Shown here: in pieces, positions 1-64,000 of the stretch
How positions within the stretch are numbered: the stretch's first letter is position 1
Layout of the letters: each line of letters begins with the position of its first letter
Origin: Clostridia bacterium
GTDB lineage: Bacteria; Bacillota; Clostridia; Oscillospirales; CAG-272
DNA length: 64,000 nt
Assembly (NCBI GenBank): GCA_017453205.1
Contig: JAFTKO010000021.1
Location: 62,001 to 126,000 of the forward strand
Direction of reading: 5' to 3'
The notes under the pieces: generated by a model
Seen by the model: only the letters and a program-made list of their open reading frames with translations
Databases searched by the model: none
What the model was told of the DNA's origin: nothing
Position numbers and translations under genes: made by a program

Positions 1-791
1 ATATCACGCGGAGGACGGTCGGATGTGAGAATGATCTGCTTCTTTTCCTCAAACAGAGCGTTAAAGGTGTGAAAGAACTCCTCCTGTGTGGATATCTTAC
101 CCGCGATAAATTGGATATCATCGATTAAAAGCACATCGCACTTGCGGTACTTATCGCGAAAATCCTCCATGGTCTTACTGGTCAGACACGCAATCATTTG
201 GTTGGTAAAATCCTCACCCTTGGTGTAAATGATGTTTGCGTTGGGATTGTTCTGCTTGATGCGGTTGATAATGGCATACATCAAGTGGGTTTTCCCAAGT
301 CCGCTGTTGCCGTAGATGAACAAAGGATTATAATTGGTGGCGGGGTTGTTTGCCACCGAAACACATGCCGCATGCGCAAATTTATTGGTACTGCCGACAA
401 TAAAGTTTTCAAAGGTATACTCAAAATTATAATCGGCAAGATTTTTATCCTTGAGTGATGTTTTTTTGTCGGATTCCGCCGGCTTTGGAGGATCAAAAGG
501 CTTGATCTCGTCGGATGCCGTTGCGGAGCCTGTAAAGGTCAAGTTGACCTGTACTTCAAAACCGAGGATCGAACAAAATGCCGCGCGGATGTCATTGATG
601 TGCTTATCTCGAATAATATTGAATTTGAATTGAGAAGGAATCCCCATTGTGATCATATCTCCCTCAAAGGATATGATCTCCAACTCTCCGAACCACAAAT
701 TGATTGTGCTTTCGGAAAGCTTGTCGCGGAAGGAGTCTTTTACCATTTCCCAAATCTCGCGGATCTCGTCCATGTATTTTTGTTCGGGCAT
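1..791 (-). CDS. dnaA: Chromosomal replication initiator DnaA (3' truncated by window edge)
   Basis: DnaA binds origin DnaA boxes and opens the duplex with ATP. The translation from the ATG at 789-791 begins MPEQKYMDEIREIWE (domain I), continues through a variable Lys/Asp-rich linker, then shows the domain III entry YTFENFIVGSTNKFAHAAC, the Walker A loop GNSGLGKTHL and the Walker B stretch LLIDDIQFIAGK. An AAAGGA sits 8 nt upstream of the ATG. The frame is open to base 1, so about 260 residues are visible and sensor II plus the DNA-binding domain IV lie outside the window. The next gene upstream is a divergent metal ATPase; rpmH is not there. Identification is certain from the motifs. Confidence 0.97.
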   Translation of the reverse strand, partial: MPEQKYMDEIREIWEMVKDSFRDKLSESTINLWFGELEIISFEGDMITMGIPSQFKFNIIRDKHINDIRAAFCSILGFEVQVNLTFTGSATASDEIKPFDPPKPAESDKKTSLKDKNLADYNFEYTFENFIVGSTNKFAHAACVSVANNPATNYNPLFIYGNSGLGKTHLMYAIINRIKQNNPNANIIYTKGEDFTNQMIACLTSKTMEDFRDKYRKCDVLLIDDIQFIAGKISTQEEFFHTFNALFEEKKQIILTSDRPPRD

Positions 792-936
792 ACGGAAATC
801 CTTTCTGAAAACTAAAAAATGCTTCAACTTATTAATTATATAATATTATAACATATAATTATAATATTTTCAACGCCCGCGCGCGTATATTCTTTAAAAT
901 TTACAATAAATTAAAATATGAAAACGTTCGTGCCTA
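792..936. other. AT-rich intergenic region upstream of dnaA
   Basis: The first part of the dnaA/copA intergenic space holds a very AT-rich run at about 828-880, the kind of sequence that can melt easily, followed by a short GC island (cgcccgcgcgcg). I looked on both strands for the DnaA box TTATCCACA and close variants and saw none, so there is no positive evidence that oriC lies here. It probably contains the dnaA promoter, but no hexamer pair stands out. Confidence 0.4.
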
Positions 937-964
937 TTGACAAAAATATAAAAACGAATATAAT
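937..964 (+). promoter_or_regulatory. Sigma-A promoter of the copper ATPase gene
   Basis: Perfect consensus hexamers TTGACA (937-942) and TATAAT (959-964) separated by 16 bp, reading toward the ATPase. Transcription would start near 971, leaving a leader of about 100 nt. This is one of the strongest promoters in the window by sequence, which suggests the gene needs a repressor. Confidence 0.75.
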
Positions 965-965
965 A

Positions 966-985
966 AGGTTAGTGGATGCTAACTT
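966..985. promoter_or_regulatory. Candidate metal-repressor operator overlapping the transcription start
   Basis: An inverted repeat GTTAG-N6-CTAAC lies at 968-983, immediately downstream of the -10 box and across the expected start site. Its core TTAG-N6-CTAA resembles sites bound by DtxR/IdeR/MntR-family metal repressors. It does not resemble the CopY site (TACAnnTGTA) or the usual CsoR site normally expected for copper ATPases. The position fits a roadblock operator; the identity of the repressor is inference. Confidence 0.4.
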
Positions 986-1068
986 GGTTTTTATACCATA
1001 ATCCAATTGGTGAAATTTTTGAAAGATGTCGGAAAACAAAAGAATTCTGAAAAACGATAGGAGAAAAT

Positions 1069-3687
1069 ATGCAGCGGCTACATTATGAGATTAAAGGGAT
1101 GAGTTGTGCGGCGTGCGTCGGGCACGTAGAGAGAGCGGTAAAGGGAGTATTAAAGGAAAATGACACGTTTACGGTATCGCTGTTGACAAACTCGGTGTCA
1201 ATTTTGCCTGCGCGGGAGATCGGAGCGGCAGAATTGGAAGCATTTGAAAAACGTTTGGCGGCGGCTGTGAAAGCGGCGGGATATACACTGCTTTTGGAAG
1301 TAACCGAGGTCGGCAAAAAAGACGGTGCTTTTCGGAAAAGCTTGATTGTATTAATAGTTTCGGTATGTTTTACCTTAGCGGTGATGTATCTTTCAATGGG
1401 AGGGATGATCGGACTTCCAATCCCATCGATCTTTCTTGGGACTGAGAACGCAATCTATATGGCATTGGCGCAATTGGTGCTGACATTGCCGGTTCTCATC
1501 CTCAATTTTAAATTTTTCCGCAACGGATTTTCGGCGCTCTTTCACCGTGCACCGAACATGGACTCTTTGATCGCTGTCGGCGCGGGAGCATCGGTGATCT
1601 ACGGTCTTGTCGCCGTATTTATGATCGCAACGGCAACCGACGCCGCACAGATACACTCTTGGATCCACGACCTTTATTTTGAGTCTGCGGCAACGATACT
1701 GACATTGGTCTCGTTTGGAAAAATGCTGGAGGCTCGCGCCAAGGATAAGGCATCTGATGCGGTGCGATCACTGGCAGATCTGTCCCCTAAATTTGCCGCC
1801 GTACTGCGGGACGGTGTGGAGATATCGGTACCTGTGGAGGAGCTTTGCGTGGGAGATCTGATCCTCATCCGCGCCGGAGAATTGATACCGGTGGACGGTG
1901 AGGTCGTCTTTGGTGAGGGCTCCGCGGACGAATCGGCATTGACGGGCGAGAGCATGCCTGTGGAAAAAGAGATCGGTTCGAGCGTCCGCGCGGCTTGTGT
2001 GTTGACTTCGGGGGCGTTGACCGTGCGCGCGACCGAGGTGGGAGAAAACACTTCCCTTTCCCGCATTATCCGCTTGCTTGAGGATGCCGCAGCGTCCAAA
2101 GCACCCATAGCACGGATTGCCGATAAGGTGAGCGCGGTGTTTGTGCCTTTTGTTATGGGAATTTCGATGCTGACATTGATTCTGTGGCTCCTCATCACTC
2201 ATCATGGGGAACAGGCTTTTCGCTCTGCAATTGCCGTATTGGTTATTTCTTGCCCCTGTGCGCTTGGTCTTGCAACGCCTACCGCCATTACCGTGGGGAT
2301 CGGACGCGGTGCAAGACGCGGGATTTTGTTCCGTAACGCCGAGGCACTTGAAAAATTGTGCAGTGTGAAAACCGTAGTCTTTGATAAAACGGGTACCGTG
2401 ACAGAGGGAAAGCCCTCGGTGACAGACATTTACGCATATGGTGTGGAAGCCAAGGAAATGCTTACCGTTGCCGCGGCTGTGGAGCGTCTTTCCTCCCATC
2501 CCTTGGCACTTGCCGTGCAAAACACTGCCCAGCAAACGGGGCTCACGCTCCCCGAGGTCACGGAGTTTCAAAGCTTGACAGGGGTAGGTGCCGAGGGGAA
2601 GATTGGTGAGATTGTTTGCCGTGTAGGAAAGCCCGACAATGCTTTCCGTACCGCCGCGGACAACATCGATGCCTCTCTTTCAAGCAAAAATGAAGCGTGC
2701 CGTTCGGAAATGGGCGAGGCATCGGTCTTCACATATTCCGACACTTCTTCTCTTTACCGTGATTTCGCCGCGCTCGAAGCATCCGGCAAAACCGCTGTGG
2801 TTGTCAGCTTTGACGGAACACCTGTCGGTGTGCTCGGAATTTCCGACCGCATTCGTTCCGACTCGGTCATTGCCGTAAATGCCCTAAAAAACGCCGGTGT
2901 GGCTTGTTTGATGCTGACGGGGGATAATGAAAAGACTGCGGCGTTTGTGGCTCAAAAAACGAATTTGGACGGTTTCCGCGCATCCTTGATGCCGGAGGAT
3001 AAAGAAAGGATCGTTGGAGAACTTGCAAAAGATGGTTTTTGTGCCATGGTGGGAGACGGGATCAACGACGCTCCTGCTCTCGTCAGAGCTGATGTGGGAA
3101 TTGCCATAGGTGCGGGAACAGACGTTGCGATCGATTGCGCCGATGTCGTTTTGTCGGGTTCCTCTCTCACGGGTGTTTCAGAAGCATTCTGCCTTTCCCG
3201 CGCCTCCATCCGTATCATCAAGCAAAATCTCTTTTGGGCACTCTTTTATAATGCTGTTTGTATTCCTGTTGCGGCGGGCGTATTCTATCCTCTGTTTGGG
3301 TGGCAGCTTAGTCCTATGCTCGCTTCCGCCGCGATGAGCTTTTCCTCGGTTTGTGTCGTTCTTAACGCTCTGCGCCTGCGAAAGGTCTCGCTTGCTCCGA
3401 AAAATCAAAATGTTACTCAAGATTTCAAAGAAAATAAAAAACAAGAAGGAGATAAAGATATGCTTTTTTCAAAATCCAAGACCTATATCATCCCCGTGGA
3501 AGGTATGATGTGTCAGCACTGCGTTTCCCACGTCAAAAACGCGCTGGAAGCTGTCAAAGGCGTTCAATCGGTGAATGTCAGTCTTGACGAAAAATCAGCT
3601 ACCGTAACAGGTTCTGCCGCGCCCAAAGCACTGATCACCGCAATCAACGCCGCCGGATATAGCGCGGGAAATGTAAAAGAAATTTGA
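1069..3687 (+). CDS. copA: P1B-type copper-translocating ATPase with C-terminal CopZ-like domain
   Basis: Exports Cu+ (or Ag+) across the cytoplasmic membrane using ATP. The 872-aa protein has an N-terminal HMA domain with GMSCAAC (Cys pair at about residues 13-16), membrane segments, the phosphatase loop TGES, the transmembrane metal motif SCPCALGLATP near residue 394, the phosphorylation site DKTGT near 439 and the hinge GDGINDAPAL near 663. CPC plus CxxC indicates a monovalent copper pump. After the last membrane segments comes a Lys-rich linker and then a complete second HMA domain (GMMCQHCVSHV), which is unusual at the C-terminus. The start ATG follows a GGAG at 1060-1063. It is monocistronic between its own promoter and a terminator. 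Confidence 0.93.
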   Translation: MQRLHYEIKGMSCAACVGHVERAVKGVLKENDTFTVSLLTNSVSILPAREIGAAELEAFEKRLAAAVKAAGYTLLLEVTEVGKKDGAFRKSLIVLIVSVCFTLAVMYLSMGGMIGLPIPSIFLGTENAIYMALAQLVLTLPVLILNFKFFRNGFSALFHRAPNMDSLIAVGAGASVIYGLVAVFMIATATDAAQIHSWIHDLYFESAATILTLVSFGKMLEARAKDKASDAVRSLADLSPKFAAVLRDGVEISVPVEELCVGDLILIRAGELIPVDGEVVFGEGSADESALTGESMPVEKEIGSSVRAACVLTSGALTVRATEVGENTSLSRIIRLLEDAAASKAPIARIADKVSAVFVPFVMGISMLTLILWLLITHHGEQAFRSAIAVLVISCPCALGLATPTAITVGIGRGARRGILFRNAEALEKLCSVKTVVFDKTGTVTEGKPSVTDIYAYGVEAKEMLTVAAAVERLSSHPLALAVQNTAQQTGLTLPEVTEFQSLTGVGAEGKIGEIVCRVGKPDNAFRTAADNIDASLSSKNEACRSEMGEASVFTYSDTSSLYRDFAALEASGKTAVVVSFDGTPVGVLGISDRIRSDSVIAVNALKNAGVACLMLTGDNEKTAAFVAQKTNLDGFRASLMPEDKERIVGELAKDGFCAMVGDGINDAPALVRADVGIAIGAGTDVAIDCADVVLSGSSLTGVSEAFCLSRASIRIIKQNLFWALFYNAVCIPVAAGVFYPLFGWQLSPMLASAAMSFSSVCVVLNALRLRKVSLAPKNQNVTQDFKENKKQEGDKDMLFSKSKTYIIPVEGMMCQHCVSHVKNALEAVKGVQSVNVSLDEKSATVTGSAAPKALITAINAAGYSAGNVKEI
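3460..3687 (+). CDS. Possible independently translated CopZ-like copper chaperone (in frame within copA)
   Basis: Inside copA and in the same frame, the sequence AAGGAG (3446-3451) stands 8 nt before an ATG at 3460, as good a ribosome binding site as that of any real gene here. Translation from it gives a 75-aa protein, MLFSKSKTYIIPVEGMM followed by CQHC and a full beta-alpha-beta-beta-alpha-beta HMA fold ending in SAGNVKEI, the size of stand-alone CopZ chaperones. The AT-rich linker just upstream (3420-3458) looks like a former intergenic region that lost its stop codon. Either a gene fusion or dual use (fused pump plus free chaperone) is possible; which one is not decidable from sequence. 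Confidence 0.45.
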   Translation: MLFSKSKTYIIPVEGMMCQHCVSHVKNALEAVKGVQSVNVSLDEKSATVTGSAAPKALITAINAAGYSAGNVKEI

Positions 3688-3692
3688 ACAAT

Positions 3693-3730
3693 CAAAAAAG
3701 TGCTGTACCCATCGGTATAGCACTTTTTTG
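3693..3730. terminator. Bidirectional terminator between copA and the glycogen operon
   Basis: A 12-bp perfect stem, CAAAAAAGTGCT pairing with AGCACTTTTTTG, extended by weaker pairing toward the loop. The A-run on one side and T-run on the other make it a rho-independent terminator for both convergent transcripts. Confidence 0.85.
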
Positions 3731-3787
3731 TAAAAACAATTGTTGGAGCTTTGTCGGAGTGTTGTCTGGTCCAAGTAAAAATAACTT

Positions 3788-5704
3788 TTATATTTTTTCC
3801 AATATCACAAATTCACTTGGTTTTACGGTAAGAGAACGACACACGGGTGCGGAAGTAAGAGCATTACGGTAGGCACCGCGTAAAGAAAGTACAAAATTGT
3901 CCGAACCCATGTTGGCGGCGACAATAAGAGAGTCACCGTTTTGTTCGTCGACCCGTTCAAACGCAAACGCGTTTTCGGTATGGCAGAGAAAGCGGAAGAT
4001 ACCGTCCTTCAGCGCGGAATGTTTTTTTCGCATTTGCCCCAGTGCGCGATAATGCGCGGTTAGATCGCGGTTTTCGCGTCCCCACGGGAAGGGCATACGG
4101 CAAAAGGGATCATGATATCCCTCCAACCCCGCCTCGTCGCCGTAGTAGACCGACGGAACACCGTAAACGGTAAATTGTAATGCCGATGCGATTTTGATCT
4201 TGACAAGCGCTTCTTTCCGTGCTTTGGGAGAGAGGCGCAGATTTGCCAGCTCGGCGTTTTCTTTTCCCGCACCGGCGGTTGTGTCCCCGAGGAGCGTTAG
4301 GATGCGTTCGGTATCGTGTGTGCCGAGCAAATTCATCAGTGCATTCGATACCGTGACGGGATAGGTCGCGTAAATCTCGGTAAGGATATTGACAAATGTC
4401 TCTGCGTCACCGTTCTGCAAAAACGCGATCACCGCGTTGCGGAACGGGTAGTTCATTACACTGTCCAACTGATGACCTCGGAAATAACTGCGGCGCTTTC
4501 CGTAGGCGATCTTGTCAACGGCGTTTTCCCAAACCTCGCCGATCAGAATTGCTTCACCGTTTGATTCGGTTTTCACGGTTTCGTTCAATTCATCCAAAAA
4601 TTCGTCGCAAAGCTCGTCGGCAACATCCAGACGCCAGCCGTCGGCACCTGCACGAAGCATTTTGGCGGCAATGCCGTCCTTACCAGTAAAATAATGGCGG
4701 CAGTTTTCGGATGCGTGATTGAGACGCGGCATGATCTCAATGCCCCACCACGCCTCATAATCGTCGGGAAACTTGCGAAAAGTGTACCAGTCGGCGTAAG
4801 GAGAGCTTGGAGACTGATACGCTCCCACGGTGTCGTAATGCTTACGGCGGTTGAAATATTTGCTGTCATCGCCTGTGTGATTAAACACACCGTCGATGAT
4901 CACTTTCATTCCGCGCGCGTGTGCCTCCTTGATCAAATGCGAAAATGCGGCTTCTCCGCCCAAAAGATCATCGATCTTTTCATAATCCGCAGTGTCATAG
5001 CGGTGGTTGGATGCCGACTCAAACAGCGGCGACAGATACAGCACCGTGACGCCGAGAGATTGCAGATAATCGAGCTTTTGCGCAACACCCCAAAGATTTC
5101 CTCCGAAAAAAACGTTGTTGGAAAGCGGATCACCGGCTTTTTTGGCAAACTGAGGGATCCCCTTTTCCCAGTCCTCGTTCAAGATCGCGTCCTCTCGCAG
5201 CTTCACTGCTCCCTTTCCGCGGAAAAAACGGTCCAAGAAGATATGATACATGATGCCGCCGTGGAACCACGCGGGAGTGCGGAAATCCTTGGCATAGACC
5301 AAAAGACGGAAGCGGTTTGCGGAGTGCTCCGAGAGACGAAAGTCCGCATTGTTGACACTGTCCGTAAAAAGCGTGTGAAAGCCCCGAAGAAAGAGAATTT
5401 CATAGAAAAACAATCCGTTCTCTTCCTTGCCGCAAAGCTCCGCGGTGGAAAGTGTGAGCATATAAGTGTCAACCGAGCGGTCATGCTCACAAAAGGTCAG
5501 CGGAAGATCACGGTCATCGCCGCTGTCGGGGCAGATACGCAAAACCACTGCGGCAACGCCGAGCCGACGCGGGACCTTTACGGAAAAAACAACCTCCTCC
5601 CCGTATGCAAAAGCACCGAGCAGACTTGCATCCTTTCCGTTTGCCTTTTTTTCAATTTTGATGTTTTGGTCAGATTCCAGCGCGGTGTGATTTGAAAGCA
5701 ACAT
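3788..5704 (-). CDS. GH13 alpha-glycosidase (neopullulanase / cyclomaltodextrinase type)
   Basis: Hydrolyses alpha-1,4 (possibly alpha-1,6) glucans or maltodextrins; no signal peptide, so cytoplasmic. The 638-aa protein has an N-terminal beta domain of about 150 residues as in neopullulanase-like GH13 enzymes. The barrel follows, with DGVFNHTGDDS (region I), the nucleophile in DGWRLDVADE, the acid/base in LIGEVWENA and the third carboxylate in LLGTHDTERIL. The catalytic triad is therefore complete. It is the last gene of the glycogen operon, 41 bp after the isomerase-like gene, and would process branched limit dextrins left by phosphorylase. An AAAGGA lies 13 nt before the ATG. Subfamily cannot be fixed without alignment. 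Confidence 0.85.
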   Translation of the reverse strand: MLLSNHTALESDQNIKIEKKANGKDASLLGAFAYGEEVVFSVKVPRRLGVAAVVLRICPDSGDDRDLPLTFCEHDRSVDTYMLTLSTAELCGKEENGLFFYEILFLRGFHTLFTDSVNNADFRLSEHSANRFRLLVYAKDFRTPAWFHGGIMYHIFLDRFFRGKGAVKLREDAILNEDWEKGIPQFAKKAGDPLSNNVFFGGNLWGVAQKLDYLQSLGVTVLYLSPLFESASNHRYDTADYEKIDDLLGGEAAFSHLIKEAHARGMKVIIDGVFNHTGDDSKYFNRRKHYDTVGAYQSPSSPYADWYTFRKFPDDYEAWWGIEIMPRLNHASENCRHYFTGKDGIAAKMLRAGADGWRLDVADELCDEFLDELNETVKTESNGEAILIGEVWENAVDKIAYGKRRSYFRGHQLDSVMNYPFRNAVIAFLQNGDAETFVNILTEIYATYPVTVSNALMNLLGTHDTERILTLLGDTTAGAGKENAELANLRLSPKARKEALVKIKIASALQFTVYGVPSVYYGDEAGLEGYHDPFCRMPFPWGRENRDLTAHYRALGQMRKKHSALKDGIFRFLCHTENAFAFERVDEQNGDSLIVAANMGSDNFVLSLRGAYRNALTSAPVCRSLTVKPSEFVILEKI

Positions 5705-5745
5705 AGGTTGGGTTCGTTCCTTTGAGATTTCGTATTTTTTGCGGA

Positions 5746-6525
5746 TCAGATTTGATATTTTTTGAGGAAATCGGCACTCATTTTCAAGCTGTCAAAGGCG
5801 GAGCCTGGGAAATTACCGTCCTGCTCCACAACGTAATACTTGACACCGATCTTTTGGGCGGTTTTGAGAATACTGTCCCAGTCAAGGTTGCCGTTGCCGA
5901 CCTCGGTGACATCGGGCTTTAGGTTGCCGTCCTTATCACGCTTGATCATCAGATCCTTGAGGTGGAGGATGTCAATTCTGCCCGCCAGCTTTTCGAGCCA
6001 CGCGTTGACGTCTCCGCCGCCTGCGGCAACCCAACAGGTGTCAAGCACAAAGGAGACCGTAGCGGGGTCAAAGCCCTCATAAAGCAGATCCATCAGCGTC
6101 TTGTAGCCGTCAATGCGGACAAACTCGAAGTTGTGATTGTGATATGTAAGTTTAAACCCGTTTTTGGCATAGATCTCGGCAGTGCGGTTAAACTCGAGAA
6201 TGAATTTTTTCAATTCGTCCAAATTGGTTCTTGCGGGTTGAGGCATACCGCCGATACCGACATTGGTAGTTCCCCACATTCTGTGGATCTCCATCGTTTC
6301 CTCGGGATTATTCAATATCTTTTTATAGTCGTAGTGCGTACCGATAATCTTGATACCGTTCTTGGCTGCCAATTCACCAAAGCACTTTTCGTCAAACACA
6401 TTTCCTGCTGTCTGCACCTCGGTATAACCCATATCCGCCAGCTTGCGGAAAGTCAGATCCGTTAAATCGGAATCCAACAAATAGTTACGGACAGTAAATA
6501 ATTGAACACCTAATTTTTGAAACAT
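5746..6525 (-). CDS. Sugar phosphate isomerase/epimerase-like TIM-barrel protein
   Basis: A 259-aa AP endonuclease 2 / xylose isomerase-like TIM barrel. Recognisable blocks are KLGVQLFTVRNYL at the start, IIGTHYDYK, the metal-site strand LTYHNHNFEF, SFVLDTCWVAAGG and ILHLKDL near the end, all typical of the IolE/hexulose-isomerase-like family. The substrate cannot be read from sequence. It sits between glgP and a GH13 gene in the same direction, an unusual guest in a glycogen operon. An AGAGG precedes the ATG. A second, unrelated-in-detail member of this fold is at 58999-59910. Confidence 0.8.
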   Translation of the reverse strand: MFQKLGVQLFTVRNYLLDSDLTDLTFRKLADMGYTEVQTAGNVFDEKCFGELAAKNGIKIIGTHYDYKKILNNPEETMEIHRMWGTTNVGIGGMPQPARTNLDELKKFILEFNRTAEIYAKNGFKLTYHNHNFEFVRIDGYKTLMDLLYEGFDPATVSFVLDTCWVAAGGGDVNAWLEKLAGRIDILHLKDLMIKRDKDGNLKPDVTEVGNGNLDWDSILKTAQKIGVKYYVVEQDGNFPGSAFDSLKMSADFLKKYQI

Positions 6526-6550
6526 TTTAAAAATACCTCTTTTTGTTTTG

Positions 6551-6576
6551 AGGGGAGGAAAGGCTCCTCCCCTACT
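6551..6576. repeat. Intergenic stem-loop between glgP and the isomerase gene
   Basis: AGGGGAGGA and TCCTCCCCT pair over a short loop (aaaggc). There is no T-run on the minus strand after it, so it is not a normal terminator; it may be a REP-like palindrome or an mRNA-stabilising hairpin. Confidence 0.45.
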
Positions 6577-6608
6577 CGGTTGGTAAAATTTTTCTCAATA
6601 AACGTCTT

Positions 6609-9032
6609 TTACTTGATTTTTTTCAACTTCCAAATTCTCTGTGCGTACTCCTCAATCGAGCGGTCGGCGGCAAAATAGCCGGCGGCGGCAATGTTGCACA
6701 GGGACATACGGTTCCATTTGTCCTTATCTTGATATGCGTTGATCATTGCCTCGTGAGTGGTGCGGTAGGACTCGAAGTCGGCAAGGCACATATAGGGATC
6801 GGCAATGCCGTGACCGTTGAGCAGATACTGAGCGATATCGGCAAAGGACTCACCCGCAAAACCGACGGTGAGGAAGTTGACGATACGCGCCAGCTTTTCG
6901 TTGGACGTGTAGTAGTTTGCCGAACGGTAGCCCGAAAGCCAAAGCTGTTCGACCTCATCGGCAGTCAGACCAAAGATGAACATATTTTCTTTGCCCGTGG
7001 CGGCTTGCATTTCGACGTTGGCACCGTCAAGCGTACCAATGGTCAGCGCACCGTTGATCATGAGCTTCATACAGCCGGTACCGCTGGCTTCTTTGCCCGC
7101 GAGGGAGATCTGTTCGCTGATCTCGGCGGAGGGCACAAGCGCCTCGGCAAGGCTGACACAGTAGTTTTCAAGGAATACCACGCTGAGTTTTTCGTGGATT
7201 CTGGGATTTTGCTCGATGTCCTTGCTGATCATGCAAAGCAGCTTGATAATGCGCTTTGCCATGTCGTAGCCGGGCGCTGCCTTGGCACCGAAGATAAAGG
7301 TCTGCGGCTGCATGTCGAGGTCGGGGTTATCCTTGAGATCGAGATAGAGACCAATGATATTGAGTGCGTTAAGGAGCTGTCTCTTATACTCGTGCAGACG
7401 CTTGATCTGTACATCAAACACCGAGTGGGTATCGATCTTGGTTCCTGTCTTTTGATACAAGAGATTCGAGAAATTGATTTTGTTTTCGTGTTTAATGGCG
7501 CGCAGACGCTCCAAGACCGCCTTGTCGTCGGCAAATTTTGCAAGTTCGGCAAGCTCCTCCGGCTTGTGTCGGTAGCCTGTGCCGATACAGTCCTCGATGA
7601 GGGATGCAAGCTTGGGGTTGGAGTAGCAGAGCCAGCGGCGGTGTGCGATACCGTTGGTGACATTGTCAAAGCGCTCGGGATACATGCGGTAGAAATCCTT
7701 GAAGGTGGAGTCTTTCAAGATCTGCGAGTGGAGCTTGGAAACACCGTTGATCGAGTGAGAGCCGATGACAGAAAGGTTTGCCATGCGCACCTGTCCGTAG
7801 CCGATGACGCTCATCTTGGAAATGCGTCCCCAGTTGCCGGGGAATGCTTCCCATGCTTCGCGGCAGAAACGCTCATTGATCTCTTTGACGATCGTGTAAA
7901 TACGCGGCAGCTTGAGGCGGAACAGGTCCTCGTTCCATGTCTCGAGGGCCTCGGGCATAACGGTGTGGTTGGTGTAGGAAACCGTGCGGGTGACGATATC
8001 CCACGCGCGATCCCAAGTGAAGAAATAATCATCGATCAAGATACGCATCAGCTCGGGAATGCAGAGAGCGGGGTGCGTGTCATTGATGTGGATGGCGACC
8101 TTGTCGGGCAGATTTTCGAGCGTGCCGTAAACCGCCATGTGGTCACGGATGATGCTTTGTACCGAAGCGGAAACAAGGAAATATTGCTGAGACAGACGCA
8201 GCAGCTTTCCCTCGGTGTGGTTGTCGGAGGGATAAAGCACCTTGGAAATGATCTCGGCGTTGGTGCTTTCCTCGAGTGCGCGGGTGTACTGTCCCTGCGT
8301 AAAGAGTCCCATGTTGAAGTTTTGAATGTCGCGTGCCTTCCACAAGCGGAGTTGGCTGACCGCGGTGCTGTCGGCACCCGAGATCATCATGTCGTAAGGA
8401 ACTGCTTCGATTTCCTCGGCATCCTCATACAGAATCTCGCAGTGTCCGTCGTGCCAGTTCTCTTTCACGCGGCCGCCAAAGCGCACCTTGTAGATGCGGT
8501 CGGTACGCGGAACCAGCCAAACCTCGCCGCCGGGGAGCCACACATCGGGCAGCTCTACCTGCATACCGTCTACGATCATTTGCTTGAACAGACCGTATTC
8601 GTAGCAGATCGAAAATCCGGTTGCGGGATAATCGAGAGATGCAAGAGAATCGACAAAGCATGCGGCAAGTCTACCCAAGCCTCCGTTGCCGAGTCCCGCA
8701 TCCGGTTCGCACTCATAAAGGTCGTTTAGCTTAAAGCCGAGCTGCTTGAGCGCCTTTTCATAGGCACCCGCAAGACCGAGATTGTTGAGGTTGGTCTTGA
8801 GAGAACGTCCGAGCAAAAATTCCATGCACATATAGTATACGCGCTTGGCACCCGCACGGTTGACTTTTTTCTTGTATTCGGAGCGCTTGTCGCTGAGAAG
8901 ATTGCGAACGGTGATTGCCGCCGCTTTATATATCTGATCGCGCGAAGCCTCGGCTGCCGTGCAACCGAAATGGCGTTGCAGTACACCCTCGATCTGTTCT
9001 TTGACCTCCGCGCTGTTGGGTTTGTAGTTCAT
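6609..9032 (-). CDS. glgP: Glycogen/starch phosphorylase
   Basis: Releases glucose-1-phosphate from the non-reducing ends of glycogen with a pyridoxal phosphate cofactor. The 807-aa length is typical of bacterial GlgP. Visible family blocks include GLGNGGLGRLAACF near residue 112, NDTHPALCIPELMRIL, VKRLHEYKRQ-like IKRLHEYKRQLLN and the PLP-lysine block EASGTGCMKLMINGALTIG, followed by GTLDGANVEM. GGAGG stands 9 nt before the ATG. It lies 37 bp downstream of glgA in the same operon, so synthesis and breakdown of glycogen are co-transcribed, as in several Firmicutes. Confidence 0.97.
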   Translation of the reverse strand: MNYKPNSAEVKEQIEGVLQRHFGCTAAEASRDQIYKAAAITVRNLLSDKRSEYKKKVNRAGAKRVYYMCMEFLLGRSLKTNLNNLGLAGAYEKALKQLGFKLNDLYECEPDAGLGNGGLGRLAACFVDSLASLDYPATGFSICYEYGLFKQMIVDGMQVELPDVWLPGGEVWLVPRTDRIYKVRFGGRVKENWHDGHCEILYEDAEEIEAVPYDMMISGADSTAVSQLRLWKARDIQNFNMGLFTQGQYTRALEESTNAEIISKVLYPSDNHTEGKLLRLSQQYFLVSASVQSIIRDHMAVYGTLENLPDKVAIHINDTHPALCIPELMRILIDDYFFTWDRAWDIVTRTVSYTNHTVMPEALETWNEDLFRLKLPRIYTIVKEINERFCREAWEAFPGNWGRISKMSVIGYGQVRMANLSVIGSHSINGVSKLHSQILKDSTFKDFYRMYPERFDNVTNGIAHRRWLCYSNPKLASLIEDCIGTGYRHKPEELAELAKFADDKAVLERLRAIKHENKINFSNLLYQKTGTKIDTHSVFDVQIKRLHEYKRQLLNALNIIGLYLDLKDNPDLDMQPQTFIFGAKAAPGYDMAKRIIKLLCMISKDIEQNPRIHEKLSVVFLENYCVSLAEALVPSAEISEQISLAGKEASGTGCMKLMINGALTIGTLDGANVEMQAATGKENMFIFGLTADEVEQLWLSGYRSANYYTSNEKLARIVNFLTVGFAGESFADIAQYLLNGHGIADPYMCLADFESYRTTHEAMINAYQDKDKWNRMSLCNIAAAGYFAADRSIEEYAQRIWKLKKIK

Positions 9033-9069
9033 TGGTTGATACCTCCGTGGTTTTCAATCGTTTATACGT

Positions 9070-10503
9070 TTATAATCCATTATACATTTCCATATACTTC
9101 TCGGCGGACGCGGTCCAGGAGAAGTCGGTTTTCATGATCTTGGAAACAAGCTTCTTTCGCTTTTCCTCATCTCGCCAAAGCGCAAGCGCCGCTTCGGTGC
9201 GCTCTCTGAGCTCGTGGGCGGAATAGTTGGCAAAGGTAAAGCCGTTGCCGTGGATCGTTTTCTTTTCCTCCCAATAGGGCTTGATCGAGTCGTAAAGACC
9301 GCCTGTCTCACGCACCACGGGAATTGCCCCGTAACGCGATGCGATCATTTGCGAAAGCCCGCAAGGCTCGCTCTTGGACGGCATAAGGAAAATGTCGGTT
9401 GCCGCATAGATGCGCTTGGAAAGGTCGCGGTCGTAGGTGATCAGCGCCCGCACCTTGTCGGGGAAGCTGTTTTGCAGATCGATAAAGAACTGCTCGTAAT
9501 GTGCTTCTCCCTTTCCAAGAACCACCAACTGAACATCTTGGTGCAAAACGATCTCGTAAATGCACCCCGCGATAATATCCAGTCCCTTGTGTGCCGCAAG
9601 GCGCGAAATGATGGCAAGGATCGGTACATCACTGCGCACGGGAAGTCCGACTTCCTCCTGCAGTGCCTTTTTGTTTGCCGTTTTGCCCGCCATACTGCGC
9701 ACCGAGAAATTTGCCGCGATCGCCTTGTCGGTTTTGGGATCGTAATAGCTGTAATCGATGCCGTTGAGGATGCCGCAAAGCTTGTGTGCGTTGCCGTTGA
9801 GGCAAGAGTCAAGCTTGTGTGAGTAAGCGGGGGTGCGGATCTCCTCGGCATAGCGCGGGCTGACCGTGCTGACGCGGTCAGCGCATTGGATTGCTGCTTT
9901 CATCAAGTTGATACAGCCGCTGTATTCCATCAAGGAGTGCTCGTTTTCACCCAGCCCGAATACGTCGCCGAGGATCGAGAAATCGTAAATTCCCTGATAC
10001 TCGATGTTGTGGATGGTGAATACCGTGCGAATGTCGCCATAGCCTCTTCTCTGACGGTAGAGACAGTTGAGATAGACAACGGTCAGCGCCGCTTGCCAGT
10101 CATGTGCGTGGAGCACATCCGGGAAAAAGTCCAAACGCGTCATCATCTCCATGACTGCCATGCAGAAGTATGCGTAGCGCTCGCCGTCATCAAAAAAGCC
10201 GTACAGCGACGGACGCTTAAAATAATATTCGTTGTCAATAAAATAGTAGGTCACGCCGTTGTGTTGCAGACTGAACACGCCGCAATATTGCTCACGCCAA
10301 GCCAGCTTGACATAGAAAACGGCTTCCTGCTTCATTTTCTTGCGCCATTCATCCGAAACGGCGGAATAAAGAGGCAGGACCACTCGCACATCGGCGTCAC
10401 CTGTTTGTGCCAGTGCCGCGGGGAGAGAGCCGAGGACATCGCCAAGTCCGCCGGTTGCTGCAAAGGGCATTGCCTCCGCGCCCGCAAATAATATCTTTTT
10501 CAT
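9070..10503 (-). CDS. glgA: Glycogen synthase (ADP-glucose type, GT5)
   Basis: Extends alpha-1,4 glucan chains from ADP-glucose. The 477-aa protein starts KKILFAGAEAMPFAATGGLGDVLG, where the usual KTGGLGDV is present as ATGGLGDV, and contains HAHDWQAALTVVYL, FTIHNIEYQG and the C-terminal glutamate motif KSEPCGLSQMIASRYG with RETGGL. All are GT5 hallmarks. An AAAGGA lies 12 nt before the ATG. It follows glgD after a 208-bp spacer filled with inverted repeats. The replacement of the first lysine of KTGGL by alanine (AATGGL) is a small deviation at the ADP-glucose-binding loop. Confidence 0.95.
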   Translation of the reverse strand: MKKILFAGAEAMPFAATGGLGDVLGSLPAALAQTGDADVRVVLPLYSAVSDEWRKKMKQEAVFYVKLAWREQYCGVFSLQHNGVTYYFIDNEYYFKRPSLYGFFDDGERYAYFCMAVMEMMTRLDFFPDVLHAHDWQAALTVVYLNCLYRQRRGYGDIRTVFTIHNIEYQGIYDFSILGDVFGLGENEHSLMEYSGCINLMKAAIQCADRVSTVSPRYAEEIRTPAYSHKLDSCLNGNAHKLCGILNGIDYSYYDPKTDKAIAANFSVRSMAGKTANKKALQEEVGLPVRSDVPILAIISRLAAHKGLDIIAGCIYEIVLHQDVQLVVLGKGEAHYEQFFIDLQNSFPDKVRALITYDRDLSKRIYAATDIFLMPSKSEPCGLSQMIASRYGAIPVVRETGGLYDSIKPYWEEKKTIHGNGFTFANYSAHELRERTEAALALWRDEEKRKKLVSKIMKTDFSWTASAEKYMEMYNGL

Positions 10504-10509
10504 ATATAT

Positions 10510-10700
10510 TAAAATTCCTTTCTTTTAAGTAAGGCTCATGCGTCGGACACATGAGGGGAACGCTGTTCACCGGAACAGGTTCGGGATGTTCCTTGCAGGG
10601 AACGGTCATGATCGCTCGGCTTTTTCGAACGGTCAAAACCGTCCCCTACAAAGCTTTTTGCGAACGCGGTACGCCAAATTGCGCACCGCGTTCGCGGTCT
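10510..10700. repeat. Multi-hairpin intergenic element between glgD and glgA
   Basis: The 208-bp gap is far larger than other gaps in this operon and is packed with inverted repeats: GGAACA/TGTTCC (10572-10592), ACGGTcaaaACCGT near 10630, and an 11-bp stem GCGAACGCGGT (10660-10670) with ACCGCGTTCGC (10685-10695). Phrases such as GGGAACGGTCATGATCG and GTAGGGGACGGT on opposite strands look like dispersed REP-type elements. None carries a T-run in the direction of the operon, so read-through to glgA is expected. Confidence 0.5.
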
Positions 10701-10711
10701 TTTCAATTTTG

Positions 10712-11845
10712 TCAGATCGTCTCGCCCTTGCCGATGAAGAACGGCATGGTCTGATGTCCCGAGAGATTGCGGTCATCCTTGATGACTACGTTTTTATCAG
10801 TGATCACGCAGTTGAGCTTTGCGTTAGAGCCAACGTAGGTATCCTGCAAAAGAATGCAGTTTTTGACCACGGTTCCCTTACCGATATGCACGTTACGGAA
10901 CAGAATGCAGTTTTCCACGGTGCCCTCGATCACACAGCCGTCCGCCAAGAGGCTGTTTTTGACATTTGCCGTCTCGGTGTATTTTGTGGGCGCGCTGTTA
11001 CGAATCTTGGTGTAAATGTTGCGGTCGCCGTTCATAAACAGATCCTTGCGCACATCCTTGTTCAGCAAATTCATCGAGCTTTCAAAATAGCTCACAAGCG
11101 AGGTGATCATCGAATAGCTGCCGTCAAATTTGTAAGCGCGGATCAATTTCTTTTTTAGGTTCTTTGCAATGATATCCTTGTGGAAGCTCTTTTGTCCGCG
11201 GGCGATCGCTTCGGCGACCACGTTTTGCAGATCGGTACGGCTGATGACCATAATGTTGGTGCTGATGGTGACATTGCCTTTTTCGGGACAACGGTCCTCA
11301 AGGTCGACAATGCGGTTGTCCTCGTCGATCTTTAAAACGCTTACCGGCTTTTCAAAATGGTAGCTTCCTTTTTCCAGCTTTTTGGTGACGATGGTCATAT
11401 ACGCGCCGGATGCCACGTGATCCTCCAAAACCTTGCCCAGGTCAATGTTGAGGATGACATCGCAATCCGAAAGCACAATGTAGTCGGTGCCGCAACGGTT
11501 GATAAAGTTGACGGCGCCCATCAATGCCTCCAAGCGATTTTCGTAAAGCTTGTTGGCGGCGGTGTTCTCATATGCCGTGACATAGGGGGGGAGGATCTTG
11601 ATACCGCCCGAGCGGCGTGCCAAGTCCCAGTCCTTACCGTTTCCGACATGATCCATCAAAGATTGGTAATTGTAGTGTGTGATAATGCCGACATTGGTGA
11701 TGTCGGAGTTGACCATATTGGAAAGCGCAAAGTCGATCAAACGGTAGCGGCAGCCATAGGGGATGCTTGCCATGGTACGCTTGCGCGTCATTTCCGTAAT
11801 GCTTTGGTCATGAATATTGGAGAAAATCAATCCTGCTGCAGTCAT
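10712..11845 (-). CDS. glgD: GlgD, second (regulatory) subunit of ADP-glucose pyrophosphorylase
   Basis: Pairs with GlgC in Firmicutes to form the active or better-regulated ADP-glucose pyrophosphorylase. The 377-aa protein has the nucleotidyltransferase fold and left-handed beta-helix C-terminus (repeated VKNCILLQDTYVG-type turns). It lacks the catalytic GGxGxRL loop, having AAGLIFSNIHDQSITEMTRKR there instead; this is the known difference between GlgD and GlgC. GGGAGG stands 9 nt before the ATG. It starts 15 bp after glgC ends. Confidence 0.93.
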   Translation of the reverse strand: MTAAGLIFSNIHDQSITEMTRKRTMASIPYGCRYRLIDFALSNMVNSDITNVGIITHYNYQSLMDHVGNGKDWDLARRSGGIKILPPYVTAYENTAANKLYENRLEALMGAVNFINRCGTDYIVLSDCDVILNIDLGKVLEDHVASGAYMTIVTKKLEKGSYHFEKPVSVLKIDEDNRIVDLEDRCPEKGNVTISTNIMVISRTDLQNVVAEAIARGQKSFHKDIIAKNLKKKLIRAYKFDGSYSMITSLVSYFESSMNLLNKDVRKDLFMNGDRNIYTKIRNSAPTKYTETANVKNSLLADGCVIEGTVENCILFRNVHIGKGTVVKNCILLQDTYVGSNAKLNCVITDKNVVIKDDRNLSGHQTMPFFIGKGETI

Positions 11846-11860
11846 TTTGCATTACCTCCC

Positions 11861-13045
11861 TTACATTTCCGAGATCATGGAGCCCGCAGCGATCTTTTCA
11901 CCGTTGGGGACCGTGACATCGGCACCGATGACCGTCACATCGGACGCTGTCATGCGGTATTCACCCACCGTGGCTTTTTTGCCAACGGTCACTTTTTCGT
12001 CAAGGATTGAGTAACGTACCGTAGCTCCCGCCTTGACCGTGACATCGTTCATCAGTACGCTGTCCTCGACGATGGCACCTTCCTCCACGACAACACCCGG
12101 ACCCAGCACACTGTTGCGCACAATGCCGTAGATCTCACAGCCCGCGGTGACCGAGGAGTTTTCCACAACGGCGTCCTCACCTACAAACTGCGGAGCTTCC
12201 GCGCCGTGGCGGCTGTAAATACGCCAGCTCTCATCGAGCAAAGAAAGCACGGGGGTTTCTCCGAGGAGATCCATATTTGCCTCCCAAAGGGAGCGGATGG
12301 TCCCCACGTCCTTCCAGTAGCCCTCAAAGGGATATGCCATCATCTTCTCACCCGCCGCGAGCATGGCGGGAATGATGTTTTTGCCGAAGTCGTTGGCGGA
12401 GTCGGGATCCTTGCTGTCCGCCTCGAGATACTTTTGCAATTTGTCCTTGGTGAAGATATAAATTCCCATCGATGCCTTGGTGCTGTCGGGGTTCTTGGGT
12501 TTTTCGCTGAATTTGTAGATCGAGCCATCGTCGTTGGTGCTCATAATACCGAAACGGCTTGCCTCCTCGATCGGTACATCGATGACTGCAATGGTACAGT
12601 CGGCACCCGTTTGCTTGTGGTGATCGAGCATCTTTGCATAATTCATCTTGTAAATGTGGTCACCCGAGAGGATCAGAACATATTTGGCATCATAACGGTT
12701 GATGAACTCCATGTTTTGCCAAATGGCGTTTGCGGTTCCTTTGTACCAATCGGCACGTTGATTTCCCTGATAGGGCGGGAGGATCTTGACGCCACCAAAC
12801 GTGCGGTCCAGATCCCACGGAAGTCCGTTGCCGATATAGTCATTCAAGAGCAGGGGTTGGTACTGCGTCAGCACTCCCACGGTGTCCAGCCCGGAGTTGA
12901 TGCAGTTGGAAAGCGTGAAATCAATGATACGGTATTTGCCGCCGAAGGATACCGACGGCTTTGCCGTTTTTTGCGTCAATGCGTAAAGACGGCTTCCCTG
13001 TCCGCCTGCCAACAGCATGGCAACGCATTCTTTTTTCTTGAACAT
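11861..13045 (-). CDS. glgC: Glucose-1-phosphate adenylyltransferase, catalytic subunit
   Basis: Makes ADP-glucose from glucose-1-phosphate and ATP, the committed step of glycogen synthesis. The pyrophosphorylase signature [20 protein letters not shown] is followed by [15 protein letters not shown], and the C-terminal beta-helix contains [19 protein letters not shown] start it at [10 protein letters not shown] (ATG at 13043-13045) because an AGGAGG precedes that codon and the 35 residues gained from an upstream start (MFVKFPKKF...) overlap glgB and match no GlgC N-terminus. The resulting length of 394 aa is normal for the family. Confidence 0.94.
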
Positions 13046-13103
13046 AGCTTTGTAAAACCTCCTGATATATATGTGTGTGAATTTGTAAAAAAGTATTTGC
13101 TTT

Positions 13104-15062
13104 TCATGTTTTACCGCTGCGCGGAATTTTTTTGGAAATTTTACGAACACAGCGGAATATCATTGCGCTCATAGAGGGAACGTTGATGCGGATGGCTCTG
13201 CCATAGTTGCGAAGCAAGGCGGGTTCGGTACGGAACTGACCGCGGTTTAGGCATCCTTTTCCGCCGTAGCGCTCCTCGTCGGTGTTGAAGATCTCCTCGT
13301 AGACGCCATCCTCCGGCACTGCCAAGAGGAAGTTATTGCGTTCCACGGGGGTAAAGTTGAGTAAAATGATCAGCTCCTTGCCTTTCTCGTCCTTGCGGCG
13401 GTAGGAGTAGATACTAAGCTCGGCGTTGTCGGCATCGATCCACTCAAAGCCGTCCGTATCACCGTCTCTTTGCCAAAGCGCAGGTTGCTCGAGATAAAAG
13501 TGGTTCAGCTCCGCAGAAAAGAGCTGCATGGCGGCATGTATGGGATAGCCGAGCAAAGACCAATCGATCTCACCCGCATAGTCCCATTCGCGGAACTGTC
13601 CGATCTCATTTCCCATAAATGACAGCTTTTTACCGGGATGCGTCATCATGTAAGTCAGAAAGACACGGTCGTTTGCAAATTTTTGGTCATAGTTGCCGGG
13701 ACAGCGGTCGAGCAAGGAACGCTTTCCGTGTACCACCTCGTCGTGCGAGACGGGGAGCACGTATTGCTCGCCAAACGCGTAGGTGATGGAAAAGGTGAGC
13801 TTGTTGTGGTGGTATTTGCGCCACAGCGGATCCTCACGCAAATATGCCAACGCGTCGTTCATCCAGCCCATGTTCCACTTGAGCGTAAAGCCGAGACCTT
13901 CGTTCTCAAGGTGTGTTAAATTTCCAAACGCAGTCGACTCTTCGGCAATCATCATGACGTCCGGCAGATCGCGTGCAAGATTGCGGTTCAGCTTTTGGAA
14001 AAAGGCAATTGCCTCCAGGTTTCTGTTGTCTCCGTAAATGTTTGGTACCCATTCACCGGGGCGACGGTCGTAGTCGAGATAGAGCATTGATGCCACTGCA
14101 TCGACACGCAACCCGTCAAAATGGTATTTTTCGATCCAAAAATAAGCGTTTGAGATCAGAAAGCTTTGCACTTCCTCGCGGCCTACGTCAAAATAGCGTG
14201 TACCCCATGTGCTGTGACCCATGCGGTCAATGCCTTGGTACTCGTAAAGCGGCTGACCGTCAAACTCAAACAGTCCGTGTGCATCCTTGGGAAAGTGTGC
14301 GGGTACCCAGTCAAGTATCACGCCGATGCCTGCCTCGTGCATGGTGTCGACAAACGCCATCAGCTCCTTGGGAGATCCGTAACGCGCGGTCGCGGCGTAA
14401 TATCCGCACACTTGATAGCCCCAAGAGCCGTCAAACGGATGCTCGGCAAGCGGCATCAGCTCGATGTGCGTGTATCCCATTTGCTTGACATAGGTCACAA
14501 GCTCGGCGGCAAGCTCGGTGTACGTAAAATAACTGCCGTCCTCATGCCGTTTCCAGGAGCCTGCGTGGACCTCGTAAATATTCAGCGGTTGGCGCATGAC
14601 GCTGTCGCGCGTGAATCTTCCTTTGCGCCAACGCATCCAGCCGGCGTCACGCCAACTGTATCCCTCAATATCATAGATCACCGACGCGGTCTCGGGCGGA
14701 GATTCCATGCATACGCCGTAAGGGTCAGCCTTGTACATTTCGCGGCAACCGTTGCGAATAAAATACTTGTACTTTTGTCCCTCTGCGACGCGGTCTCCGT
14801 CTACCCATATCTCCCATACACCGCGGTCGGTGACGCGTTGCATGGGATATACACCGTTGTTCCAGTCTGTAAAATCACCCGTGAGCGCTACGTACTCGGC
14901 GTTGGGTGCCCAAACACGGAATACGTATCTGTCCCCTTCGCGGTGTACACCGAGATAGTTATACGCGCGCGTTGTGGCTCCTTGGTGGAAATCATAAGGT
15001 GCAAGATCGTTACGCGCCGATTCCGTTGTGTTACATTGCTTGACGGATTCTTTTGATGTCAT
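13104..15062 (-). CDS. glgB: 1,4-alpha-glucan branching enzyme
   Basis: Introduces alpha-1,6 branches in glycogen. The 652-aa protein has the N-terminal CBM48 ([20 protein letters not shown]), then the GH13 barrel with [19 protein letters not shown], the nucleophile in [16 protein letters not shown], the acid/base in [10 protein letters not shown] and the third acid in [15 protein letters not shown], all classical GlgB motifs. It is the first gene of the operon, with a promoter 45 bp upstream and AAGGAAG before the ATG. The last ~20 residues are very basic, unlike typical GlgB ends. Confidence 0.96.
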
Positions 15063-15105
15063 ATCGGCACTTCCTTTCTTTGCTGCATTTTAATACCTTA
15101 TTAGT

Positions 15106-15133
15106 ATTATATCATAACAATAAAATTAATCAA
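15106..15133 (-). promoter_or_regulatory. Promoter of the glycogen operon
   Basis: Reading leftward, TTGATT (15128-15133) and a perfect TATAAT (15106-15111) are 16 bp apart, with the start expected near 15099, about 37 nt before the glgB ATG. No other strong promoter precedes the run of seven same-strand genes, so it probably drives all of them. Confidence 0.65.
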
Positions 15134-15614
15134 GGGGCGTTTTGAATTTTTGGGAATTGCGACCGAAATTACGGCAAAATCACAAATTGGTGCTTCACTG
15201 TTACCAAAAACAAAAACGTTTTTTGTCAAATCTGCCTTTTTTCTCCGGCTTGTTTTGCCCATTTTACCATTTTTGATATGTCGATTTTTAACAAAAACAA
15301 AAAACAAAAATAAGCAAATCAACCAAATCGTTTTTTAACTATTGTTATTCTATCACAAATTCTATTCGTTGTCAATGTGCAAAATAACCGAATGTCAAAA
15401 CTTTTGCCTCTTTTTTGTGCAATTTTATGGTTTTTTTATCAAACCTATATTAAAATCAAGGAAAAAGGTGGCGTTCCCGCTTTTGATACCTGCAAAAACT
15501 TTCATTGCAGGGGTTTTGGTTATCTTTGGAAGGATACTTAACAAACAAATTCCCGTATCTTTATTGGAAGATAGCTGCTCTTCTATGTTGAAGATTTTTG
15601 AAAGTAGGAGGGGC
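15134..15614. other. Non-coding AT-rich spacer
   Basis: About 480 bp with poor coding potential on both strands: homopolymer-rich, no ribosome binding site in front of any start, and open frames rich in Phe/Lys/Ile only by composition. One small hairpin, CCTGCAA/TTGCAGG at about 15489-15511, is visible. No RNA gene is recognised. Confidence 0.5.
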
Positions 15615-15660
15615 GCGGGGGAGGGGGAAAGCTTTGATCAAAGCTTTCCCCCTCCCCCGC
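15615..15660. repeat. 46-bp perfect palindrome
   Basis: Twenty-three bases (GCGGGGGAGGGGGAAAGC and TTTGA) are followed directly by their exact reverse complement, with GATC at the centre and no loop. The G-run arm is on the left and the C-run arm on the right. It stands 5 bp beyond the stop of the DUF5131 gene. The adjacent A-run on the plus strand puts a T-run before, not after, the hairpin in the direction of that gene, so it is not a standard terminator for it. Confidence 0.8.
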
Positions 15661-15665
15661 AAAAA

Positions 15666-16382
15666 TTACCTAATATCCAATCCTGCGCGGTGAGCTTGGT
15701 CGTGTTGGAAGCGACGGGGGATACGATAGAGCTTTCCGTCGCGTCGAAAGAGGGCTCCCGTTTGATGGAATGAGAACGGGACACCGGCATTTTTACAAGC
15801 ATTGTGTATGCCGAGGATCCAGTGATAGTCGCAGACACGGGCGTCCACTCCCGATTCCCCGCCTGCCGAGACCTCAGCGATCAAAGCTTTATCGAGGTAG
15901 GGCGAGAGGTCGATCGCTCCGAGCAGAGGCTCACAGACGATGACACGGCGGCAAAGTGGCAGAGATAGAAAGATCGGCAAGCGTTCGTCGGCGCGTGCTT
16001 GGTTTTCACAGGTACAGCCCACCGTCACATTGGGGTAACCGTCTCCCCAGTCGGGAGGAAGTACCAACGCGAGACGTTCGATTCGTTTGGTAAAAAAGAT
16101 GAAGTGAAGATCTTGTCTCTGCTTCATCATCTGCCAAACATCCGTGCGCCATTCGTCTGCCTCTTCAATTAAAAAATCGGACGAAAAACAGGTGTAGACC
16201 GTTTCGCCCGATTCGATTTTCCATTCGTTGCGTGTTTTGCGCAGCGGGAGCAGAAAATCGGCGTTGAGGGTAACGGCAGAGCTTTCCTTGCCGTGGGTGC
16301 CGTCAATGCGATAGACATAGCAATGGTGGCACCCCTCGCTGACACGGTGACAGCCATGCCACGGATTCCACGTTACACTCAT
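15666..16382 (-). CDS. DUF5131 family protein (phage Gp37/Gp68-like)
   Basis: A 238-aa member of the DUF5131 / Gp37Gp68 family, of unknown biochemical function. It opens SVTWNPWHGCHRVSEGC followed by HHC, a C-x6-C-x2-C cluster resembling an iron-sulfur-binding motif of radical-SAM-like proteins. Further family blocks are ETVYTCFSSDFLIEEADEWR, FIFFTKRIERL, NVTVGCTCENQ and ISAGGESG-like VSAGGESGVDARVC. The start ATG overlaps the nrdR stop codon by 4 bases (ATGA), so the two genes are translationally coupled. The length is near the family norm. Confidence 0.8.
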   Translation of the reverse strand: MSVTWNPWHGCHRVSEGCHHCYVYRIDGTHGKESSAVTLNADFLLPLRKTRNEWKIESGETVYTCFSSDFLIEEADEWRTDVWQMMKQRQDLHFIFFTKRIERLALVLPPDWGDGYPNVTVGCTCENQARADERLPIFLSLPLCRRVIVCEPLLGAIDLSPYLDKALIAEVSAGGESGVDARVCDYHWILGIHNACKNAGVPFSFHQTGALFRRDGKLYRIPRRFQHDQAHRAGLDIR

Positions 16383-16825
16383 TCGTTTCCCTTGAGCACA
16401 TTCAGCTCTTTGAGGAAAGTGTCAATGTCCTTGAACTCCCGATAGACCGAGGCGAAGCGCACGTATGCCACCTCATCGCGCTCTTTAAGCTTTTGCATCA
16501 CCATTTCACCGATCTCGGTGGAGGTGAGCTCTTGGCGCAAGGTGTTTTGCAGCTCGGCTTCAATCTCATCCACCAAGACAAGAGCGTCCACGGGACGCTT
16601 TTCGGTGGCTTTGAGCACGCCGGACAAAAGCTTTTGTTTGTCAAACAATTCTTTTCCACCGTTCTTTTTGACAACAACGATCTGTACAGATTCGATCATC
16701 TCAAAGGTGGTAAAGCGTTTTTGGCAGGCAAGGCATTCACGGCGGCGTCGGATACTGTTCCCCTCGGTAACGGGGCGAGAATCGATCACTTTACTTTCCG
16801 TATAACCGCAACCCGGGCATTTCAT
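16379..16825 (-). CDS. nrdR: Transcriptional repressor NrdR
   Basis: Zinc-ribbon/ATP-cone repressor of ribonucleotide reductase genes. From the ATG at 16823-16825 the protein begins MKCPGCGYTESKVIDSR, then RRRRECLACQKRFTTFE, giving the four zinc cysteines in two CxxC pairs; the ATP-cone follows (VVVKKNGGKELFDKQKLLSG to VYREFKDIDTF). At 148 aa it has the family length. An upstream TTG adds seven residues but has no ribosome binding site of its own, so I reject it. It is first in a two-gene operon with the DUF5131 gene. No NrdR box or ribonucleotide reductase gene is visible nearby. Confidence 0.95.
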   Translation of the reverse strand: MKCPGCGYTESKVIDSRPVTEGNSIRRRRECLACQKRFTTFEMIESVQIVVVKKNGGKELFDKQKLLSGVLKATEKRPVDALVLVDEIEAELQNTLRQELTSTEIGEMVMQKLKERDEVAYVRFASVYREFKDIDTFLKELNVLKGNE

Positions 16826-16902
16826 AAGCTGTTTCAGTCCTTTCAATAAAGAAAATACGAGCTTGTAGGTATAAAATTCACATGATATTCCATACCATAC
16901 TA

Positions 16903-16931
16903 ATTATACCACAGATTACAGCAAAAGTAAA
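16903..16931 (-). promoter_or_regulatory. Promoter of the nrdR-DUF5131 operon
   Basis: On the minus strand TTTACT (16926-16931), a 17-bp spacer and a perfect TATAAT (16903-16908). The start would be near 16896, about 70 nt before the nrdR ATG. Confidence 0.65.
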
Positions 16932-16968
16932 GAGATATTTTCCGATTTGTTTCAAAACAACCCAATTT

Positions 16969-17250
16969 TTACCAATTTTGAGCAATTTGCAGATCGGAAA
17001 GCACGTCCGGCAAGGTGCAAGGGGTAACAAATCCCTGTATCACGGCACGGAAAATGCTTGTGGCGCGCATCAGATCGTTTCCGACCGACGCTGTGCAGGC
17101 ATCCTTGTCCGCAAGGACCGAAAGATAAAAGGTCCTGTCGGAGGGGTCGGTGCTTGACGTCAGACGGTATGTCACGCACAGTCCGGCACAAAACGCGGTC
17201 TCTTCGGCAAGTGTGAGTGTTTCTTGCTTTTGATGTAAGATCGTTTTCAT
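16969..17250 (-). CDS. Small DUF6514-like protein
   Basis: A 93-aa soluble protein from the ATG at 17248-17250 (MKTILHQKQETLT). The layout, a short strand region (LCVTYRLTSS), a D-x-T-F-Y-L-S-V-L strand, then AxxIFRAVIQGFVTPCTLPDVLSDL at the end, resembles the DUF6514 family of small clostridial proteins of unknown function. An AAAGGAG lies about 12 nt before the ATG. An upstream in-frame start would add 17 residues with no better binding site. It is transcribed alone, toward nrdR. Confidence 0.6.
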   Translation of the reverse strand: MKTILHQKQETLTLAEETAFCAGLCVTYRLTSSTDPSDRTFYLSVLADKDACTASVGNDLMRATSIFRAVIQGFVTPCTLPDVLSDLQIAQNW

Positions 17251-17289
17251 GATCCGTAGAAGTCTCCTTTCTTCATCGTCCCTCCAAAA

Positions 17290-17420
17290 GTTGCAAAACA
17301 CCTATCGGCGTGTTGCAACGATTTGAGGTCACCTCATATTTTACCACAAGCCGATTTCCGCAAATCTATACGCAAATGCCCGACTTTCGGAGTTTTGCGA
17401 CAAAAAGAAGTGTCGCAAAC
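17290..17420. repeat. Two small hairpins in the DUF6514 upstream region
   Basis: GTTGCA..CAC with GTGTTGCAAC (17290-17319), and GTTTTGCGACA with TGTCGCAAAC (17392-17420). They occupy the expected 5' leader of the small minus-strand gene. The rest of 17251-17678 is non-coding and AT-rich. Confidence 0.45.
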
Positions 17421-17545
17421 AGACGAAAGGGCTTTCTGAATTCGACAATTTGAATATTTATCTATATAATTTTGAATAATATACGATTTTTTGATTTGTT
17501 TTTTAAGGAACGGAAGCTTTATGCAAGAACGGAAGAATTTGCTCC

Positions 17546-17575
17546 TTTACAACAAGCCGCTGTTTGTGCTATAAT
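17546..17575 (+). promoter_or_regulatory. Promoter of the 79-aa membrane protein gene
   Basis: TTTACA (17546-17551) and a perfect TATAAT (17570-17575) with an 18-bp spacer, reading toward the gene at 17679. The expected leader is about 95 nt. Confidence 0.55.
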
Positions 17576-17678
17576 TATATAGAATATAACATGGTTTTTT
17601 GTCGATATATGAATATTATTTTGAATATACAAATTTACTTTAAAAATGAATTTTTTATCAATTAGGGAGGGAAAGATT

Positions 17679-17918
17679 ATGAAAAAACGGCGGATCCCGC
17701 CAATGGGCAAGCCGACAAAGCTCTTTTTGCGCATTGCTATGCCCGCAGTTCTCTTTTATTCGGTGGCGATACTGATTTCTTATCTCGATGCCCGCACCCA
17801 TCATCCGTTGCTTGCAAATCTTCTTTATGCGCCTTTTTTGGAATACATCGTGGCTTGTTTGGCAATTCTTGTTTGCGGTTCGTTGATCATAGAGGTCGCT
17901 CAGCGAGACACAAGATAG
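17679..17918 (+). CDS. Small two-segment membrane protein of unknown function
   Basis: From the ATG at 17679, which follows GGGAGG by 8 nt, the protein is 79 aa: a basic start (MKKRRIPPMGKPTKLF), a hydrophobic segment around LRIAMPAVLFYSVAILISYL, a short polar loop (DARTHHPL), and a second hydrophobic segment IVACLAILVCGSLIIEVAQ ending in RDTR. A start 11 residues earlier lacks a binding site. No family is recognised. It stands alone with its own promoter. Confidence 0.65.
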   Translation: MKKRRIPPMGKPTKLFLRIAMPAVLFYSVAILISYLDARTHHPLLANLLYAPFLEYIVACLAILVCGSLIIEVAQRDTR

Positions 17919-17952
17919 CTAAAAATGAAACCATGGAAAGACAGTATAACCC

Positions 17953-17987
17953 CGGCAGATGTTTTGCTACCCATCTGTCGGGGAATA
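17953..17987. terminator. GC-rich hairpin after the small membrane protein gene
   Basis: CCCCGGCAGATG pairs with CATCTGTCGGGG around an 8-9 nt loop (one G-T pair). It lacks a clear T-run on either side, so termination is possible but weak by sequence. It lies between convergent genes. Confidence 0.45.
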
Positions 17988-18023
17988 TCGGAGTTTATGC
18001 TTTGGGATACAAATGCTTAATGT

Positions 18024-18497
18024 TCAGCAATTTTGTGAGGTGTTATTTTTTTTGTTTTTGCATTTCTTTAGGGATTTTTTGCCGGAGTGAGGAAAAAATC
18101 GATTCTGTCTTTTAGGAGAAGTCGGGGCGGTGGCTTTTTGGGCCGATTGGGCGGAGGTCTCGTCGGAAGATTTTTGTTCGTTCCCCGCAGCCTCCATGAT
18201 CTGCGCTTGCAGAGTTTTGGTATGTTTGGGAAACAGGCGCCGGACAAGGAAGAGTGCGATTGCAACGGTTACAACCTTTTCGGGCGAAATGGGGAGCCAC
18301 AGGAACATGAGATAAGCACTTGCCACCGCGATCATCCACGTTGTATTTGTGATGGTTCCCAGTCCCAGCAGAACATAGCTCCAGCCGTTTGTAATCAGCC
18401 AGCCGATGCCGAAACAGACCAAAAACCTCCAATTCAAAATCAATTTTCCCCACAGCTTTAGCTTTTGTTTCCATTTTTTGTGGAAGTCTCCTTTCAT
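18024..18497 (-). CDS. Hypothetical membrane protein
   Basis: A 157-aa protein with a basic amphipathic N-terminus (KGDFHKKWKQKLKLWGK), two or three hydrophobic segments (WRFLVCFGIGWLITNGWSY, WMIAVASAYLMFLWLPI, VVTVAIALFLVRRLF) and a long basic, Ser/Lys-rich cytoplasmic tail (NRFFPHSGKKSLKKCKNKK). GGGGGAG precedes the ATG at 18495-18497. Trp and Gly clusters in the membrane part resemble small clostridial membrane proteins of unknown role, but I cannot name a family. Confidence 0.7.
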   Translation of the reverse strand: MKGDFHKKWKQKLKLWGKLILNWRFLVCFGIGWLITNGWSYVLLGLGTITNTTWMIAVASAYLMFLWLPISPEKVVTVAIALFLVRRLFPKHTKTLQAQIMEAAGNEQKSSDETSAQSAQKATAPTSPKRQNRFFPHSGKKSLKKCKNKKNNTSQNC

Positions 18498-18765
18498 GCG
18501 GCTCTCCCCCCTTTCCTCAAATCATGTATTCAAAAACTACAGACGAAGTATTGTGCAAAAAGTTTCAATAAGATTGTAAATAAAGTGTAAATCCGAAAAA
18601 GAAAAGGAACTTCGTCAATGAAACAGTCGCCGAATATGGAAAAAGGTTACAATTTTTTGTAAAAGACATTGAAGAAAAACATGTAATGGATAGCTTTAAA
18701 AAAACAAAGTAGAAAATCCGAGAAAAATCAAGAAAAAATCAAATGAAGATTTTTTCAAAAAACTA
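18498..18765. other. AT-rich non-coding spacer upstream of tRNA-Trp
   Basis: No start codon with a ribosome binding site and no recognised RNA. It separates the divergent membrane protein gene from the tRNA gene and presumably holds the promoter of the former. Confidence 0.4.
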
Positions 18766-18794
18766 TTGCAATTGAGTTCAAAATGTGTTATAAT
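18766..18794 (+). promoter_or_regulatory. Promoter of tRNA-Trp
   Basis: TTGCAA (18766-18771), 17 bp, TATAAT (18789-18794); transcription would begin about 22 nt before the mature tRNA. Confidence 0.65.
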
Positions 18795-18822
18795 ATAGTC
18801 TGTTGCAGATAAAGCTGCACAC

Positions 18823-18898
18823 AGGGGTATAGCTCAGCTGGTAGAGTACCGGTCTCCAAAACCGTGGGTCGCGGGTTCGAATCCTCCTGCCCCTGCCA
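18823..18898 (+). tRNA. trnW: tRNA-Trp (CCA anticodon)
   Basis: A 76-nt cloverleaf with acceptor stem AGGGGTA/TGCCCCT, discriminator G and encoded CCA. The D arm is GCTC..GAGT and the anticodon arm CCGGT-CTCCAAA-ACCGT has CCA as anticodon, reading UGG. The T arm GCGGG-TTCGAAT-CCTCC contains one C-C mismatch and one G-U pair, slightly irregular. It is a single tRNA gene with its own promoter and terminator. Confidence 0.93.
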
Positions 18899-18928
18899 TC
18901 AAAGGGCGAAAAAAAAGATATCGCCCGG

Positions 18929-18956
18929 AAAAGCCTTGATTTTTCAAGGCTTTTTT
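18929..18956 (+). terminator. Terminator after tRNA-Trp
   Basis: AAAAGCCTTG / CAAGGCTTTT stem with a 5-nt T-rich loop followed by a T-run; a smaller GGGCGA/TCGCCC hairpin precedes it at 18904-18926. Confidence 0.8.
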
Positions 18957-19066
18957 CCTTTTTCGGGGTGAAATTTTTATGTTCGATTTCGTAGATGAAA
19001 AACGGATATTTTTCGATACTGAATAGATTTGAACTCCCGTGAGAACGAAAATCGCCCAAAACACAC

Positions 19067-19100
19067 AGCACAGAGAAAGAAAAAACTCTGTGCTTTTATT
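19067..19100. terminator. Rho-independent terminator hairpin
   Basis: AGCACAGAG pairs with CTCTGTGCT over a loop of about 10 nt, followed on the plus strand by TTTATTATT. It insulates the tRNA unit from the next promoter. Confidence 0.65.
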
Positions 19101-19129
19101 ATTGAGTTTAATTTATTAACTGTTTTCTA

Positions 19130-19158
19130 TTGACTTTTCAAAAAAATTATGGTAGAAT
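19130..19158 (+). promoter_or_regulatory. Promoter in front of the fold-back leader
   Basis: TTGACT (19130-19135), exactly 17 bp, TAGAAT (19153-19158). The predicted start, six to seven bases downstream, coincides with the first base of the inverted repeat at 19165. Confidence 0.6.
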
Positions 19159-19164
19159 AATAAT

Positions 19165-19380
19165 GCCAAACTAACTTAATATGTGTGAAAGACGGGTGTA
19201 CTATCTTTATTTATAGGGATAGTTATACTTTTTTTAAGCATAATATCATTATTGAATTTGATAAAATGCAAATTCCATTTATGATGATATTATGGTTACA
19301 CCCTTTTTCACGTAAAGTTAGTTTGGCGACTATCGGAGTTTGCGTTTTTGTGCGGCTTACTTCGGTAGCCGCACTTTTTA
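19165..19380 (+). ncRNA. Candidate structured leader or small RNA (or fold-back MITE)
   Basis: The 163 bp from 19165 to 19327 are bounded by a perfect 13-bp inverted repeat, GCCAAACTAACTT / AAGTTAGTTTGGC. Inside, successive blocks also pair: GTGAAA..GGGTGTA with TACACCC..TTCAC, CATAATATCAT with ATGATATTATG, and a terminal hairpin GAATTTG/CAAATTC; an extra side hairpin ACTATC/GATAGT sits in the left arm. A terminator-like hairpin GTGCGGC-T-TAC-UUCG-GTA-GCCGCAC plus T-run follows at 19350-19380. A promoter starts transcription at the first paired base. It could be a free RNA of about 215 nt, an attenuating leader of the lipoprotein gene, or a non-autonomous mobile element. No known RNA family is recognised. 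Confidence 0.5.
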
Positions 19381-19411
19381 TTTTATATCTATCTTTTGGA
19401 GGAAAAAGAAA

Positions 19412-21088
19412 ATGAATCAACACAAGCAACATTCACAAAGACCTCAACCTGCACCAAAGTGCATACGCTTCTTATCCTTTTTGCTGGCAATGATACTTTT
19501 ACTAACCTGCCTTTCAGCATGTAAAAAGGAAAAGCAACCAACAAACGAAGAACTTATCGAAAATAGAATTACTACCTTTGTAACCGCATACAATGACGGG
19601 GATATGGATACTGTAATGTCTTGCCTTGATGCAAAAACAAGAAATGCTTTTCAAGCAATGTTAAATCTTCTCGGTGGGCTTGCTGGAAGTGCTGCTGGCT
19701 TTAATATAGATTTGTCTGATTTGTTTAGCTTGGGAGTAAGCACTACAACGGGCGATTTTATGGAATTAGAGATTACCAATATTACTGTCATAGATAACGA
19801 GAACGCAACCGCGACAACAACGATGGATTTAACTGGTGCTGGAACTCAAACAATATATTTTGTGATGGTTTATGAAAATAATGGCTGGTATATCCACGAT
19901 ATGACAGATGAACAAATAGGAGATTCTATAAACAATTCTAATCAAACTGGAACAAATATCAATGTATTAGAAATGAATAGCATTTATAATGAAAACGCCC
20001 AAATAAAGTTTGAGATGAATGACAAAACCTATTCTGGTATTATAAATTCAAAAGGCGAAATAATCTACTATTCAGAAGAAAAGTATATCAATTGGACGTC
20101 GATAGGCAATAGTGCTGGTTTTGTTACGACATATACTGACGACGATAAGAAAATATACACCTTATTTAATGAAAACGGTTACAAGACGATTACGGTAAAT
20201 GAAGATGTTTTTGATACGATAATCGGCTATGGTGATGGTTTAATTTTAGTTTATAAAAACACCTCTACTATCACAACCGAAGAACATTCTTATGGCGTTT
20301 TGGATTGTAACGGAACTTGGATAAAACAGTTAACGGCAGGAACAAAACTTCCGAATTCGGATGATTCGAGCGGGTATCCTTTTGAATATATTGGTGATGG
20401 AGTCTTTATGTATTTTAACGATTATGGCTTTGATTACCGTTATATTCTTTTTAATAGTATCACAAATGAATCTTACTATATACAAACCTGTCGTATTTAC
20501 AGTGACTGTTTTTCTAATGGTGTAATATACGGAAAGAACGTGTACCATGGCACAATAAGTGATTATTCTAATCAAACAGAACGTATAGATATGCCTTCGT
20601 ATTTTGCGCTTCGAGCAGACGGAACGTTTGAAGAAGTGTCAGAATTTACAGATGCTTATAATGATTTTCTGATAAATAAAAACGGTGAATATATGTGCGT
20701 AGTAGACAAAACTAATAACACAGAGAAAGAGTATACCGCTTTTCCATCAGAAACGATCTCTTCTATTCAGTTTGATGGCAATTTTGGACTTGTAATTTTA
20801 AATGGAGCAGATGGAAAAACTTATTTTACAGTAATAGATAAAGAGTGCAATCAAAAAGTTGCTCCTACTGTTTGTTTAAGTGCAGCGATATCAGACGGTC
20901 GAATAGTCTATAAAAATAGCGACAATATATACGAGGTAATAGATGTAAACGGAAGTGCAATTGTTTCTAAAAATCAAAGCTTTACATACATTAGCAACTA
21001 CAGTGGTGGAATTGCAAAAGCTGAAGACAGTGATGGTGAATGCTACATCGGGCTTGATGGCAAGCCTTTGACAATAAAGTTGAAATAG
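19412..21088 (+). CDS. Lipoprotein with NTF2-like N-terminal and WG-repeat-like C-terminal part
   Basis: The ATG at 19412 follows GGAGG by 9 nt; earlier in-frame starts lie inside the hairpin region and lack a site. The 558-aa product has a signal peptide (RFLSFLLAMILLLTCLSAC) with lipobox LSAC, so it is an extracellular lipoprotein. Residues about 35-155 resemble an NTF2-like/DUF4878-type fold (ITTFVTAYNDGDMDTVMSCL, then a GWYIHDM strand). The rest is a series of strands with phrases like YTLFNENGYKTI, YGVLDCNGTWIKQL and CYIGLDGKPLTIKLK, which fit degenerate WG-type beta repeats. The gene is markedly AT-rich compared with its neighbours and begins after an attenuator-like hairpin, both signs of acquisition. 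Function unknown. Confidence 0.75.
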   Translation: MNQHKQHSQRPQPAPKCIRFLSFLLAMILLLTCLSACKKEKQPTNEELIENRITTFVTAYNDGDMDTVMSCLDAKTRNAFQAMLNLLGGLAGSAAGFNIDLSDLFSLGVSTTTGDFMELEITNITVIDNENATATTTMDLTGAGTQTIYFVMVYENNGWYIHDMTDEQIGDSINNSNQTGTNINVLEMNSIYNENAQIKFEMNDKTYSGIINSKGEIIYYSEEKYINWTSIGNSAGFVTTYTDDDKKIYTLFNENGYKTITVNEDVFDTIIGYGDGLILVYKNTSTITTEEHSYGVLDCNGTWIKQLTAGTKLPNSDDSSGYPFEYIGDGVFMYFNDYGFDYRYILFNSITNESYYIQTCRIYSDCFSNGVIYGKNVYHGTISDYSNQTERIDMPSYFALRADGTFEEVSEFTDAYNDFLINKNGEYMCVVDKTNNTEKEYTAFPSETISSIQFDGNFGLVILNGADGKTYFTVIDKECNQKVAPTVCLSAAISDGRIVYKNSDNIYEVIDVNGSAIVSKNQSFTYISNYSGGIAKAEDSDGECYIGLDGKPLTIKLK

Positions 21089-21134
21089 TATAGCTTTGCG
21101 CGAAAAATATCTTTTTCGTCCGACTTTCACAAAA

Positions 21135-21162
21135 CCGAAGCCAAACGGCTTCGGTTTTTCTT
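21135..21162 (+). terminator. Terminator of the lipoprotein gene
   Basis: CCGAAGCC-AAAC-GGCTTCGG followed by TTTTTCTTTT, a textbook rho-independent terminator. Confidence 0.88.
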
Positions 21163-21716
21163 TTATCCGGTGTTTTTGCGCGTTTCTCTGTCCGGATTAC
21201 GATTTTTGACGAATTATTCGGAAGATTTTTGGCGGACACAAGAGCATCATTATCCTGCTTGGTACGATGTGTGACACTGTTTCCGTCTGGTACAGCATCA
21301 AAAAAGCATCAAGGCGACAAATTGCGGTCGCCTTTTCTTTGATTACAGCGGAGCAAATTTTGTTGCTCGAACAATCCATCCATAGTCTATCTGTTGCCTT
21401 TTTTGTAGGTATACTGAATCGGCTTTTCGGTCTTTCCGTTGATGCCAATGGATTCGAGATTATGGAAGTCATTGTAAGCAAGTACATACTTCAAGTCGTC
21501 GCCGCGAACGATCTCGGTCATAAAAACTCCGCACTTGGTGGAATTCCGAAGAACCTTTAACTTAAAGATCGCACTTTCTATTTGACTTGATGCAAAAAGG
21601 GCGAACTGTATGTGCTGCCACATTTCAATTTGCCCTTTTGATAGGTATATTACATCCTTGGTAAATACGGTTGGTTTTTAAAATCGGAATTTGCCATCTT
21701 TCACTTGTATTTGATT
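21163..21716. other. Region of gene remnants
   Basis: About 550 bp without an intact gene. A hairpin AAGGCGAC/GTCGCCTT with a T-rich tail lies at about 21313-21339 and another, AAAAAGGGC..GCCCTTTT, at about 21594-21640. The only recognisable coding trace is the RHS-like stretch on the minus strand, interrupted by stops and frame changes. Confidence 0.45.
21387..21560 (-). pseudogene. Remnant of an RHS/YD-repeat protein
   Basis: On the minus strand about 56 residues end in a repeat unit, YVLAYNDFHNLESIGING then a KTEKPIQYTYKKGNR-type phrase, which matches the alternating Y-x-Y / G-x-I-x pattern and YTYKNGNRL junctions of RHS-repeat proteins. The frame stops right after the expected GNR, where a full protein would continue for hundreds of residues. 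There is no signal peptide or start with a ribosome binding site. I read it as a decayed fragment, with moderate certainty about the family. Confidence 0.4.
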
Positions 21717-23921
21717 TTATATTGTTTTTGTGTTCAATTTCTTGATTTCAAATATGAACGCGTTGTATTGCGGTTGCGTATGCGGCAAAAGGATGCCGAT
21801 ATTTTGGAGCGCCGCACCGCTGAGCGTCTGCCCTGTTTGCGGAATCTCGTAAAGGCTGTCGGACTCCAATCCGCGTAGATGAATATAGCAGTTTCGGTCA
21901 AGGATGGAAATGTCCTGCGTGACCGCGCAGACCAAGCTTTGGCCCCTGTCTTTGGAAACAAACTGCCATGCGGTAAAAATACTGTCATCGTACGGCGAGG
22001 AAAGGCGATAATAGTCGCCGTATGCGATCAGAACACGGTGTTTTTTGTAAAACGTGGTGTATTCCGAGCACTCGTCGATCTCTTCCTCGCTCATTTTGGC
22101 AGGATCCAATTCGTAACCAAATGTCCCGTGCATTGCCGTGACCGCTCTTGTTTTAAAAGGTACCGTCCGCTTGGTCTTTTTGGTGGGACAAGCCGAAATA
22201 TGCGCCCCCATCGTGCATACAGGGTAAGCAAACGAGGTTCCGTACTGAATGGTCAAGCGTGATATGGCATCGGTGTTATCACTGCACCAAATTTGCGGGA
22301 AATAAGTCAGCATGGCGCCGTCAAAGCGTCCGCCACCGCCACTGCATCCCTCAAATAAAATATGGGGATGTGTTTTGATGATGCCGTCAAGAATTTTATA
22401 AAGCCCGAGAATATAACGGTGATAGATTTCGCCCTGTCGGTTTGCGGGATAGTATTGGCTGTACACGTCACAAACATATCGGTTGTAATCCCACTTCACA
22501 TAATCCACGCCACCTGCATCAAGCACGTCATTGACCGCTTGTATCAGATGCGCACATACATCGGGGCGGCTGAGATCCAGGCAGAGCTGATGACGGCTGC
22601 GGGAAGGTGCGCGATTGGGTACACGCAGGACCCAATCGGGGTGTGCACGGTAGAGGTCGGAATCCTCGTTCACCATTTCGGGCTCAAACCATAGACCGAA
22701 TTTCATGCCCATTTGGTGTATCTTATCTGCTAAAGCGGGGATCCCTCCCGGGAGCTTTTGCTCGTTTGCTACCCAATCGCCAAGTCCCGATCTGCCATCG
22801 TTCCGCGTACCGAACCAACCGTCATCAAGGACAAACAGTTCAACACCGAGGGCTTTTGCACTTTCGGCGGTTCGGATCAGCTTTTCGCTGTCAAAGCTAA
22901 AATAGAACGGCTCCCAACTGTTTATGAGAATGGGACGTTGGGCAGACACAAATTTACTGTCGCAAGCATTTTCACGGAAGATATCATGATAGCGATGGCT
23001 GAGTTCCGAAAGTCCGTCTGCCGAATATGCCATGGCAACCTCGGGGGCTTCAAAGGTCTCTCCTTTTGCCAGCTTGAACTCGAACTGCTTGGGATGGATG
23101 CCCATGGCAACTCGCGTTTGGCTATAACCGTCCACCTCGGCATCAAAAACAAAGTTTCCGCTATACATCAAACAAAAGCCGTAGGCGTTGCCGCGATCCT
23201 CGTCGGTGTTATGGTCGCATAAGATGACAAAAGGATTGTGAAAATGCCCCGAAGCACCGCGGAAGGAGCCGATCTCGTTGATCCCGTGGGTGAGGGGATG
23301 ACGGTCGGTCTGTCGTTCCAAGTAATGATGCCCGAAGAAATCGATCATATCGTAATCGCACGTCATAAAATCCAAGCTTGCAGACATCAATCTCTGCAAA
23401 CGGATCTCTCCCTCGGAACTGTTATAAAGGATCGCGGAACGTGTGATGATATCTTTTTCGTAAAATGTGCTGTAAAGCAATTTGACCGAAACATGAGTGA
23501 CTTCGTCCTCAAGTACGATCTCCAAGGTATCCGCGTTTTCGTTCTGCCTCGCAAAAAGTGTAGGGAGGGTGGACAGACGGTATTTTCCGTGATAGATGGT
23601 ATGCGTTCGATATTTCCCTACAAAGGCATAACTGCCGTCGGGATTGATCAGCTCGATGGAGGGAACGCGGTAATCCCCTGCGTCGTTGGAGGAAAACTCC
23701 TGCGGATAGGCGCAGAGAGAATAGACTCGGTCTTCCCCTGCCTCGGCGGGATTGGACTCGTGACTGCGGACCACCCGCGGGATCAAGTACGACACATCGG
23801 CATCGGATATCCTGCTACCATAATACAGGTGCAGTAGATGCCCATGCTCCGAGATCTTCATTTGGTAGGTGCTGTGCGCCGTTTGCAGAGTGAACACTCC
23901 GTTTTCATATACAATTGACAT
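21717..23921 (-). CDS. Alpha-galactosidase, GH36
   Basis: Removes terminal alpha-1,6-galactose from raffinose-type or galactosylated substrates. The 734-aa protein has the N-terminal beta-sandwich and the GH36 barrel: FVLDDGWFGTRNDGRSGLGDW, the nucleophile in VDYVKWDYNRY, the substrate-site CSGGGGRFD and the acid/base region WCSDNTDAISRLTIQYGTS. No signal peptide, so it should act on imported sugars. The ATG at 23919-23921 is preceded by GGAGG at 5 nt; a TTG twelve bases earlier is rejected. It is the last gene of the AraC-linked operon, 15 bp after the oxidoreductase. Confidence 0.94.
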   Translation of the reverse strand: MSIVYENGVFTLQTAHSTYQMKISEHGHLLHLYYGSRISDADVSYLIPRVVRSHESNPAEAGEDRVYSLCAYPQEFSSNDAGDYRVPSIELINPDGSYAFVGKYRTHTIYHGKYRLSTLPTLFARQNENADTLEIVLEDEVTHVSVKLLYSTFYEKDIITRSAILYNSSEGEIRLQRLMSASLDFMTCDYDMIDFFGHHYLERQTDRHPLTHGINEIGSFRGASGHFHNPFVILCDHNTDEDRGNAYGFCLMYSGNFVFDAEVDGYSQTRVAMGIHPKQFEFKLAKGETFEAPEVAMAYSADGLSELSHRYHDIFRENACDSKFVSAQRPILINSWEPFYFSFDSEKLIRTAESAKALGVELFVLDDGWFGTRNDGRSGLGDWVANEQKLPGGIPALADKIHQMGMKFGLWFEPEMVNEDSDLYRAHPDWVLRVPNRAPSRSRHQLCLDLSRPDVCAHLIQAVNDVLDAGGVDYVKWDYNRYVCDVYSQYYPANRQGEIYHRYILGLYKILDGIIKTHPHILFEGCSGGGGRFDGAMLTYFPQIWCSDNTDAISRLTIQYGTSFAYPVCTMGAHISACPTKKTKRTVPFKTRAVTAMHGTFGYELDPAKMSEEEIDECSEYTTFYKKHRVLIAYGDYYRLSSPYDDSIFTAWQFVSKDRGQSLVCAVTQDISILDRNCYIHLRGLESDSLYEIPQTGQTLSGAALQNIGILLPHTQPQYNAFIFEIKKLNTKTI

Positions 23922-23936
23922 CGGTGCCTCCAACGA

Positions 23937-25214
23937 TCATATAAGACCACCGTACGAGGTGATCTTTCTCTGTAAGGTCTCTACATCAATCTTCTCACAC
24001 GGCAGACCGTTCTCGATTGCCATTGCCGCCGCGATACCGGCAGCCTCCCCCATACAAGTGGTAATGGGCATGATGCGTACTGCAGCCAAAGCCTCGTGCG
24101 TTGCACTGATACATCTCCCCACAACCAAAAGATTGTCGGCATCCTTGGGGATCAGCGCGCGGTACGGAATGGTGTAGTAATCGTTCTTCGGTACATGGAT
24201 ATGCGTGGTTCCGCCGCCGACGGGATTATGGATATCGATCTCATAAGTACCTCTTGCAATACTGTCCTCGAATTTTCGTGCCGAGCAAAGATCTTCCACG
24301 GTTATACAAGTTAGTCCGATGATACGTCGGCTTTCGCGGATCCCCGCCTCGGGGCCGGATTGGATCAGCTCGCAATTTTCCATCCCCTCGATATGTTTGC
24401 GGCAAAAGTTGACCATCTCCAGCATTTGTTCTCGCAAGATCATTTCCGCATCTGTTACATCCTCCGCATTTGTGGGATCCTTTCCGTTGACGCGTGTGGT
24501 ATTCATGTGGATCATCTGCAAAACAGGATATCTGAAAAACAGAATATCTTCGCGGGGATTGATCAATTTTCCTGCCTCATGATATTTTTTATAAGTTTGG
24601 TTTGCTTTGACCGCGTCAAAGCGTTCCCAATCAATATTTCCGAGCCGAAAGCAGAGTGTCATCGGCTGACAAAGCTGATCCGTCTCTCTGCCAAGATGAA
24701 ACGGCAGTCCCGCAAAGGCGCAAAGATCGGCGTTTCCCGTCGCGTCAATAAAAGTCTTTCCACAAATACGAAGCAGACCCGAGGAGGTTGCCACCGTAAT
24801 ACTTTTGATATGGCGGTCATCCTCTTTTTCCACATCGCAAAGTGTTGCGCGGAACAAAACCTTGACGCCGTATTCTTTCGTCAAGCGGTCCAATACGATC
24901 TTCATATATTCATCACGGTAGTGTCGTGATTCTTTTCCGGTGCTTCCGCCAAGCTCATAGATCCGCTTTAAAAGCTCAAAATAAAGTCCCGCATTTGCAA
25001 CCTCTCCGTTTGGAACGGTGGAATGACGCATAAATGGGTATACGATCGCCGTGGTTGCCATTCCGCCGAGATAACTGTATTTTTCAATTAAAATAACCTT
25101 TCTTCCCTCACGGGCGGCGGATACCGCACTCATGACACCGGCAAGTCCGCCGCCGCAAACCACAACATCATAAGTACCGAGTTCTTTTTGTTTTTGTAAA
25201 TACTGAATATTCAT
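23937..25214 (-). CDS. FAD-dependent oxidoreductase (FAD_oxidored family)
   Basis: A 425-aa flavoprotein with an N-terminal dinucleotide-binding fold, YDVVVCGGGLAGVMSAVSAAREG ending in the acidic-strand region VILIEKYSYLGG, and a second family block near the C-terminus, NLLVVGRCISATHEALAAVRIMPI. This corresponds to the family annotated as FAD-dependent oxidoreductases in polysaccharide loci, whose substrates are mostly unknown. I start it at MNIQYLQKQ (25214) because AAAGGA lies 6-7 nt upstream. The longer version starting 17 residues earlier overlaps the GDPD gene. It sits between GDPD and alpha-galactosidase genes, so a sugar or polyol substrate is a fair inference. Confidence 0.85.
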   Translation of the reverse strand: MNIQYLQKQKELGTYDVVVCGGGLAGVMSAVSAAREGRKVILIEKYSYLGGMATTAIVYPFMRHSTVPNGEVANAGLYFELLKRIYELGGSTGKESRHYRDEYMKIVLDRLTKEYGVKVLFRATLCDVEKEDDRHIKSITVATSSGLLRICGKTFIDATGNADLCAFAGLPFHLGRETDQLCQPMTLCFRLGNIDWERFDAVKANQTYKKYHEAGKLINPREDILFFRYPVLQMIHMNTTRVNGKDPTNAEDVTDAEMILREQMLEMVNFCRKHIEGMENCELIQSGPEAGIRESRRIIGLTCITVEDLCSARKFEDSIARGTYEIDIHNPVGGGTTHIHVPKNDYYTIPYRALIPKDADNLLVVGRCISATHEALAAVRIMPITTCMGEAAGIAAAMAIENGLPCEKIDVETLQRKITSYGGLI

Positions 25215-25215
25215 T

Positions 25216-25944
25216 CTATTTCCTTTCAACAGAATGCTCTTGCTTGGAAACCATATAACTGACAAGACGGTCGGGGAAATTGACGGTCATGCCGTCCACA
25301 CCGCAATTGTACGCGTGCCGCATCAAATGAACGTCGGAGCACCCCCAAGCACGCACCTCATACCCCATGCTGTGCCATTTTACTACCTTTTCGGGAGTGA
25401 GATTTTCGGCTTGCGGGCAAAGCTGTTCGCCGCCGAGTTCTTGGAGCCGCAACAAAGTTTCTTCATCAAAATCGGCTGTCAGATATCCCACACGGCACAA
25501 GGGGCAAAGCTGTTTGATCTTTTCGATGTATTCAAGGTGAAAGGACGTAACAGTCGTTTTTTCCAATACCCCGTATTGCTTCAATAAGCGCAAAACATCC
25601 TCTTCGACATCGGCATCCTTCAGCTCAATCGCAAAGTGCAGATCGCGGAACGCGAAATAACGCAAAAAATCCTCAAAAGCTACAATGATATCCTCGGTTG
25701 CGGTCTGTGCGTTTTTTACACGCATCTTCAGCAACTCGGCAAATGTGTAATCTCCGATTTTTCCCGTTGCACCGATCACTCTTTCCAAGGTGCGGTCATG
25801 AAACAGCACCAAAACGCCGTCCTTGGTACGGCGAACATCGGTCTCAATGCCGTTGGCACCCTGCTGCAACCCCAAATAAAAGGAACTCATCGTGTTCTCG
25901 GGCGCGTATTCGCTTGCGCCGCGATGAGCGTATACAATAAACAT
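25216..25944 (-). CDS. Glycerophosphodiester phosphodiesterase
   Basis: Hydrolyses glycerophosphodiesters to glycerol-3-phosphate and an alcohol. The 242-aa protein has the full GDPD active-site set: [15 protein letters not shown] (His-Arg, Glu-Asn), [22 protein letters not shown] (Glu-x-Asp and the second His), and LHFAIELKD (Glu). No signal peptide is present, so it is intracellular. GGAGAG lies 7 nt before the ATG at 25942-25944; earlier ATG/GTG-like starts lack a site. It is sandwiched between an intracellular EEP enzyme and the FAD oxidoreductase, consistent with degradation of an imported phosphodiester. Confidence 0.92.
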
Positions 25945-25974
25945 GGGCAATCTCTCCATTCTACCTGTCAAAAA

Positions 25975-26769
25975 TTAAATGACCAAATCCGCGATCACAG
26001 CGCAATGGTCGGTACTGTTGAGCATATCGCTGTCGCAAACGATCTCACTGCGCAGAACATCAGTGTTTTGATCTGTCACAAAAATGTAATCCAACGGCAG
26101 ACCGTTGCCGTCGGGCTCCTTGCCCACCGCATGAAAGGTAGCGATAGGACGTGAGCAAAACTCGCGGGCAACGGTCAGCGTGTCGGTAAAAAACGTACAC
26201 AGCACACGATAGGGCTCCTCTAGGCAGGTGGAATTGAAGTCCCCCGTGAGAAAGATCGGAATGTCTCCGTGCGTTTGGCGCAATTCATTTGCAACCGAAA
26301 GCAGCTGTTTGGCGTTTCCGATGCGCCATTGATTTCCCACCTCGGCATCGGTTCCGATCTCCTTGGGATAACGGCCGATGATAATGGCAAAATGAGCATT
26401 GATGACCGCAAAGCGTTTGCCGCTTGCTTTGTCTTGTAAAACGGCAATCGAATAGGTTTTTGAATTTGTATAGCGGTGGGCAAAAAATGCACCTGCCTGC
26501 TCCACGAGCGAAAATTTGTCGTTGCGGTACAGGATGGGGGTACGGGAGACTTCACCGCTCCCCTCCACCGCCGTTCCCGCAACGCTGAAATTTCCCGTTG
26601 CAAAGGGCTTCACCACGGTCTCATACGCCAACGCGTCACACTCCTGTAAACAAAGCACATCGGGGGCGTGGCGTGTGTAATTTGCCAACATCAAGGAAGC
26701 GCGGTTGGCAATGTGCACGTCGCGCTTGACGTTGTTCCCCATGAGCCGAAGCTTTAAACTGTTGTTCAT
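25975..26769 (-). CDS. Cytoplasmic EEP-family phosphodiesterase
   Basis: Member of the endonuclease/exonuclease/phosphatase (DNase I-like) superfamily, which cleaves phosphodiester or phosphomonoester bonds with Mg2+. The 264-aa protein keeps every catalytic block: LMGNNV (Asn), DVLCLQECDAL (Glu), VINAHFAI (His), IFLTGDFNS (Asp-x-Asn), LDYIFV (Asp) and NSTDHCAVIADL (Asp-His). It has no signal peptide, unlike the EEP relatives upstream in the operon. AGGAGG precedes the ATG at 26767-26769 by 6 nt; an ATG six bases earlier would leave no spacing. Substrate unknown. Confidence 0.85.
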   Translation of the reverse strand: MNNSLKLRLMGNNVKRDVHIANRASLMLANYTRHAPDVLCLQECDALAYETVVKPFATGNFSVAGTAVEGSGEVSRTPILYRNDKFSLVEQAGAFFAHRYTNSKTYSIAVLQDKASGKRFAVINAHFAIIIGRYPKEIGTDAEVGNQWRIGNAKQLLSVANELRQTHGDIPIFLTGDFNSTCLEEPYRVLCTFFTDTLTVAREFCSRPIATFHAVGKEPDGNGLPLDYIFVTDQNTDVLRSEIVCDSDMLNSTDHCAVIADLVI

Positions 26770-26802
26770 AGTCATCCTCCTGTAAAACTCGATCCTATAC
26801 CT

Positions 26803-28617
26803 TTACGGCAGATCGATCTCGAGCAACACGGGCATATGGTCCGATGTCCAGAGCGCATAGAGATTTGACAGTGTGGCATAGCTTTTGACACTTGTGTTTT
26901 CGGAGACATATACATGGTCAATGGCGCTTGTATGAGTTGTGGAAATTTCTTTCCAATCGGTGTAAATGCCCAATGAGCGATCATAGGTTGCGTAATCGTG
27001 GTGCCCGCTGCTGTCGTTTTTGGTTTCTGCTTTCTCCCAGGCGGCTTTTAATCCGTCACTTCGCAAAACGCCGTGCGGTTCACTGCTGACTTTGCTGTTC
27101 AGATCCCCGCCCATGATCACGGAAATATTCGGGTAACTATTTTTTACGCCTTGTATCAGCTCCAAAATTTCATAGGCATTGGAAATACGCGCCGCGTTGC
27201 CGTCGATACCCGATTGATTATACATAAAATGCGTGTTGAACACGGCAACCTGCTTGCCGCTCTCTTTTTCGCAAAACACCGCCCAAGTCACGCTTTTGGA
27301 ATTGACATCATTGGGACCGGAATACAGAAAATATCCCGATTTGACAACCTCCAATTTGTCGGCATTGTAAAACAGCGGTGTATAATTGGAGGTTCCCGCC
27401 GTAGTTTCCACTTCGCTGTATCCCAAGCTTTTCAGCATGGAAGTAAAGGACGCATGATACGCCGCGGAATACTCCTGACATCCGAGCACATCGGGGTGAT
27501 AGGAGGAGACGATCTCCTTTTGCAAGGGCTGGCGAACCGTTGCCTCGCCGCAGGTGCCGCTATAACCGTATACATTGTAAAAAACAATACGGATGTCGCC
27601 GTGCGACTCGGTTGCAAACAGCGTTCCGTCGGTCAAAGAGGTCTCGGCGGTTGCCGTATAGGAAAAGCCGTTTTGAATGGTGTAAGCCTTTTGTGAGCCC
27701 GATGCCAAAAAGGTGTTTTCCACGTAATCCGACAGTGCCTCGTATGCAAGCATGCCATCCGCTGACAGTTGAAGCTTTTGATCTTTTGCGGAAACGGTAA
27801 AGCGATGATCGGTAACTGTTTCATCGGAACGTGCAGTATTGCCAATCAAGATCTCACGGTCTGTTGCGGGCGTGGCATCGGATACGATCTCAAAATCGTA
27901 ACCGTAATTTTCATACAAGTAATAACGCAGGTTGTTTGCCAAAAGCGTTTCGTTTACCGTTGCATTTTCGGGGATCACGATGCGGTATTCGCTCAATTCG
28001 GTATCACAGCATACGATACTGTCGATCCCATATTTGTAATGGGACGAATAAATATGGTCGGTGGTAAAAAGCAATGTTTTGTCGATCACCTTTTGTCCAA
28101 TGATGACGTGGTTGTAAAAATAGGAAATTGCGTTGAGCCCCCCCGCCTTACTTGTGGCATATACCAGTATTTTGTTACCGCTGTAACCGATCTTAAAATC
28201 CTTGGTTCTCAACACCGTTTCGATTGTTTGTGTTTCCGCAAATGAGGTAGGGCCGATCAAAATTCCCGGCTTTTGGAGATCTGCGTCACCGGCGCTTCGG
28301 TCGCTTTTGACACTGAGGGTTGCTCCGGTTAGGTTTTTGACCCCCGATTTGAGAGTCTCGATTTTATCTTTGATATCGGCGTCGGAATAAAATTCCTGTG
28401 CCAGCCAAATGGTAAAATCGGTCTTTCCGTCGGATGCGATTACAACGTCCTCAAAGCTTTGATCGGAAGCTGCAACAGTGCTCTCTTCTTGGGTAGACCC
28501 CGAGGGAACCTCGGGGTCGTTGGTGTGATCGGTGCATCCCGCGGCACAAATGACAAGCAGCAGTGCGGTGAGAAAACACAAGATTTTTTTAAAGCTTGAA
28601 CACATCGGTAAGCGAGC
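26803..28617 (-). CDS. Lipoprotein with two GH20/GH67N-like alpha/beta domains and an EEP phosphodiesterase domain
   Basis: A 604-aa surface lipoprotein. Signal KKILCFLTALLLVICAAGC gives lipobox AAGC. Residues about 45-180 and 195-330 each show the pattern of an alpha/beta domain found before GH20/GH67 catalytic domains (YRIVIPENATVNETLLANNLRYYL, then EILIGNTARS). The C-terminal EEP domain has VFYNVYGY, DVLGCQEYSAAYH, VFNTHFMYN, IMGGDLNS, AIDHVYV and WTSDHMPVLLEI, so it should be catalytically competent. The ATG at 28615-28617 overlaps the end of a 45-aa ORF in another frame, suggesting coupled translation. A Thr/Glu/Ser-rich linker follows the lipobox. Confidence 0.82.
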   Translation of the reverse strand, partial: ARLPMCSSFKKILCFLTALLLVICAAGCTDHTNDPEVPSGSTQEESTVAASDQSFEDVVIASDGKTDFTIWLAQEFYSDADIKDKIETLKSGVKNLTGATLSVKSDRSAGDADLQKPGILIGPTSFAETQTIETVLRTKDFKIGYSGNKILVYATSKAGGLNAISYFYNHVIIGQKVIDKTLLFTTDHIYSSHYKYGIDSIVCCDTELSEYRIVIPENATVNETLLANNLRYYLYENYGYDFEIVSDATPATDREILIGNTARSDETVTDHRFTVSAKDQKLQLSADGMLAYEALSDYVENTFLASGSQKAYTIQNGFSYTATAETSLTDGTLFATESHGDIRIVFYNVYGYSGTCGEATVRQPLQKEIVSSYHPDVLGCQEYSAAYHASFTSMLKSLGYSEVETTAGTSNYTPLFYNADKLEVVKSGYFLYSGPNDVNSKSVTWAVFCEKESGKQVAVFNTHFMYNQSGIDGNAARISNAYEILELIQGVKNSYPNISVIMGGDLNSKVSSEPHGVLRSDGLKAAWEKAETKNDSSGHHDYATYDRSLGIYTDWKEISTTHTSAIDHVYVSENTSVKSYATLSNLYALWTSDHMPVLLEIDLP

Positions 28618-28726
28618 CATGATCTTCAAATCCTGTTGCGTTGGCAGAGGCTTGGGAAAGTGTAAGAATATCCTCGGAAGCAATTACCAAAACGGTTGCC
28701 TCGGGGTTGAAATAGGTCTTTTTCAT
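28589..28726 (-). CDS. Small ORF, 45 aa (MKKTYFNPEA-type peptide)
   Basis: An ATG at 28724-28726, 5 bp after the stop of the upstream EEP gene and preceded by AAAGGA, opens a 45-codon frame: MKKTYFNPEATVLVIASED, then ILTLSQASANATG and a Phe/Asp-rich end. The start MKKTY-x-P-E-x-x-V and the SED-ILT phrase resemble small peptides with the pattern MKKxYxxPxxEVxxxxxEDIxxxS seen in Clostridia. It overlaps the next lipoprotein start by 29 bp. Whether it is a functional peptide or only a coupling leader is unknown; the start context is good. Confidence 0.55.
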   Translation of the reverse strand: MKKTYFNPEATVLVIASEDILTLSQASANATGFEDHGSLTDVFKL

Positions 28727-28731
28727 GTTAT

Positions 28732-29721
28732 TCAATTCCTTTCTGTTTCATTTAATGTAAAATCTGTAAATCTGGGACAGTGGTCAGAGCTGAGGAGTGC
28801 CAAGCGGTCGGTGACGGTAACATAGGAGGCAGTCTCCATTTTCACGCCGCCCTCATACGCGGGCATTCTCCAGATATAGTCGATTGCGCCGCGGGGATCC
28901 TCAACGGGAGGACGGTAAGAGATGTATTCTCTTTTGGTCTCGTCGTAAACGGCATACGGCTTGGTTCCCTTGGAGTTATCCTTGATCGGCGCCAAATCGT
29001 AAAGCCATTCCATACCCCCTTTTTGCAAGGTGCAAAAAGGCTCGGAGCCGTATCGGCAGTTTAGATCGCCGCCAACCAACACGGGCAAATGAAGGTAAGA
29101 GGTGTCCCTCCGAATTGCCGCAACCGTGTCCAGCAGAAGCTTTGCATTTTGCACACGGGCGTCATTGCTCTGCGTGGGCGTCAGCCACGCGGCATTGTAC
29201 ATAAAATGCGTACAAACGGCAAGAAAGTGTTTTTGCGTCTTTAACTCTTCAAATACCGCCCATGTCAAGGATTTTGACGAGGCATCATTAATATTGAGTA
29301 CCGCGCCGTCGTCCTTGGCGGGATCGGGCATGACCTCGGGGTACATGACAAAGCCTTTGTCGATCAGCCTTAAGGTATCGGGGCGGTAAAACAGCACGGT
29401 ATAGTTGATTTTTACCCCATCCTTATGGCTTTTGGTATGATGGACATCCACCTCTCGGTACCCCGCGTTTGACAACAGCGGTGTCATATGTTGATGATAG
29501 GCTTTGCTGTATTCCTGCATACCCAATACATCGGGGGCATAGCTTTGGATCAGTTCCATCTGCATTTGCTGACGCAGGGTCACGGGACCGCTGTTTAAAT
29601 GCGGCTGATGTTCTTTGTCTTGCCACCAACGGTAGCCAAAAACATTGTAGAACATTGCACGCAAGTTCCCCTTTTTTTCTCCGATAAAATGGGAGGAAAA
29701 GATGGTTTGCTCGTTTGTCAT
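28732..29721 (-). CDS. EEP-family phosphodiesterase without signal peptide
   Basis: A 329-aa EEP protein. Catalytic blocks are LRAMFYNVFGY, DVLGMQEYSKAYH, VCTHFMYN, VLVGGDLNCRYGS, AIDYIWRMP and LSSDHCPRFTDF. It starts directly at the EEP domain (MTNEQTIFSSHFIG, then KKGNLRAMFYN), and I see no secretion signal, so it is probably cytoplasmic. The similarity of its motif spacing to the EEP domain of the neighbouring lipoproteins suggests local duplication. It lies in the middle of the operon between two secreted relatives. Confidence 0.83.
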   Translation of the reverse strand: MTNEQTIFSSHFIGEKKGNLRAMFYNVFGYRWWQDKEHQPHLNSGPVTLRQQMQMELIQSYAPDVLGMQEYSKAYHQHMTPLLSNAGYREVDVHHTKSHKDGVKINYTVLFYRPDTLRLIDKGFVMYPEVMPDPAKDDGAVLNINDASSKSLTWAVFEELKTQKHFLAVCTHFMYNAAWLTPTQSNDARVQNAKLLLDTVAAIRRDTSYLHLPVLVGGDLNCRYGSEPFCTLQKGGMEWLYDLAPIKDNSKGTKPYAVYDETKREYISYRPPVEDPRGAIDYIWRMPAYEGGVKMETASYVTVTDRLALLSSDHCPRFTDFTLNETERN

Positions 29722-29742
29722 AGTCTCACCCTCTTTCGCGCG

Positions 29743-30987
29743 TTATTCCAACACAATATCCGCAAATTTGGGACAGTGGTCGGAGGCAAGACACGCGTTT
29801 CGGTCGGTCACGGTCAAGTAGTTGGATACGGTAAGCGCGCCGCTCATAAAGATGTGGTCGATGCCGTAGCCGGTTGCCGACGGTGAGGGACACGAGGTAT
29901 ACATGTTGGTTTCGTAGCTGTAAGTGGCATATCCTTTGGTTCCGTAAGCGTCGGTGTTTATCCCCTCCGCGTCACGCATCCATGTAAAGCCGGCGTTTTG
30001 GATATCGGCAAAAGGTGCGCTTTGATAGGTGCAGTTCAAGTCACCGCCCAAAATAATGGGTACGTTGGGATATTGTGCTTGAATGGCTTGTATTTGTGCC
30101 AAAAGCTGTACCACATTGGCTTGACGCTGTGCGGTGTGGTCGATGCCATCTTCATTATACATCAGATGTGTGCTGACAACCGCAAACCGTTTGCCGTTTT
30201 CGCCCTTTTGTTGGAACACCGCCCAAGAAAGCGATTTGGTGTTACTGTTATTACAGCCGTCGCCGGTGTAAAGGAAGTAGCCGCAGGCACCCTCCACCAA
30301 GCTCACCGTGGCGGTGTTGTAAAAGATAGGCGTATCGTTGACACTGTCACCCGTGGCAGACAGGGTAACGGGAACCTCGGCATACCCCAAGGCGGTAAGC
30401 TTTGCGGTCATGCTGTTGTGGGACTGGGCTACATATTCTTGAAATCCGATGACATCGGGATTGTAGAATTGAAAAATTTCCAGTTGCAGCTCTTGCCGCA
30501 AGGCAACGGGGCCGCCTTTGCTTCCGTTGGTATCCTCATAGCCGTAAAGGTTATAGGACATGATGCGGAGCGAGCCATCGGATTTTTCCATATTGGCGGC
30601 AGACCCCGAAAAGGCTTGCGCCGCGTCACCAGTTTGGTTGACTTGAACGGGAAATCCACCCCATTCCTTGATATCATCGAGTGCTTTTTGATAACCGTAA
30701 GAGGAGCTTGCGGCTATTTGCAGGCGACCGTTGTCATCAAGGTAGATTGCATATTGATGATTGGGCGGTAAATTGCTTACGGTGTAAGCGGTTTTGCCCA
30801 CCAAAATCGATTTTTGATTGACCGAAGCAGTATCGTCCTCCTCAAGGACTTCAAGCGTATAGCCAACCGTTTGCAGGTATGCCTTCAGCTCATAAGCCGC
30901 AAGTCCCGCAACGGTTTGCGAGGCATTTTGAGGAATGACGATTTGATAACCGTCGAGGTTGATCAGCTCCTCATTCTGTTGGGTCAA
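29743..30987 (-). CDS. EEP phosphodiesterase with GH20/GH67N-like domain; probably the 3' half of a frameshifted gene
   Basis: About 414 aa: one alpha/beta domain (LDGYQIVIPQNASQTVAGLA to SILVGKTAY) then a complete EEP domain (IMSYNLYGY, DVIGFQEYV, VVSTHLMYN, IILGGDLNCTY, GIDHIFM, LASDHCPKFADI). It has no signal peptide and only TTG starts without ribosome binding sites, at 30987 (overlapping the previous stop as TTGA) or 31089 inside the previous gene. The preceding CBM9-like gene has a signal peptide and ends exactly where this frame takes over, a -1 relation. A single-base indel near 30984-31089 would join the two into one ~818-aa secreted enzyme. Confidence 0.7.
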   Translation of the reverse strand: MTQQNEELINLDGYQIVIPQNASQTVAGLAAYELKAYLQTVGYTLEVLEEDDTASVNQKSILVGKTAYTVSNLPPNHQYAIYLDDNGRLQIAASSSYGYQKALDDIKEWGGFPVQVNQTGDAAQAFSGSAANMEKSDGSLRIMSYNLYGYEDTNGSKGGPVALRQELQLEIFQFYNPDVIGFQEYVAQSHNSMTAKLTALGYAEVPVTLSATGDSVNDTPIFYNTATVSLVEGACGYFLYTGDGCNNSNTKSLSWAVFQQKGENGKRFAVVSTHLMYNEDGIDHTAQRQANVVQLLAQIQAIQAQYPNVPIILGGDLNCTYQSAPFADIQNAGFTWMRDAEGINTDAYGTKGYATYSYETNMYTSCPSPSATGYGIDHIFMSGALTVSNYLTVTDRNACLASDHCPKFADIVLE

Positions 30988-32198
30988 TAGGTAAAAGACA
31001 CCGCGCCCGTTTCGGACACCGCAACCGTTACACGGACGGTTTGAATACTTTTCATCGGTGTGCTTGTGCTGTCCTCTTTGGTCCAACAAGCGACATCAAA
31101 GGTGTAGGAGCTTCCGTAGGTCAATCCGCCGATGGTGTAGCAGAAGAAGTAATTTCCGCCGTAATCGGCAGCGTTTAATGGTTCGCCATCGGCACTCAAG
31201 CTTTCATATACTTTGGTACAGTTTACGGTTGCGTTGTTTCCGTCTGTGTCATTTTCGGGGTAGTAGGTGAAGTCATAGCCCGCTTCCATATTTGCAAGCT
31301 TTTCTGCATCGGCTTTCATCACCGATACAAAACGAACATCCACTGAGTTTGTAGCATCGGGTGTCGTACGGCTTTGGAAACCGGCGATAATGGGACGGGG
31401 GAGGATTGACAAGGTAGCACTGTTCAGCGCATCGGTTTTGCTCCATCCATTCAAGCCGACAAGAACCCAACTGGTAGCCGTATTTCCATCCGTTTTTGTA
31501 ACGGTAAAATTATATCTCTGATATGCACCGAAATGAATTTCTGCATCGCCCTTTTCCAATGCTGCTTTCACATCGTCCATCAGCGGAATTTTGATCTCTA
31601 CGGTAAAAGCAAGCGTATCTTCTCCGTTCACCTTCATGTAGGAGTCATGTCCGAGTTGTACATCGATGCCTTGCTTGGTCGTATTGCTAACGACGGTACT
31701 ACTCTTGTAATTATAAGAAGCCAACCCGTAATCGGCGTTCGTGGAATAATTATGTCCTAAAAGAACCTCTATACATCCATCATATCCTTCTTGTCCGGCG
31801 GATCCCCATCCACCGGTTAGTGCGGCTGCGCTTGTTTCAAATGCGAACCATATCCGAGTGTTGCCGCCTTCGTTAATTAAGGATTGTGCGACCTCATAGA
31901 ACACATACAAATTGTCACCGTCGGTACTCAAGTACAGATTTGGGTACGATGCCGCAGTTGCTTCACCGGCATGATCGAAAGAACTATTCCATACAGGAGT
32001 ATCCATCGCCATGCTGGGCGTATCACCGTATTCGTTGGTGCCTTTTTTTCCATCCATAGTAACAGACGGAGTTTGGTGAATCACAACCGATGTTTGGGTT
32101 GGTGTGGTGTCATCCTCTGCCGCCGCGATCGGAACGATTAATGTGGAAAGGAAAATTGCGCAAATTAGGATAAAAGCAAGTAATTTTGTTTTTTTCAT
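30984..32198 (-). CDS. Secreted CBM9-like carbohydrate-binding protein (likely 5' half of a frameshifted gene)
   Basis: A 404-aa protein from the ATG at 32196-32198 (AAGGAGG, then MKKTKLLAFILICAIFLSTLI) with a cleavable signal ending near PIAAAEDD. Residues about 40-250 form a CBM9/DOMON-like module (VTMDGKKGTNEYGDTP, ASYPNLYLSTDGDNLYVFYE, DGCIEVLLG, FTVEIKIPL). The rest is a beta-rich module like those found as linkers in surface proteins (YDFTYYPENDTDGN, YGGNYFFCYTIGGL). It is a clear paralogue of the first module of the next gene upstream. It ends at 30984 in the middle of the reading frame change described for the EEP part. Confidence 0.75.
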   Translation of the reverse strand: MKKTKLLAFILICAIFLSTLIVPIAAAEDDTTPTQTSVVIHQTPSVTMDGKKGTNEYGDTPSMAMDTPVWNSSFDHAGEATAASYPNLYLSTDGDNLYVFYEVAQSLINEGGNTRIWFAFETSAAALTGGWGSAGQEGYDGCIEVLLGHNYSTNADYGLASYNYKSSTVVSNTTKQGIDVQLGHDSYMKVNGEDTLAFTVEIKIPLMDDVKAALEKGDAEIHFGAYQRYNFTVTKTDGNTATSWVLVGLNGWSKTDALNSATLSILPRPIIAGFQSRTTPDATNSVDVRFVSVMKADAEKLANMEAGYDFTYYPENDTDGNNATVNCTKVYESLSADGEPLNAADYGGNYFFCYTIGGLTYGSSYTFDVACWTKEDSTSTPMKSIQTVRVTVAVSETGAVSFTY

Positions 32199-32250
32199 TG
32201 TGTTATTCCTCCTTAAAATTGTGTAAAGTAATTTTGATATCATGTAGCCG

Positions 32251-34590
32251 TCAAGCAGGTGTGCCGCGGCGTTTGGTGTAAACAACAACTGCACAAGCAA
32301 TGATTGCGAACAGTACAAAGCATGCCGAGGTGTTCAAAGAGGATTTGCATCCGCCCTCCTCCTCGGTTGCGGGAGCAGTGGTGCTTTCTGCGGGAGCCTC
32401 GGTTTCCGTGGATGCGGTGGTGTTTTGTTCGTTGTTATCATTTCCCGTGTTGTTGTTTTGGTTGAACTCTGCAAGGATTTCCTCCTTGTTTTCCGCCCAA
32501 TGTGCCAGAGATTCATTGATAAAGCTTTCCAGCTTGGGCATGGCCAGCTTCATTCCCTCCAAATTCAATTGGCTTTCGGTTTCGGCTGTCAGACAATACG
32601 TGCTTCGGAAGGTCTCGTCACTCAGATCTACGCCAGATACCTCGGGATCATTCGCTTGGAAGAAATACACCTTTTTGGCGGTGCAGACATCTTCCATCGC
32701 ATCGACGTAATCCTGATAGGTCAAGCCAAGGTCGTTGGTTCCGGAGAAATTCCAAGCGGTGGTAAAGATCAAACAAGCATTGGGATATTTCCCGCGCAAG
32801 CCGTTGATTAGTACGTTCATCGCGCCCATAAAGGTTTCGGTATCCTTGCTTTCAAGCGTACCGAGAGGAACCTCATTATAAAAGTCATTGAGACTGCCGT
32901 TGACGATGATGACGTTGGGCTTGTTGTTGGACATGATGGCGTATCTTCTGACCATGGGTAAGGTATCGATATTGTTGTACGCGGAAACCAAGTTGCCGTT
33001 TTTGCCGTAGTTGTTGAAAGTCCACTCGTACTTGGTTGCAAGCAATGCGGGCCAGACGTAATCCGGATCCAAGGTGTCTCCGGCAAAGCTTTCGTCTCCC
33101 AAAACACTTACCGTGATGCCTTTCATCGACTCATGATAAGCGGTGGTTTTACTTTCCTCGATCCAAGACAAAAGCGCATCCTTTTCGGTGGGGCCTTGCT
33201 TGTTCATGGAGAGGCTCATTTTTCCTACGTTCCAATCATAACCGACCGATGCAACCAAGCCCGTAGTATCGGAGCCGGTAAAGCGTTCCCAAGCACCAAA
33301 GCTGATGTTGGAGTACGCATCGGTTTTTCGTGCTTCGCAGACCGTTTCGGGGATCGGAATACCGACCTCAACCGAGGTTTTGTTTCCGTCAATGACTACC
33401 GCAGCTTTGGTTCCGTCAAAAACAGCGCTCCCCGCGGTGTACTCGGTTTTGCCCGTTCCCAAATAGGTTACGGGTGAGGTGTTCCCCGCTGTGCTGACCG
33501 CATTTGTCGTTGTGTCGATGCGGAGCTCTATGTAGTTGCCTAACGCATCCTCACTGTCTTTGTCGGCGCCACCATATCCGATTTGGAAGTACACGGAATC
33601 CTTTTGCGTTTGATAGGTCTCAAAGAAAAGGTATAAGTAGCTTTCATCATAGCTTACACGGACGGTAGATTTGTTTTCGGCTAACACTGTTTCTTGTGTG
33701 CTTACCGAGGTCGGATCAGTGCGGAGGCTGTCTAAATACATGAGCGGAGTTGCCGCCCATCCTTCGTCCGTTCCCATACTGCCGTCTACCGTAACGCTCT
33801 TGTCCTCCAGATCGACCGCGCCGCGCAGCTCGAGGAGCGTGCTGTTCATGGATTTGTTCCAATTGTACTTGGTTTGCCCGGTAAGCGACCAGTCGGTGCC
33901 TGTGCCTCCGTCTGCCTTGGTCACCAGAATGTTTCTGCGTTGCAAAGCACCAAATTTAATTGTTTTGCCGCCGCGCGACATATCTTCCTTTACGTCCTGC
34001 ATCAACGGGATCTTCAGTTCCGCCGTAAGCATTGTGGTACCGTTCTTCTCATACGAGCTCATGCCGATCTCCACGCCCGATTGGTCGCTGCAGTTCGTCT
34101 TGCTTTTATAATAGTAGTATTCGATGCCGTTTTCACGACCCTCTGTCTCATCCATGCCCAATCGGATCTGGATCTCACCGTCGTAGCCGTCCTGTCCGCC
34201 CGATTTCCAGCCCTTCTCCATACCGCTGTCGCTGGTTTCAAAGCTGAAATACAGCAACGAATCGGCTCCGTCACGGATCACGTCCCGGCTGATCTCATAA
34301 AACATATACAGGTTATCACCGTCGGTACTCAAATACAAATTCGGGTAAGAGGTGGCGGTAGCCGCTTCCTCCGTCAGATCGTTCCAAACAGGCTTGTTGA
34401 GCATCATATGGGGCGTTTGGCTATACTCCCCGTCGCCCATTTTTCCATCCACAACAATGGTTGCGGCATTGTGGACGACGCTTGCGGGAACTTCGGAGCT
34501 ACTGTCAGCCTCCGCCGCGGCAGAGGGAACGAACATGGAAAGAAACATCACGCAGGTAAGGACACAAGCAAGAAATCTCGCTTTTTTCAT
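32251..34590 (-). CDS. Membrane-anchored protein: two CBM9-like modules, SGNH-like domain, C-terminal anchor
   Basis: A 779-aa surface protein. ATG at 34588-34590 follows AAGGAGG; the signal peptide is KKARFLACVLTCVMFLSMF. Two CBM9-like modules (about 30-250 and 260-480) precede an SGNH-hydrolase fold (ITVSVLGDESFAGDTLDPDY, NYGKNGNLVSAY, VIIVNGSLNDFYN, LNLEGMKLAMPK). The usual GDSI nucleophile is GDES (Glu at the Ser position) and the Asp-x-x-His block reads ESQLN, so the classical catalytic Ser and His are missing. The tail has a Thr/Glu-rich stalk, a Gly-Gly-Cys, a hydrophobic segment (ACFVLFAIIACAVVVY) and TKRRGTPA, a membrane anchor. Probably a binding protein or a diverged enzyme. Confidence 0.78.
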   Translation of the reverse strand: MKKARFLACVLTCVMFLSMFVPSAAAEADSSSEVPASVVHNAATIVVDGKMGDGEYSQTPHMMLNKPVWNDLTEEAATATSYPNLYLSTDGDNLYMFYEISRDVIRDGADSLLYFSFETSDSGMEKGWKSGGQDGYDGEIQIRLGMDETEGRENGIEYYYYKSKTNCSDQSGVEIGMSSYEKNGTTMLTAELKIPLMQDVKEDMSRGGKTIKFGALQRRNILVTKADGGTGTDWSLTGQTKYNWNKSMNSTLLELRGAVDLEDKSVTVDGSMGTDEGWAATPLMYLDSLRTDPTSVSTQETVLAENKSTVRVSYDESYLYLFFETYQTQKDSVYFQIGYGGADKDSEDALGNYIELRIDTTTNAVSTAGNTSPVTYLGTGKTEYTAGSAVFDGTKAAVVIDGNKTSVEVGIPIPETVCEARKTDAYSNISFGAWERFTGSDTTGLVASVGYDWNVGKMSLSMNKQGPTEKDALLSWIEESKTTAYHESMKGITVSVLGDESFAGDTLDPDYVWPALLATKYEWTFNNYGKNGNLVSAYNNIDTLPMVRRYAIMSNNKPNVIIVNGSLNDFYNEVPLGTLESKDTETFMGAMNVLINGLRGKYPNACLIFTTAWNFSGTNDLGLTYQDYVDAMEDVCTAKKVYFFQANDPEVSGVDLSDETFRSTYCLTAETESQLNLEGMKLAMPKLESFINESLAHWAENKEEILAEFNQNNNTGNDNNEQNTTASTETEAPAESTTAPATEEEGGCKSSLNTSACFVLFAIIACAVVVYTKRRGTPA

Positions 34591-34654
34591 TAGGGTATTC
34601 CTCCTTATCAATTGATTTTTTTGAGTGGGGGTTCGCGGGTTCTTTCTTTGATGA

Positions 34655-36154
34655 TCAGTTTTGTGTTGCCAACCACTGGAGCGTTGTGTTTAACTCGTCC
34701 AGCTTTTCTTCCACGGTTGACAGCTTACCGTTAATGTAGCCTGCCCAAGTGGTGCCGTAGCTTTCATTATCGATCAGCACGTAACCGGGGGCGTCGCATA
34801 GGTATCTTGTCTCATAGGAGTAAATTCTTGCAAGGTCAAACCATGCGGTGTCACGGATCAGCTCCAGCATATCGGACATTTCCTGTGAGGTGGCGCGCAG
34901 GTATTTCATACATTCATCGAAGATGACCGGAGTGGTTTGTCTGTAACCCTCGCTTGCAAGGCATTCCAAGGTTGCGGTCACTTCTTCCAAGCGTTCATCG
35001 GGGACATTACTCATAATGCCGTAAAACGATGCGGGTTGACGGACGGTTGAGTAGTACTGTGCCTGTTGTGTATCGTATTTGGGCAACGGTACACAACCGT
35101 ATTCAAATCCCGCTTCCGAGAGCTTGTTCATGCCCGCACCGCTTTCGGTAATAAAGAACAGGACATTCCCCGCGGTAAACCCTGAGATGGATGCGTTGAT
35201 GCGCGCGTTGTTCATCTCAACAAGGGTTTCAAACGTTGTCATGAGGCTGTCTGCCTTGGTTCCCTTTAGATCGGAATGGATCACATAGTTGCCCGCTTCA
35301 TTTTTGGTTGTCAACGGAACACCGCACCCGTGCAACAACGCGGGCCACGCGTAGTATGCCCCTACAAGACCGATACGGTCGCCGTCATCCACGGTCTCAC
35401 TGCCGTTTTGATCCACATAGGTATCCTTGATCATGTTCATCAACGCTTCCAGTGTCCACGCATCGTCCTTTACCAAATTGTAAGGAGATTCCAATCCCAA
35501 GTTTTTGACAAGGTCGGCGTTGAAGTAAAGGCAATACGTCATTTGAACGAGGTTTGTGGAAATGTCGCCTGTGCAGATGAAAAATGCGTTTCCGACTTTT
35601 GTTGCATCGATGGCACCGTCCGACCACCAAGGCTCGTCAAAATCCAAATAGCTACCGTTGATGCCGTTTAAATTTTTCAAAAGTCCCTGGTTTGCACAAA
35701 TTGCGGTGGTGCGGGTGTGGGCGGCGACAATGTCCCAGTAATCGCCCGTGCTCCAAGCATTGAGGACCTTGTCTCTGTAATTGCCCGTGTTATTCACGTC
35801 TCCCGGTGTTTCCTCAAAATTTAAAAGAACACCGAGGCGTTCCTCAACCGTCATGTTTCTTTCCCAAATGGAGTTTTCTATCACATTGCCTCCAAATTCG
35901 GTTTCAAATTCGGGTTGTTCGGAATTCCAACAAAGGATGTTGACCTCATCCTTTTCAAAGTTCATAGAGGGCAGGGAATCCAGCTTGTAGCCGTTTTCGT
36001 CCACAAGGGCGTCATCGGCATTGGTGTTTTCTTCCTCGCCCGAGCTTTCCGCAGGTCCCGTCGAATTGTTCTTACAGCCTATGAGGCAAGTAAGGATCAA
36101 TAACAGCACCATCGATACCGAAAAAATGCGCGTCGAAATTGAGTTGTTTTTCAT
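34655..36154 (-). CDS. Extracellular solute-binding lipoprotein (ABC family 1)
   Basis: A 499-aa sugar-type solute-binding protein. ATG at 36152-36154 follows GAGGAG; signal IFSVSMVLLLILTCLIGC with lipobox LIGC. The mature part contains the family features: VNILCWNSEQPEFE, a DIVAAHTRTTAICANQGLLKNL-like hinge region, YCLYFNADLVKNLGL, WTLEALMNMIKDT and the calcium-like acidic loop DDGDRIG. No permease or ATPase genes are in the window, so its transporter is elsewhere or it works alone as a binding lipoprotein. It is the first gene of the minus-strand operon facing the AraC regulator, 219 bp away. Confidence 0.85.
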   Translation of the reverse strand: MKNNSISTRIFSVSMVLLLILTCLIGCKNNSTGPAESSGEEENTNADDALVDENGYKLDSLPSMNFEKDEVNILCWNSEQPEFETEFGGNVIENSIWERNMTVEERLGVLLNFEETPGDVNNTGNYRDKVLNAWSTGDYWDIVAAHTRTTAICANQGLLKNLNGINGSYLDFDEPWWSDGAIDATKVGNAFFICTGDISTNLVQMTYCLYFNADLVKNLGLESPYNLVKDDAWTLEALMNMIKDTYVDQNGSETVDDGDRIGLVGAYYAWPALLHGCGVPLTTKNEAGNYVIHSDLKGTKADSLMTTFETLVEMNNARINASISGFTAGNVLFFITESGAGMNKLSEAGFEYGCVPLPKYDTQQAQYYSTVRQPASFYGIMSNVPDERLEEVTATLECLASEGYRQTTPVIFDECMKYLRATSQEMSDMLELIRDTAWFDLARIYSYETRYLCDAPGYVLIDNESYGTTWAGYINGKLSTVEEKLDELNTTLQWLATQN

Positions 36155-36225
36155 GAAACCATCTCCTCTTTTGTTTTTAATGAACCGAAAAACACACAAA
36201 ATATACAAAAATGTGAAAAAATATA

Positions 36226-36254
36226 TTGACTTTTTTGAAAATATGTGTTATTCT
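36226..36254 (+). promoter_or_regulatory. Promoter of the AraC regulator gene
   Basis: TTGACT (36226-36231), 17 bp, TATTCT (36249-36254), giving a leader of about 110 nt. The intergenic region also serves the divergent binding-protein gene and is the likely target of the regulator, but no repeat pair for AraC binding is obvious. Confidence 0.5.
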
Positions 36255-36373
36255 GTTCTTACAATCATTTTAACGCAAATCTATTTTTTTGTAAAGTCCC
36301 AAAATCTCTTTTTTATGCTCCAAAACAACTTTTTTATGAAAATTCCCCACAAAACCGTATTTTGATTTCAAAG

Positions 36374-37219
36374 ATGGAGGATGAATGGCTTGTTATGAAA
36401 TTACCTGAGATCAATATTGTGAACTGCGATAAATGGTATAATCGGAGAGGAAAGAAAACGGAGTCTCCGAAATTTGTTTTGACCTATGAGCTGACGCTGA
36501 ATTATTTGGATTACGGGGAGAGTAATATCAACCGACAAACTTATCCTCTTTCCCAAAATTCGATCCTTTTTAAGCGACCGGGCGATATTGTTCAAAATAC
36601 ATTTTACAACATTTCCGACCCCTCCGCAAAATGCTGTTTGGTCCATTTTGTAAATCTTTCGGAAAACTACTCATCGCTGTTTGAAAGCATTTTAAAAAAA
36701 TTGCCTCCCTGTACGGAGGCGGACGAACAAGCGGTTTTGTTGTTTGAAAAATTGTATTTTAAGCATACGGAAAAAAGCAATCCTGTCACAGAAATGCAGG
36801 AGTGTTTGACACTGATCGAGCTTTTGGCGCATTTATCCGAACGGGCAAATCGGGAAAACGGCTCTTCCCCTACCCCGTCAACACATCAAACACAGCTGTT
36901 CCGTGCCATTTGCTACATGAGGGAGCATTTGACCGAGAATTTTTCTCTGCACGACGTAGCGTCTCACATTGGGTACAGTCTTTCATATTTCAATAACCTG
37001 TTTAAAAAATATACAAGGCACACGCCTTATGCTTACTTTAATTATTTGCGTATCAGCGAGGCGAAGTATATGTTGCTTAACACTTCCTTGAGCATTGCCG
37101 AAATTGCGGACAGGCTGAATTTTAAAAATGCCAGTAAGTTCAGCGAAGCCTTTAAAAGGGAATGTAATATGACTCCCGGACAGTTCCGCAAAAGCTCCGA
37201 GATTGAGTTATACTACTAA
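36374..37219 (+). CDS. AraC-family transcriptional regulator
   Basis: About 281 aa. The N-terminal part is a cupin-like sensing domain (PKFVLTYELTLNYLDYGESN, SILFKRPGDIVQNTFYN). The C-terminal 100 residues form the AraC double helix-turn-helix: ICYMREHLTENFSLHDVASHIGYSLSYFNNLFKK, then TPYAYFNYLRISEAKYML, SIAEIADRLNFKNASKFSEAFKRE and MTPGQFRKS. The start is uncertain: ATG 36374 has only AAAG in front, whereas GGAGG lies 14 nt before ATG 36395; anything upstream is a Phe-rich AT tract. Divergent from the binding-protein/EEP operon, so it is its probable sugar-responsive activator. Confidence 0.88.
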   Translation: MEDEWLVMKLPEINIVNCDKWYNRRGKKTESPKFVLTYELTLNYLDYGESNINRQTYPLSQNSILFKRPGDIVQNTFYNISDPSAKCCLVHFVNLSENYSSLFESILKKLPPCTEADEQAVLLFEKLYFKHTEKSNPVTEMQECLTLIELLAHLSERANRENGSSPTPSTHQTQLFRAICYMREHLTENFSLHDVASHIGYSLSYFNNLFKKYTRHTPYAYFNYLRISEAKYMLLNTSLSIAEIADRLNFKNASKFSEAFKRECNMTPGQFRKSSEIELYY

Positions 37220-37250
37220 AGAAAAGCGCGCAGACAATATTATATTTTAT

Positions 37251-37274
37251 ATTCGCAAATTGCGAACTTTTTTC
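37251..37274 (+). terminator. Terminator of the AraC regulator gene
   Basis: TTCGCAA-A-TTGCGAA followed by a run of six Ts after one C; short but complete. Confidence 0.6.
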
Positions 37275-37282
37275 ATTGCATT

Positions 37283-37338
37283 CAAATAACAGAGGGTGTT
37301 GCAAGCGGTTTGTTACTTGCAACACCCTCTGTTATTTG
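37283..37338. terminator. 23-bp perfect hairpin between convergent genes
   Basis: CAAATAACAGAGGGTGTTGCAAG (arms 37283-37305 and 37316-37338) pairs without mismatch across a 10-nt loop. The AT-rich stem base substitutes for a T-run, so it may terminate both the AraC and GH43 transcripts; its length and perfection are unusual for a terminator. Confidence 0.6.
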
Positions 37339-37352
37339 ATGATCATTTTCGA

Positions 37353-38411
37353 TCAATCGTAGTCCTCGATCCGCCATTCGTCGCGCCAATCAATGTAGAC
37401 CATGTCGTCCTCAAAACGTAAGGGGAGCCATACGTATTCGGCAAGTGAGGTGTTCATAATGGGAGACACGCCAAGGTCATCCAACATTTGTTTCATCTCG
37501 TCAAACTTCTTTGACTTGCGCAAAGCGCGGATCTCCAACAGCTTTTCATAGCTCAAGCCGTTATATGCCGGTAACCAACGGTCGGCACAGGCAATGTAAA
37601 GGTCTTTTTTTCCCGGAACCTTAAAGATGCTTGAGATCTGCGAGTGATAGGAGGTATGACTCTCGTCATTGGGGTGCGGATTGCCAAGCACGCGGTAGGG
37701 ACCGTGATAACTGTCCGCAACCGCCACCTCGGACGGGTTGGGATAATATCCGGACGTTCCGCTGGTGATCAAATAGTGTTTGCCGTTGCGCTCGCAATGG
37801 GCAGTCGCTTCCCGCACATGGGGAGTTCCCTCGGGATGCGGAAAATGCACGGTATAGGTGCCGTTTACGTCGGTATAGTCGTCGGTCAGCTCCGCGCAAA
37901 TCGTCTCGCTGTGCACACGCTCAAAATAGTAGTAGGCTTTTTGGGTCTCGGGATCAACGACAAGATCAAAATCACCCGCGTTCATGCCAAGAGGTTGCAA
38001 TCTGGGATTGACGACCGTATAGGGACCGAGAAATTTGTCGGCGGTAAGAATGGTTTCGGTCTGCGTCCAACCGTCGCCCTCCATGATTTTGAGCCAACAG
38101 ACGAATTTTTTGGTTTTTTCGTTATAGATGATATGCGGTCTATCCATTTTGGAGGTCGGATGCAAGGAAGAATTTTTGTTCTCTTGATCGGGCGCGATCA
38201 AGAGTCCCATGTCCTCCCAATTGTACAGATCCTTTGAGCGGTAACATCTGACGCCCCAGTGCCAAATGTCATCAACACCGTTGGTTTTTTCCTTGTTCTC
38301 GCCGTACCAATAATAGTAACCGTCAAGATACATGATAGAACCGCCGTGCGCATGAATGCGTTTGCCCTCGGTATCAAACCAAGGTTGTCCGTTTTTGATA
38401 CTGTTAAACAT
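37353..38411 (-). CDS. GH43-like five-bladed beta-propeller glycosidase
   Basis: A 352-aa protein without signal peptide. The opening HAHGGSIMYLDGYYYWYGENKE, then RSKDLYNWEDMGLLI, RPHIIYNEKTKKFVCW and a DFDLVVDPETQKAYYYFERV strand are typical of GH43/GH117-type propellers annotated as beta-glucanase or beta-xylosidase-like. HGG at blade 1 rather than DP resembles the subgroup close to galactan- and arabinan-acting enzymes. AGAGG precedes the ATG by 9 nt. Monocistronic between two terminators, next to the AraC gene. The exact linkage hydrolysed cannot be inferred. Confidence 0.82.
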   Translation of the reverse strand: MFNSIKNGQPWFDTEGKRIHAHGGSIMYLDGYYYWYGENKEKTNGVDDIWHWGVRCYRSKDLYNWEDMGLLIAPDQENKNSSLHPTSKMDRPHIIYNEKTKKFVCWLKIMEGDGWTQTETILTADKFLGPYTVVNPRLQPLGMNAGDFDLVVDPETQKAYYYFERVHSETICAELTDDYTDVNGTYTVHFPHPEGTPHVREATAHCERNGKHYLITSGTSGYYPNPSEVAVADSYHGPYRVLGNPHPNDESHTSYHSQISSIFKVPGKKDLYIACADRWLPAYNGLSYEKLLEIRALRKSKKFDEMKQMLDDLGVSPIMNTSLAEYVWLPLRFEDDMVYIDWRDEWRIEDYD

Positions 38412-38510
38412 AGAAAGAACCTCTTTTCTATATAAATTTCCATCATAATTATATCATAAGCAAAGTGAAACTGCAATGGCATTTTAGCGACTTTGTATGG
38501 TGTTTTCGCT

Positions 38511-38550
38511 GAAGAAAGAAAGCCCCACACCGCTTTTGCGGTGTGGGGCT
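38511..38550 (-). terminator. Terminator downstream of the His/Cys-repeat lipoprotein gene
   Basis: AGCCCCACACCGC-TTTT-GCGGTGTGGGGCT, 13-bp stem, with a T-rich tail (TTCTTTCTTC) on the minus strand. Confidence 0.85.
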
Positions 38551-38579
38551 AAGTTTTAAACAGATATTGTTGGTTTTAA

Positions 38580-41500
38580 TTATGCTACAGTAATTGTAAG
38601 GATTACAACATCTGCGGTGCCTGTTTCTGTTGCGATGGTAAGCGCTTTGGTTTCACCTGCGGCAAGTGTAAACGTGGCGGTCTCCCCTGCGTTTGCATAT
38701 TCACTGCCAAAACTTGCTGACCAAACTTCTGCAACGTCGGCACTGACGGTGAAAGTGATTGCATCGGTAGCAGTCAGTGTGATATACTGTCCGGGATAAC
38801 CGTTAACAGATGTCATTTTGTAGGTTCCTGCGCCTGTAATAATAAAGGGATCTTCCTTTGTTCCGGAGCCGGAAAGTGTTTCAATTCCAGGGGCATCAAC
38901 TGCATCGCCGGTATTATCATCTCCCGTGTTGTCGCCTGTATTATCGTCACCGGTTTCGGGGGCTGTATACTCAATGGTAAGAGTATAATCTTTTGCCGTG
39001 GAAATAAGCATCGTGCTAAGATTGACGTTATAAGTGCCGGCGGTAAGATATACAGTACCGGTGCCAAGTCTGTTGCCATCTTCATCGTTAACGATTACAA
39101 AGAAATCGCCGTTGAAAGAGTAAGTACCCTCATCGGTAACCTCAAACGTGTAAATGATACCGCCCTCGGCAATAATCTCGTCAGTAACAGTAATTGTGTT
39201 TGCACCTACTATGAGACTGTTCTCACCTGTAGGAGCCGCGATGTTCAATTCGCAAGGAACATTTGCTTGTGCACCGAACATACTAAGCATGCTAAATGTC
39301 AGAGTATAGGTTTTTCCTGCTTCTAAGGTATAGCTGTAATCTTCATTTTTGGTAACTGGATTACCGTCTGCATCTGTAACACCGGAAACAAACAAGTTGC
39401 CTGCTTGGAAAGTATGGTCGCCGGAAGTAACTGCAGTAAAGGTTCTGTAAGCAGTGTCAGCAGCCATTTCATCTTCTGTCAAAATGACAGAGTTGGTACC
39501 GGGAACAAGCTCTGCGGAAGCATCCGACGAGCCGCCATTGTCACCACTATCATCACCGGTGGATACTTCAACTTCAATTGTAAACTCATCCTTGGTAAGA
39601 CCGCCGTAGTAGAAAGCAAATTCTTCGCCTGCATCAAGCGTTACATCAAACGAACCGCCGCCATCATACAAGTCAACCTCGGGGTTGCCCCAGTTGTTGT
39701 AGGAATCCATACTATAAACACCGTAGCCGGCGGGAACGGTAAAGGTATAGGTTCCTGCTACTGCAGCAGTGTAAACATACACATCATTATCATTCATAAG
39801 GTTGTAAGTGTCAGTAGGCGTCAATGTGATGGAGGTCTGTACACTTACTGGAACAGTCACTTCGATGGTAAATTCATCCTTGGTGATACCACCGTAATAG
39901 AAAGCAAATTCTTCGCCTGCTTCAAGCTCGACATCAAACGAACCGCCGCCATCATACAAGTCAACCTCGGGGTTACCCCAGTTGTTGTAGGAATCCATAC
40001 TATAAACACCGTAGCCGGCGGGAACGGTAAAGGTATAGGTTCCTGCTGCTGCAGCAGTGTAAACATACACATCATTATCATTCATAAGGTTGTAAGTGTC
40101 TGTGGGTTTGAGTGTAATAGATGTTGCGCCGGCGGTGTTGTCATCCTCGTCCGAGCCACCAACAGTCACAACCAGTGTACCGGTTACGGTTGCATCCTTA
40201 GTAGAGGTAAATGTTACGGTGTAGGTACCCTCGGTATCGGAAACAAACTGCAGTGCGGTGTAGGTTTCAAGGTTCTCGGTAAAGACCATCACATTATTCA
40301 ATGTGATTTCACTAACGGTTGCCAAATCGCTGTCAATGGTGTAGGTAAAGCCTTGGTCAGCCAATGCGGGAGATACTCTCACTGCAAAATCAAGGGTTTC
40401 ACCGGGATCCAAATTCACATTGCTGATGAGGTTATTTTCACTTACCTCATACCATGTGTCACCCCAACCGGATTCCCATTTAAAGCCGTAAGCGCCGATG
40501 GACTGAGGAATGGGGGGATTTACGGTAATGGTAATGGTCTTTACCATTTCTTTATAGGTGACGGTCAGAGTAAAGGTACCTGCCTGTTGCGGATAGAAGT
40601 AGATATTGTCACCGGAGAAACTAAAGTAAGGTGTAAAGGTATACTGGGAGTTTGCATCATTGTTGACAAGCTGCATTGTAACATCATCCGCACTGAGGAA
40701 AGACGGATCACTGGTTGCAGGAGCGATATTTGCAAGATACAGATGCGTAAAACTACCTGCATTTACGGTGATCGCATCTCCAACAACCTCGTTGTTATAG
40801 GTAAGGTCAAAGCTTGTGGGAATAAGCGATGCCTTGGGATATGCGGTGGTGTAGGTTCTCTCGCCGGAGGTTTGTGCTACCACGTAAGCATATCTGTCGG
40901 GAGCGGCGTTGTCGTTCATTGTAATCGCGCCGGTTCTCTCATTATAATCATAGTCATCATCAAATGATACATCTTGATAGGAGTCAACGATGATAGCCGC
41001 CTCGGTAATGACACCGTCCTCGTTGCAGACAAAGCCTGCCGCGACTACAAAGTAGGAGGTTTCATAGGTGGTGGTCTTGTCACCTGTGTCGGGATCGGTG
41101 AAATCAACAACATTCAGTGCAACGTAATCATAAGCGATTGCGTATGCGCCGGTCTCCTCGTCATACTCGATGTCGACATTACCTGCCGTGTCGGCGGTAG
41201 AAAGCGTGTAGATCGCCAACAAGGTGTCCGCAAGCGTATAGGTAGTATCAAAGCCGGCAAGAAGTGTAGAGGGCATGTAGTTGTAGCCATTGAGATGCTC
41301 GGGAGCGCCCGTTACCTCGCTAAAGGTCAAGCCGCCGTCCGTGGATTGCACACCGAAGATTTCTCCGGTCTCGGCATTCAAAAGCTCATACCACTGTTGG
41401 TTAGCGGAATTTCCCCAATCCTCATCAATAGTAATATAATTGATGTAGGAGTGACCGTTACCCAATGTGTAGTAGACATCGTTGTAGATTTTGGAGGATG

Positions 41501-42170
41501 CAACATACTCGCCGTCAACCAAATCGTAGATGTCGTTGCGATAAATTACCTTACCGCCGGTAACCTTGTTGTTGCGTGCAACTGCTGCCTTAAGAACAGC
41601 CTCGATATTGGTCTTGTCGATCTCGTTAATCTTTGCATCACAAATTGTGCAGTAGCCTGCGGCATCCAAAATGTGTGCCTCTTTGTCTGCCACTTCCACA
41701 CTGTGCTCGCAAAGAGCGGCATGCCAGTGATACTCGGCATCATTGCTCCAAGCATCGTCGTAGTAGTGAACATGGATGTCCTCAATGACATATGCGCATA
41801 CATCGCACTTGCCGTCCTCGCTCTCATCCACGTGCGCCGCTACATCGGTGCCTGCTACGGTGTGACCGCAGTCGGCTGCGTGCCAGTGATTGGTGCAGTC
41901 TACGGTCCAACCCTCGGCATAGGTGTGCGTGTGGTTGGTGAAGGTACATACGTCGCATGCACCGTCATTGTTTGCGTCTGCGTGTGCCAGCTTTTTAATA
42001 GGCGCGTCCTCACAGTCGCAGGTTGGATCATACCAGTGTCCCTCGGCATCGGACGACCAAGTTTCACTATAAGTATGCGTGTGTGTTTCTTCCGGTGCCA
42101 TGCTAAAGCATGCGGTAAACGTACATGCAATCAGCACAAGACCGAGAAGAAGAGCAATTACTCTTTTCAT
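38580..42170 (-). CDS. Large surface lipoprotein with N-terminal His/Cys repeats and duplicated beta domain
   Basis: A 1196-aa lipoprotein: signal RVIALLLGLVLIACTFTAC with lipobox FTAC. Three repeats of ~45 residues follow (HTHTYSETWSSDAEGHWY.., HTHTYAEGWTVDCTNHWH.., HVHYYDDAWSNDAEYHWH..), each with HxHxY, HWH/HWY, a C-x-C or C-x-H and a final C-x-x-C, which could bind metal. Residues ~190-480 have a globular part (VIYRNDIYDLVDGEYVAS). Several Ig/jelly-roll-like modules follow, two of which are almost identical and arise from a 288-bp duplication. A Thr/Asp/Gly linker with repeated DNTGDD stands before the last module. AGGAGG precedes the ATG. Function unknown; it follows the VWA operon after a terminator. 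Confidence 0.8.
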   Translation of the reverse strand: MKRVIALLLGLVLIACTFTACFSMAPEETHTHTYSETWSSDAEGHWYDPTCDCEDAPIKKLAHADANNDGACDVCTFTNHTHTYAEGWTVDCTNHWHAADCGHTVAGTDVAAHVDESEDGKCDVCAYVIEDIHVHYYDDAWSNDAEYHWHAALCEHSVEVADKEAHILDAAGYCTICDAKINEIDKTNIEAVLKAAVARNNKVTGGKVIYRNDIYDLVDGEYVASSKIYNDVYYTLGNGHSYINYITIDEDWGNSANQQWYELLNAETGEIFGVQSTDGGLTFSEVTGAPEHLNGYNYMPSTLLAGFDTTYTLADTLLAIYTLSTADTAGNVDIEYDEETGAYAIAYDYVALNVVDFTDPDTGDKTTTYETSYFVVAAGFVCNEDGVITEAAIIVDSYQDVSFDDDYDYNERTGAITMNDNAAPDRYAYVVAQTSGERTYTTAYPKASLIPTSFDLTYNNEVVGDAITVNAGSFTHLYLANIAPATSDPSFLSADDVTMQLVNNDANSQYTFTPYFSFSGDNIYFYPQQAGTFTLTVTYKEMVKTITITVNPPIPQSIGAYGFKWESGWGDTWYEVSENNLISNVNLDPGETLDFAVRVSPALADQGFTYTIDSDLATVSEITLNNVMVFTENLETYTALQFVSDTEGTYTVTFTSTKDATVTGTLVVTVGGSDEDDNTAGATSITLKPTDTYNLMNDNDVYVYTAAAAGTYTFTVPAGYGVYSMDSYNNWGNPEVDLYDGGGSFDVELEAGEEFAFYYGGITKDEFTIEVTVPVSVQTSITLTPTDTYNLMNDNDVYVYTAAVAGTYTFTVPAGYGVYSMDSYNNWGNPEVDLYDGGGSFDVTLDAGEEFAFYYGGLTKDEFTIEVEVSTGDDSGDNGGSSDASAELVPGTNSVILTEDEMAADTAYRTFTAVTSGDHTFQAGNLFVSGVTDADGNPVTKNEDYSYTLEAGKTYTLTFSMLSMFGAQANVPCELNIAAPTGENSLIVGANTITVTDEIIAEGGIIYTFEVTDEGTYSFNGDFFVIVNDEDGNRLGTGTVYLTAGTYNVNLSTMLISTAKDYTLTIEYTAPETGDDNTGDNTGDDNTGDAVDAPGIETLSGSGTKEDPFIITGAGTYKMTSVNGYPGQYITLTATDAITFTVSADVAEVWSASFGSEYANAGETATFTLAAGETKALTIATETGTADVVILTITVA
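39571..40134. repeat. Tandem duplication of 288 bp inside the large lipoprotein gene
   Basis: Copies at about 39571-39846 and 39859-40134 share long identical runs (for example caaccgccgccatcatacaa-type segments and the tract encoding VPAGYGVYSMDSYNNWGNPE). They differ by scattered substitutions, mostly synonymous or conservative (VELEAGEE versus VTLDAGEE, GGITKD versus GGLTKD). The period of 288 bp equals 96 codons, so the frame is kept. Confidence 0.85.
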
Positions 42171-42420
42171 GATCTAAAGAGCCTCCTTTTAAAAATTTTT
42201 TGTTTGCTCAAACAAAACAAAATTATTTTTCCGACATCTTACAAATATCCATCTGCACAATGTATACATTTTTTTGTGCATACATTATACAAATATTTAT
42301 TCAAAAAGAATATCAGATACAGTTATTATACCACATATTGTTAGAAAGTTCAATATCTTTCCAAAAAAAATTTAACATTTCTAATCCCTATTGGCTTTTT
42401 TTGATGAAAAAAAGCAAAAT

Positions 42421-42463
42421 CAGCCGCAATCAAAGCATACAATTCCTGCTTTGATTGCGGCTG
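42421..42463. terminator. Terminator of the MoxR-VWA operon
   Basis: A 17-bp perfect stem CAGCCGCAATCAAAGCA / TGCTTTGATTGCGGCTG with a 9-nt loop, followed on the minus strand by ATTTTGCTTTTTTT. The remaining spacer to the next gene (42171-42420) is AT-rich and shows no gene. Confidence 0.85.
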
Positions 42464-42509
42464 AGCTTTTCAGAATATTGGAATGGTTACAAAAGCAATG
42501 TCATTTCCA

Positions 42510-44096
42510 TCAGTTCGGTTCGTAATAAGCACAGGCAAACAGCCATCCCGAATCTCCCACTGCTTGAAAATACTTGCCATTGACGGCGGAGGTCTCCAAC
42601 GTCCCCTTGCCGTCATAAAACAACGTCTCTTTTTGACAGTATCCCGCAAGAAACTTTTGCAGCTCCTCGGTGACAGGCACCATGCCGTCCGCGTTGGCAT
42701 AAGCTTGGTAGCCCTCGTTATCGATCAATTCTGCGGGGATCCTTCGGCAATCCTTATGGCAGGTCCGGCACTCGCTCGTGCAAGCCCAGTCCTCCAAAGA
42801 AACCGTGATATCGTGGCAAGGGCACTCGGTAACGCAATAATAACTGCCGCCGTTGATATTGCCGTATGTGGAAAGGAAGGTGTAACCCTCGATAAAGTGC
42901 TTATAGTTGACGCCTCCCACCGAAAGCGCGGCGTTGATGGTTTCGCCGTTTCGGTATTCGATCTCCGTAAACGCTCTGTCGATAAAGCGGCATGCTGTGG
43001 TGATGTTTGCGTAAAGGATGGGTCCGTAACCGCCCGTCGATGCGTATTTTTCCTTGTCATACACGTGATAAAAGCCGTCGCCGCCCTTTTCCTTTTCCCA
43101 AATTTGAAAGCGTTCCTCGTCAAACACATAAGTGTTACTTCCCTCGGACAACCGATACTCGGGATAGGTGAGCGTATAATCACTGCCATACTCGTGGTCG
43201 GATAGCACAAAATCCGAAAAATCAAATTCCGGGACGGCGGTGCTTGTGACCTTGCTCGGAGAGTTGAGCTCAAACTCGCCGTTGCGTTTGACCGCAAAGG
43301 TGACGGTGACCGGATACTGATTGTTTTTGGAATCGGCTCTTACCGCAAAGGTATAGGTCGCCTGTCCGCCCGCGCTGATATTCTCGGCGGCGATTTGCAC
43401 CGTGTGGACAAAGTTCATCGTATAGCTGCCAACGGCTCCCCCGTCATAGGTGGTTCGGACATAATACTTGAATTGCGAATGTCCGCCGTAAACCTCGATA
43501 TAGGGGTCTACGGTGTCCTCGGTGGTGTCGATCCAGCTCTCAATGGTGTAAGTACCGCTGGTGCTCGGCGCATACTGGAAATAGATGGCATCGTCGGCGT
43601 CCTCGATAACTGCCGAGTAAACGCCCGTACTGGTAAAGGAATAACAGTCATACAAGCCTGTACCCGAGCCCGACAGGTGGTTGAGGGTGTACAGATCAAG
43701 AATGATGTTGCGGTCATCATTGGTTGCGAGGTTGCTGTTGGGATCATAGGTATATTCGTTGGGAACTGCGGAAAGTGTGACCTTGTAATCGCCGTCCAGT
43801 CCGTCGATGCGCGCAACGCCCTGCTCATCGAGCTTGGCTGTATGCACGCTAAAGCCATCGTTCCAATACACATACATGTCCATTCTCGGGCTGTATGGCT
43901 CGCCGTCCGCCATGACGGTAACGGTGAAATCATCTGTGGGATCGTCGTTGAGTGTGGGCGGCGTATAACCGCCGTCGGTGTCGTTCTCGTTCTTGTTCCC
44001 GCCGATCGCGTATTGATACTCTCCGTTACACCCAAACAAGGAGAAAAGCGCAAATATAACAAGCAAAAATGAGGATATTCTTTTTAACTTTTTCAT
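42510..44096 (-). CDS. Lipoprotein of unknown function in the VWA operon
   Basis: A 528-aa lipoprotein from the ATG at 44094-44096 (AAAGGAG, 8 nt); signal RISSFLLVIFALFSLFGC with lipobox LFGC. The mature protein begins with a PPTLNDDPTDDFTVTVMADG strand and a transthyretin-like module (GVARIDGLDGDYKVTLSAVP). A YFQYAPSTSGTYTIESW beta module of the kind that reports pre-peptidase or CUB-like folds follows, and near the C-terminus is a Cys cluster (CVTECPCHD, CTSECRTCHKDC) that could bind metal. It is the last gene of the operon, 14 bp after the larger VWA gene. No named family recognised. Confidence 0.7.
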   Translation of the reverse strand: MKKLKRISSFLLVIFALFSLFGCNGEYQYAIGGNKNENDTDGGYTPPTLNDDPTDDFTVTVMADGEPYSPRMDMYVYWNDGFSVHTAKLDEQGVARIDGLDGDYKVTLSAVPNEYTYDPNSNLATNDDRNIILDLYTLNHLSGSGTGLYDCYSFTSTGVYSAVIEDADDAIYFQYAPSTSGTYTIESWIDTTEDTVDPYIEVYGGHSQFKYYVRTTYDGGAVGSYTMNFVHTVQIAAENISAGGQATYTFAVRADSKNNQYPVTVTFAVKRNGEFELNSPSKVTSTAVPEFDFSDFVLSDHEYGSDYTLTYPEYRLSEGSNTYVFDEERFQIWEKEKGGDGFYHVYDKEKYASTGGYGPILYANITTACRFIDRAFTEIEYRNGETINAALSVGGVNYKHFIEGYTFLSTYGNINGGSYYCVTECPCHDITVSLEDWACTSECRTCHKDCRRIPAELIDNEGYQAYANADGMVPVTEELQKFLAGYCQKETLFYDGKGTLETSAVNGKYFQAVGDSGWLFACAYYEPN

Positions 44097-44110
44097 GTGT
44101 TTTTCTCCTT

Positions 44111-46789
44111 TCATGCGTTTTTGGGCTTTGTCGAGGCTTTCTTTTTTCTGAATCTCAGCTTTCTGATCAGAATGTCTATCACAAAGAGTGCCACCGCGGC
44201 GATCAGCAGAGGAATGACATAGCTCAGCTTGTAGGTTGTGACCTCGTTTTTATCGTTTTCAAGGCTTGGGATTTCGCCAACCGTTGTACTTCCGTTGCCC
44301 CGCATAAACCGATAGATATTGAATTTATCAAAGGTCGCAAAGGCATTGTACTCGGGAAGATACGGGATCTCAAACGAGATGCTTGCAGTGTAGGTATGTC
44401 CCTCATAAGAATACGTGACATCGACCGTATAGGTTCCCGTGCTGTCCGTGGTCAAGGTGTAAAAATACTTGGTGGAATCAAAGGTCAGCGTTTTTGTTGC
44501 GGTTTTCCCGTTGGGATAGGTGATCTTTAGGGTCGTGGTTGCGGAGGGATTGAGAATACTCGGTACGATCTGGATATACGCATCATACTCGGTGCGCTCC
44601 ATATTCAAGGCGAACGGATAGTCTATTCTCTCGCCTGGCGTGTTGCTTACAAACATATTGGAAACAAATCTTGATTTATCCTCATTGCTCCAATATTTTG
44701 TCCACTCGCCCGAGAGACTGCCCGTAAAGCTTGCCACTCTGCCGTTGCCGTGTGATCGGTACGCATAGAGCGGAACCGTCTCTTGATAGCCGTTTGCTTT
44801 TTGATAGGTCACCGTCAGCGGGACCGTAGCGTCGTACTTTTCCATGGAGATGATAAAGCCCGAAACCGTGGGGAGCTTGGAAAAGCCTTGTACAATGCTG
44901 TCCTTATACTTGGCAATATTTACGCCCGCGTCCTTTTCGACAATCACGTTGCCGACGTCGTTTGCCATGTCGCCGAAAACGACATCCTCGACGCGCTCCG
45001 GGGTGGAGATTTCGTAGTATTTTCCCCCCTCGCCCGCGTTGACCACATTTTGCAGCTTGGTTCTGCCGTTCTGCCCGTCGGAGTTGATAAAGGTGTTGAT
45101 TGCCGAGACGGTGGTCCCTGTGTTAAAGAGATCCGCCGCGACCTCGACCGCGTCTCTTTCACTGTCAAAGCTGAAGCCGTCGGAGATCAGCATGACTTGA
45201 TTTTCCGAGAGGTTCATGGCACGAATGGTCTTTAAGGCTTCTTCCAAGCCGATCCCCATCTCGGTGCCGTGACCGGTGGTAAGAGAATCGATATAGGTGA
45301 TAAGCTCCTGCTTGCAGTCTTTCACCTTTTTGGGTGTCGGCGTCGGTGTATTAAATCTGATATCACCGTCGAAAGGAATCAGATATACATAATCATCGTC
45401 ATCCATAATCGATATCAGCTTGATGGCAGCCGTCTTGGCAATGGTGAACTTGGACGCCATAAACATACTGTGCGAAACGTCGAGGACGATGGTATAAAGT
45501 CTGCCGTCCCTGTCCGTATTGCCGTAGTTTACGGGAAGAAGCTCTTGGAATTTTTGGAAGATCGCATCGTCGGAATTGGTTTGAAGCCTTAGGTCTCCGA
45601 GTGTGATCAAGCTCTTGCCGTACTGGGAGACCACCATATCGAGGGCATCGATAAAGGCGTTGACGTGCTTGATCTCTCTGATATCGAGATTGGAGATGAC
45701 GATCTCGTCGTATACCACCAGCTCCTCCAGCATAAACGGAACTTGGTTATCTGAGGCAGTGACCACGTATGAATCGATCTCTGCGTAATCGCCGTAAACG
45801 CTCTCGATCAAGTCTTGATCCTCGGATTTTCCGGTGACCAGCAGGATCTTTTCTTTTCCTACAACGGTCTGTGTAAAGGTTCGGGTATTGTTATAGGGCG
45901 AAATATCATGATCGGTCACCAGCTCTGCCTTGTATTCAAAGGTATCCGCGACATCGGCGGGGAGCTGCATTCTGACCGTGGTCAGCCCCGTATCCGCCGT
46001 TATGACCGTGTATGCAAGCCTTTCATACGCAGCCTCGGCTTCCCCTTCGGTAGCTTGTGCCCTTGCATAAAGCTCGAGCATGACCTCGGTCTGTTCGGAG
46101 GACTGAATGAGAAATTTTACCTCATTTTCGTGCCCGAGATAGGTGGATTTGGCGTATTCCGCCTCGAGGAGCTGGACCTCGGTCTCGCCCTCTTTCAGTG
46201 TATTGTCAAGAAAGATCGTGTCGATTTTGATCCCGTTTTCCGTCAGCCTTTCCACGGTGGAGGCAATAGAGCCGGTGCTTTGGTTTACGGTATCGTTACC
46301 GTCGGTGATGAGGACGATTCGTTTGAGAGAATCGGTAGGAAAGAGTGTTTCGGTGTAATTGAGTGCGCTTACAATGTCGGTGGCGCTGTCGTCCACATTT
46401 GCCTCGGAAACACTCTTGAGCGCTCTGCCCGCAGGCGTAAGCACCACGCTGTCCTTGGCAAAGCAGACCACTCCCAAAGAGGAATTTTCCGGTAGGTTTT
46501 CCTTGATCTGTGCGATATATGCGTCGATCTCATCTAAATTTCTGTCAGAGGAATAGGAAACATCCGCCAGCACATAAACGGTGGTTTTGGTGAGCACACT
46601 GGTTGATGCAAGACCCGCCACCGCAAGGATGACAAGTGCGATGATGACGATATGTAAGCACAGTGACACCGTCCATCCCACGGTTTTGTTGTCCTTGTTT
46701 TTGATCAGAAAGAACGGGATGATGATTGCAAGCGCGAGCGGTATTGCCAAAAGGAGCAGATACGGATTATCGAAGCTGATATTTTTCAT
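44111..46789 (-). CDS. Membrane protein with two von Willebrand factor A domains
   Basis: An 892-aa protein with two N-terminal membrane segments (LLLLAIPLALAIIIPFF, LHIVIIALVILAVAGL), a first VWA-like domain with MIDAS DVSYS (VYVLADVSYSSDRN) and a second with DVSHS (YTIVLDVSHSMFMASK) plus TxxG and SDG loops (MLISDGFSF). Beta modules and a final membrane segment (LSYVIPLLIAAVALFVIDILI) with a basic tail (LRFRKKKASTKPK) complete it. The layout matches Bat/CoxE-type partners of MoxR ATPases. The start at 46789 overlaps the previous gene by 23 bp and is preceded by GGGGGG; upstream starts are rejected. Confidence 0.85.
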   Translation of the reverse strand: MKNISFDNPYLLLLAIPLALAIIIPFFLIKNKDNKTVGWTVSLCLHIVIIALVILAVAGLASTSVLTKTTVYVLADVSYSSDRNLDEIDAYIAQIKENLPENSSLGVVCFAKDSVVLTPAGRALKSVSEANVDDSATDIVSALNYTETLFPTDSLKRIVLITDGNDTVNQSTGSIASTVERLTENGIKIDTIFLDNTLKEGETEVQLLEAEYAKSTYLGHENEVKFLIQSSEQTEVMLELYARAQATEGEAEAAYERLAYTVITADTGLTTVRMQLPADVADTFEYKAELVTDHDISPYNNTRTFTQTVVGKEKILLVTGKSEDQDLIESVYGDYAEIDSYVVTASDNQVPFMLEELVVYDEIVISNLDIREIKHVNAFIDALDMVVSQYGKSLITLGDLRLQTNSDDAIFQKFQELLPVNYGNTDRDGRLYTIVLDVSHSMFMASKFTIAKTAAIKLISIMDDDDYVYLIPFDGDIRFNTPTPTPKKVKDCKQELITYIDSLTTGHGTEMGIGLEEALKTIRAMNLSENQVMLISDGFSFDSERDAVEVAADLFNTGTTVSAINTFINSDGQNGRTKLQNVVNAGEGGKYYEISTPERVEDVVFGDMANDVGNVIVEKDAGVNIAKYKDSIVQGFSKLPTVSGFIISMEKYDATVPLTVTYQKANGYQETVPLYAYRSHGNGRVASFTGSLSGEWTKYWSNEDKSRFVSNMFVSNTPGERIDYPFALNMERTEYDAYIQIVPSILNPSATTTLKITYPNGKTATKTLTFDSTKYFYTLTTDSTGTYTVDVTYSYEGHTYTASISFEIPYLPEYNAFATFDKFNIYRFMRGNGSTTVGEIPSLENDKNEVTTYKLSYVIPLLIAAVALFVIDILIRKLRFRKKKASTKPKNA

Positions 46790-48611
46790 AGCAATATACC
46801 CCCCAATCCGCAATAAATAAGATTGCAAGACAGATAAAGAGTACCATAATCGGATCGTACTCTCCGTCTATGTTTGCATAGGTTCTCTCTCCGAAAAGAG
46901 AAAACTCGTTTTCCTCGGTTGTCGGCTTGCTTTCCTCCGCATTGGCACTGGAATAGATACGGTACGTGGTTTCCTGCCCTGCCAAGGTCATACTAATTAC
47001 ATATGTACCGATCTCATCAAGCGTCAGCGTTGCGGTGGTTCCGTCGGCTTCTATGTAAAGGTCATCGCCCGAGGGGGATAGCACCTTTAGGTTTTCGGCA
47101 TTTGCAACGATATTGATGAGCGCATCCTCCCCGACGGTGTAGTTTGTTTTGTCAATGACATTGGGAAAGGAGTAGTCAAGCAGGTTGCGAAGCAGCATCA
47201 CAAAATCAGTCGAAAGGGCAAAATCCGACTCGTGAAGATCAAAGCCGAAAACAACTTGACGGTTGCCCAATCCGTTCTCTCCCGCAAATATCAGCGGATT
47301 TGAGTCATAGGAGAAAAGCGTGTAAAAATTGAGATACATTCCGCTGTACTTTACGTAATTCGTAATGTAAATGTCACTGCCGTCCACGCTGCGCAGAAGA
47401 TTGCGGACCTTGGTGGCGGTGGATTTTGATTTTTCTATCACATCGGCGTTGCTGAGCTCTGTTTTGCCTCTGACGCCAAAGCCGGAATTTTCAATGCTTT
47501 GGTCCGCATTGATGAGCCACACCGCGCCGTCGGGCAGCGTGCTTGGCTCATAGGAATCAAAAATGTAAAGTCCGTACTTTTCGGAAACCGTCTCATACTC
47601 CTCGGGTGTTACGGTTTTTACCTCGGAGTCCACGAGCGCATCGATGACAGCCTCAAAGAAAAATCCGGTTTCGCTGACGATGAGCGTGCTGTATGTCTTA
47701 TCGCTTTCCAAATTGTAGGTTGTAATGCGGTTATCAAGGAGATAACCGTCCTTGCTTGCAACCTCTACCGTAAAAGAATCAAAACGAACGCAAGGGCTGC
47801 TGAAGGACACCTGTGTCAACTCTCCCGTGTTGACCGCAACCGTGGAGGATGCCACCTTTTCGCCGTCAACGGAAAGCGTTACTTCCGGCTCGGCGGCTTT
47901 TGTGTAGGAGATGACCTTTGCCGTGACGTTGAGCTGACCGCCCGAGTGGGAGTATTCGACGTCAAACACGGCGTAATTTTCCGCGTCGTCGGTGCCGACA
48001 TCGATGATTTCGATATTTTCGTGCTTGGTATAGCTTTTGTCGGTAACCAAATAGATCAGCGAGGATGAGGACTTGTCAAACGCCTTTTGCGCCGCGCCGA
48101 GCAGATCGGCGTACTCGGCACTTGTATGGCTTGCCTGTGTACTGTTGATCAAGTCAATGGCAGAAGCCTTGCTTGTGACGGAATCAAAGACGGTGACCGT
48201 CTCATTGGACACGCAGATCAGAGAATAAGAGCTCCCGCTTTTGGCGTCCTTGATCACGTCAATGATCTCATCCTTTGCCTTTTCAAATCTCGTCTCCCTG
48301 CCCTCCTGCATATTCATACTGCTCGAGGCGTCCAGGATAAAGCAATAATTATTTGCGGCGCCCGGCAGTGTAAATACGGGACGGGCAATGGCAAGAGAAA
48401 CGACCGTTACCGTGAGTATCTGCAAGATCAGACTGATGATACCCGTCAGACCGCTGAGCGGATTTTTCTTTTTGAGAAATTTTTCGCTGAGCTGCCAAAG
48501 ATAGGTTGACGTTACCGTTTGCTCGGTATATTTGCTTTGCAGGATGTAAATGACAATGATGATCGGAATCGCGATCAGACCAAGCAGACCGAGAGGATTT
48601 GTAAAACTCAT
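46767..48611 (-). CDS. BatA-like membrane protein with VWA domain
   Basis: A 614-aa protein beginning FTNPLGLLGLIAIPIIIVIYIL, the BatA N-terminal module in which a membrane helix pair precedes the VWA domain. The VWA MIDAS is CFILDASSSMNMQEGRETRFEKAK. A second hydrophobic segment (LTGIISLILQILTVTVVSLAIA) lies before it, and the C-terminus ends in a membrane helix (YDPIMVLFICLAILFIADWGVYCYEKY). It overlaps the DUF58 gene by 4 bases (ATGA) and the next VWA gene by 23 bases. Probable metal-dependent scaffold acting with the MoxR chaperone-like ATPase. Confidence 0.87.
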   Translation of the reverse strand: MSFTNPLGLLGLIAIPIIIVIYILQSKYTEQTVTSTYLWQLSEKFLKKKNPLSGLTGIISLILQILTVTVVSLAIARPVFTLPGAANNYCFILDASSSMNMQEGRETRFEKAKDEIIDVIKDAKSGSSYSLICVSNETVTVFDSVTSKASAIDLINSTQASHTSAEYADLLGAAQKAFDKSSSSLIYLVTDKSYTKHENIEIIDVGTDDAENYAVFDVEYSHSGGQLNVTAKVISYTKAAEPEVTLSVDGEKVASSTVAVNTGELTQVSFSSPCVRFDSFTVEVASKDGYLLDNRITTYNLESDKTYSTLIVSETGFFFEAVIDALVDSEVKTVTPEEYETVSEKYGLYIFDSYEPSTLPDGAVWLINADQSIENSGFGVRGKTELSNADVIEKSKSTATKVRNLLRSVDGSDIYITNYVKYSGMYLNFYTLFSYDSNPLIFAGENGLGNRQVVFGFDLHESDFALSTDFVMLLRNLLDYSFPNVIDKTNYTVGEDALINIVANAENLKVLSPSGDDLYIEADGTTATLTLDEIGTYVISMTLAGQETTYRIYSSANAEESKPTTEENEFSLFGERTYANIDGEYDPIMVLFICLAILFIADWGVYCYEKYQLR

Positions 48612-49492
48612 TTCAATACCCCCAGATCCACCATATTGCCGAAGAACACATCGGAGAGCTTTTGATATGCGGGAATCAACATATAATAACCTCCGCGCGA
48701 CTCACAATAGTTCTTGATTCTTTCGGTCACATATTTCAGTGCCGCTTTGTATGCATTCACGCGGTCCCTGTCAATCTTTTTGCGAAAGAAGTTGCTTACG
48801 TTTTCCGAATCGAAAAGGTGCATTTTTCCTCGGAACTGCGGGTTTAACTCCTCGCGGGACAAAATTTGAACACAGAGGATATCCCTTTTTTGCTCGGCAA
48901 ACTTATCGATTGCCGACTCATAGTTTTCATCCGTGAGAAAATCCGATATGAGGATCGAATATCCGTCCCCCATTCCCACCTTTGATTGCAGGATCGCGTT
49001 GCCGATCGAAACATCGGAGGTAAATTCGATCTCATTGAGCTTATTGATATAATTCAAATAAGAATCCTTACCCACCATGCCGGATATGACCTCGTCCACT
49101 TGATCACCATGGATTGCGTATACCGATACCTTGTCCATTTCGCTGACCGAAAGATATGCAAATGCCGCCGCCATGCGGATTGCCTGGTCGGCCTTTTCGG
49201 GACTGCCGTGCTGCATCGAGCGGCTGGCATCAATGTAAATCTTGGTGTGCATTTGCCGCTCGTCAAGATAGAGCTTTTGATAAAGCTTATCAAATCTCGC
49301 ATACACGTTCCAGTCGATCTTAGAGATGTCATCGCCCGGAACATAGTCGCGATAATCGGCAAATTCGCACGAGGAACCGAAATTTTTGGATTGATGGTTT
49401 CCGCCAAACATACCGGCAACATTGTTTTTGAGTAACGTTTGCAGAGCTTCTATCTCCGAAAGAAACGCCTCATCTATTACCATTTTTCCCAT
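48608..49492 (-). CDS. DUF58 domain protein
   Basis: A 294-aa soluble DUF58 protein, the standard partner of MoxR ATPases. Landmarks are GSSCEFADYRDYVPGDDISKIDW (the DUF58 signature), the embedded VWA-like MIDAS IYIDASRSMQHG, and ILISDFLTDENYESA. The frame starts ATGGGAAAAATG, directly after the MoxR gene, and its stop overlaps the following start as ATGA, so translation is coupled on the downstream side. DUF58/MoxR/VWA systems are thought to assist metal insertion or membrane-protein maturation; the client here is unknown. Confidence 0.92.
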   Translation of the reverse strand: MGKMVIDEAFLSEIEALQTLLKNNVAGMFGGNHQSKNFGSSCEFADYRDYVPGDDISKIDWNVYARFDKLYQKLYLDERQMHTKIYIDASRSMQHGSPEKADQAIRMAAAFAYLSVSEMDKVSVYAIHGDQVDEVISGMVGKDSYLNYINKLNEIEFTSDVSIGNAILQSKVGMGDGYSILISDFLTDENYESAIDKFAEQKRDILCVQILSREELNPQFRGKMHLFDSENVSNFFRKKIDRDRVNAYKAALKYVTERIKNYCESRGGYYMLIPAYQKLSDVFFGNMVDLGVLK

Positions 49493-50500
49493 TTAGCGAA
49501 CCTTTTTTGTTTCCTTTATGATCATTGAAATGACGTCGTCTACCGTAAGCTTATCGTTGATGGCGGTGTAGTTGATCTTGATGCGGTGTCTCAAAACGGG
49601 ATATGCAAGGGCGTTGATATCCTCATAAGATACATTGTAGCGTCCGCTCATGAGTGCGCGTACCTTTGCGGCGGTGATCAGACCCTGCGCGGCACGGGGA
49701 GAGGCGCCGTACTTGACGTATTTCTTTGTGGATGCCGTGCTTGTTTCGAGCTCGGGATGGGTATTAGATACGAGATTTACGGTGTACGAAAGGACCTCGT
49801 CGACCACGGGAACAGCGGAGGCAAGCGCTCTCATATCGAGGATCTCCTTGCCGTTAATGACAGCCTCGGCGGTTTCCGCCATGGTGATCTGTGTCATTTT
49901 TACGATGGAGGAAAGCTCCTCCGCAGAGGGGAAACCGACGATCAGCTTAAACATAAAGCGGTCCATCTGTGCCTCGGGCAGGGGATAGGTACCGTCTTGC
50001 TCGATCGGGTTCTCGGTTGCAAGAACGAAAAAGGGCTCGTCGATTTTGTAGGAGGTGTTTGCAACGGTGACCTTATGCTCCTGCATGACCTCAAGCATTG
50101 CGGATTGCGTCTTGGGGGTTGCACGGTTGATCTCGTCGGCAAGCACAAGATTTGCAAAAATGGGGCCCGGGCGGAACTTGGTTACCAGCTTGCCGTTCTC
50201 GTCCTTTTCCACGATATTGGTGCCGGTCACGTCCGAGGGCATGAGGTCGGGGGTAAACTGGATGCGCGAAAACGGAAGGGAGAGCACCTTGCCGAGTGAG
50301 CGGACAAGTCTGGTCTTACCGACGCCGGGAACCCCCTCCAGAAGTACATTGCCTCCGGCAACAATGGCAATGATCACGTTTTCGATGATGTCTGTTTGAC
50401 CTACGACGTCCTTTTTCAGTTCGCTTTTTACTTTTGCGACCTTTTCGCTGAACATTTTTACTCTTTCCATTTCGGCGGTGTTGTTTTCTGTATGGTTCAT
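49493..50500 (-). CDS. MoxR-family AAA+ ATPase
   Basis: A 335-aa AAA+ ATPase with Walker A GVPGVGKT, Walker B LVLADEINRA, sensor region FFVLATENPIEQDGTYPLPEAQMDRFMFK and the C-terminal lid block ASPRAAQGLITAAKVRALMSGR, all diagnostic of MoxR. I prefer the ATG at 50498-50500 because GAGAGG precedes it. The ATG at 50518 overlaps the upstream stop (ATGA) and would add six residues; it cannot be excluded. Acts as a chaperone-like ATPase with the DUF58 and VWA proteins encoded just downstream. Confidence 0.95.
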   Translation of the reverse strand: MNHTENNTAEMERVKMFSEKVAKVKSELKKDVVGQTDIIENVIIAIVAGGNVLLEGVPGVGKTRLVRSLGKVLSLPFSRIQFTPDLMPSDVTGTNIVEKDENGKLVTKFRPGPIFANLVLADEINRATPKTQSAMLEVMQEHKVTVANTSYKIDEPFFVLATENPIEQDGTYPLPEAQMDRFMFKLIVGFPSAEELSSIVKMTQITMAETAEAVINGKEILDMRALASAVPVVDEVLSYTVNLVSNTHPELETSTASTKKYVKYGASPRAAQGLITAAKVRALMSGRYNVSYEDINALAYPVLRHRIKINYTAINDKLTVDDVISMIIKETKKVR

Positions 50501-50514
50501 GTTATCAAATCCTC

Positions 50515-52008
50515 TCATTCTTCATCTTCTTGATCAAATCCGCCATAAAGGATATCAAAATATTTCTCCATGGCTGCTTTTTCTTCATCGGTGTAATCGC
50601 TGTCCTGCAATTTGCCGAACATCAATGCGTAATATTTATCCAAGATCGTTCCGTATTCGACATATTGGTTGGTGTATGGGTCAAATACCATGTCGTCACT
50701 GCCGTAAACAGCGCCTCCGCCGATGGCACCGCCTCCGCCCTCATCACTGCCGCTTGATCCCGAGGAGTCACCGGAGGAGGACTCATAGAATTGCGGACGC
50801 TCAAATTTCGGCAATTGGCAACCGAACAGCTCGGAAAGTCGGGTCATTGCATATTCGCCCGTGCCGGTATTTTCCGCGTGCTGTGAAAGTGCTCCAAAGA
50901 GCTCACTGTTCAAAGCGGTAAAGGTCGCGTCAAGCTCTCTTTGCGTATCTGTAGCTCCGAGCGTCTCGGAAAGTGCCGAAAGCGTGGATAAGCCGTATAC
51001 GCGCGTTCCGTCCTCCTTGGTTTCGTTTGCGGTGGCAAGCCTTGTTAATACGGTACAAAGAGGATCGGTCGGTTCGATTTTTGACTTGGTCAGAGCCTCC
51101 GTGATATTTGAGCTGACCTTGATGAAAAGCACCTGTGTTTCGGTCACGGAATTTACAAGCGCAAGCTCGGTGCGAACATCCGTGATGTTCCCGCTGAATT
51201 TTTCCGACGCGTTGGCTGTGGGCCATTCATAATAGTTCAGCGCTTTTGCCAGTTGCTTGGTGCTGTCCGCATCATAGCTCCACAGCGCGTTCATCAGCTC
51301 CAACGCCGATGACGATAAGCCCGTTTGCTCATATATGGCATCCATTGCCTTGGAAAGTGATGCGTCTTTTTCGCTTTCGGTGGTTGCAAGCTTGAGCTCA
51401 TCCAACAGGTCATACAGAGATTGTGCGACATTTTCCCGATACGGAGACGCCATTTCGGAGGTCTCCACATGCTTTATCAGTTCCTCAAGCGCCGCGATTT
51501 GAAGCTCCGTGATGGCAAACGGCTCATCGGGGACAACGGGTGGAGGTGTTTCCTCCGGGGATAAAACAAAAGAAGCTGTAAATACCGCCGCACCGATCAT
51601 AAAACACAGGATATATATCCACAGCCTTTTGAAGGATATGCTCTTTTTGGGAACCGCGGCAAGAGATGCGTCCGCATCCTCACGCTGTAGCTCGTAGATG
51701 ATTCCTTCCTTGTCCTTATATGCCAGCATGGTCTGAACTTTTTCGTTTAGCCGATACTGACGGTCGAGCCTTTTTGCAAGGGTTTTGTCTGAGGTGTAAA
51801 GCAGAAAATACACTGCCGTTCCCATCAAAAGAATGACGGCAGCTCCGATTGCCAAAGCGAGGATCGGGGTGAATGCCAATACTTCAAATTTTGACAGCAA
51901 CAGTAGCATACCGGCACACAGAAGTCCAACGGCTACCCCTGCCAAAACAGATTTCAGCAAACGAATTTTTAAGGCTCTGCTTTTTAGCTTGGAAAAATTT
52001 TCACCCAT
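50515..52008 (-). CDS. Membrane protein opening the MoxR-VWA operon
   Basis: A 497-aa protein with two membrane helices (LKSVLAGVAVGLLCAGMLLLL, ILALAIGAAVILLMGTAVYFLL), a conserved-looking cytoplasmic stretch (LDRQYRLNEKVQTMLAYKDKEG), a third helix (LWIYILCFMIGAAVFTASFVL) and a large extracellular helical part ending in a Ser/Gly-rich region (SSSGDSSGSSGSDEGGGG) and a very acidic tail. The layout recalls DUF4175-like proteins that accompany MoxR operons, but the match is not certain. AAGGAG precedes the ATG by 5 nt. First gene after the operon promoter. Confidence 0.75.
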   Translation of the reverse strand: MGENFSKLKSRALKIRLLKSVLAGVAVGLLCAGMLLLLSKFEVLAFTPILALAIGAAVILLMGTAVYFLLYTSDKTLAKRLDRQYRLNEKVQTMLAYKDKEGIIYELQREDADASLAAVPKKSISFKRLWIYILCFMIGAAVFTASFVLSPEETPPPVVPDEPFAITELQIAALEELIKHVETSEMASPYRENVAQSLYDLLDELKLATTESEKDASLSKAMDAIYEQTGLSSSALELMNALWSYDADSTKQLAKALNYYEWPTANASEKFSGNITDVRTELALVNSVTETQVLFIKVSSNITEALTKSKIEPTDPLCTVLTRLATANETKEDGTRVYGLSTLSALSETLGATDTQRELDATFTALNSELFGALSQHAENTGTGEYAMTRLSELFGCQLPKFERPQFYESSSGDSSGSSGSDEGGGGAIGGGAVYGSDDMVFDPYTNQYVEYGTILDKYYALMFGKLQDSDYTDEEKAAMEKYFDILYGGFDQEDEE

Positions 52009-52041
52009 AAATTCTCCTTAAAAATTAATATTCATCATTTA

Positions 52042-52070
52042 ATTATATCATAAGCAATTGACAAAGTCAA
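52042..52070 (-). promoter_or_regulatory. Promoter of the MoxR-VWA operon
   Basis: On the minus strand TTGACT (52065-52070), 17 bp, perfect TATAAT (52042-52047), about 27 nt before the expected ribosome binding site. Confidence 0.7.
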
Positions 52071-52180
52071 TATATTTGTGCCAATTTACTAAAATTTATA
52101 TCATTTTAAACAAATCGGTAATATTTTTGACTTAAACGGAAGGAACTTGCCAAAAAGATCGGTTTCAAATGATTTGTTTT

Positions 52181-52197
52181 TTTACATAATTTTTACG
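52181..52197 (+). promoter_or_regulatory. Candidate PhoP-binding box upstream of pstS
   Basis: TTTACA (52181-52186) and TTTACG (52192-52197) repeat with an 11-bp period, the spacing and sequence (TT-x-ACA) of Firmicutes PhoP boxes. A perfect -10, TATAAT, lies at 52241-52246 with no recognisable -35, as expected of an activator-dependent promoter. The operon encodes its own PhoP/PhoR pair, which makes autoregulation plausible. Confidence 0.45.
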
Positions 52198-52240
52198 TTC
52201 CTCAAACTTTCAATCGGTAGTTATCAATCGATTTTCGAGG

Positions 52241-52246
52241 TATAAT
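52241..52246 (+). promoter_or_regulatory. -10 element of the pst operon
   Basis: Perfect TATAAT 36 bp before the pstS ATG. The hexamer 17 bp upstream of it (TAGTTA) does not resemble a -35 box. Confidence 0.55.
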
Positions 52247-52281
52247 AAGTATGCCAAAACAAGAAAAGGAGATTTAAAAAC

Positions 52282-53217
52282 ATGAAAAAAGTATTGGCAC
52301 TCATTCTCACGGGCATTCTGATGATCACATCGGTTGCCGCATTCACATCCTGCGGCAGTTCCGAAAAGAACATTACGGTGGTCGTTCGTGAGCAAGGTAG
52401 CGGCACGCGTGAGGCATTTGACAAGGTGGTGACCGACGGCACACACTTCCTTGAAGAAAAGGACGCGGACGGCAAAAAAGTGTACAACACAACAATTACA
52501 GCTGTTCAGCAAACCAAGACCGGTACGGTGCTGTCCTCGGTGGCATCCGACAAGAACGCCATCGGTTACATTTCCCTCGGCTCGGTGGATGACAGCATCA
52601 ATGTCATCAAGGTAAACGGTGTTGTTCCCTCCGAGGAAACGGTTTTGAACGGAGACTACAAAATTCAGCGTCCCTTTGTGGTCATGACCAAGGCGGGACA
52701 GACCCTGACCGACAGGACCGCCGACTTTATGAACTATCTCAAAAGCGACGCCGCCAAGGCTCACTCCGAAGAGGCGGGATGTATCTTCCTAAGTGACGCA
52801 ACCCAACGCGCCAATGATGGTGACACCCCCATAGAAGTGGTTGCATATGAGAAGCAGGCGGCTCTGCCGACAGGCGACAAGATTGTCATTCGCGGCTCCA
52901 CCTCCATGGAAAAATTCATCAATTCCGCGGCAAAGGCTTACGCCGAGATGTACGGCGCGAAAGCCGAGGATATCTTTGATATTCAGCTGGAAGGCTCCTC
53001 GGTGGGACGGAAAGCGGTTGAGGATGACACAAAAGGAAATGTCATCGGTCTTTCATCGGCGGCGGTCGATCAAGATAACATTGACAGCTTGAAGGTCTGC
53101 CTGGATGCCGTTGTTGTGATCGTCAATAAGGAAAACACATCGGTCACCGACCTAACGCTCGGTCAGCTCTATGATATCTTCTCCGGAAAGATCACAAAAT
53201 TCTCAGAGTTAAACTGA
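52282..53217 (+). CDS. pstS: Phosphate-binding lipoprotein PstS, circularly permuted
   Basis: Captures phosphate for the Pst transporter. The 311-aa lipoprotein has lipobox FTSC (Cys24). Residues about 30-185 correspond to the half that is C-terminal in ordinary PstS: ITVVVREQGSGTREAF (Arg36, Ser40-Gly-Thr phosphate loop), IGYISLGSVDD, VNGVVPSEETVLNGDY, then PFVVMTK and FMNYLKSD. Residues about 201-311 correspond to the normal N-terminal half: IVIRGSTSMEKFINSAA, IQLEGSSVGRKAVEDDT, LDAVVVIVNKENTSVTDL and GQLYDIFSGKITKFSEL, ending exactly where the second half would normally begin. All binding loops are thus present in swapped order. AAGGAG precedes the ATG. Confidence 0.88.
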   Translation: MKKVLALILTGILMITSVAAFTSCGSSEKNITVVVREQGSGTREAFDKVVTDGTHFLEEKDADGKKVYNTTITAVQQTKTGTVLSSVASDKNAIGYISLGSVDDSINVIKVNGVVPSEETVLNGDYKIQRPFVVMTKAGQTLTDRTADFMNYLKSDAAKAHSEEAGCIFLSDATQRANDGDTPIEVVAYEKQAALPTGDKIVIRGSTSMEKFINSAAKAYAEMYGAKAEDIFDIQLEGSSVGRKAVEDDTKGNVIGLSSAAVDQDNIDSLKVCLDAVVVIVNKENTSVTDLTLGQLYDIFSGKITKFSELN

Positions 53218-53232
53218 TAAAAGGATGGAATT

Positions 53233-55071
53233 ATGACCGTTCATTCTACAAAAACAAAAGAAAAAATCGGAAAAGCGGTTTTTGCGGCAGCGGCAATCAT
53301 TTGCGTGATTGCCGTGGTCGCGATCTTTGCATTTCTGATTTACAAAAGCATTCCCGCGTTTGGAAAGCTGGGCATTCTTGAATTTATGTTTGGGGATCAT
53401 TGGTCTCCCGATCGTCTGGATACCTATGATTCCCCTCTGTCGGGTACCTACGGCATCTTTACCATGATCGTTGGCACGCTTGCCGCAACGTCAGGCGCGC
53501 TGTTGATTGGCGGTATCGTCGGTTATTTTACGGCGGTATTCCTTGCGTTTTACTGCCCTGCAAGACCAAAGCGTATTCTCACTTCGGTCATCCAAGTGTT
53601 GGCGGGGATCCCGTCGGTGGTGTACGGATTTTTCGGAATTGTGTTTCTTTTGCCAATGCTGTCAAGGATTGCCCCCAACAACGGGAGCGGGCTGCTTGCG
53701 ACCTCTATCATTCTCGGTATTATGATTTTACCGACCGTGGTGTCTCTTTCCGAGACCGGCTTGGAGGCTGTTCCGCGTGCTTACTATGAAGGCTCGGTCG
53801 CCATGGGAGCGACGCATTCCGAAACGGTCTTTCGCATTATGACTCCCGCGGCAAGCTCGAGCATTACGGCGTCTCTCGTTCTCGGTATCGGACGCGCCCT
53901 CGGCGAGACCATGGCGGTCGTCATGGTGGCGGGCAACGCCCCCACATACCCGAACGGATTGTTCGGCTCTTTCCGTGTGCTTACCTCCAACATTGTCATG
54001 GAAATGGGATATGCGGGCGAGGTACAGGAGGGAGCGTTGGTTGCCACGGGCGTGGTGCTGTTGCTGTTTGTACTGGTGGTCAATCTGATTTTCGGTGCCA
54101 TATCGGGTAGGAAGCCGGGAGCGGTCGTGGGCAAAAGAAAGGAGCGGCGTTTGGCAAAGGCTCGATGCTCCCGCGGTATACGCATCAAGGATACGATCGG
54201 TGCACTCGCCCACAAGCTGCACGCGGTGAAGCTCGGTCGGGGGATGGCGATCGGCTCCGGGATCCTGACGGGTGCGGTGCTTTTGTTGGTCATTGGCTTT
54301 ATTTTTATCAAGGGATTGCCGTATCTGCTTCAAAATCCCTCTCTGATATACGGCAAATATGAGTTTGGCAGTCACAATATCACCATTCTTCCCGCCATTG
54401 TGACCACGCTCTATGCGGTATTGATCAGTCTCCTCATCGCCATTCCCATTGGGGTCATGACAGCGATATTTCTCAATGAGTATGCCAAAAAAGAAAATAT
54501 TTTTGTCCGCCTTATCCGTTCTGCCATAGATATTTTGAGCGGCGTTCCGTCCATCGTTTACGGTTTGTTCGGTATGATCACTTTTGTCAAAATATTTGGC
54601 GGATCAAGTAATATCTTGGCGGGGGCACTGACGGTCAGCATCATGCTTTTGCCTATCGTTGTCCGCTCTACCGAGGAAAGCCTCAAATCGGTGGCTGACG
54701 CGATGAGAGAGGGAAGCTTGGCGCTTGGCGCGGGGAAGCTTCGCACCATATTCAAGATCGTGCTTCCCTCCGCCCTACCCGGTATTCTCTCTGCCATCAT
54801 TCTCAGTATGGGACGGGTGATCAGTGAGTCGGCGCCTTTCCTTTATACCATGGGCTCGGTCATTACGGCGGTACCGAAAGGTCTGTTTGACAGCGGCGCT
54901 ACACTTGCCGTGGCGCTTTATCAGCTATCGGGCGAGGGATGGTATATGAACCAAGCATACGCCACTGCGGTTGTGCTGATTGTAATTGTACTGGCGCTTA
55001 ATTTGCTTGCACAACAGTGTGCGGCAAGGTTGGGGCGCAAACTGAAAGGAGAAACCAATGGCAAAAAATAA
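53233..55071 (+). CDS. pstCA: Fused phosphate ABC permease PstC-PstA
   Basis: A 612-aa protein joining both phosphate permease subunits. Residues about 1-300 are PstC-like ([70 protein letters not shown]). After a basic linker ([16 protein letters not shown]) residues about 330-605 are PstA-like ([61 protein letters not shown]). Each half has its EAA-type ABC-contact loop. Normal bacteria encode two separate proteins of about 290-300 aa. AAAGGA precedes the ATG, 15 bp after pstS; the end overlaps pstB by 14 bp. Confidence 0.93.
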
Positions 55072-55846
55072 AACAGCGTCGCAAAGTGTTGCGTTCGGTC
55101 AAAACATCTCGGTCAAAAACGCCAATCTTTGGTATGGCGATTTTCAAGCCATTAAAAATATCAGTATGGAAATTCCCGAGCGGCAAGTTACTGCCTTCAT
55201 CGGTCCCTCGGGGTGTGGGAAATCCACGCTTTTAAAGTGCTTTAACCGCATGAACGATTTGGTGGACGGTTGCCGCGTGGAGGGCGAATTTCGCATCGGT
55301 GACGCGGATATTTACGGCAAGACCGATGTCAACGACCTCCGTCGGAACGTGGGCATGGTTTTCCAAAAGCCCAATCCCTTTCCCATGAGTGTCTACGACA
55401 ACATCGCTTACGGTCCCCGTACCTTCGGTATCCGCAAGCGTTCGGAGCTCGATCATATCGTGGAAACATCACTCAAGCAAGCCGCTATGTGGGAGGAGCT
55501 GAAGGACCGCCTTAACAAGTCCGCGCTCGGTCTTTCGGGCGGTCAGCAGCAACGGCTTTGTATTGCAAGAGCTTTGGCGGTGGCGCCGAAGATCATCCTC
55601 ATGGATGAACCTACCTCCGCGCTCGATCCCATTTCGACAGGTAAGATCGAGGAGCTTTGCGATGAACTGACAAAATCCACTACCATCGTCATCGTCACCC
55701 ACAATATGCAACAAGCCACGAGAATTTCCCACAAGACCGGCTTTTTTCTTCTCGGTGAGTTGGTTGAGTTTGGAAATACCGATGATATTTTTACTTCCCC
55801 CGTCGATGTACGCACGGAAAGATATATTACCGGTCGTTTCGGTTGA
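55058..55846 (+). CDS. pstB: Phosphate ABC transporter ATPase PstB
   Basis: Energises phosphate import. The 262-aa ATPase has Walker [10 protein letters not shown], the Q-loop [21 protein letters not shown] typical of PstB, signature [14 protein letters not shown], Walker [16 protein letters not shown] and the switch His in [21 protein letters not shown] precedes the ATG, which lies within the end of the permease gene, so the two are co-translated. Confidence 0.97.
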
Positions 55847-55889
55847 TATTGAAATTTTAATAAAAATGTGATATAATGGAGGGGCAGAT

Positions 55890-56546
55890 ATGTCCGCAAG
55901 AAAACAATTTGAAGAAGAGCTGGAAGAGCTGAAAACAGAGCTTGTTGAAATGTGCCGTCTGACAGCAGATATGATTGCAAACGCTACCGCCGCCCTTGTT
56001 ACCTTTGACCGTGAGCTTGGCAAGAGCATCGGAGAGCTTGACAAGCGTGTTGACGAATACGAAATGGATATTGAAAAGCGCTGTATGCGCATTATGATCC
56101 GTCAACAGCCTGTGGCAAAGGATTTCCGCGAGGTGTCCACTGCACTGAAAATGATTACCGATATCGAACGCTTTGGCGATCAAGCGAGTGACATTGGCGA
56201 CCTTGTCTATACCATGCCGGGTGACAGCTATATCAAAAAGCTGACTCACATAACCGCTATGGGGGAGCTCGCCGTGCGGATGGTTAAGGAGAGTGTCAAC
56301 TCCTTTATCCGCAATGACGAAGTGCTTGCCGATGAGGTCATTGCACTGGATGACCAAATGGATGACCTGTTTGTCACGGTGCAGGACGAGCTGATCGAGC
56401 TCATACGGCTGGACGGAAAAAGCAACGGCGATCAAGCAATTACCTTGATGATGGTTGCAAAATATCTGGAACGCATCGGCGACCACGCGGTCAATGTTGC
56501 CGAGTGGACAAAATACAACGAAACGGGGGTACACCAAAAATTCTGA
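55890..56546 (+). CDS. phoU: Phosphate signalling protein PhoU
   Basis: Links the Pst transporter to the PhoR kinase and represses the Pho response when phosphate is abundant. The 218-aa helical protein has two PhoU repeats with the E/D-rich metal motifs (ALKMITDIERFGDQASDIGDLV and MMVAKYLERIGDHAVNVAEW). GGAGG precedes the ATG by 7-8 nt. Its stop overlaps an ATG in front of the response regulator. Confidence 0.96.
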   Translation: MSARKQFEEELEELKTELVEMCRLTADMIANATAALVTFDRELGKSIGELDKRVDEYEMDIEKRCMRIMIRQQPVAKDFREVSTALKMITDIERFGDQASDIGDLVYTMPGDSYIKKLTHITAMGELAVRMVKESVNSFIRNDEVLADEVIALDDQMDDLFVTVQDELIELIRLDGKSNGDQAITLMMVAKYLERIGDHAVNVAEWTKYNETGVHQKF

Positions 56547-56557
56547 TGAGGAGACCT

Positions 56558-57214
56558 ATGATTTATATCGTTGAGGACGACGAAGGTATCCGCGAGGTAT
56601 ACGAGGGCGCGTTCGAGGCAGAATACAACATTCGCATGTTTGAGTGCGGAAACGATTTTTTTGAGGTCTTTTCGGGGGCACATCCCGATTTGATCATTCT
56701 TGATATCATGCTTCCCGACATGGACGGCTACACGATCCTAACAAAGATCCGCGAGAGCAACGAGCGTGTGCCTGTCATCATCGTCAGCGCAAAATCCGAT
56801 GAGATCAGCTTTGTTAAGGGACTCAACAAGGGGGCGGATGACTATATGTCAAAGCCCTTTTCCATCCTTGAGCTGATGGCACGTGTCAAGACCAACCTTC
56901 GCCGCGCCAATCTCTATGTGTCGGCGGCGGGCGGTTTTACGGTTGACCGCAATACGTATAAGATCCGCTTTGACGGAAACGACCTGGGACTGACTCTCAA
57001 GGAGTATAAGCTGTTGGATCTGCTCATAGGCAAGTCGGGCATCACGGTAGAACGTGACACCTTGTTCCGCGAGGTATGGGGGGAGGATTACATGGGGGAG
57101 ACCAGAACACTTGACATGCACATTGCCTCCCTGCGCGAAAAGATCAAAGAAGCAGGAGGCGGTGACTGTATCGTGACGGTGCGCGGTATCGGATACCGAT
57201 TTGAAAGCAAATGA
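56558..57214 (+). CDS. phoP: PhoP-type OmpR-family response regulator
   Basis: A 218-aa response regulator: receiver domain with acidic pair VEDDE, phospho-acceptor Asp49 in LIILDIMLPDMDGY, the lysine in VSAKSDE, and a C-terminal winged helix (LTLKEYKLLDLLIGKSG, RDTLFREVWGEDYMGETRTLDMHIASLREKI, VRGIGYRFE). The ATG at 56558 has GAGGAG at 4-5 nt; an ATG at 56546 overlapping the phoU stop would add four residues. Placed after pst-phoU and before a histidine kinase, it is the probable Pho regulator of the operon. Confidence 0.93.
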   Translation: MIYIVEDDEGIREVYEGAFEAEYNIRMFECGNDFFEVFSGAHPDLIILDIMLPDMDGYTILTKIRESNERVPVIIVSAKSDEISFVKGLNKGADDYMSKPFSILELMARVKTNLRRANLYVSAAGGFTVDRNTYKIRFDGNDLGLTLKEYKLLDLLIGKSGITVERDTLFREVWGEDYMGETRTLDMHIASLREKIKEAGGGDCIVTVRGIGYRFESK

Positions 57215-58914
57215 AAAAGATGATATTTTTACGGGTCTTTCTTTTGCTCTTCTTTTCGGTGGCGTTTGTGTTTGCGGTCGGTCTTTGGGCAGTCCACCAA
57301 AACAGTCAAGCGCTCATTGCCGAAAGACTGACTGTGGAAGCCGAAATGCTGACCTGTATGATTCGATCGGAAAACGATATCGAGCGGCTCCGAGAATACC
57401 AACCCCGGCATGAAACCCGAATTACCGTGGTTCGGGAGGACGGAACTGTCTTATACGAAAGCAGTATCGCGGAGAATCCCGGAAATCACGCCGATCGAGA
57501 AGAGATCATTTTTGCACTTGCGGGAACGCCTCGGGCGGTAGAACGGTATTCCGAGACCTTTGGCTGTAAATTGACCTACTACGCCGTAAGCACAACTTTG
57601 GAAAACGGAGAGATGATCGTTCTCCGCGTTGCGGTTCACAGCAGTGAAATATCATCATATTTTGCCGCCATGATCCCTTTTTTATTGCTTGTGCTGGTAC
57701 TGTCTCTTGCCATTTCCGGAGTGCTGTCCAACCGACTTTCCAACAGCCTTTCCGAGAAAGTTCGCGAGGTTGCCACCAGCTTGCGTTCTTTGAGAGATGG
57801 CAAGTACGAGCCCATAAAAACCGATAGCGGCGAGGCGGAGTTTTACGCGGTGTTTTGTGAGATTAACGAATTGAATGAAAGCACGCACTCACACATTCGG
57901 ACCGAGGAGCAGGAACGGGAAAAGCTCAATGCCGTGCTTGATAATGTCTCTCAAGGCATCATTGCGTTGGATCCCGCAGAGAACATTGCCTTTGCCAACA
58001 ACAGTGCCCTTGAAATGTTTGGAGGAACACGGCAGGATATCGGAAAACAGCTGATCTACTTGATCGAGGATTCCGCACTCTGCCGCAAAATGGGGAAGCG
58101 TATGAACGAGGGCGGCAGCTTTGAATATTCTCTCGGCGGCAGAGAGCTTGTAATCGCCGTGCGGCGCATTTCCGATGAAACACTTTCGGATGTCATATCT
58201 TCTATCATTATCGTGACCGACATTACCAAAGAAAAGGGCATTGCAAAGGAAAAAAGCGACTTCTTTGCCAATGCCTCCCATGAGCTGAAAACCCCTATTA
58301 CCGTGATGCAGGGGATGGCAGAGCTGATCCTTTCCAAAGAGGAATTGGATGACTCCTCAAAAAAACAGGTGCAACGCATCCACAAAGAAAGCTTGCGAAT
58401 GGCGGGACTGATCTCGGATATGTTGAATCTCAGCAGTTTGGAGCGTCATGAGGAAGAACCTACCGCCGTTCCCGTAGACCTTCGCGCCGTTGCCGACGAA
58501 GTGGTTTCCGAGCTTGCCTCCGCGTGTACGGCAAAAAATATCACCGTAGAGGTACTGGGCGAGGGCAAGGTGCGGGCTGATGCAAAGAAGATATATGAAT
58601 TGATCGAAAACCTCTGCTCCAACGCCGTAAACTATAACAAGGAGAACGGTTCCATACATATTGACATTACTCCAAGCAAAGACCGAACCGTGCTTACCGT
58701 GTCCGATACAGGTATCGGCATTGCCAAGGAGCATTTGCCAAGGCTTTGCGAACGCTTTTACCGTGTCGATAAATCCCGCTCCAAAAAGACGGGCGGTACG
58801 GGACTGGGACTCGCTATTGTCAAGCACATTTGCGCCCTGTACAACGCCGACCTAAAGATTGAAAGTGAGCTTGGTATCGGAACGGTTGTGAGAATCTCAT
58901 TCCCGAACGAATGA
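57211..58914 (+). CDS. phoR: PhoR-type sensor histidine kinase
   Basis: A 567-aa membrane kinase: N-terminal helix (FLLLFFSVAFVFAVGLWAV), extracellular domain of about 120 residues, second helix (IPFLLLVLVLSLAISGVL), HAMP-like linker, PAS domain (LNAVLDNVSQGIIALDPAENIAF), HisKA with ANASHELKTPITVMQGM (His near 357), and HATPase with NLCSNAVNYN, VSDTGIGI and GTGLGLAIVKHI. It starts on ATGA overlapping the phoP stop. The domain order is that of PhoR kinases. Confidence 0.94.
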   Translation: MKKMIFLRVFLLLFFSVAFVFAVGLWAVHQNSQALIAERLTVEAEMLTCMIRSENDIERLREYQPRHETRITVVREDGTVLYESSIAENPGNHADREEIIFALAGTPRAVERYSETFGCKLTYYAVSTTLENGEMIVLRVAVHSSEISSYFAAMIPFLLLVLVLSLAISGVLSNRLSNSLSEKVREVATSLRSLRDGKYEPIKTDSGEAEFYAVFCEINELNESTHSHIRTEEQEREKLNAVLDNVSQGIIALDPAENIAFANNSALEMFGGTRQDIGKQLIYLIEDSALCRKMGKRMNEGGSFEYSLGGRELVIAVRRISDETLSDVISSIIIVTDITKEKGIAKEKSDFFANASHELKTPITVMQGMAELILSKEELDDSSKKQVQRIHKESLRMAGLISDMLNLSSLERHEEEPTAVPVDLRAVADEVVSELASACTAKNITVEVLGEGKVRADAKKIYELIENLCSNAVNYNKENGSIHIDITPSKDRTVLTVSDTGIGIAKEHLPRLCERFYRVDKSRSKKTGGTGLGLAIVKHICALYNADLKIESELGIGTVVRISFPNE

Positions 58915-58945
58915 CCCCTTACCGCAGACGTTTTGGAAAATATCA

Positions 58946-58980
58946 AAAACAGCAAGCCCCCCAAAAAGGCTTGCTGTTTT
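58946..58980. terminator. Bidirectional terminator after the phosphate operon
   Basis: AAAACAGCAAGCC / GGCTTGCTGTTTT, 13 bp with a 9-nt loop, A-run and T-run flanks; it serves the convergent phoR and TIM-barrel genes. Confidence 0.88.
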
Positions 58981-58998
58981 GTTCGTTTTTACTCCGTG

Positions 58999-59910
58999 TT
59001 AGTTTTCTTTTTGCGGGCGACTGCGGTTGATCTTTTCCATCAGATGCTGTCCGAGATCATACATATACCGCATCGAAACAGGCAAAAATTCATCATCCAC
59101 ACGTTGGAGAAAGCTCCATCCCGCTTCATAGGTAAAATCGCCTTGATAGTCGATCTCTCCCAAAGCTCGTGTGATCTCCTCCCAGTTCATGGTACCGAGA
59201 TATGGGATGGTGTGCTGGTCGCCGCGGTAGTCGTTGTCATGTACGTGAAGCGATTGCAAGCGGTTATGTCCCAATGCGCGGATCATATCCCATGCCTCGT
59301 CTTTCCGTTGGATCAATCCCACATGTCCGAGATCCAAGCAGGCAACTACCCACTCGCTGTCCACGGTGTCGATATAACGGATAAATTCCTCACTGCGCGA
59401 ACAGGTGTCATCGACGATACATTTTCGACGCGCATCCACTTGATACATATTCTCTACCCCGATTTTCACACGGTACTCACGGGCATAGGGGATCAGCATA
59501 CGGTAAAAATCCATGTTCCTTACAAACATTTCCTCCTCGTGCCCTTGATAAACATCATGGTGGATCGGATGCACGACCGCGACCTTGGCGCCCAAAATGC
59601 CGGAGATCTCAAGCGCCCGCAGGATGCGCGGCAGAATGATATCTCGGTAAGAGGTTTCATCCTTCCACAGGCGGTGGGAAAAAGAAAACGGCGCGTGTGT
59701 TTGGTTGATGCGGATCCCCAAGCGGTCGGCACAAGCCCGAACCGCCTCGGCGTGCGCGCGCCATTGTGCGCCATTCCAAGGAGATGCGTCCTGCACCATG
59801 CTGTCCAAGCTGTAATCCGTGGCGCAAAAGCCCGCATTGCGGATATATTCCATGGACTTCTCATAGCCGAAACGATATTCGATACAACCCATTGTAAAGG
59901 ACAAATCCAT
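58999..59910 (-). CDS. Sugar phosphate isomerase/epimerase-like TIM-barrel protein
   Basis: A 303-aa AP endonuclease 2/xylose isomerase-like protein. Metal-site strands are visible in RINQTHAPFSFSH, VAVVHPIHHDVYQGHEEE, KIGVENMYQ, VACLDLGHVGL, LQSLHVHDND and GDFTYEAGWSFLQ; the His/Glu/Asp set looks complete. No signal peptide. GAGAGG precedes the ATG. It lies 15 bp after the EEP lipoprotein gene and shares its operon, like the isomerase guest at the end of the glycogen operon. Confidence 0.83.
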   Translation of the reverse strand: MDLSFTMGCIEYRFGYEKSMEYIRNAGFCATDYSLDSMVQDASPWNGAQWRAHAEAVRACADRLGIRINQTHAPFSFSHRLWKDETSYRDIILPRILRALEISGILGAKVAVVHPIHHDVYQGHEEEMFVRNMDFYRMLIPYAREYRVKIGVENMYQVDARRKCIVDDTCSRSEEFIRYIDTVDSEWVVACLDLGHVGLIQRKDEAWDMIRALGHNRLQSLHVHDNDYRGDQHTIPYLGTMNWEEITRALGEIDYQGDFTYEAGWSFLQRVDDEFLPVSMRYMYDLGQHLMEKINRSRPQKEN

Positions 59911-59924
59911 AACTGTTCCCTCTC

Positions 59925-61721
59925 TTAATTTTGCGGTAAGGTAATGTCAATAAAATGTGGTGCGTGGTCGCTTGTTGTCAAAGCAAGTCGGTCATCAAGT
60001 ACATTGTAGCAGTGGACTGTTGCGGCGCTTCCGGTTGTCATGATGTGATCAATGGCAAGACTGCTGTCATATGGCAATCTGCTTTGCAGAGGATAAATTT
60101 CAAGCTCCTCGTTGTAGGCATAACTGCCGTGATAAGGTGATTTTGCATCTGCCGAGGCTGTCTCATCTCGGATATTGCGGTAGCCGTTGGTTGTTAAGAT
60201 GGCATAAGGGTCGTTGCCGATCATACAGTTAAAGTCGCCGCCGCTGAACACTGTAATACTGCCGTACTTGCTTACAATGTCGGTGCAAACATTGACCACC
60301 GTCTGCGCATCCTGCATACGGTAGGTGTTCCCCAAGGTGGGGTCATCTCCCGCATTGGTATTTGCGGCAAAATGCGAATTGGTCATGGCAAACAAACTGC
60401 CTGTTGCGCGTTCGCGGAATACCGCCCAAGTGGTTCCCTTGTCGCCATTGCGTGATTTTTCATATCCGCTTTCCACAAGCTCCAAGGTCTCATTCCTGTA
60501 GAAAATGGGATTTCCCGAGCCGCCTTGCGAAGAATAGCAGATCTCGGTGTAATTCTCTGCCAACCAAGCAACCATGGCGGTTGAGTTGTTACGGTAATAA
60601 GGACCTGCCTCCTGCATACATAAAACATCGGGCGCATAGCGCTCGTAAACGCTGATGGCAATGTCCGAGCGGTTTGCCATGGGATTGCTGCCATCGGCAT
60701 TGAGGTATCCCCACACATTGTGATACATAATGCGCAAGGTCCCTTGACATGCCGTGTCTGCGTAGGCGGTCTCTGTGCCGTCCCATATGTTTCCGTTTTG
60801 CAGAGAAACGGCGCTTTGTGTGTACTTTATGATATTCTTTTGCAAGGCGTCCAGAATATCAAGATACCCGTAATCCGAGCTTGCCAATGCTTCAAGCCCT
60901 TTTTCGGTGACGGCGATGCGGTAGCTACCCGCAGTGGGGGCTTCGATTGCGGATGTGCGGTTGGTTTTACCGATTAAGATCTCATAATTCTTTGTCGGTT
61001 CCTCGTCGGTAACGACCTCAACCATGTAGCCCGAATAGGTCTGCAAATATTGTGCCAACAGCTTTGCGATATACCACTCCACATAGCCCTCCTTGGGGAC
61101 AACGATGCGGTAAGCCGAAATGCTTTTGCCGTTGATTTGTAAGGATTGAATGTAATAGGTTCCCATCTTTTGATACTGATCGTCGGGCGAGAAGATCAGA
61201 GAGCCGTTTTCGGTGCCTGCGGAAAGTCCGTCGCGTGACTTGATCAGCTCAATAAGATAGTTGACCGCCGCAACGGTTTCGGTATCGCTTACACCGCACA
61301 GGATCAGTTTATCGCCGTCGACGGTGATCGCGTACTCACCTTTGCGGAGCTGTTCCCAAGCCGCGGTCGATGCTTCGCGGTTGGTCTTGCCGATCAAGAT
61401 CTCGCGGGCGGTCTCCTGTTGTGTTGCTCCGATATAATCATCTTGCACGGTCAATGTTGCTCCCGTATAGGTTTTGATCGTATTGACAAGCTCATTGACG
61501 CCCGCCATCAGTGTGCTTGCGGCGCCCTCGGGATAAATGACGGTGTAATTACCGCTACCCGCGCTGACAAGCTCCAACGGTAACACCGATGCGGGCTCTG
61601 CGGTGGTTTCCTCAGCGTCGGTGTCGGTGTTGCTCAGAGGGTCGGAGGTCGGCTTGTCACAGGCAACAACCGCCCAAAGGACGGTTGCTGTCAAAAGTAT
61701 TAGGAATATCCGTTTCCACAT
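59925..61721 (-). CDS. Lipoprotein with two GH20/GH67N-like domains and an EEP domain
   Basis: A 598-aa surface lipoprotein with the same plan as the one at 26803-28617. Signal IFLILLTATVLWAVVAC, lipobox VVAC; linker rich in Asp/Thr/Glu; two alpha/beta modules ending EILIGKTNREAST and EILIGKTNRTSAI; then an EEP domain with IMYHNVWGY, DVLCMQEAGPYY, TNSHFAANT, FSGGDFNCMIG, AIDHIMTTG and LTTSDHAPHFIDI. All catalytic residues are kept. GGAG precedes the ATG. Confidence 0.84.
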   Translation of the reverse strand: MWKRIFLILLTATVLWAVVACDKPTSDPLSNTDTDAEETTAEPASVLPLELVSAGSGNYTVIYPEGAASTLMAGVNELVNTIKTYTGATLTVQDDYIGATQQETAREILIGKTNREASTAAWEQLRKGEYAITVDGDKLILCGVSDTETVAAVNYLIELIKSRDGLSAGTENGSLIFSPDDQYQKMGTYYIQSLQINGKSISAYRIVVPKEGYVEWYIAKLLAQYLQTYSGYMVEVVTDEEPTKNYEILIGKTNRTSAIEAPTAGSYRIAVTEKGLEALASSDYGYLDILDALQKNIIKYTQSAVSLQNGNIWDGTETAYADTACQGTLRIMYHNVWGYLNADGSNPMANRSDIAISVYERYAPDVLCMQEAGPYYRNNSTAMVAWLAENYTEICYSSQGGSGNPIFYRNETLELVESGYEKSRNGDKGTTWAVFRERATGSLFAMTNSHFAANTNAGDDPTLGNTYRMQDAQTVVNVCTDIVSKYGSITVFSGGDFNCMIGNDPYAILTTNGYRNIRDETASADAKSPYHGSYAYNEELEIYPLQSRLPYDSSLAIDHIMTTGSAATVHCYNVLDDRLALTTSDHAPHFIDITLPQN

Positions 61722-61737
61722 ATCGTGATTTCTCCGA

Positions 61738-63168
61738 TTATTGGTGGAACGATGCGATCAGCTCGGTCAAAGCCTCCTGTGCGGATTGCTCTACGCTTGC
61801 GAGGTCGTTTGCCACACTGGTGTTGCTCAATACGGCATTGTAGAAGGCGGTGAGAAGCGCGAGGTCGGTGTTATAGATAAATCCGAAGTCCATGTACATG
61901 TTTTCACGCGCCATGTCGATCATCTCCGCATCCTCGGGTGCCTCTGCGACACGTCCCTTGATGACCTCATCGTAGTAGGTGTAGACGATGCTGTCGGCGC
62001 TGAGGTAATTCATTGCGTTGAGGATCATTGCGGACATATGTCTGTCCTTGACATCCAGCGGGATCGAGAACACGGACGCACCGTAGTTGGTGGAAACATA
62101 GTCGGATTCCTCGTCGTATTTGGGCGTGATGAGCACACCGTAGTCAAAGTCCATATCCAAGGATTTGAGCGTGCGTCCCATGATCAACGCCGTTGCGTAG
62201 AACAACGATCTGCCGCCCGAGAAGAGCGTGTAATCACGCCAACGGGTGTTGGTGGAGGAATAATCGATTGCCGGGTTGTTAATCAGTAAGGTTACCTTGT
62301 CGCAGATATCAATGTTTTTTGATTGAGAAGCAATGATCTCCACAGCTCCGTTCTCGGCAATCTGCGTCACTCTCAGACCTGCGGAGGTCAAAAGTGCACG
62401 TGTGGAGTGGACATCAAACATCGTACCGTAAACATCGTTGGTGGTGTCATTGTCATCAAGGTTTTGGGCAACCAGGGTGTTGATTTCCATCAACTTATCC
62501 AGTGTCCATTTGCCTTCGTCGACCAGCCCATACAGATCCAGACTATAGCCTTTTGCAATCTCGGTGTTAAAGAACATGACCTCGATGTTTTGGAGCACCT
62601 CCAGCGAAGCGTCGCCAACTACCGAGTAGGAAACACCGTTGATGGTGGAGTTTTGGTTCCAACCGCTGTACCAATAGGAATCGGTGAGGTCGATTTCCTC
62701 CATACTGCCGATGTTATGGAAGAAGCCGTTGGTCTCAAGCCCCCACCAGTAGTCGTAGCAGACGAGGTCGTACTCACCCGTACCACCTGTCAACGCTGTG
62801 GTGAAGCTGTTGGCGGTGTCGGTGATTTCGGCAATGTTGAATATAATATTGAACTGTTCTTCGATGTAAGCGTTTCTTTCAAACACCGATTGTTGGACTG
62901 CGTCGGAGGTTGCGTCACTGTCCCAATACAAATAGTCGTAACGGGAGGCACGTACCATCATGGTAAATTCCACAGGCATGTCATCCTCGCCAAAGCGTTC
63001 GATTGCCAAAGGCTCTTCGGTCTCCCCCTCTGTTTCATCTTCGTCTCCATCGACGGTGGGTGGGTTGGTTTCCCGGTTGTCCGGTTCGTTATCCTTGGCG
63101 CAAGCTGTAAAAGCAACGCACAGCATTGCCATTACCAAAAGCAAACAAAGTATTTTCTTTACCATCAT
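61738..63168 (-). CDS. Extracellular solute-binding lipoprotein
   Basis: A 476-aa binding protein. ATG at 63166-63168 chosen because AAAGGA stands 6 nt before it; signal KKILCLLLVMAMLCVAFTAC, lipobox FTAC, then an acidic linker. The body shows VEFTMMVRASRYDYLYWDSD, a GEYDLVCYDYWWGLET hinge, VMFFNTEIAKGYSLDLYGLV and GKWTLDKLMEIN, as in the binding protein at 34655-36154. Again no permease gene is nearby. 16 bp before the EEP lipoprotein gene. Confidence 0.83.
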   Translation of the reverse strand: MMVKKILCLLLVMAMLCVAFTACAKDNEPDNRETNPPTVDGDEDETEGETEEPLAIERFGEDDMPVEFTMMVRASRYDYLYWDSDATSDAVQQSVFERNAYIEEQFNIIFNIAEITDTANSFTTALTGGTGEYDLVCYDYWWGLETNGFFHNIGSMEEIDLTDSYWYSGWNQNSTINGVSYSVVGDASLEVLQNIEVMFFNTEIAKGYSLDLYGLVDEGKWTLDKLMEINTLVAQNLDDNDTTNDVYGTMFDVHSTRALLTSAGLRVTQIAENGAVEIIASQSKNIDICDKVTLLINNPAIDYSSTNTRWRDYTLFSGGRSLFYATALIMGRTLKSLDMDFDYGVLITPKYDEESDYVSTNYGASVFSIPLDVKDRHMSAMILNAMNYLSADSIVYTYYDEVIKGRVAEAPEDAEMIDMARENMYMDFGFIYNTDLALLTAFYNAVLSNTSVANDLASVEQSAQEALTELIASFHQ

Positions 63169-63208
63169 AATCATTCCTTTCAATTATTTCTTTTTGAACT
63201 GAGAATCA

Positions 63209-64000
63209 TCAAGAGTAGTCACTTTTTAAGTGTTCGGTCACAACATCACTCATCAGCTTCATCCCGTCTGCGTTGGGATGAATGTTGTCGTAAGTGTGCT
63301 GATACAAGGTGCTTCCAATGGTAGTATAAAAATCGATCACGCGGGCACCGTTCGCATCAGCCAAGCGAACGATGGCGCTGTTAAAGGCAGTGATCGCAAC
63401 CCCCGCACCGTTTTGCTCCAAGCTTGTATTGCGCCCGTTGTCCGTGCAAATGATGGGGTTGAGGGTACAGCAGTAAATTTGTGCATTTGGGTATGCGGCT
63501 TTCATATTGCGTAACATGGTGTCATAGGTGCTTGAAAAAAGTGAAAGCTCGACCTTGTTGTTATAATCGTTGATGCCGTAGTAGATCACGATAACATCCG
63601 GCATCACGCCGCTGTCGGTGTGCAGATTGACCGCGCGTGTTTCATAGGAATAAGGATGGGAGACACGACCGCCCGAATAAGAGTTGTTGACACACAAATC
63701 CCAGTCCATTTCGGTAAGAACACGGTACCACCAGGTAGAGGTGACTGCCATTTTGGAGGACGAATACCAAACCGGATTTTCCGCAAGCGTGGCATTATAA
63801 TCGATCGCGTTGGAGTATCCCGTATAGGTTGTGATACTGTCTCCGTAAAAGGAGATCATGATCTGCCCCTCCGACGTCAGCCGAAAGCTGTCCGCTTCCG
63901 TAAAGGAAAGGGTGGTGCGTTGCTCGGTGAATAATCTTGCGATCAGCTCCGAGATCGCTTTGGCGGTTCCCTCTTCGTTGTAACCCAAGATGACCAACTG
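63209..64000 (-). CDS. SGNH/GDSL-type esterase with upstream GH20/GH67N-like module (5' part outside window)
   Basis: The visible 263 residues begin inside an alpha/beta module (ILGYNEEGTAKAISELIARLF, then a Leu-Thr strand). They continue as a complete SGNH hydrolase: GDSITTYTGYSN (nucleophile Ser), SYSGGRVS (Gly), YYGINDYNN (Asn) and YDNIHPNADGMKLM (Asp-x-x-His). In contrast to the SGNH-like domain at 32251-34590, all catalytic residues are present. The frame is open at the right edge, so the signal peptide and first module lie outside. Likely a carbohydrate deacetylase or esterase acting outside the cell. Confidence 0.82.
   Translation of the reverse strand, partial: QLVILGYNEEGTAKAISELIARLFTEQRTTLSFTEADSFRLTSEGQIMISFYGDSITTYTGYSNAIDYNATLAENPVWYSSSKMAVTSTWWYRVLTEMDWDLCVNNSYSGGRVSHPYSYETRAVNLHTDSGVMPDVIVIYYGINDYNNKVELSLFSSTYDTMLRNMKAAYPNAQIYCCTLNPIICTDNGRNTSLEQNGAGVAITAFNSAIVRLADANGARVIDFYTTIGSTLYQHTYDNIHPNADGMKLMSDVVTEHLKSDYS

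Follow-up and report, generated by a model that had tools for sequence, protein, structure and literature searches.

A pstS gene with swapped halves in a clostridial pst operon apparently represents a widespread, circularly permuted subfamily of phosphate-binding lipoproteins

Does the gene located in front of a phosphate permease in a stretch of clostridial DNA encode a PstS protein whose two halves have changed places, and if so, is the product a working binding protein with relatives elsewhere or an accident of the assembly? The stretch analyzed here (the window) comprises 64,000 nucleotides of contig JAFTKO010000021.1 of a Clostridia bacterium. The open reading frame in question (52282..53217, plus strand) extends from an ATG at 52282 to a TGA at 53215-53217, is preceded by the Shine-Dalgarno-like sequence AAGGAG, and encodes 311 amino acids with a lipoprotein-like start. 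A signal peptide ending in the putative lipobox cysteine Cys24 (52282..52353; the lipobox was assigned by inspection) is followed by a segment that corresponds to the C-terminal part of ordinary PstS (residues 29-170, 52366..52791) and contains the RxxxSGT anion loop (52387-52407). A linker (residues 171-198, 52792..52875) leads from the old C-terminus to the old N-terminus and thereby to a segment of the N-terminal type (residues 199-311, 52876..53214), in which the GSTS motif is located (52894-52905). All of these features are on the plus strand; the two segments were delimited by half-model matches, and the designation as a circularly permuted, phosphate-binding lipoprotein-like PstS relies on profiles, PDB matches, and a set of relatives (A1).

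Both family models recognized the protein in two pieces. PF12849 matched with 84.5 bits (gathering cut-off 27), its best stretch placing residues 193-309 on positions 4-125 of the 267-position profile. TIGR02136 reached a total of 133.5 bits, which is below the curated cut-off of 206.6, and its best stretch placed residues 27-168 on positions 160-293 of 295. The order described by TIGR02136 for ordinary PstS, the N-half followed by the C-half, is not found in the window protein, in which the C-half precedes the N-half, and the low score would be a consequence of this swap. Because the family model in ordinary order under-scores the protein, annotation can miss or misname proteins of this kind.

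The comparison with proteins in the PDB gave the same picture. Nine distinct PDB sequences were matched by the window protein (phmmer), and the two next-best after 4h1x, 4q8r and 4gd5, were aligned residue by residue. In 4q8r, chain residues 6-113 are matched by residues 201-310 of the window protein and chain residues 113-232 by its residues 24-157, and 4gd5 likewise shows two swapped stretches. These ordinary clostridial-type proteins (TIGR02136; 4q8r, 4gd5) consist of the same halves and carry the same phosphate motifs as the window protein. The PDB entry 4exl ("PstS 1") was also matched (E 1.5e-13), but in two stretches. The best match, 4h1x ("Phosphate-binding protein pstS 2"), which we take to be a Streptococcus pneumoniae protein, has the same swapped order over the whole chain and is collinear with the window protein in a single stretch, residues 26-309 of the latter aligning to positions 6-263 of the chain (E 5.8e-31), with gaps opposite extra residues of the window protein in the linker and behind SGTREAF. 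When a profile was built from 14 permuted relatives, it matched 39 distinct PDB sequences, among which 4h1x alone had a listed stretch spanning both halves (23-284 to 5-264, E 8.8e-89). The 4h1x protein probably forms one clamshell. The first-pass annotation had regarded a collinear alignment with a known PstS as evidence against a permutation; such an alignment does exist with 4h1x, but only because the halves of this chain are swapped as well when compared with 4q8r and 4gd5.

The 14 proteins of A1 were selected for matching the window protein over both halves in a single pass. Invariant in all 14 rows are C24, R36, S40, G41, T42, G205, S206, S208, and S239. Apart from the cysteine, these are the phosphate-loop residues of both lobes, and all of them are present in the window protein when aligned to 4q8r. 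Two claims of the first-pass annotation, that the C-half comes first and that the phosphate loops are kept, are thus borne out, the former by the swapped PF12849, TIGR02136, 4q8r, and 4gd5 matches (the halves had been proposed for separate alignment to PstS structures) and the latter by the invariance of the ligand motifs of both lobes in A1. At the level of sequence, the window protein is a true circular permutation of PstS, with the same halves swapped, the old termini joined, and one new opening.

The position of this opening can be estimated from PhoX of X. citri. According to the available excerpts of PMC5439949, domain I of PhoX comprises residues 26-100, 252-265, and 277-340 and harbors both termini, domain II comprises residues 101-251, the hinge strand extends from residue 93 to 108, and the ligands are S34, S62, D80, R159, G164, T165, and N201. 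The spacing of R36, G41, and T42 in the window protein is the same as that of R159, G164, and T165 given in these excerpts. With R36 set to R159 by the RxxxSGT spacing, the new N-terminus falls at approximately PhoX residue 150 and thus within domain II as delimited there. A cut exactly at the inter-lobe hinge, as first suggested, is to be rejected; in the register of the excerpted PhoX description (PMC5439949), the opening lies inside lobe II. By analogy to these parts of the PhoX structure, both new termini of permuted PstS should be located in lobe II and the linker should close lobe I. The linker is 28 residues long in the window protein, compared to a median of 13 across the permuted set. 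The topology further implies that the lipid anchor should have moved to lobe II.

We consider it very probable that the gene encodes a working phosphate-binding Pst lipoprotein that is naturally permuted, is anchored via lobe II, and belongs to a large subfamily of single origin inherited with its own permease lineage. The basis for this reading is the order of the halves, motif conservation, purifying selection, the operon, the distribution, and the grouping of the permuted rows into a single clade in both sampled trees; the fold of the window protein, phosphate binding, the anchor position, Pho control, and the route of origin are what we infer. The permuted chain would fold as the same two-lobed clamshell and bind phosphate between the lobes. 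Its old termini, both in lobe I, would be joined by the linker, and the new termini would lie in lobe II, immediately ahead of the strand leading into the RxxxSGT phosphate loop. Phosphate would be handed to PstC-PstA-PstB under Pho control, with the lipid anchor hanging from lobe II. The subfamily, found in Clostridia and some lactic acid bacteria, would have arisen once and been passed on together with a permease lineage of its own ever since. The most likely route is an in-frame tandem duplication from which the N-half at the front and the C-half at the end were later lost.

Homologues with the same order in other Clostridia, for which a search had been proposed, were found in many genomes. 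A permuted-profile search combined with viewed loci gave permuted pstS genes in at least 96 of the 394 genomes of the window's order, its own genome included. Two of these 96 (G263 and G371, with the loci L245 and L263) have a permuted pstS with an interrupted frame. In G211, the gene is cut by the contig end and its permuted order is undecided. Some match to the permuted profile was obtained in 255 of the 394 genomes, those beyond the permuted ones being half or weaker matches. Among 69 further regions that were fetched (68 from the order search and one, L267, from the phylum search), 66 were permuted in one frame, two were permuted with an interrupted frame, and one was cut. In the sample of the window's phylum, a permuted pstS was present in at least 18 of 398 genomes. 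The order and phylum counts are lower bounds, as permuted genes cut at contig ends may have been hidden behind the capped match lists. Scanning a sample of the class with TIGR02136 revealed swapped pairs in 22 of 118 genomes according to the match table (loci were viewed for G000 and G048). Of 396 loci on contigs of named genomes, the best 80 were viewed; since they were picked by similarity to permuted proteins, the proportion carries no meaning. Both halves were in permuted order in 79 of them (L034 being cut within the second), and the remaining one is cut behind its first half. Among the named organisms with a permuted pstS are Ruminococcus bicirculans, Peptoniphilus, Anaerococcus, Anaerosphaera, Gemmiger, Emergencia, Streptococcus, and Granulicatella; native streptococcal genes are those of S. 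halichoeri (L066) and S. hillyeri (L104). Of 35 genomes from the genus to which the window belongs, 7 matched the window protein; many of the genomes are incomplete, but G030 (97% complete) was also without a match. The window type of pstS is patchily distributed within this genus.

Several loci deviate from the simple arrangement. In the window's genus, L010, L011, L022, and L023 encode a second permuted PstS type accompanied by separate pstC and pstA genes, and G021 and G034 contain both permuted types. Two adjacent, separate permuted pstS genes per operon were seen in L043, L069, L096, and L098. The genome G850 encodes an ordinary PstS at another place in addition to the permuted one. L068 and L100 are located on contigs of metagenome-assembled genomes titled Helicobacteraceae or Helicobacter and are placed among clostridial rows in the tree, possibly due to mis-binning or transfer. 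One scan of viral contigs retrieved no relative.

For the phylogenetic analysis, 182 rows were assembled (135 permuted, 43 ordinary, and four units of proteins with the order N-C-N-C). Sixteen named loci were left out of this set (11 duplicates, the divergent L019, L020, and L028, and the contig-cut L034 and L037), as were seven frames in which one half was incomplete or absent (L082 twice, L060, L159, L166, L189, and L190). The PstS tree was calculated from 88 rows with the halves set in a common order, namely 42 of the 135 permuted rows, 42 of the 43 ordinary rows (L167 omitted), and the four N-C-N-C units, and the PstC tree from 83 of the same loci whose PstC stretch measured 170 amino acids or more. 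Neither sample is even, the ordinary rows being mostly best matches to TIGR02136 or to a half of A1 and the permuted loci including the best 80 of 396. The 42 permuted PstS rows formed one clade (98/92), present in 99% of 200 bootstrap trees, and the PstC sequences encoded beside permuted pstS formed one clade as well (42 of 83 rows, 100/97, 100% of bootstrap trees); in both cases, the bootstrap was still unsettled at the end of the search. The nearest ordinary rows differ between the two trees. These results fit a single origin of permuted PstS and its inheritance together with the adjacent PstC as an operon.

Alternatively, the permuted order might have arisen several times independently at the same cut. 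In favor of this, a FastTree of all 182 rows needs two changes rather than one, owing to L024, an ordinary row on a long branch that was placed among the permuted rows. The PstS tree contains further long branches, namely L016 and the stem below the clade of the window, which also leaves some room for repeated origins. However, the careful PstS tree and the tree of PstC, a different protein, each recovered the single clade described above, and we regard several origins as improbable.

Two genomes of one genus contain single open reading frames encoding an in-frame PstS-PstS tandem with the order N-C-N-C (L154 in G707:C1 and L155 in G726:C92, 544 and 531 amino acids, respectively); in G707, the tandem is followed by pstC, pstA, pstB, and phoU. 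The inner C1-N2 part of these proteins is in permuted order, but both outer halves are kept and the tandems belong to a different branch of the tree than the permuted clade. They are the kind of intermediate that the duplication route needs and show that it exists, not that it was ancestral. A direct descent of permuted PstS from the N-C-N-C fusions seen here is not supported by the PstS tree, in which the N-C-N-C rows do not stand beside the permuted clade. Beside the nearest ordinary rows of that tree (L181 and L182), no tandem pstS was found, each having a single pstS.

Directly downstream of pstS in the window, a single gene encodes a fused PstC-PstA permease (53233..55071, plus strand, 612 amino acids), in which TIGR02138 matched residues 10-290 and TIGR00974 residues 345-599, both over the cut-off. 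The fused permease to which the first-pass annotation had seen pstS adjoined is therefore present. Its further suggestion, that the order of the halves might track permease fusion, did not hold as a rule. With permease-matching frames of at least 440 amino acids counted as fused, 111 of the 131 permuted loci had separate pstC and pstA genes and 13 had a fused gene, while six were cut by the locus end and one was without a permease seen; the corresponding numbers for the 43 ordinary loci were 37 separate, two fused, and four without a permease seen. The six cut loci and the five without permease (one permuted, four ordinary) were left undecided. The 13 fused permuted loci formed one clade of 14 in the FastTree together with L033, whose frame is open to the locus end, and two more fused permuted loci (L200 and L202) were among the 69 later regions, outside the tree. 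The PstC-PstA fusion looks like a later, local event that is not tied to the permutation.

The fused permease gene is followed on the plus strand by pstB, encoding the ATPase (55058..55846, TIGR00972 over the cut-off), and phoU (55890..56546, TIGR02135 over the cut-off). Next are the genes for a PhoB/PnpR-type response regulator (56504..57214, TIGR02154 with 167 bits, under the cut-off of 296.2) and a PnpS/PhoR-type histidine kinase (57211..58914, NF046044 with 301 bits, under the cut-off of 400), both on the plus strand. Ordinary PstS loci are, like the permuted ones, also found in pst operons. The proximity of pstS to phoU and the phoBR-like pair would suit a protein whose main task is no longer binding for the transporter but phosphate sensing or a role at the surface, and the motif SRxL of distant relatives is replaced by SAAV in the window protein, SVAV in L006, and SAEV in L007. 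Such a change of role is nevertheless hardly to be expected for a gene that stands directly before the permease and ATPase genes in a genome (73% complete) in which no second PF12849 gene was found.

For the preferred transporter role, a Pho-box-like direct repeat (TTTACA-N5-TTTACG, TTTACATAATTTTTACG; 52181..52197, plus strand) ends 84 bp before the pstS start codon. It has three mismatches in 17 positions to the S. pneumoniae Pho-box, given as TTTACACAATCTTTACA in the accessible part of PMC4913102. The degenerate pattern TTTACA-N5-TTTACR, drawn up with the window site already in view, was found upstream of pstS in 41 of 134 permuted, 6 of 43 ordinary, and none of two tandem-fused loci; single-base shuffles of the same 179 upstream regions contained a mean of 0.05 matches per whole set. 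The pst operon of the window would accordingly be under Pho control.

An artefact has to be considered in an assembly that comprises 44 contigs and is 73% complete, all the more as adjacent pstS genes and fused tandems are known from other genomes. The seemingly permuted frame could then stem from a misassembly, from a frameshift, or from part of a tandem array in which two ordinary pstS genes stood next to each other. Against this, the window pstS has its own signal peptide, and no further half-copy of pstS is present within 1.5 kb on either side (locus L003), nor was another PF12849 gene detected in the genome. The same order recurs in many independent assemblies, named isolates among them. 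In comparison with L004, L005, and L119, pN was 0.13-0.17 and pS 0.67-0.76; pN well below pS indicates that the gene is under purifying selection and not broken. An artefact is extremely improbable on these grounds. A chance fusion of half-domains from different proteins with loss of the PstS clamshell, for which the sole point is that family models see the protein as two pieces, deserves practically no credence, since both pieces are PstS halves meeting at one cut point, the motifs of both lobes are invariant in A1, and the solved protein 4h1x is collinear with the window protein.

The naturally permuted PstS thus apparently forms a widespread subfamily of single origin that is already represented in the PDB. 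The pneumococcal Pst1 and Pst2 systems are called "evolutionarily distinct" in the accessible part of PMC4913102, and the string "permut" does not occur in the main text of this paper. Among the listed titles and abstract starts of the open-licence PMC literature, no description of a permuted PstS was found, and no paper on 4h1x was retrieved there; that this chain is permuted may already have been remarked upon in other sources.

Circular permutation is uncommon in natural proteins. The present case concerns a transporter binding protein and is replicated across many Clostridia; one relative has been solved, fused tandems of a related kind exist, and at least one genome encodes an ordinary PstS besides the permuted one. 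It allows one to ask whether docking on the permease depends on where the termini and the lipid anchor are located. It is conceivable, if rather doubtful, that one event in an ancestor within the Bacillota shifted the anchor out of lobe I into lobe II and gave rise to a Pst lineage whose permease adapted to the new docking, so that permuted and ordinary PstS can no longer replace each other. If this were true, the agreement between PstS order and the PstC clade (42 of 42 permuted rows) would reflect co-adaptation and not only linkage.

Upstream of the pst operon, positions 44111-50518 of the window carry a run of genes on the minus strand whose products resemble, by inspection, what we take to be a MoxR ATPase, a DUF58 protein, and von Willebrand-type membrane proteins.
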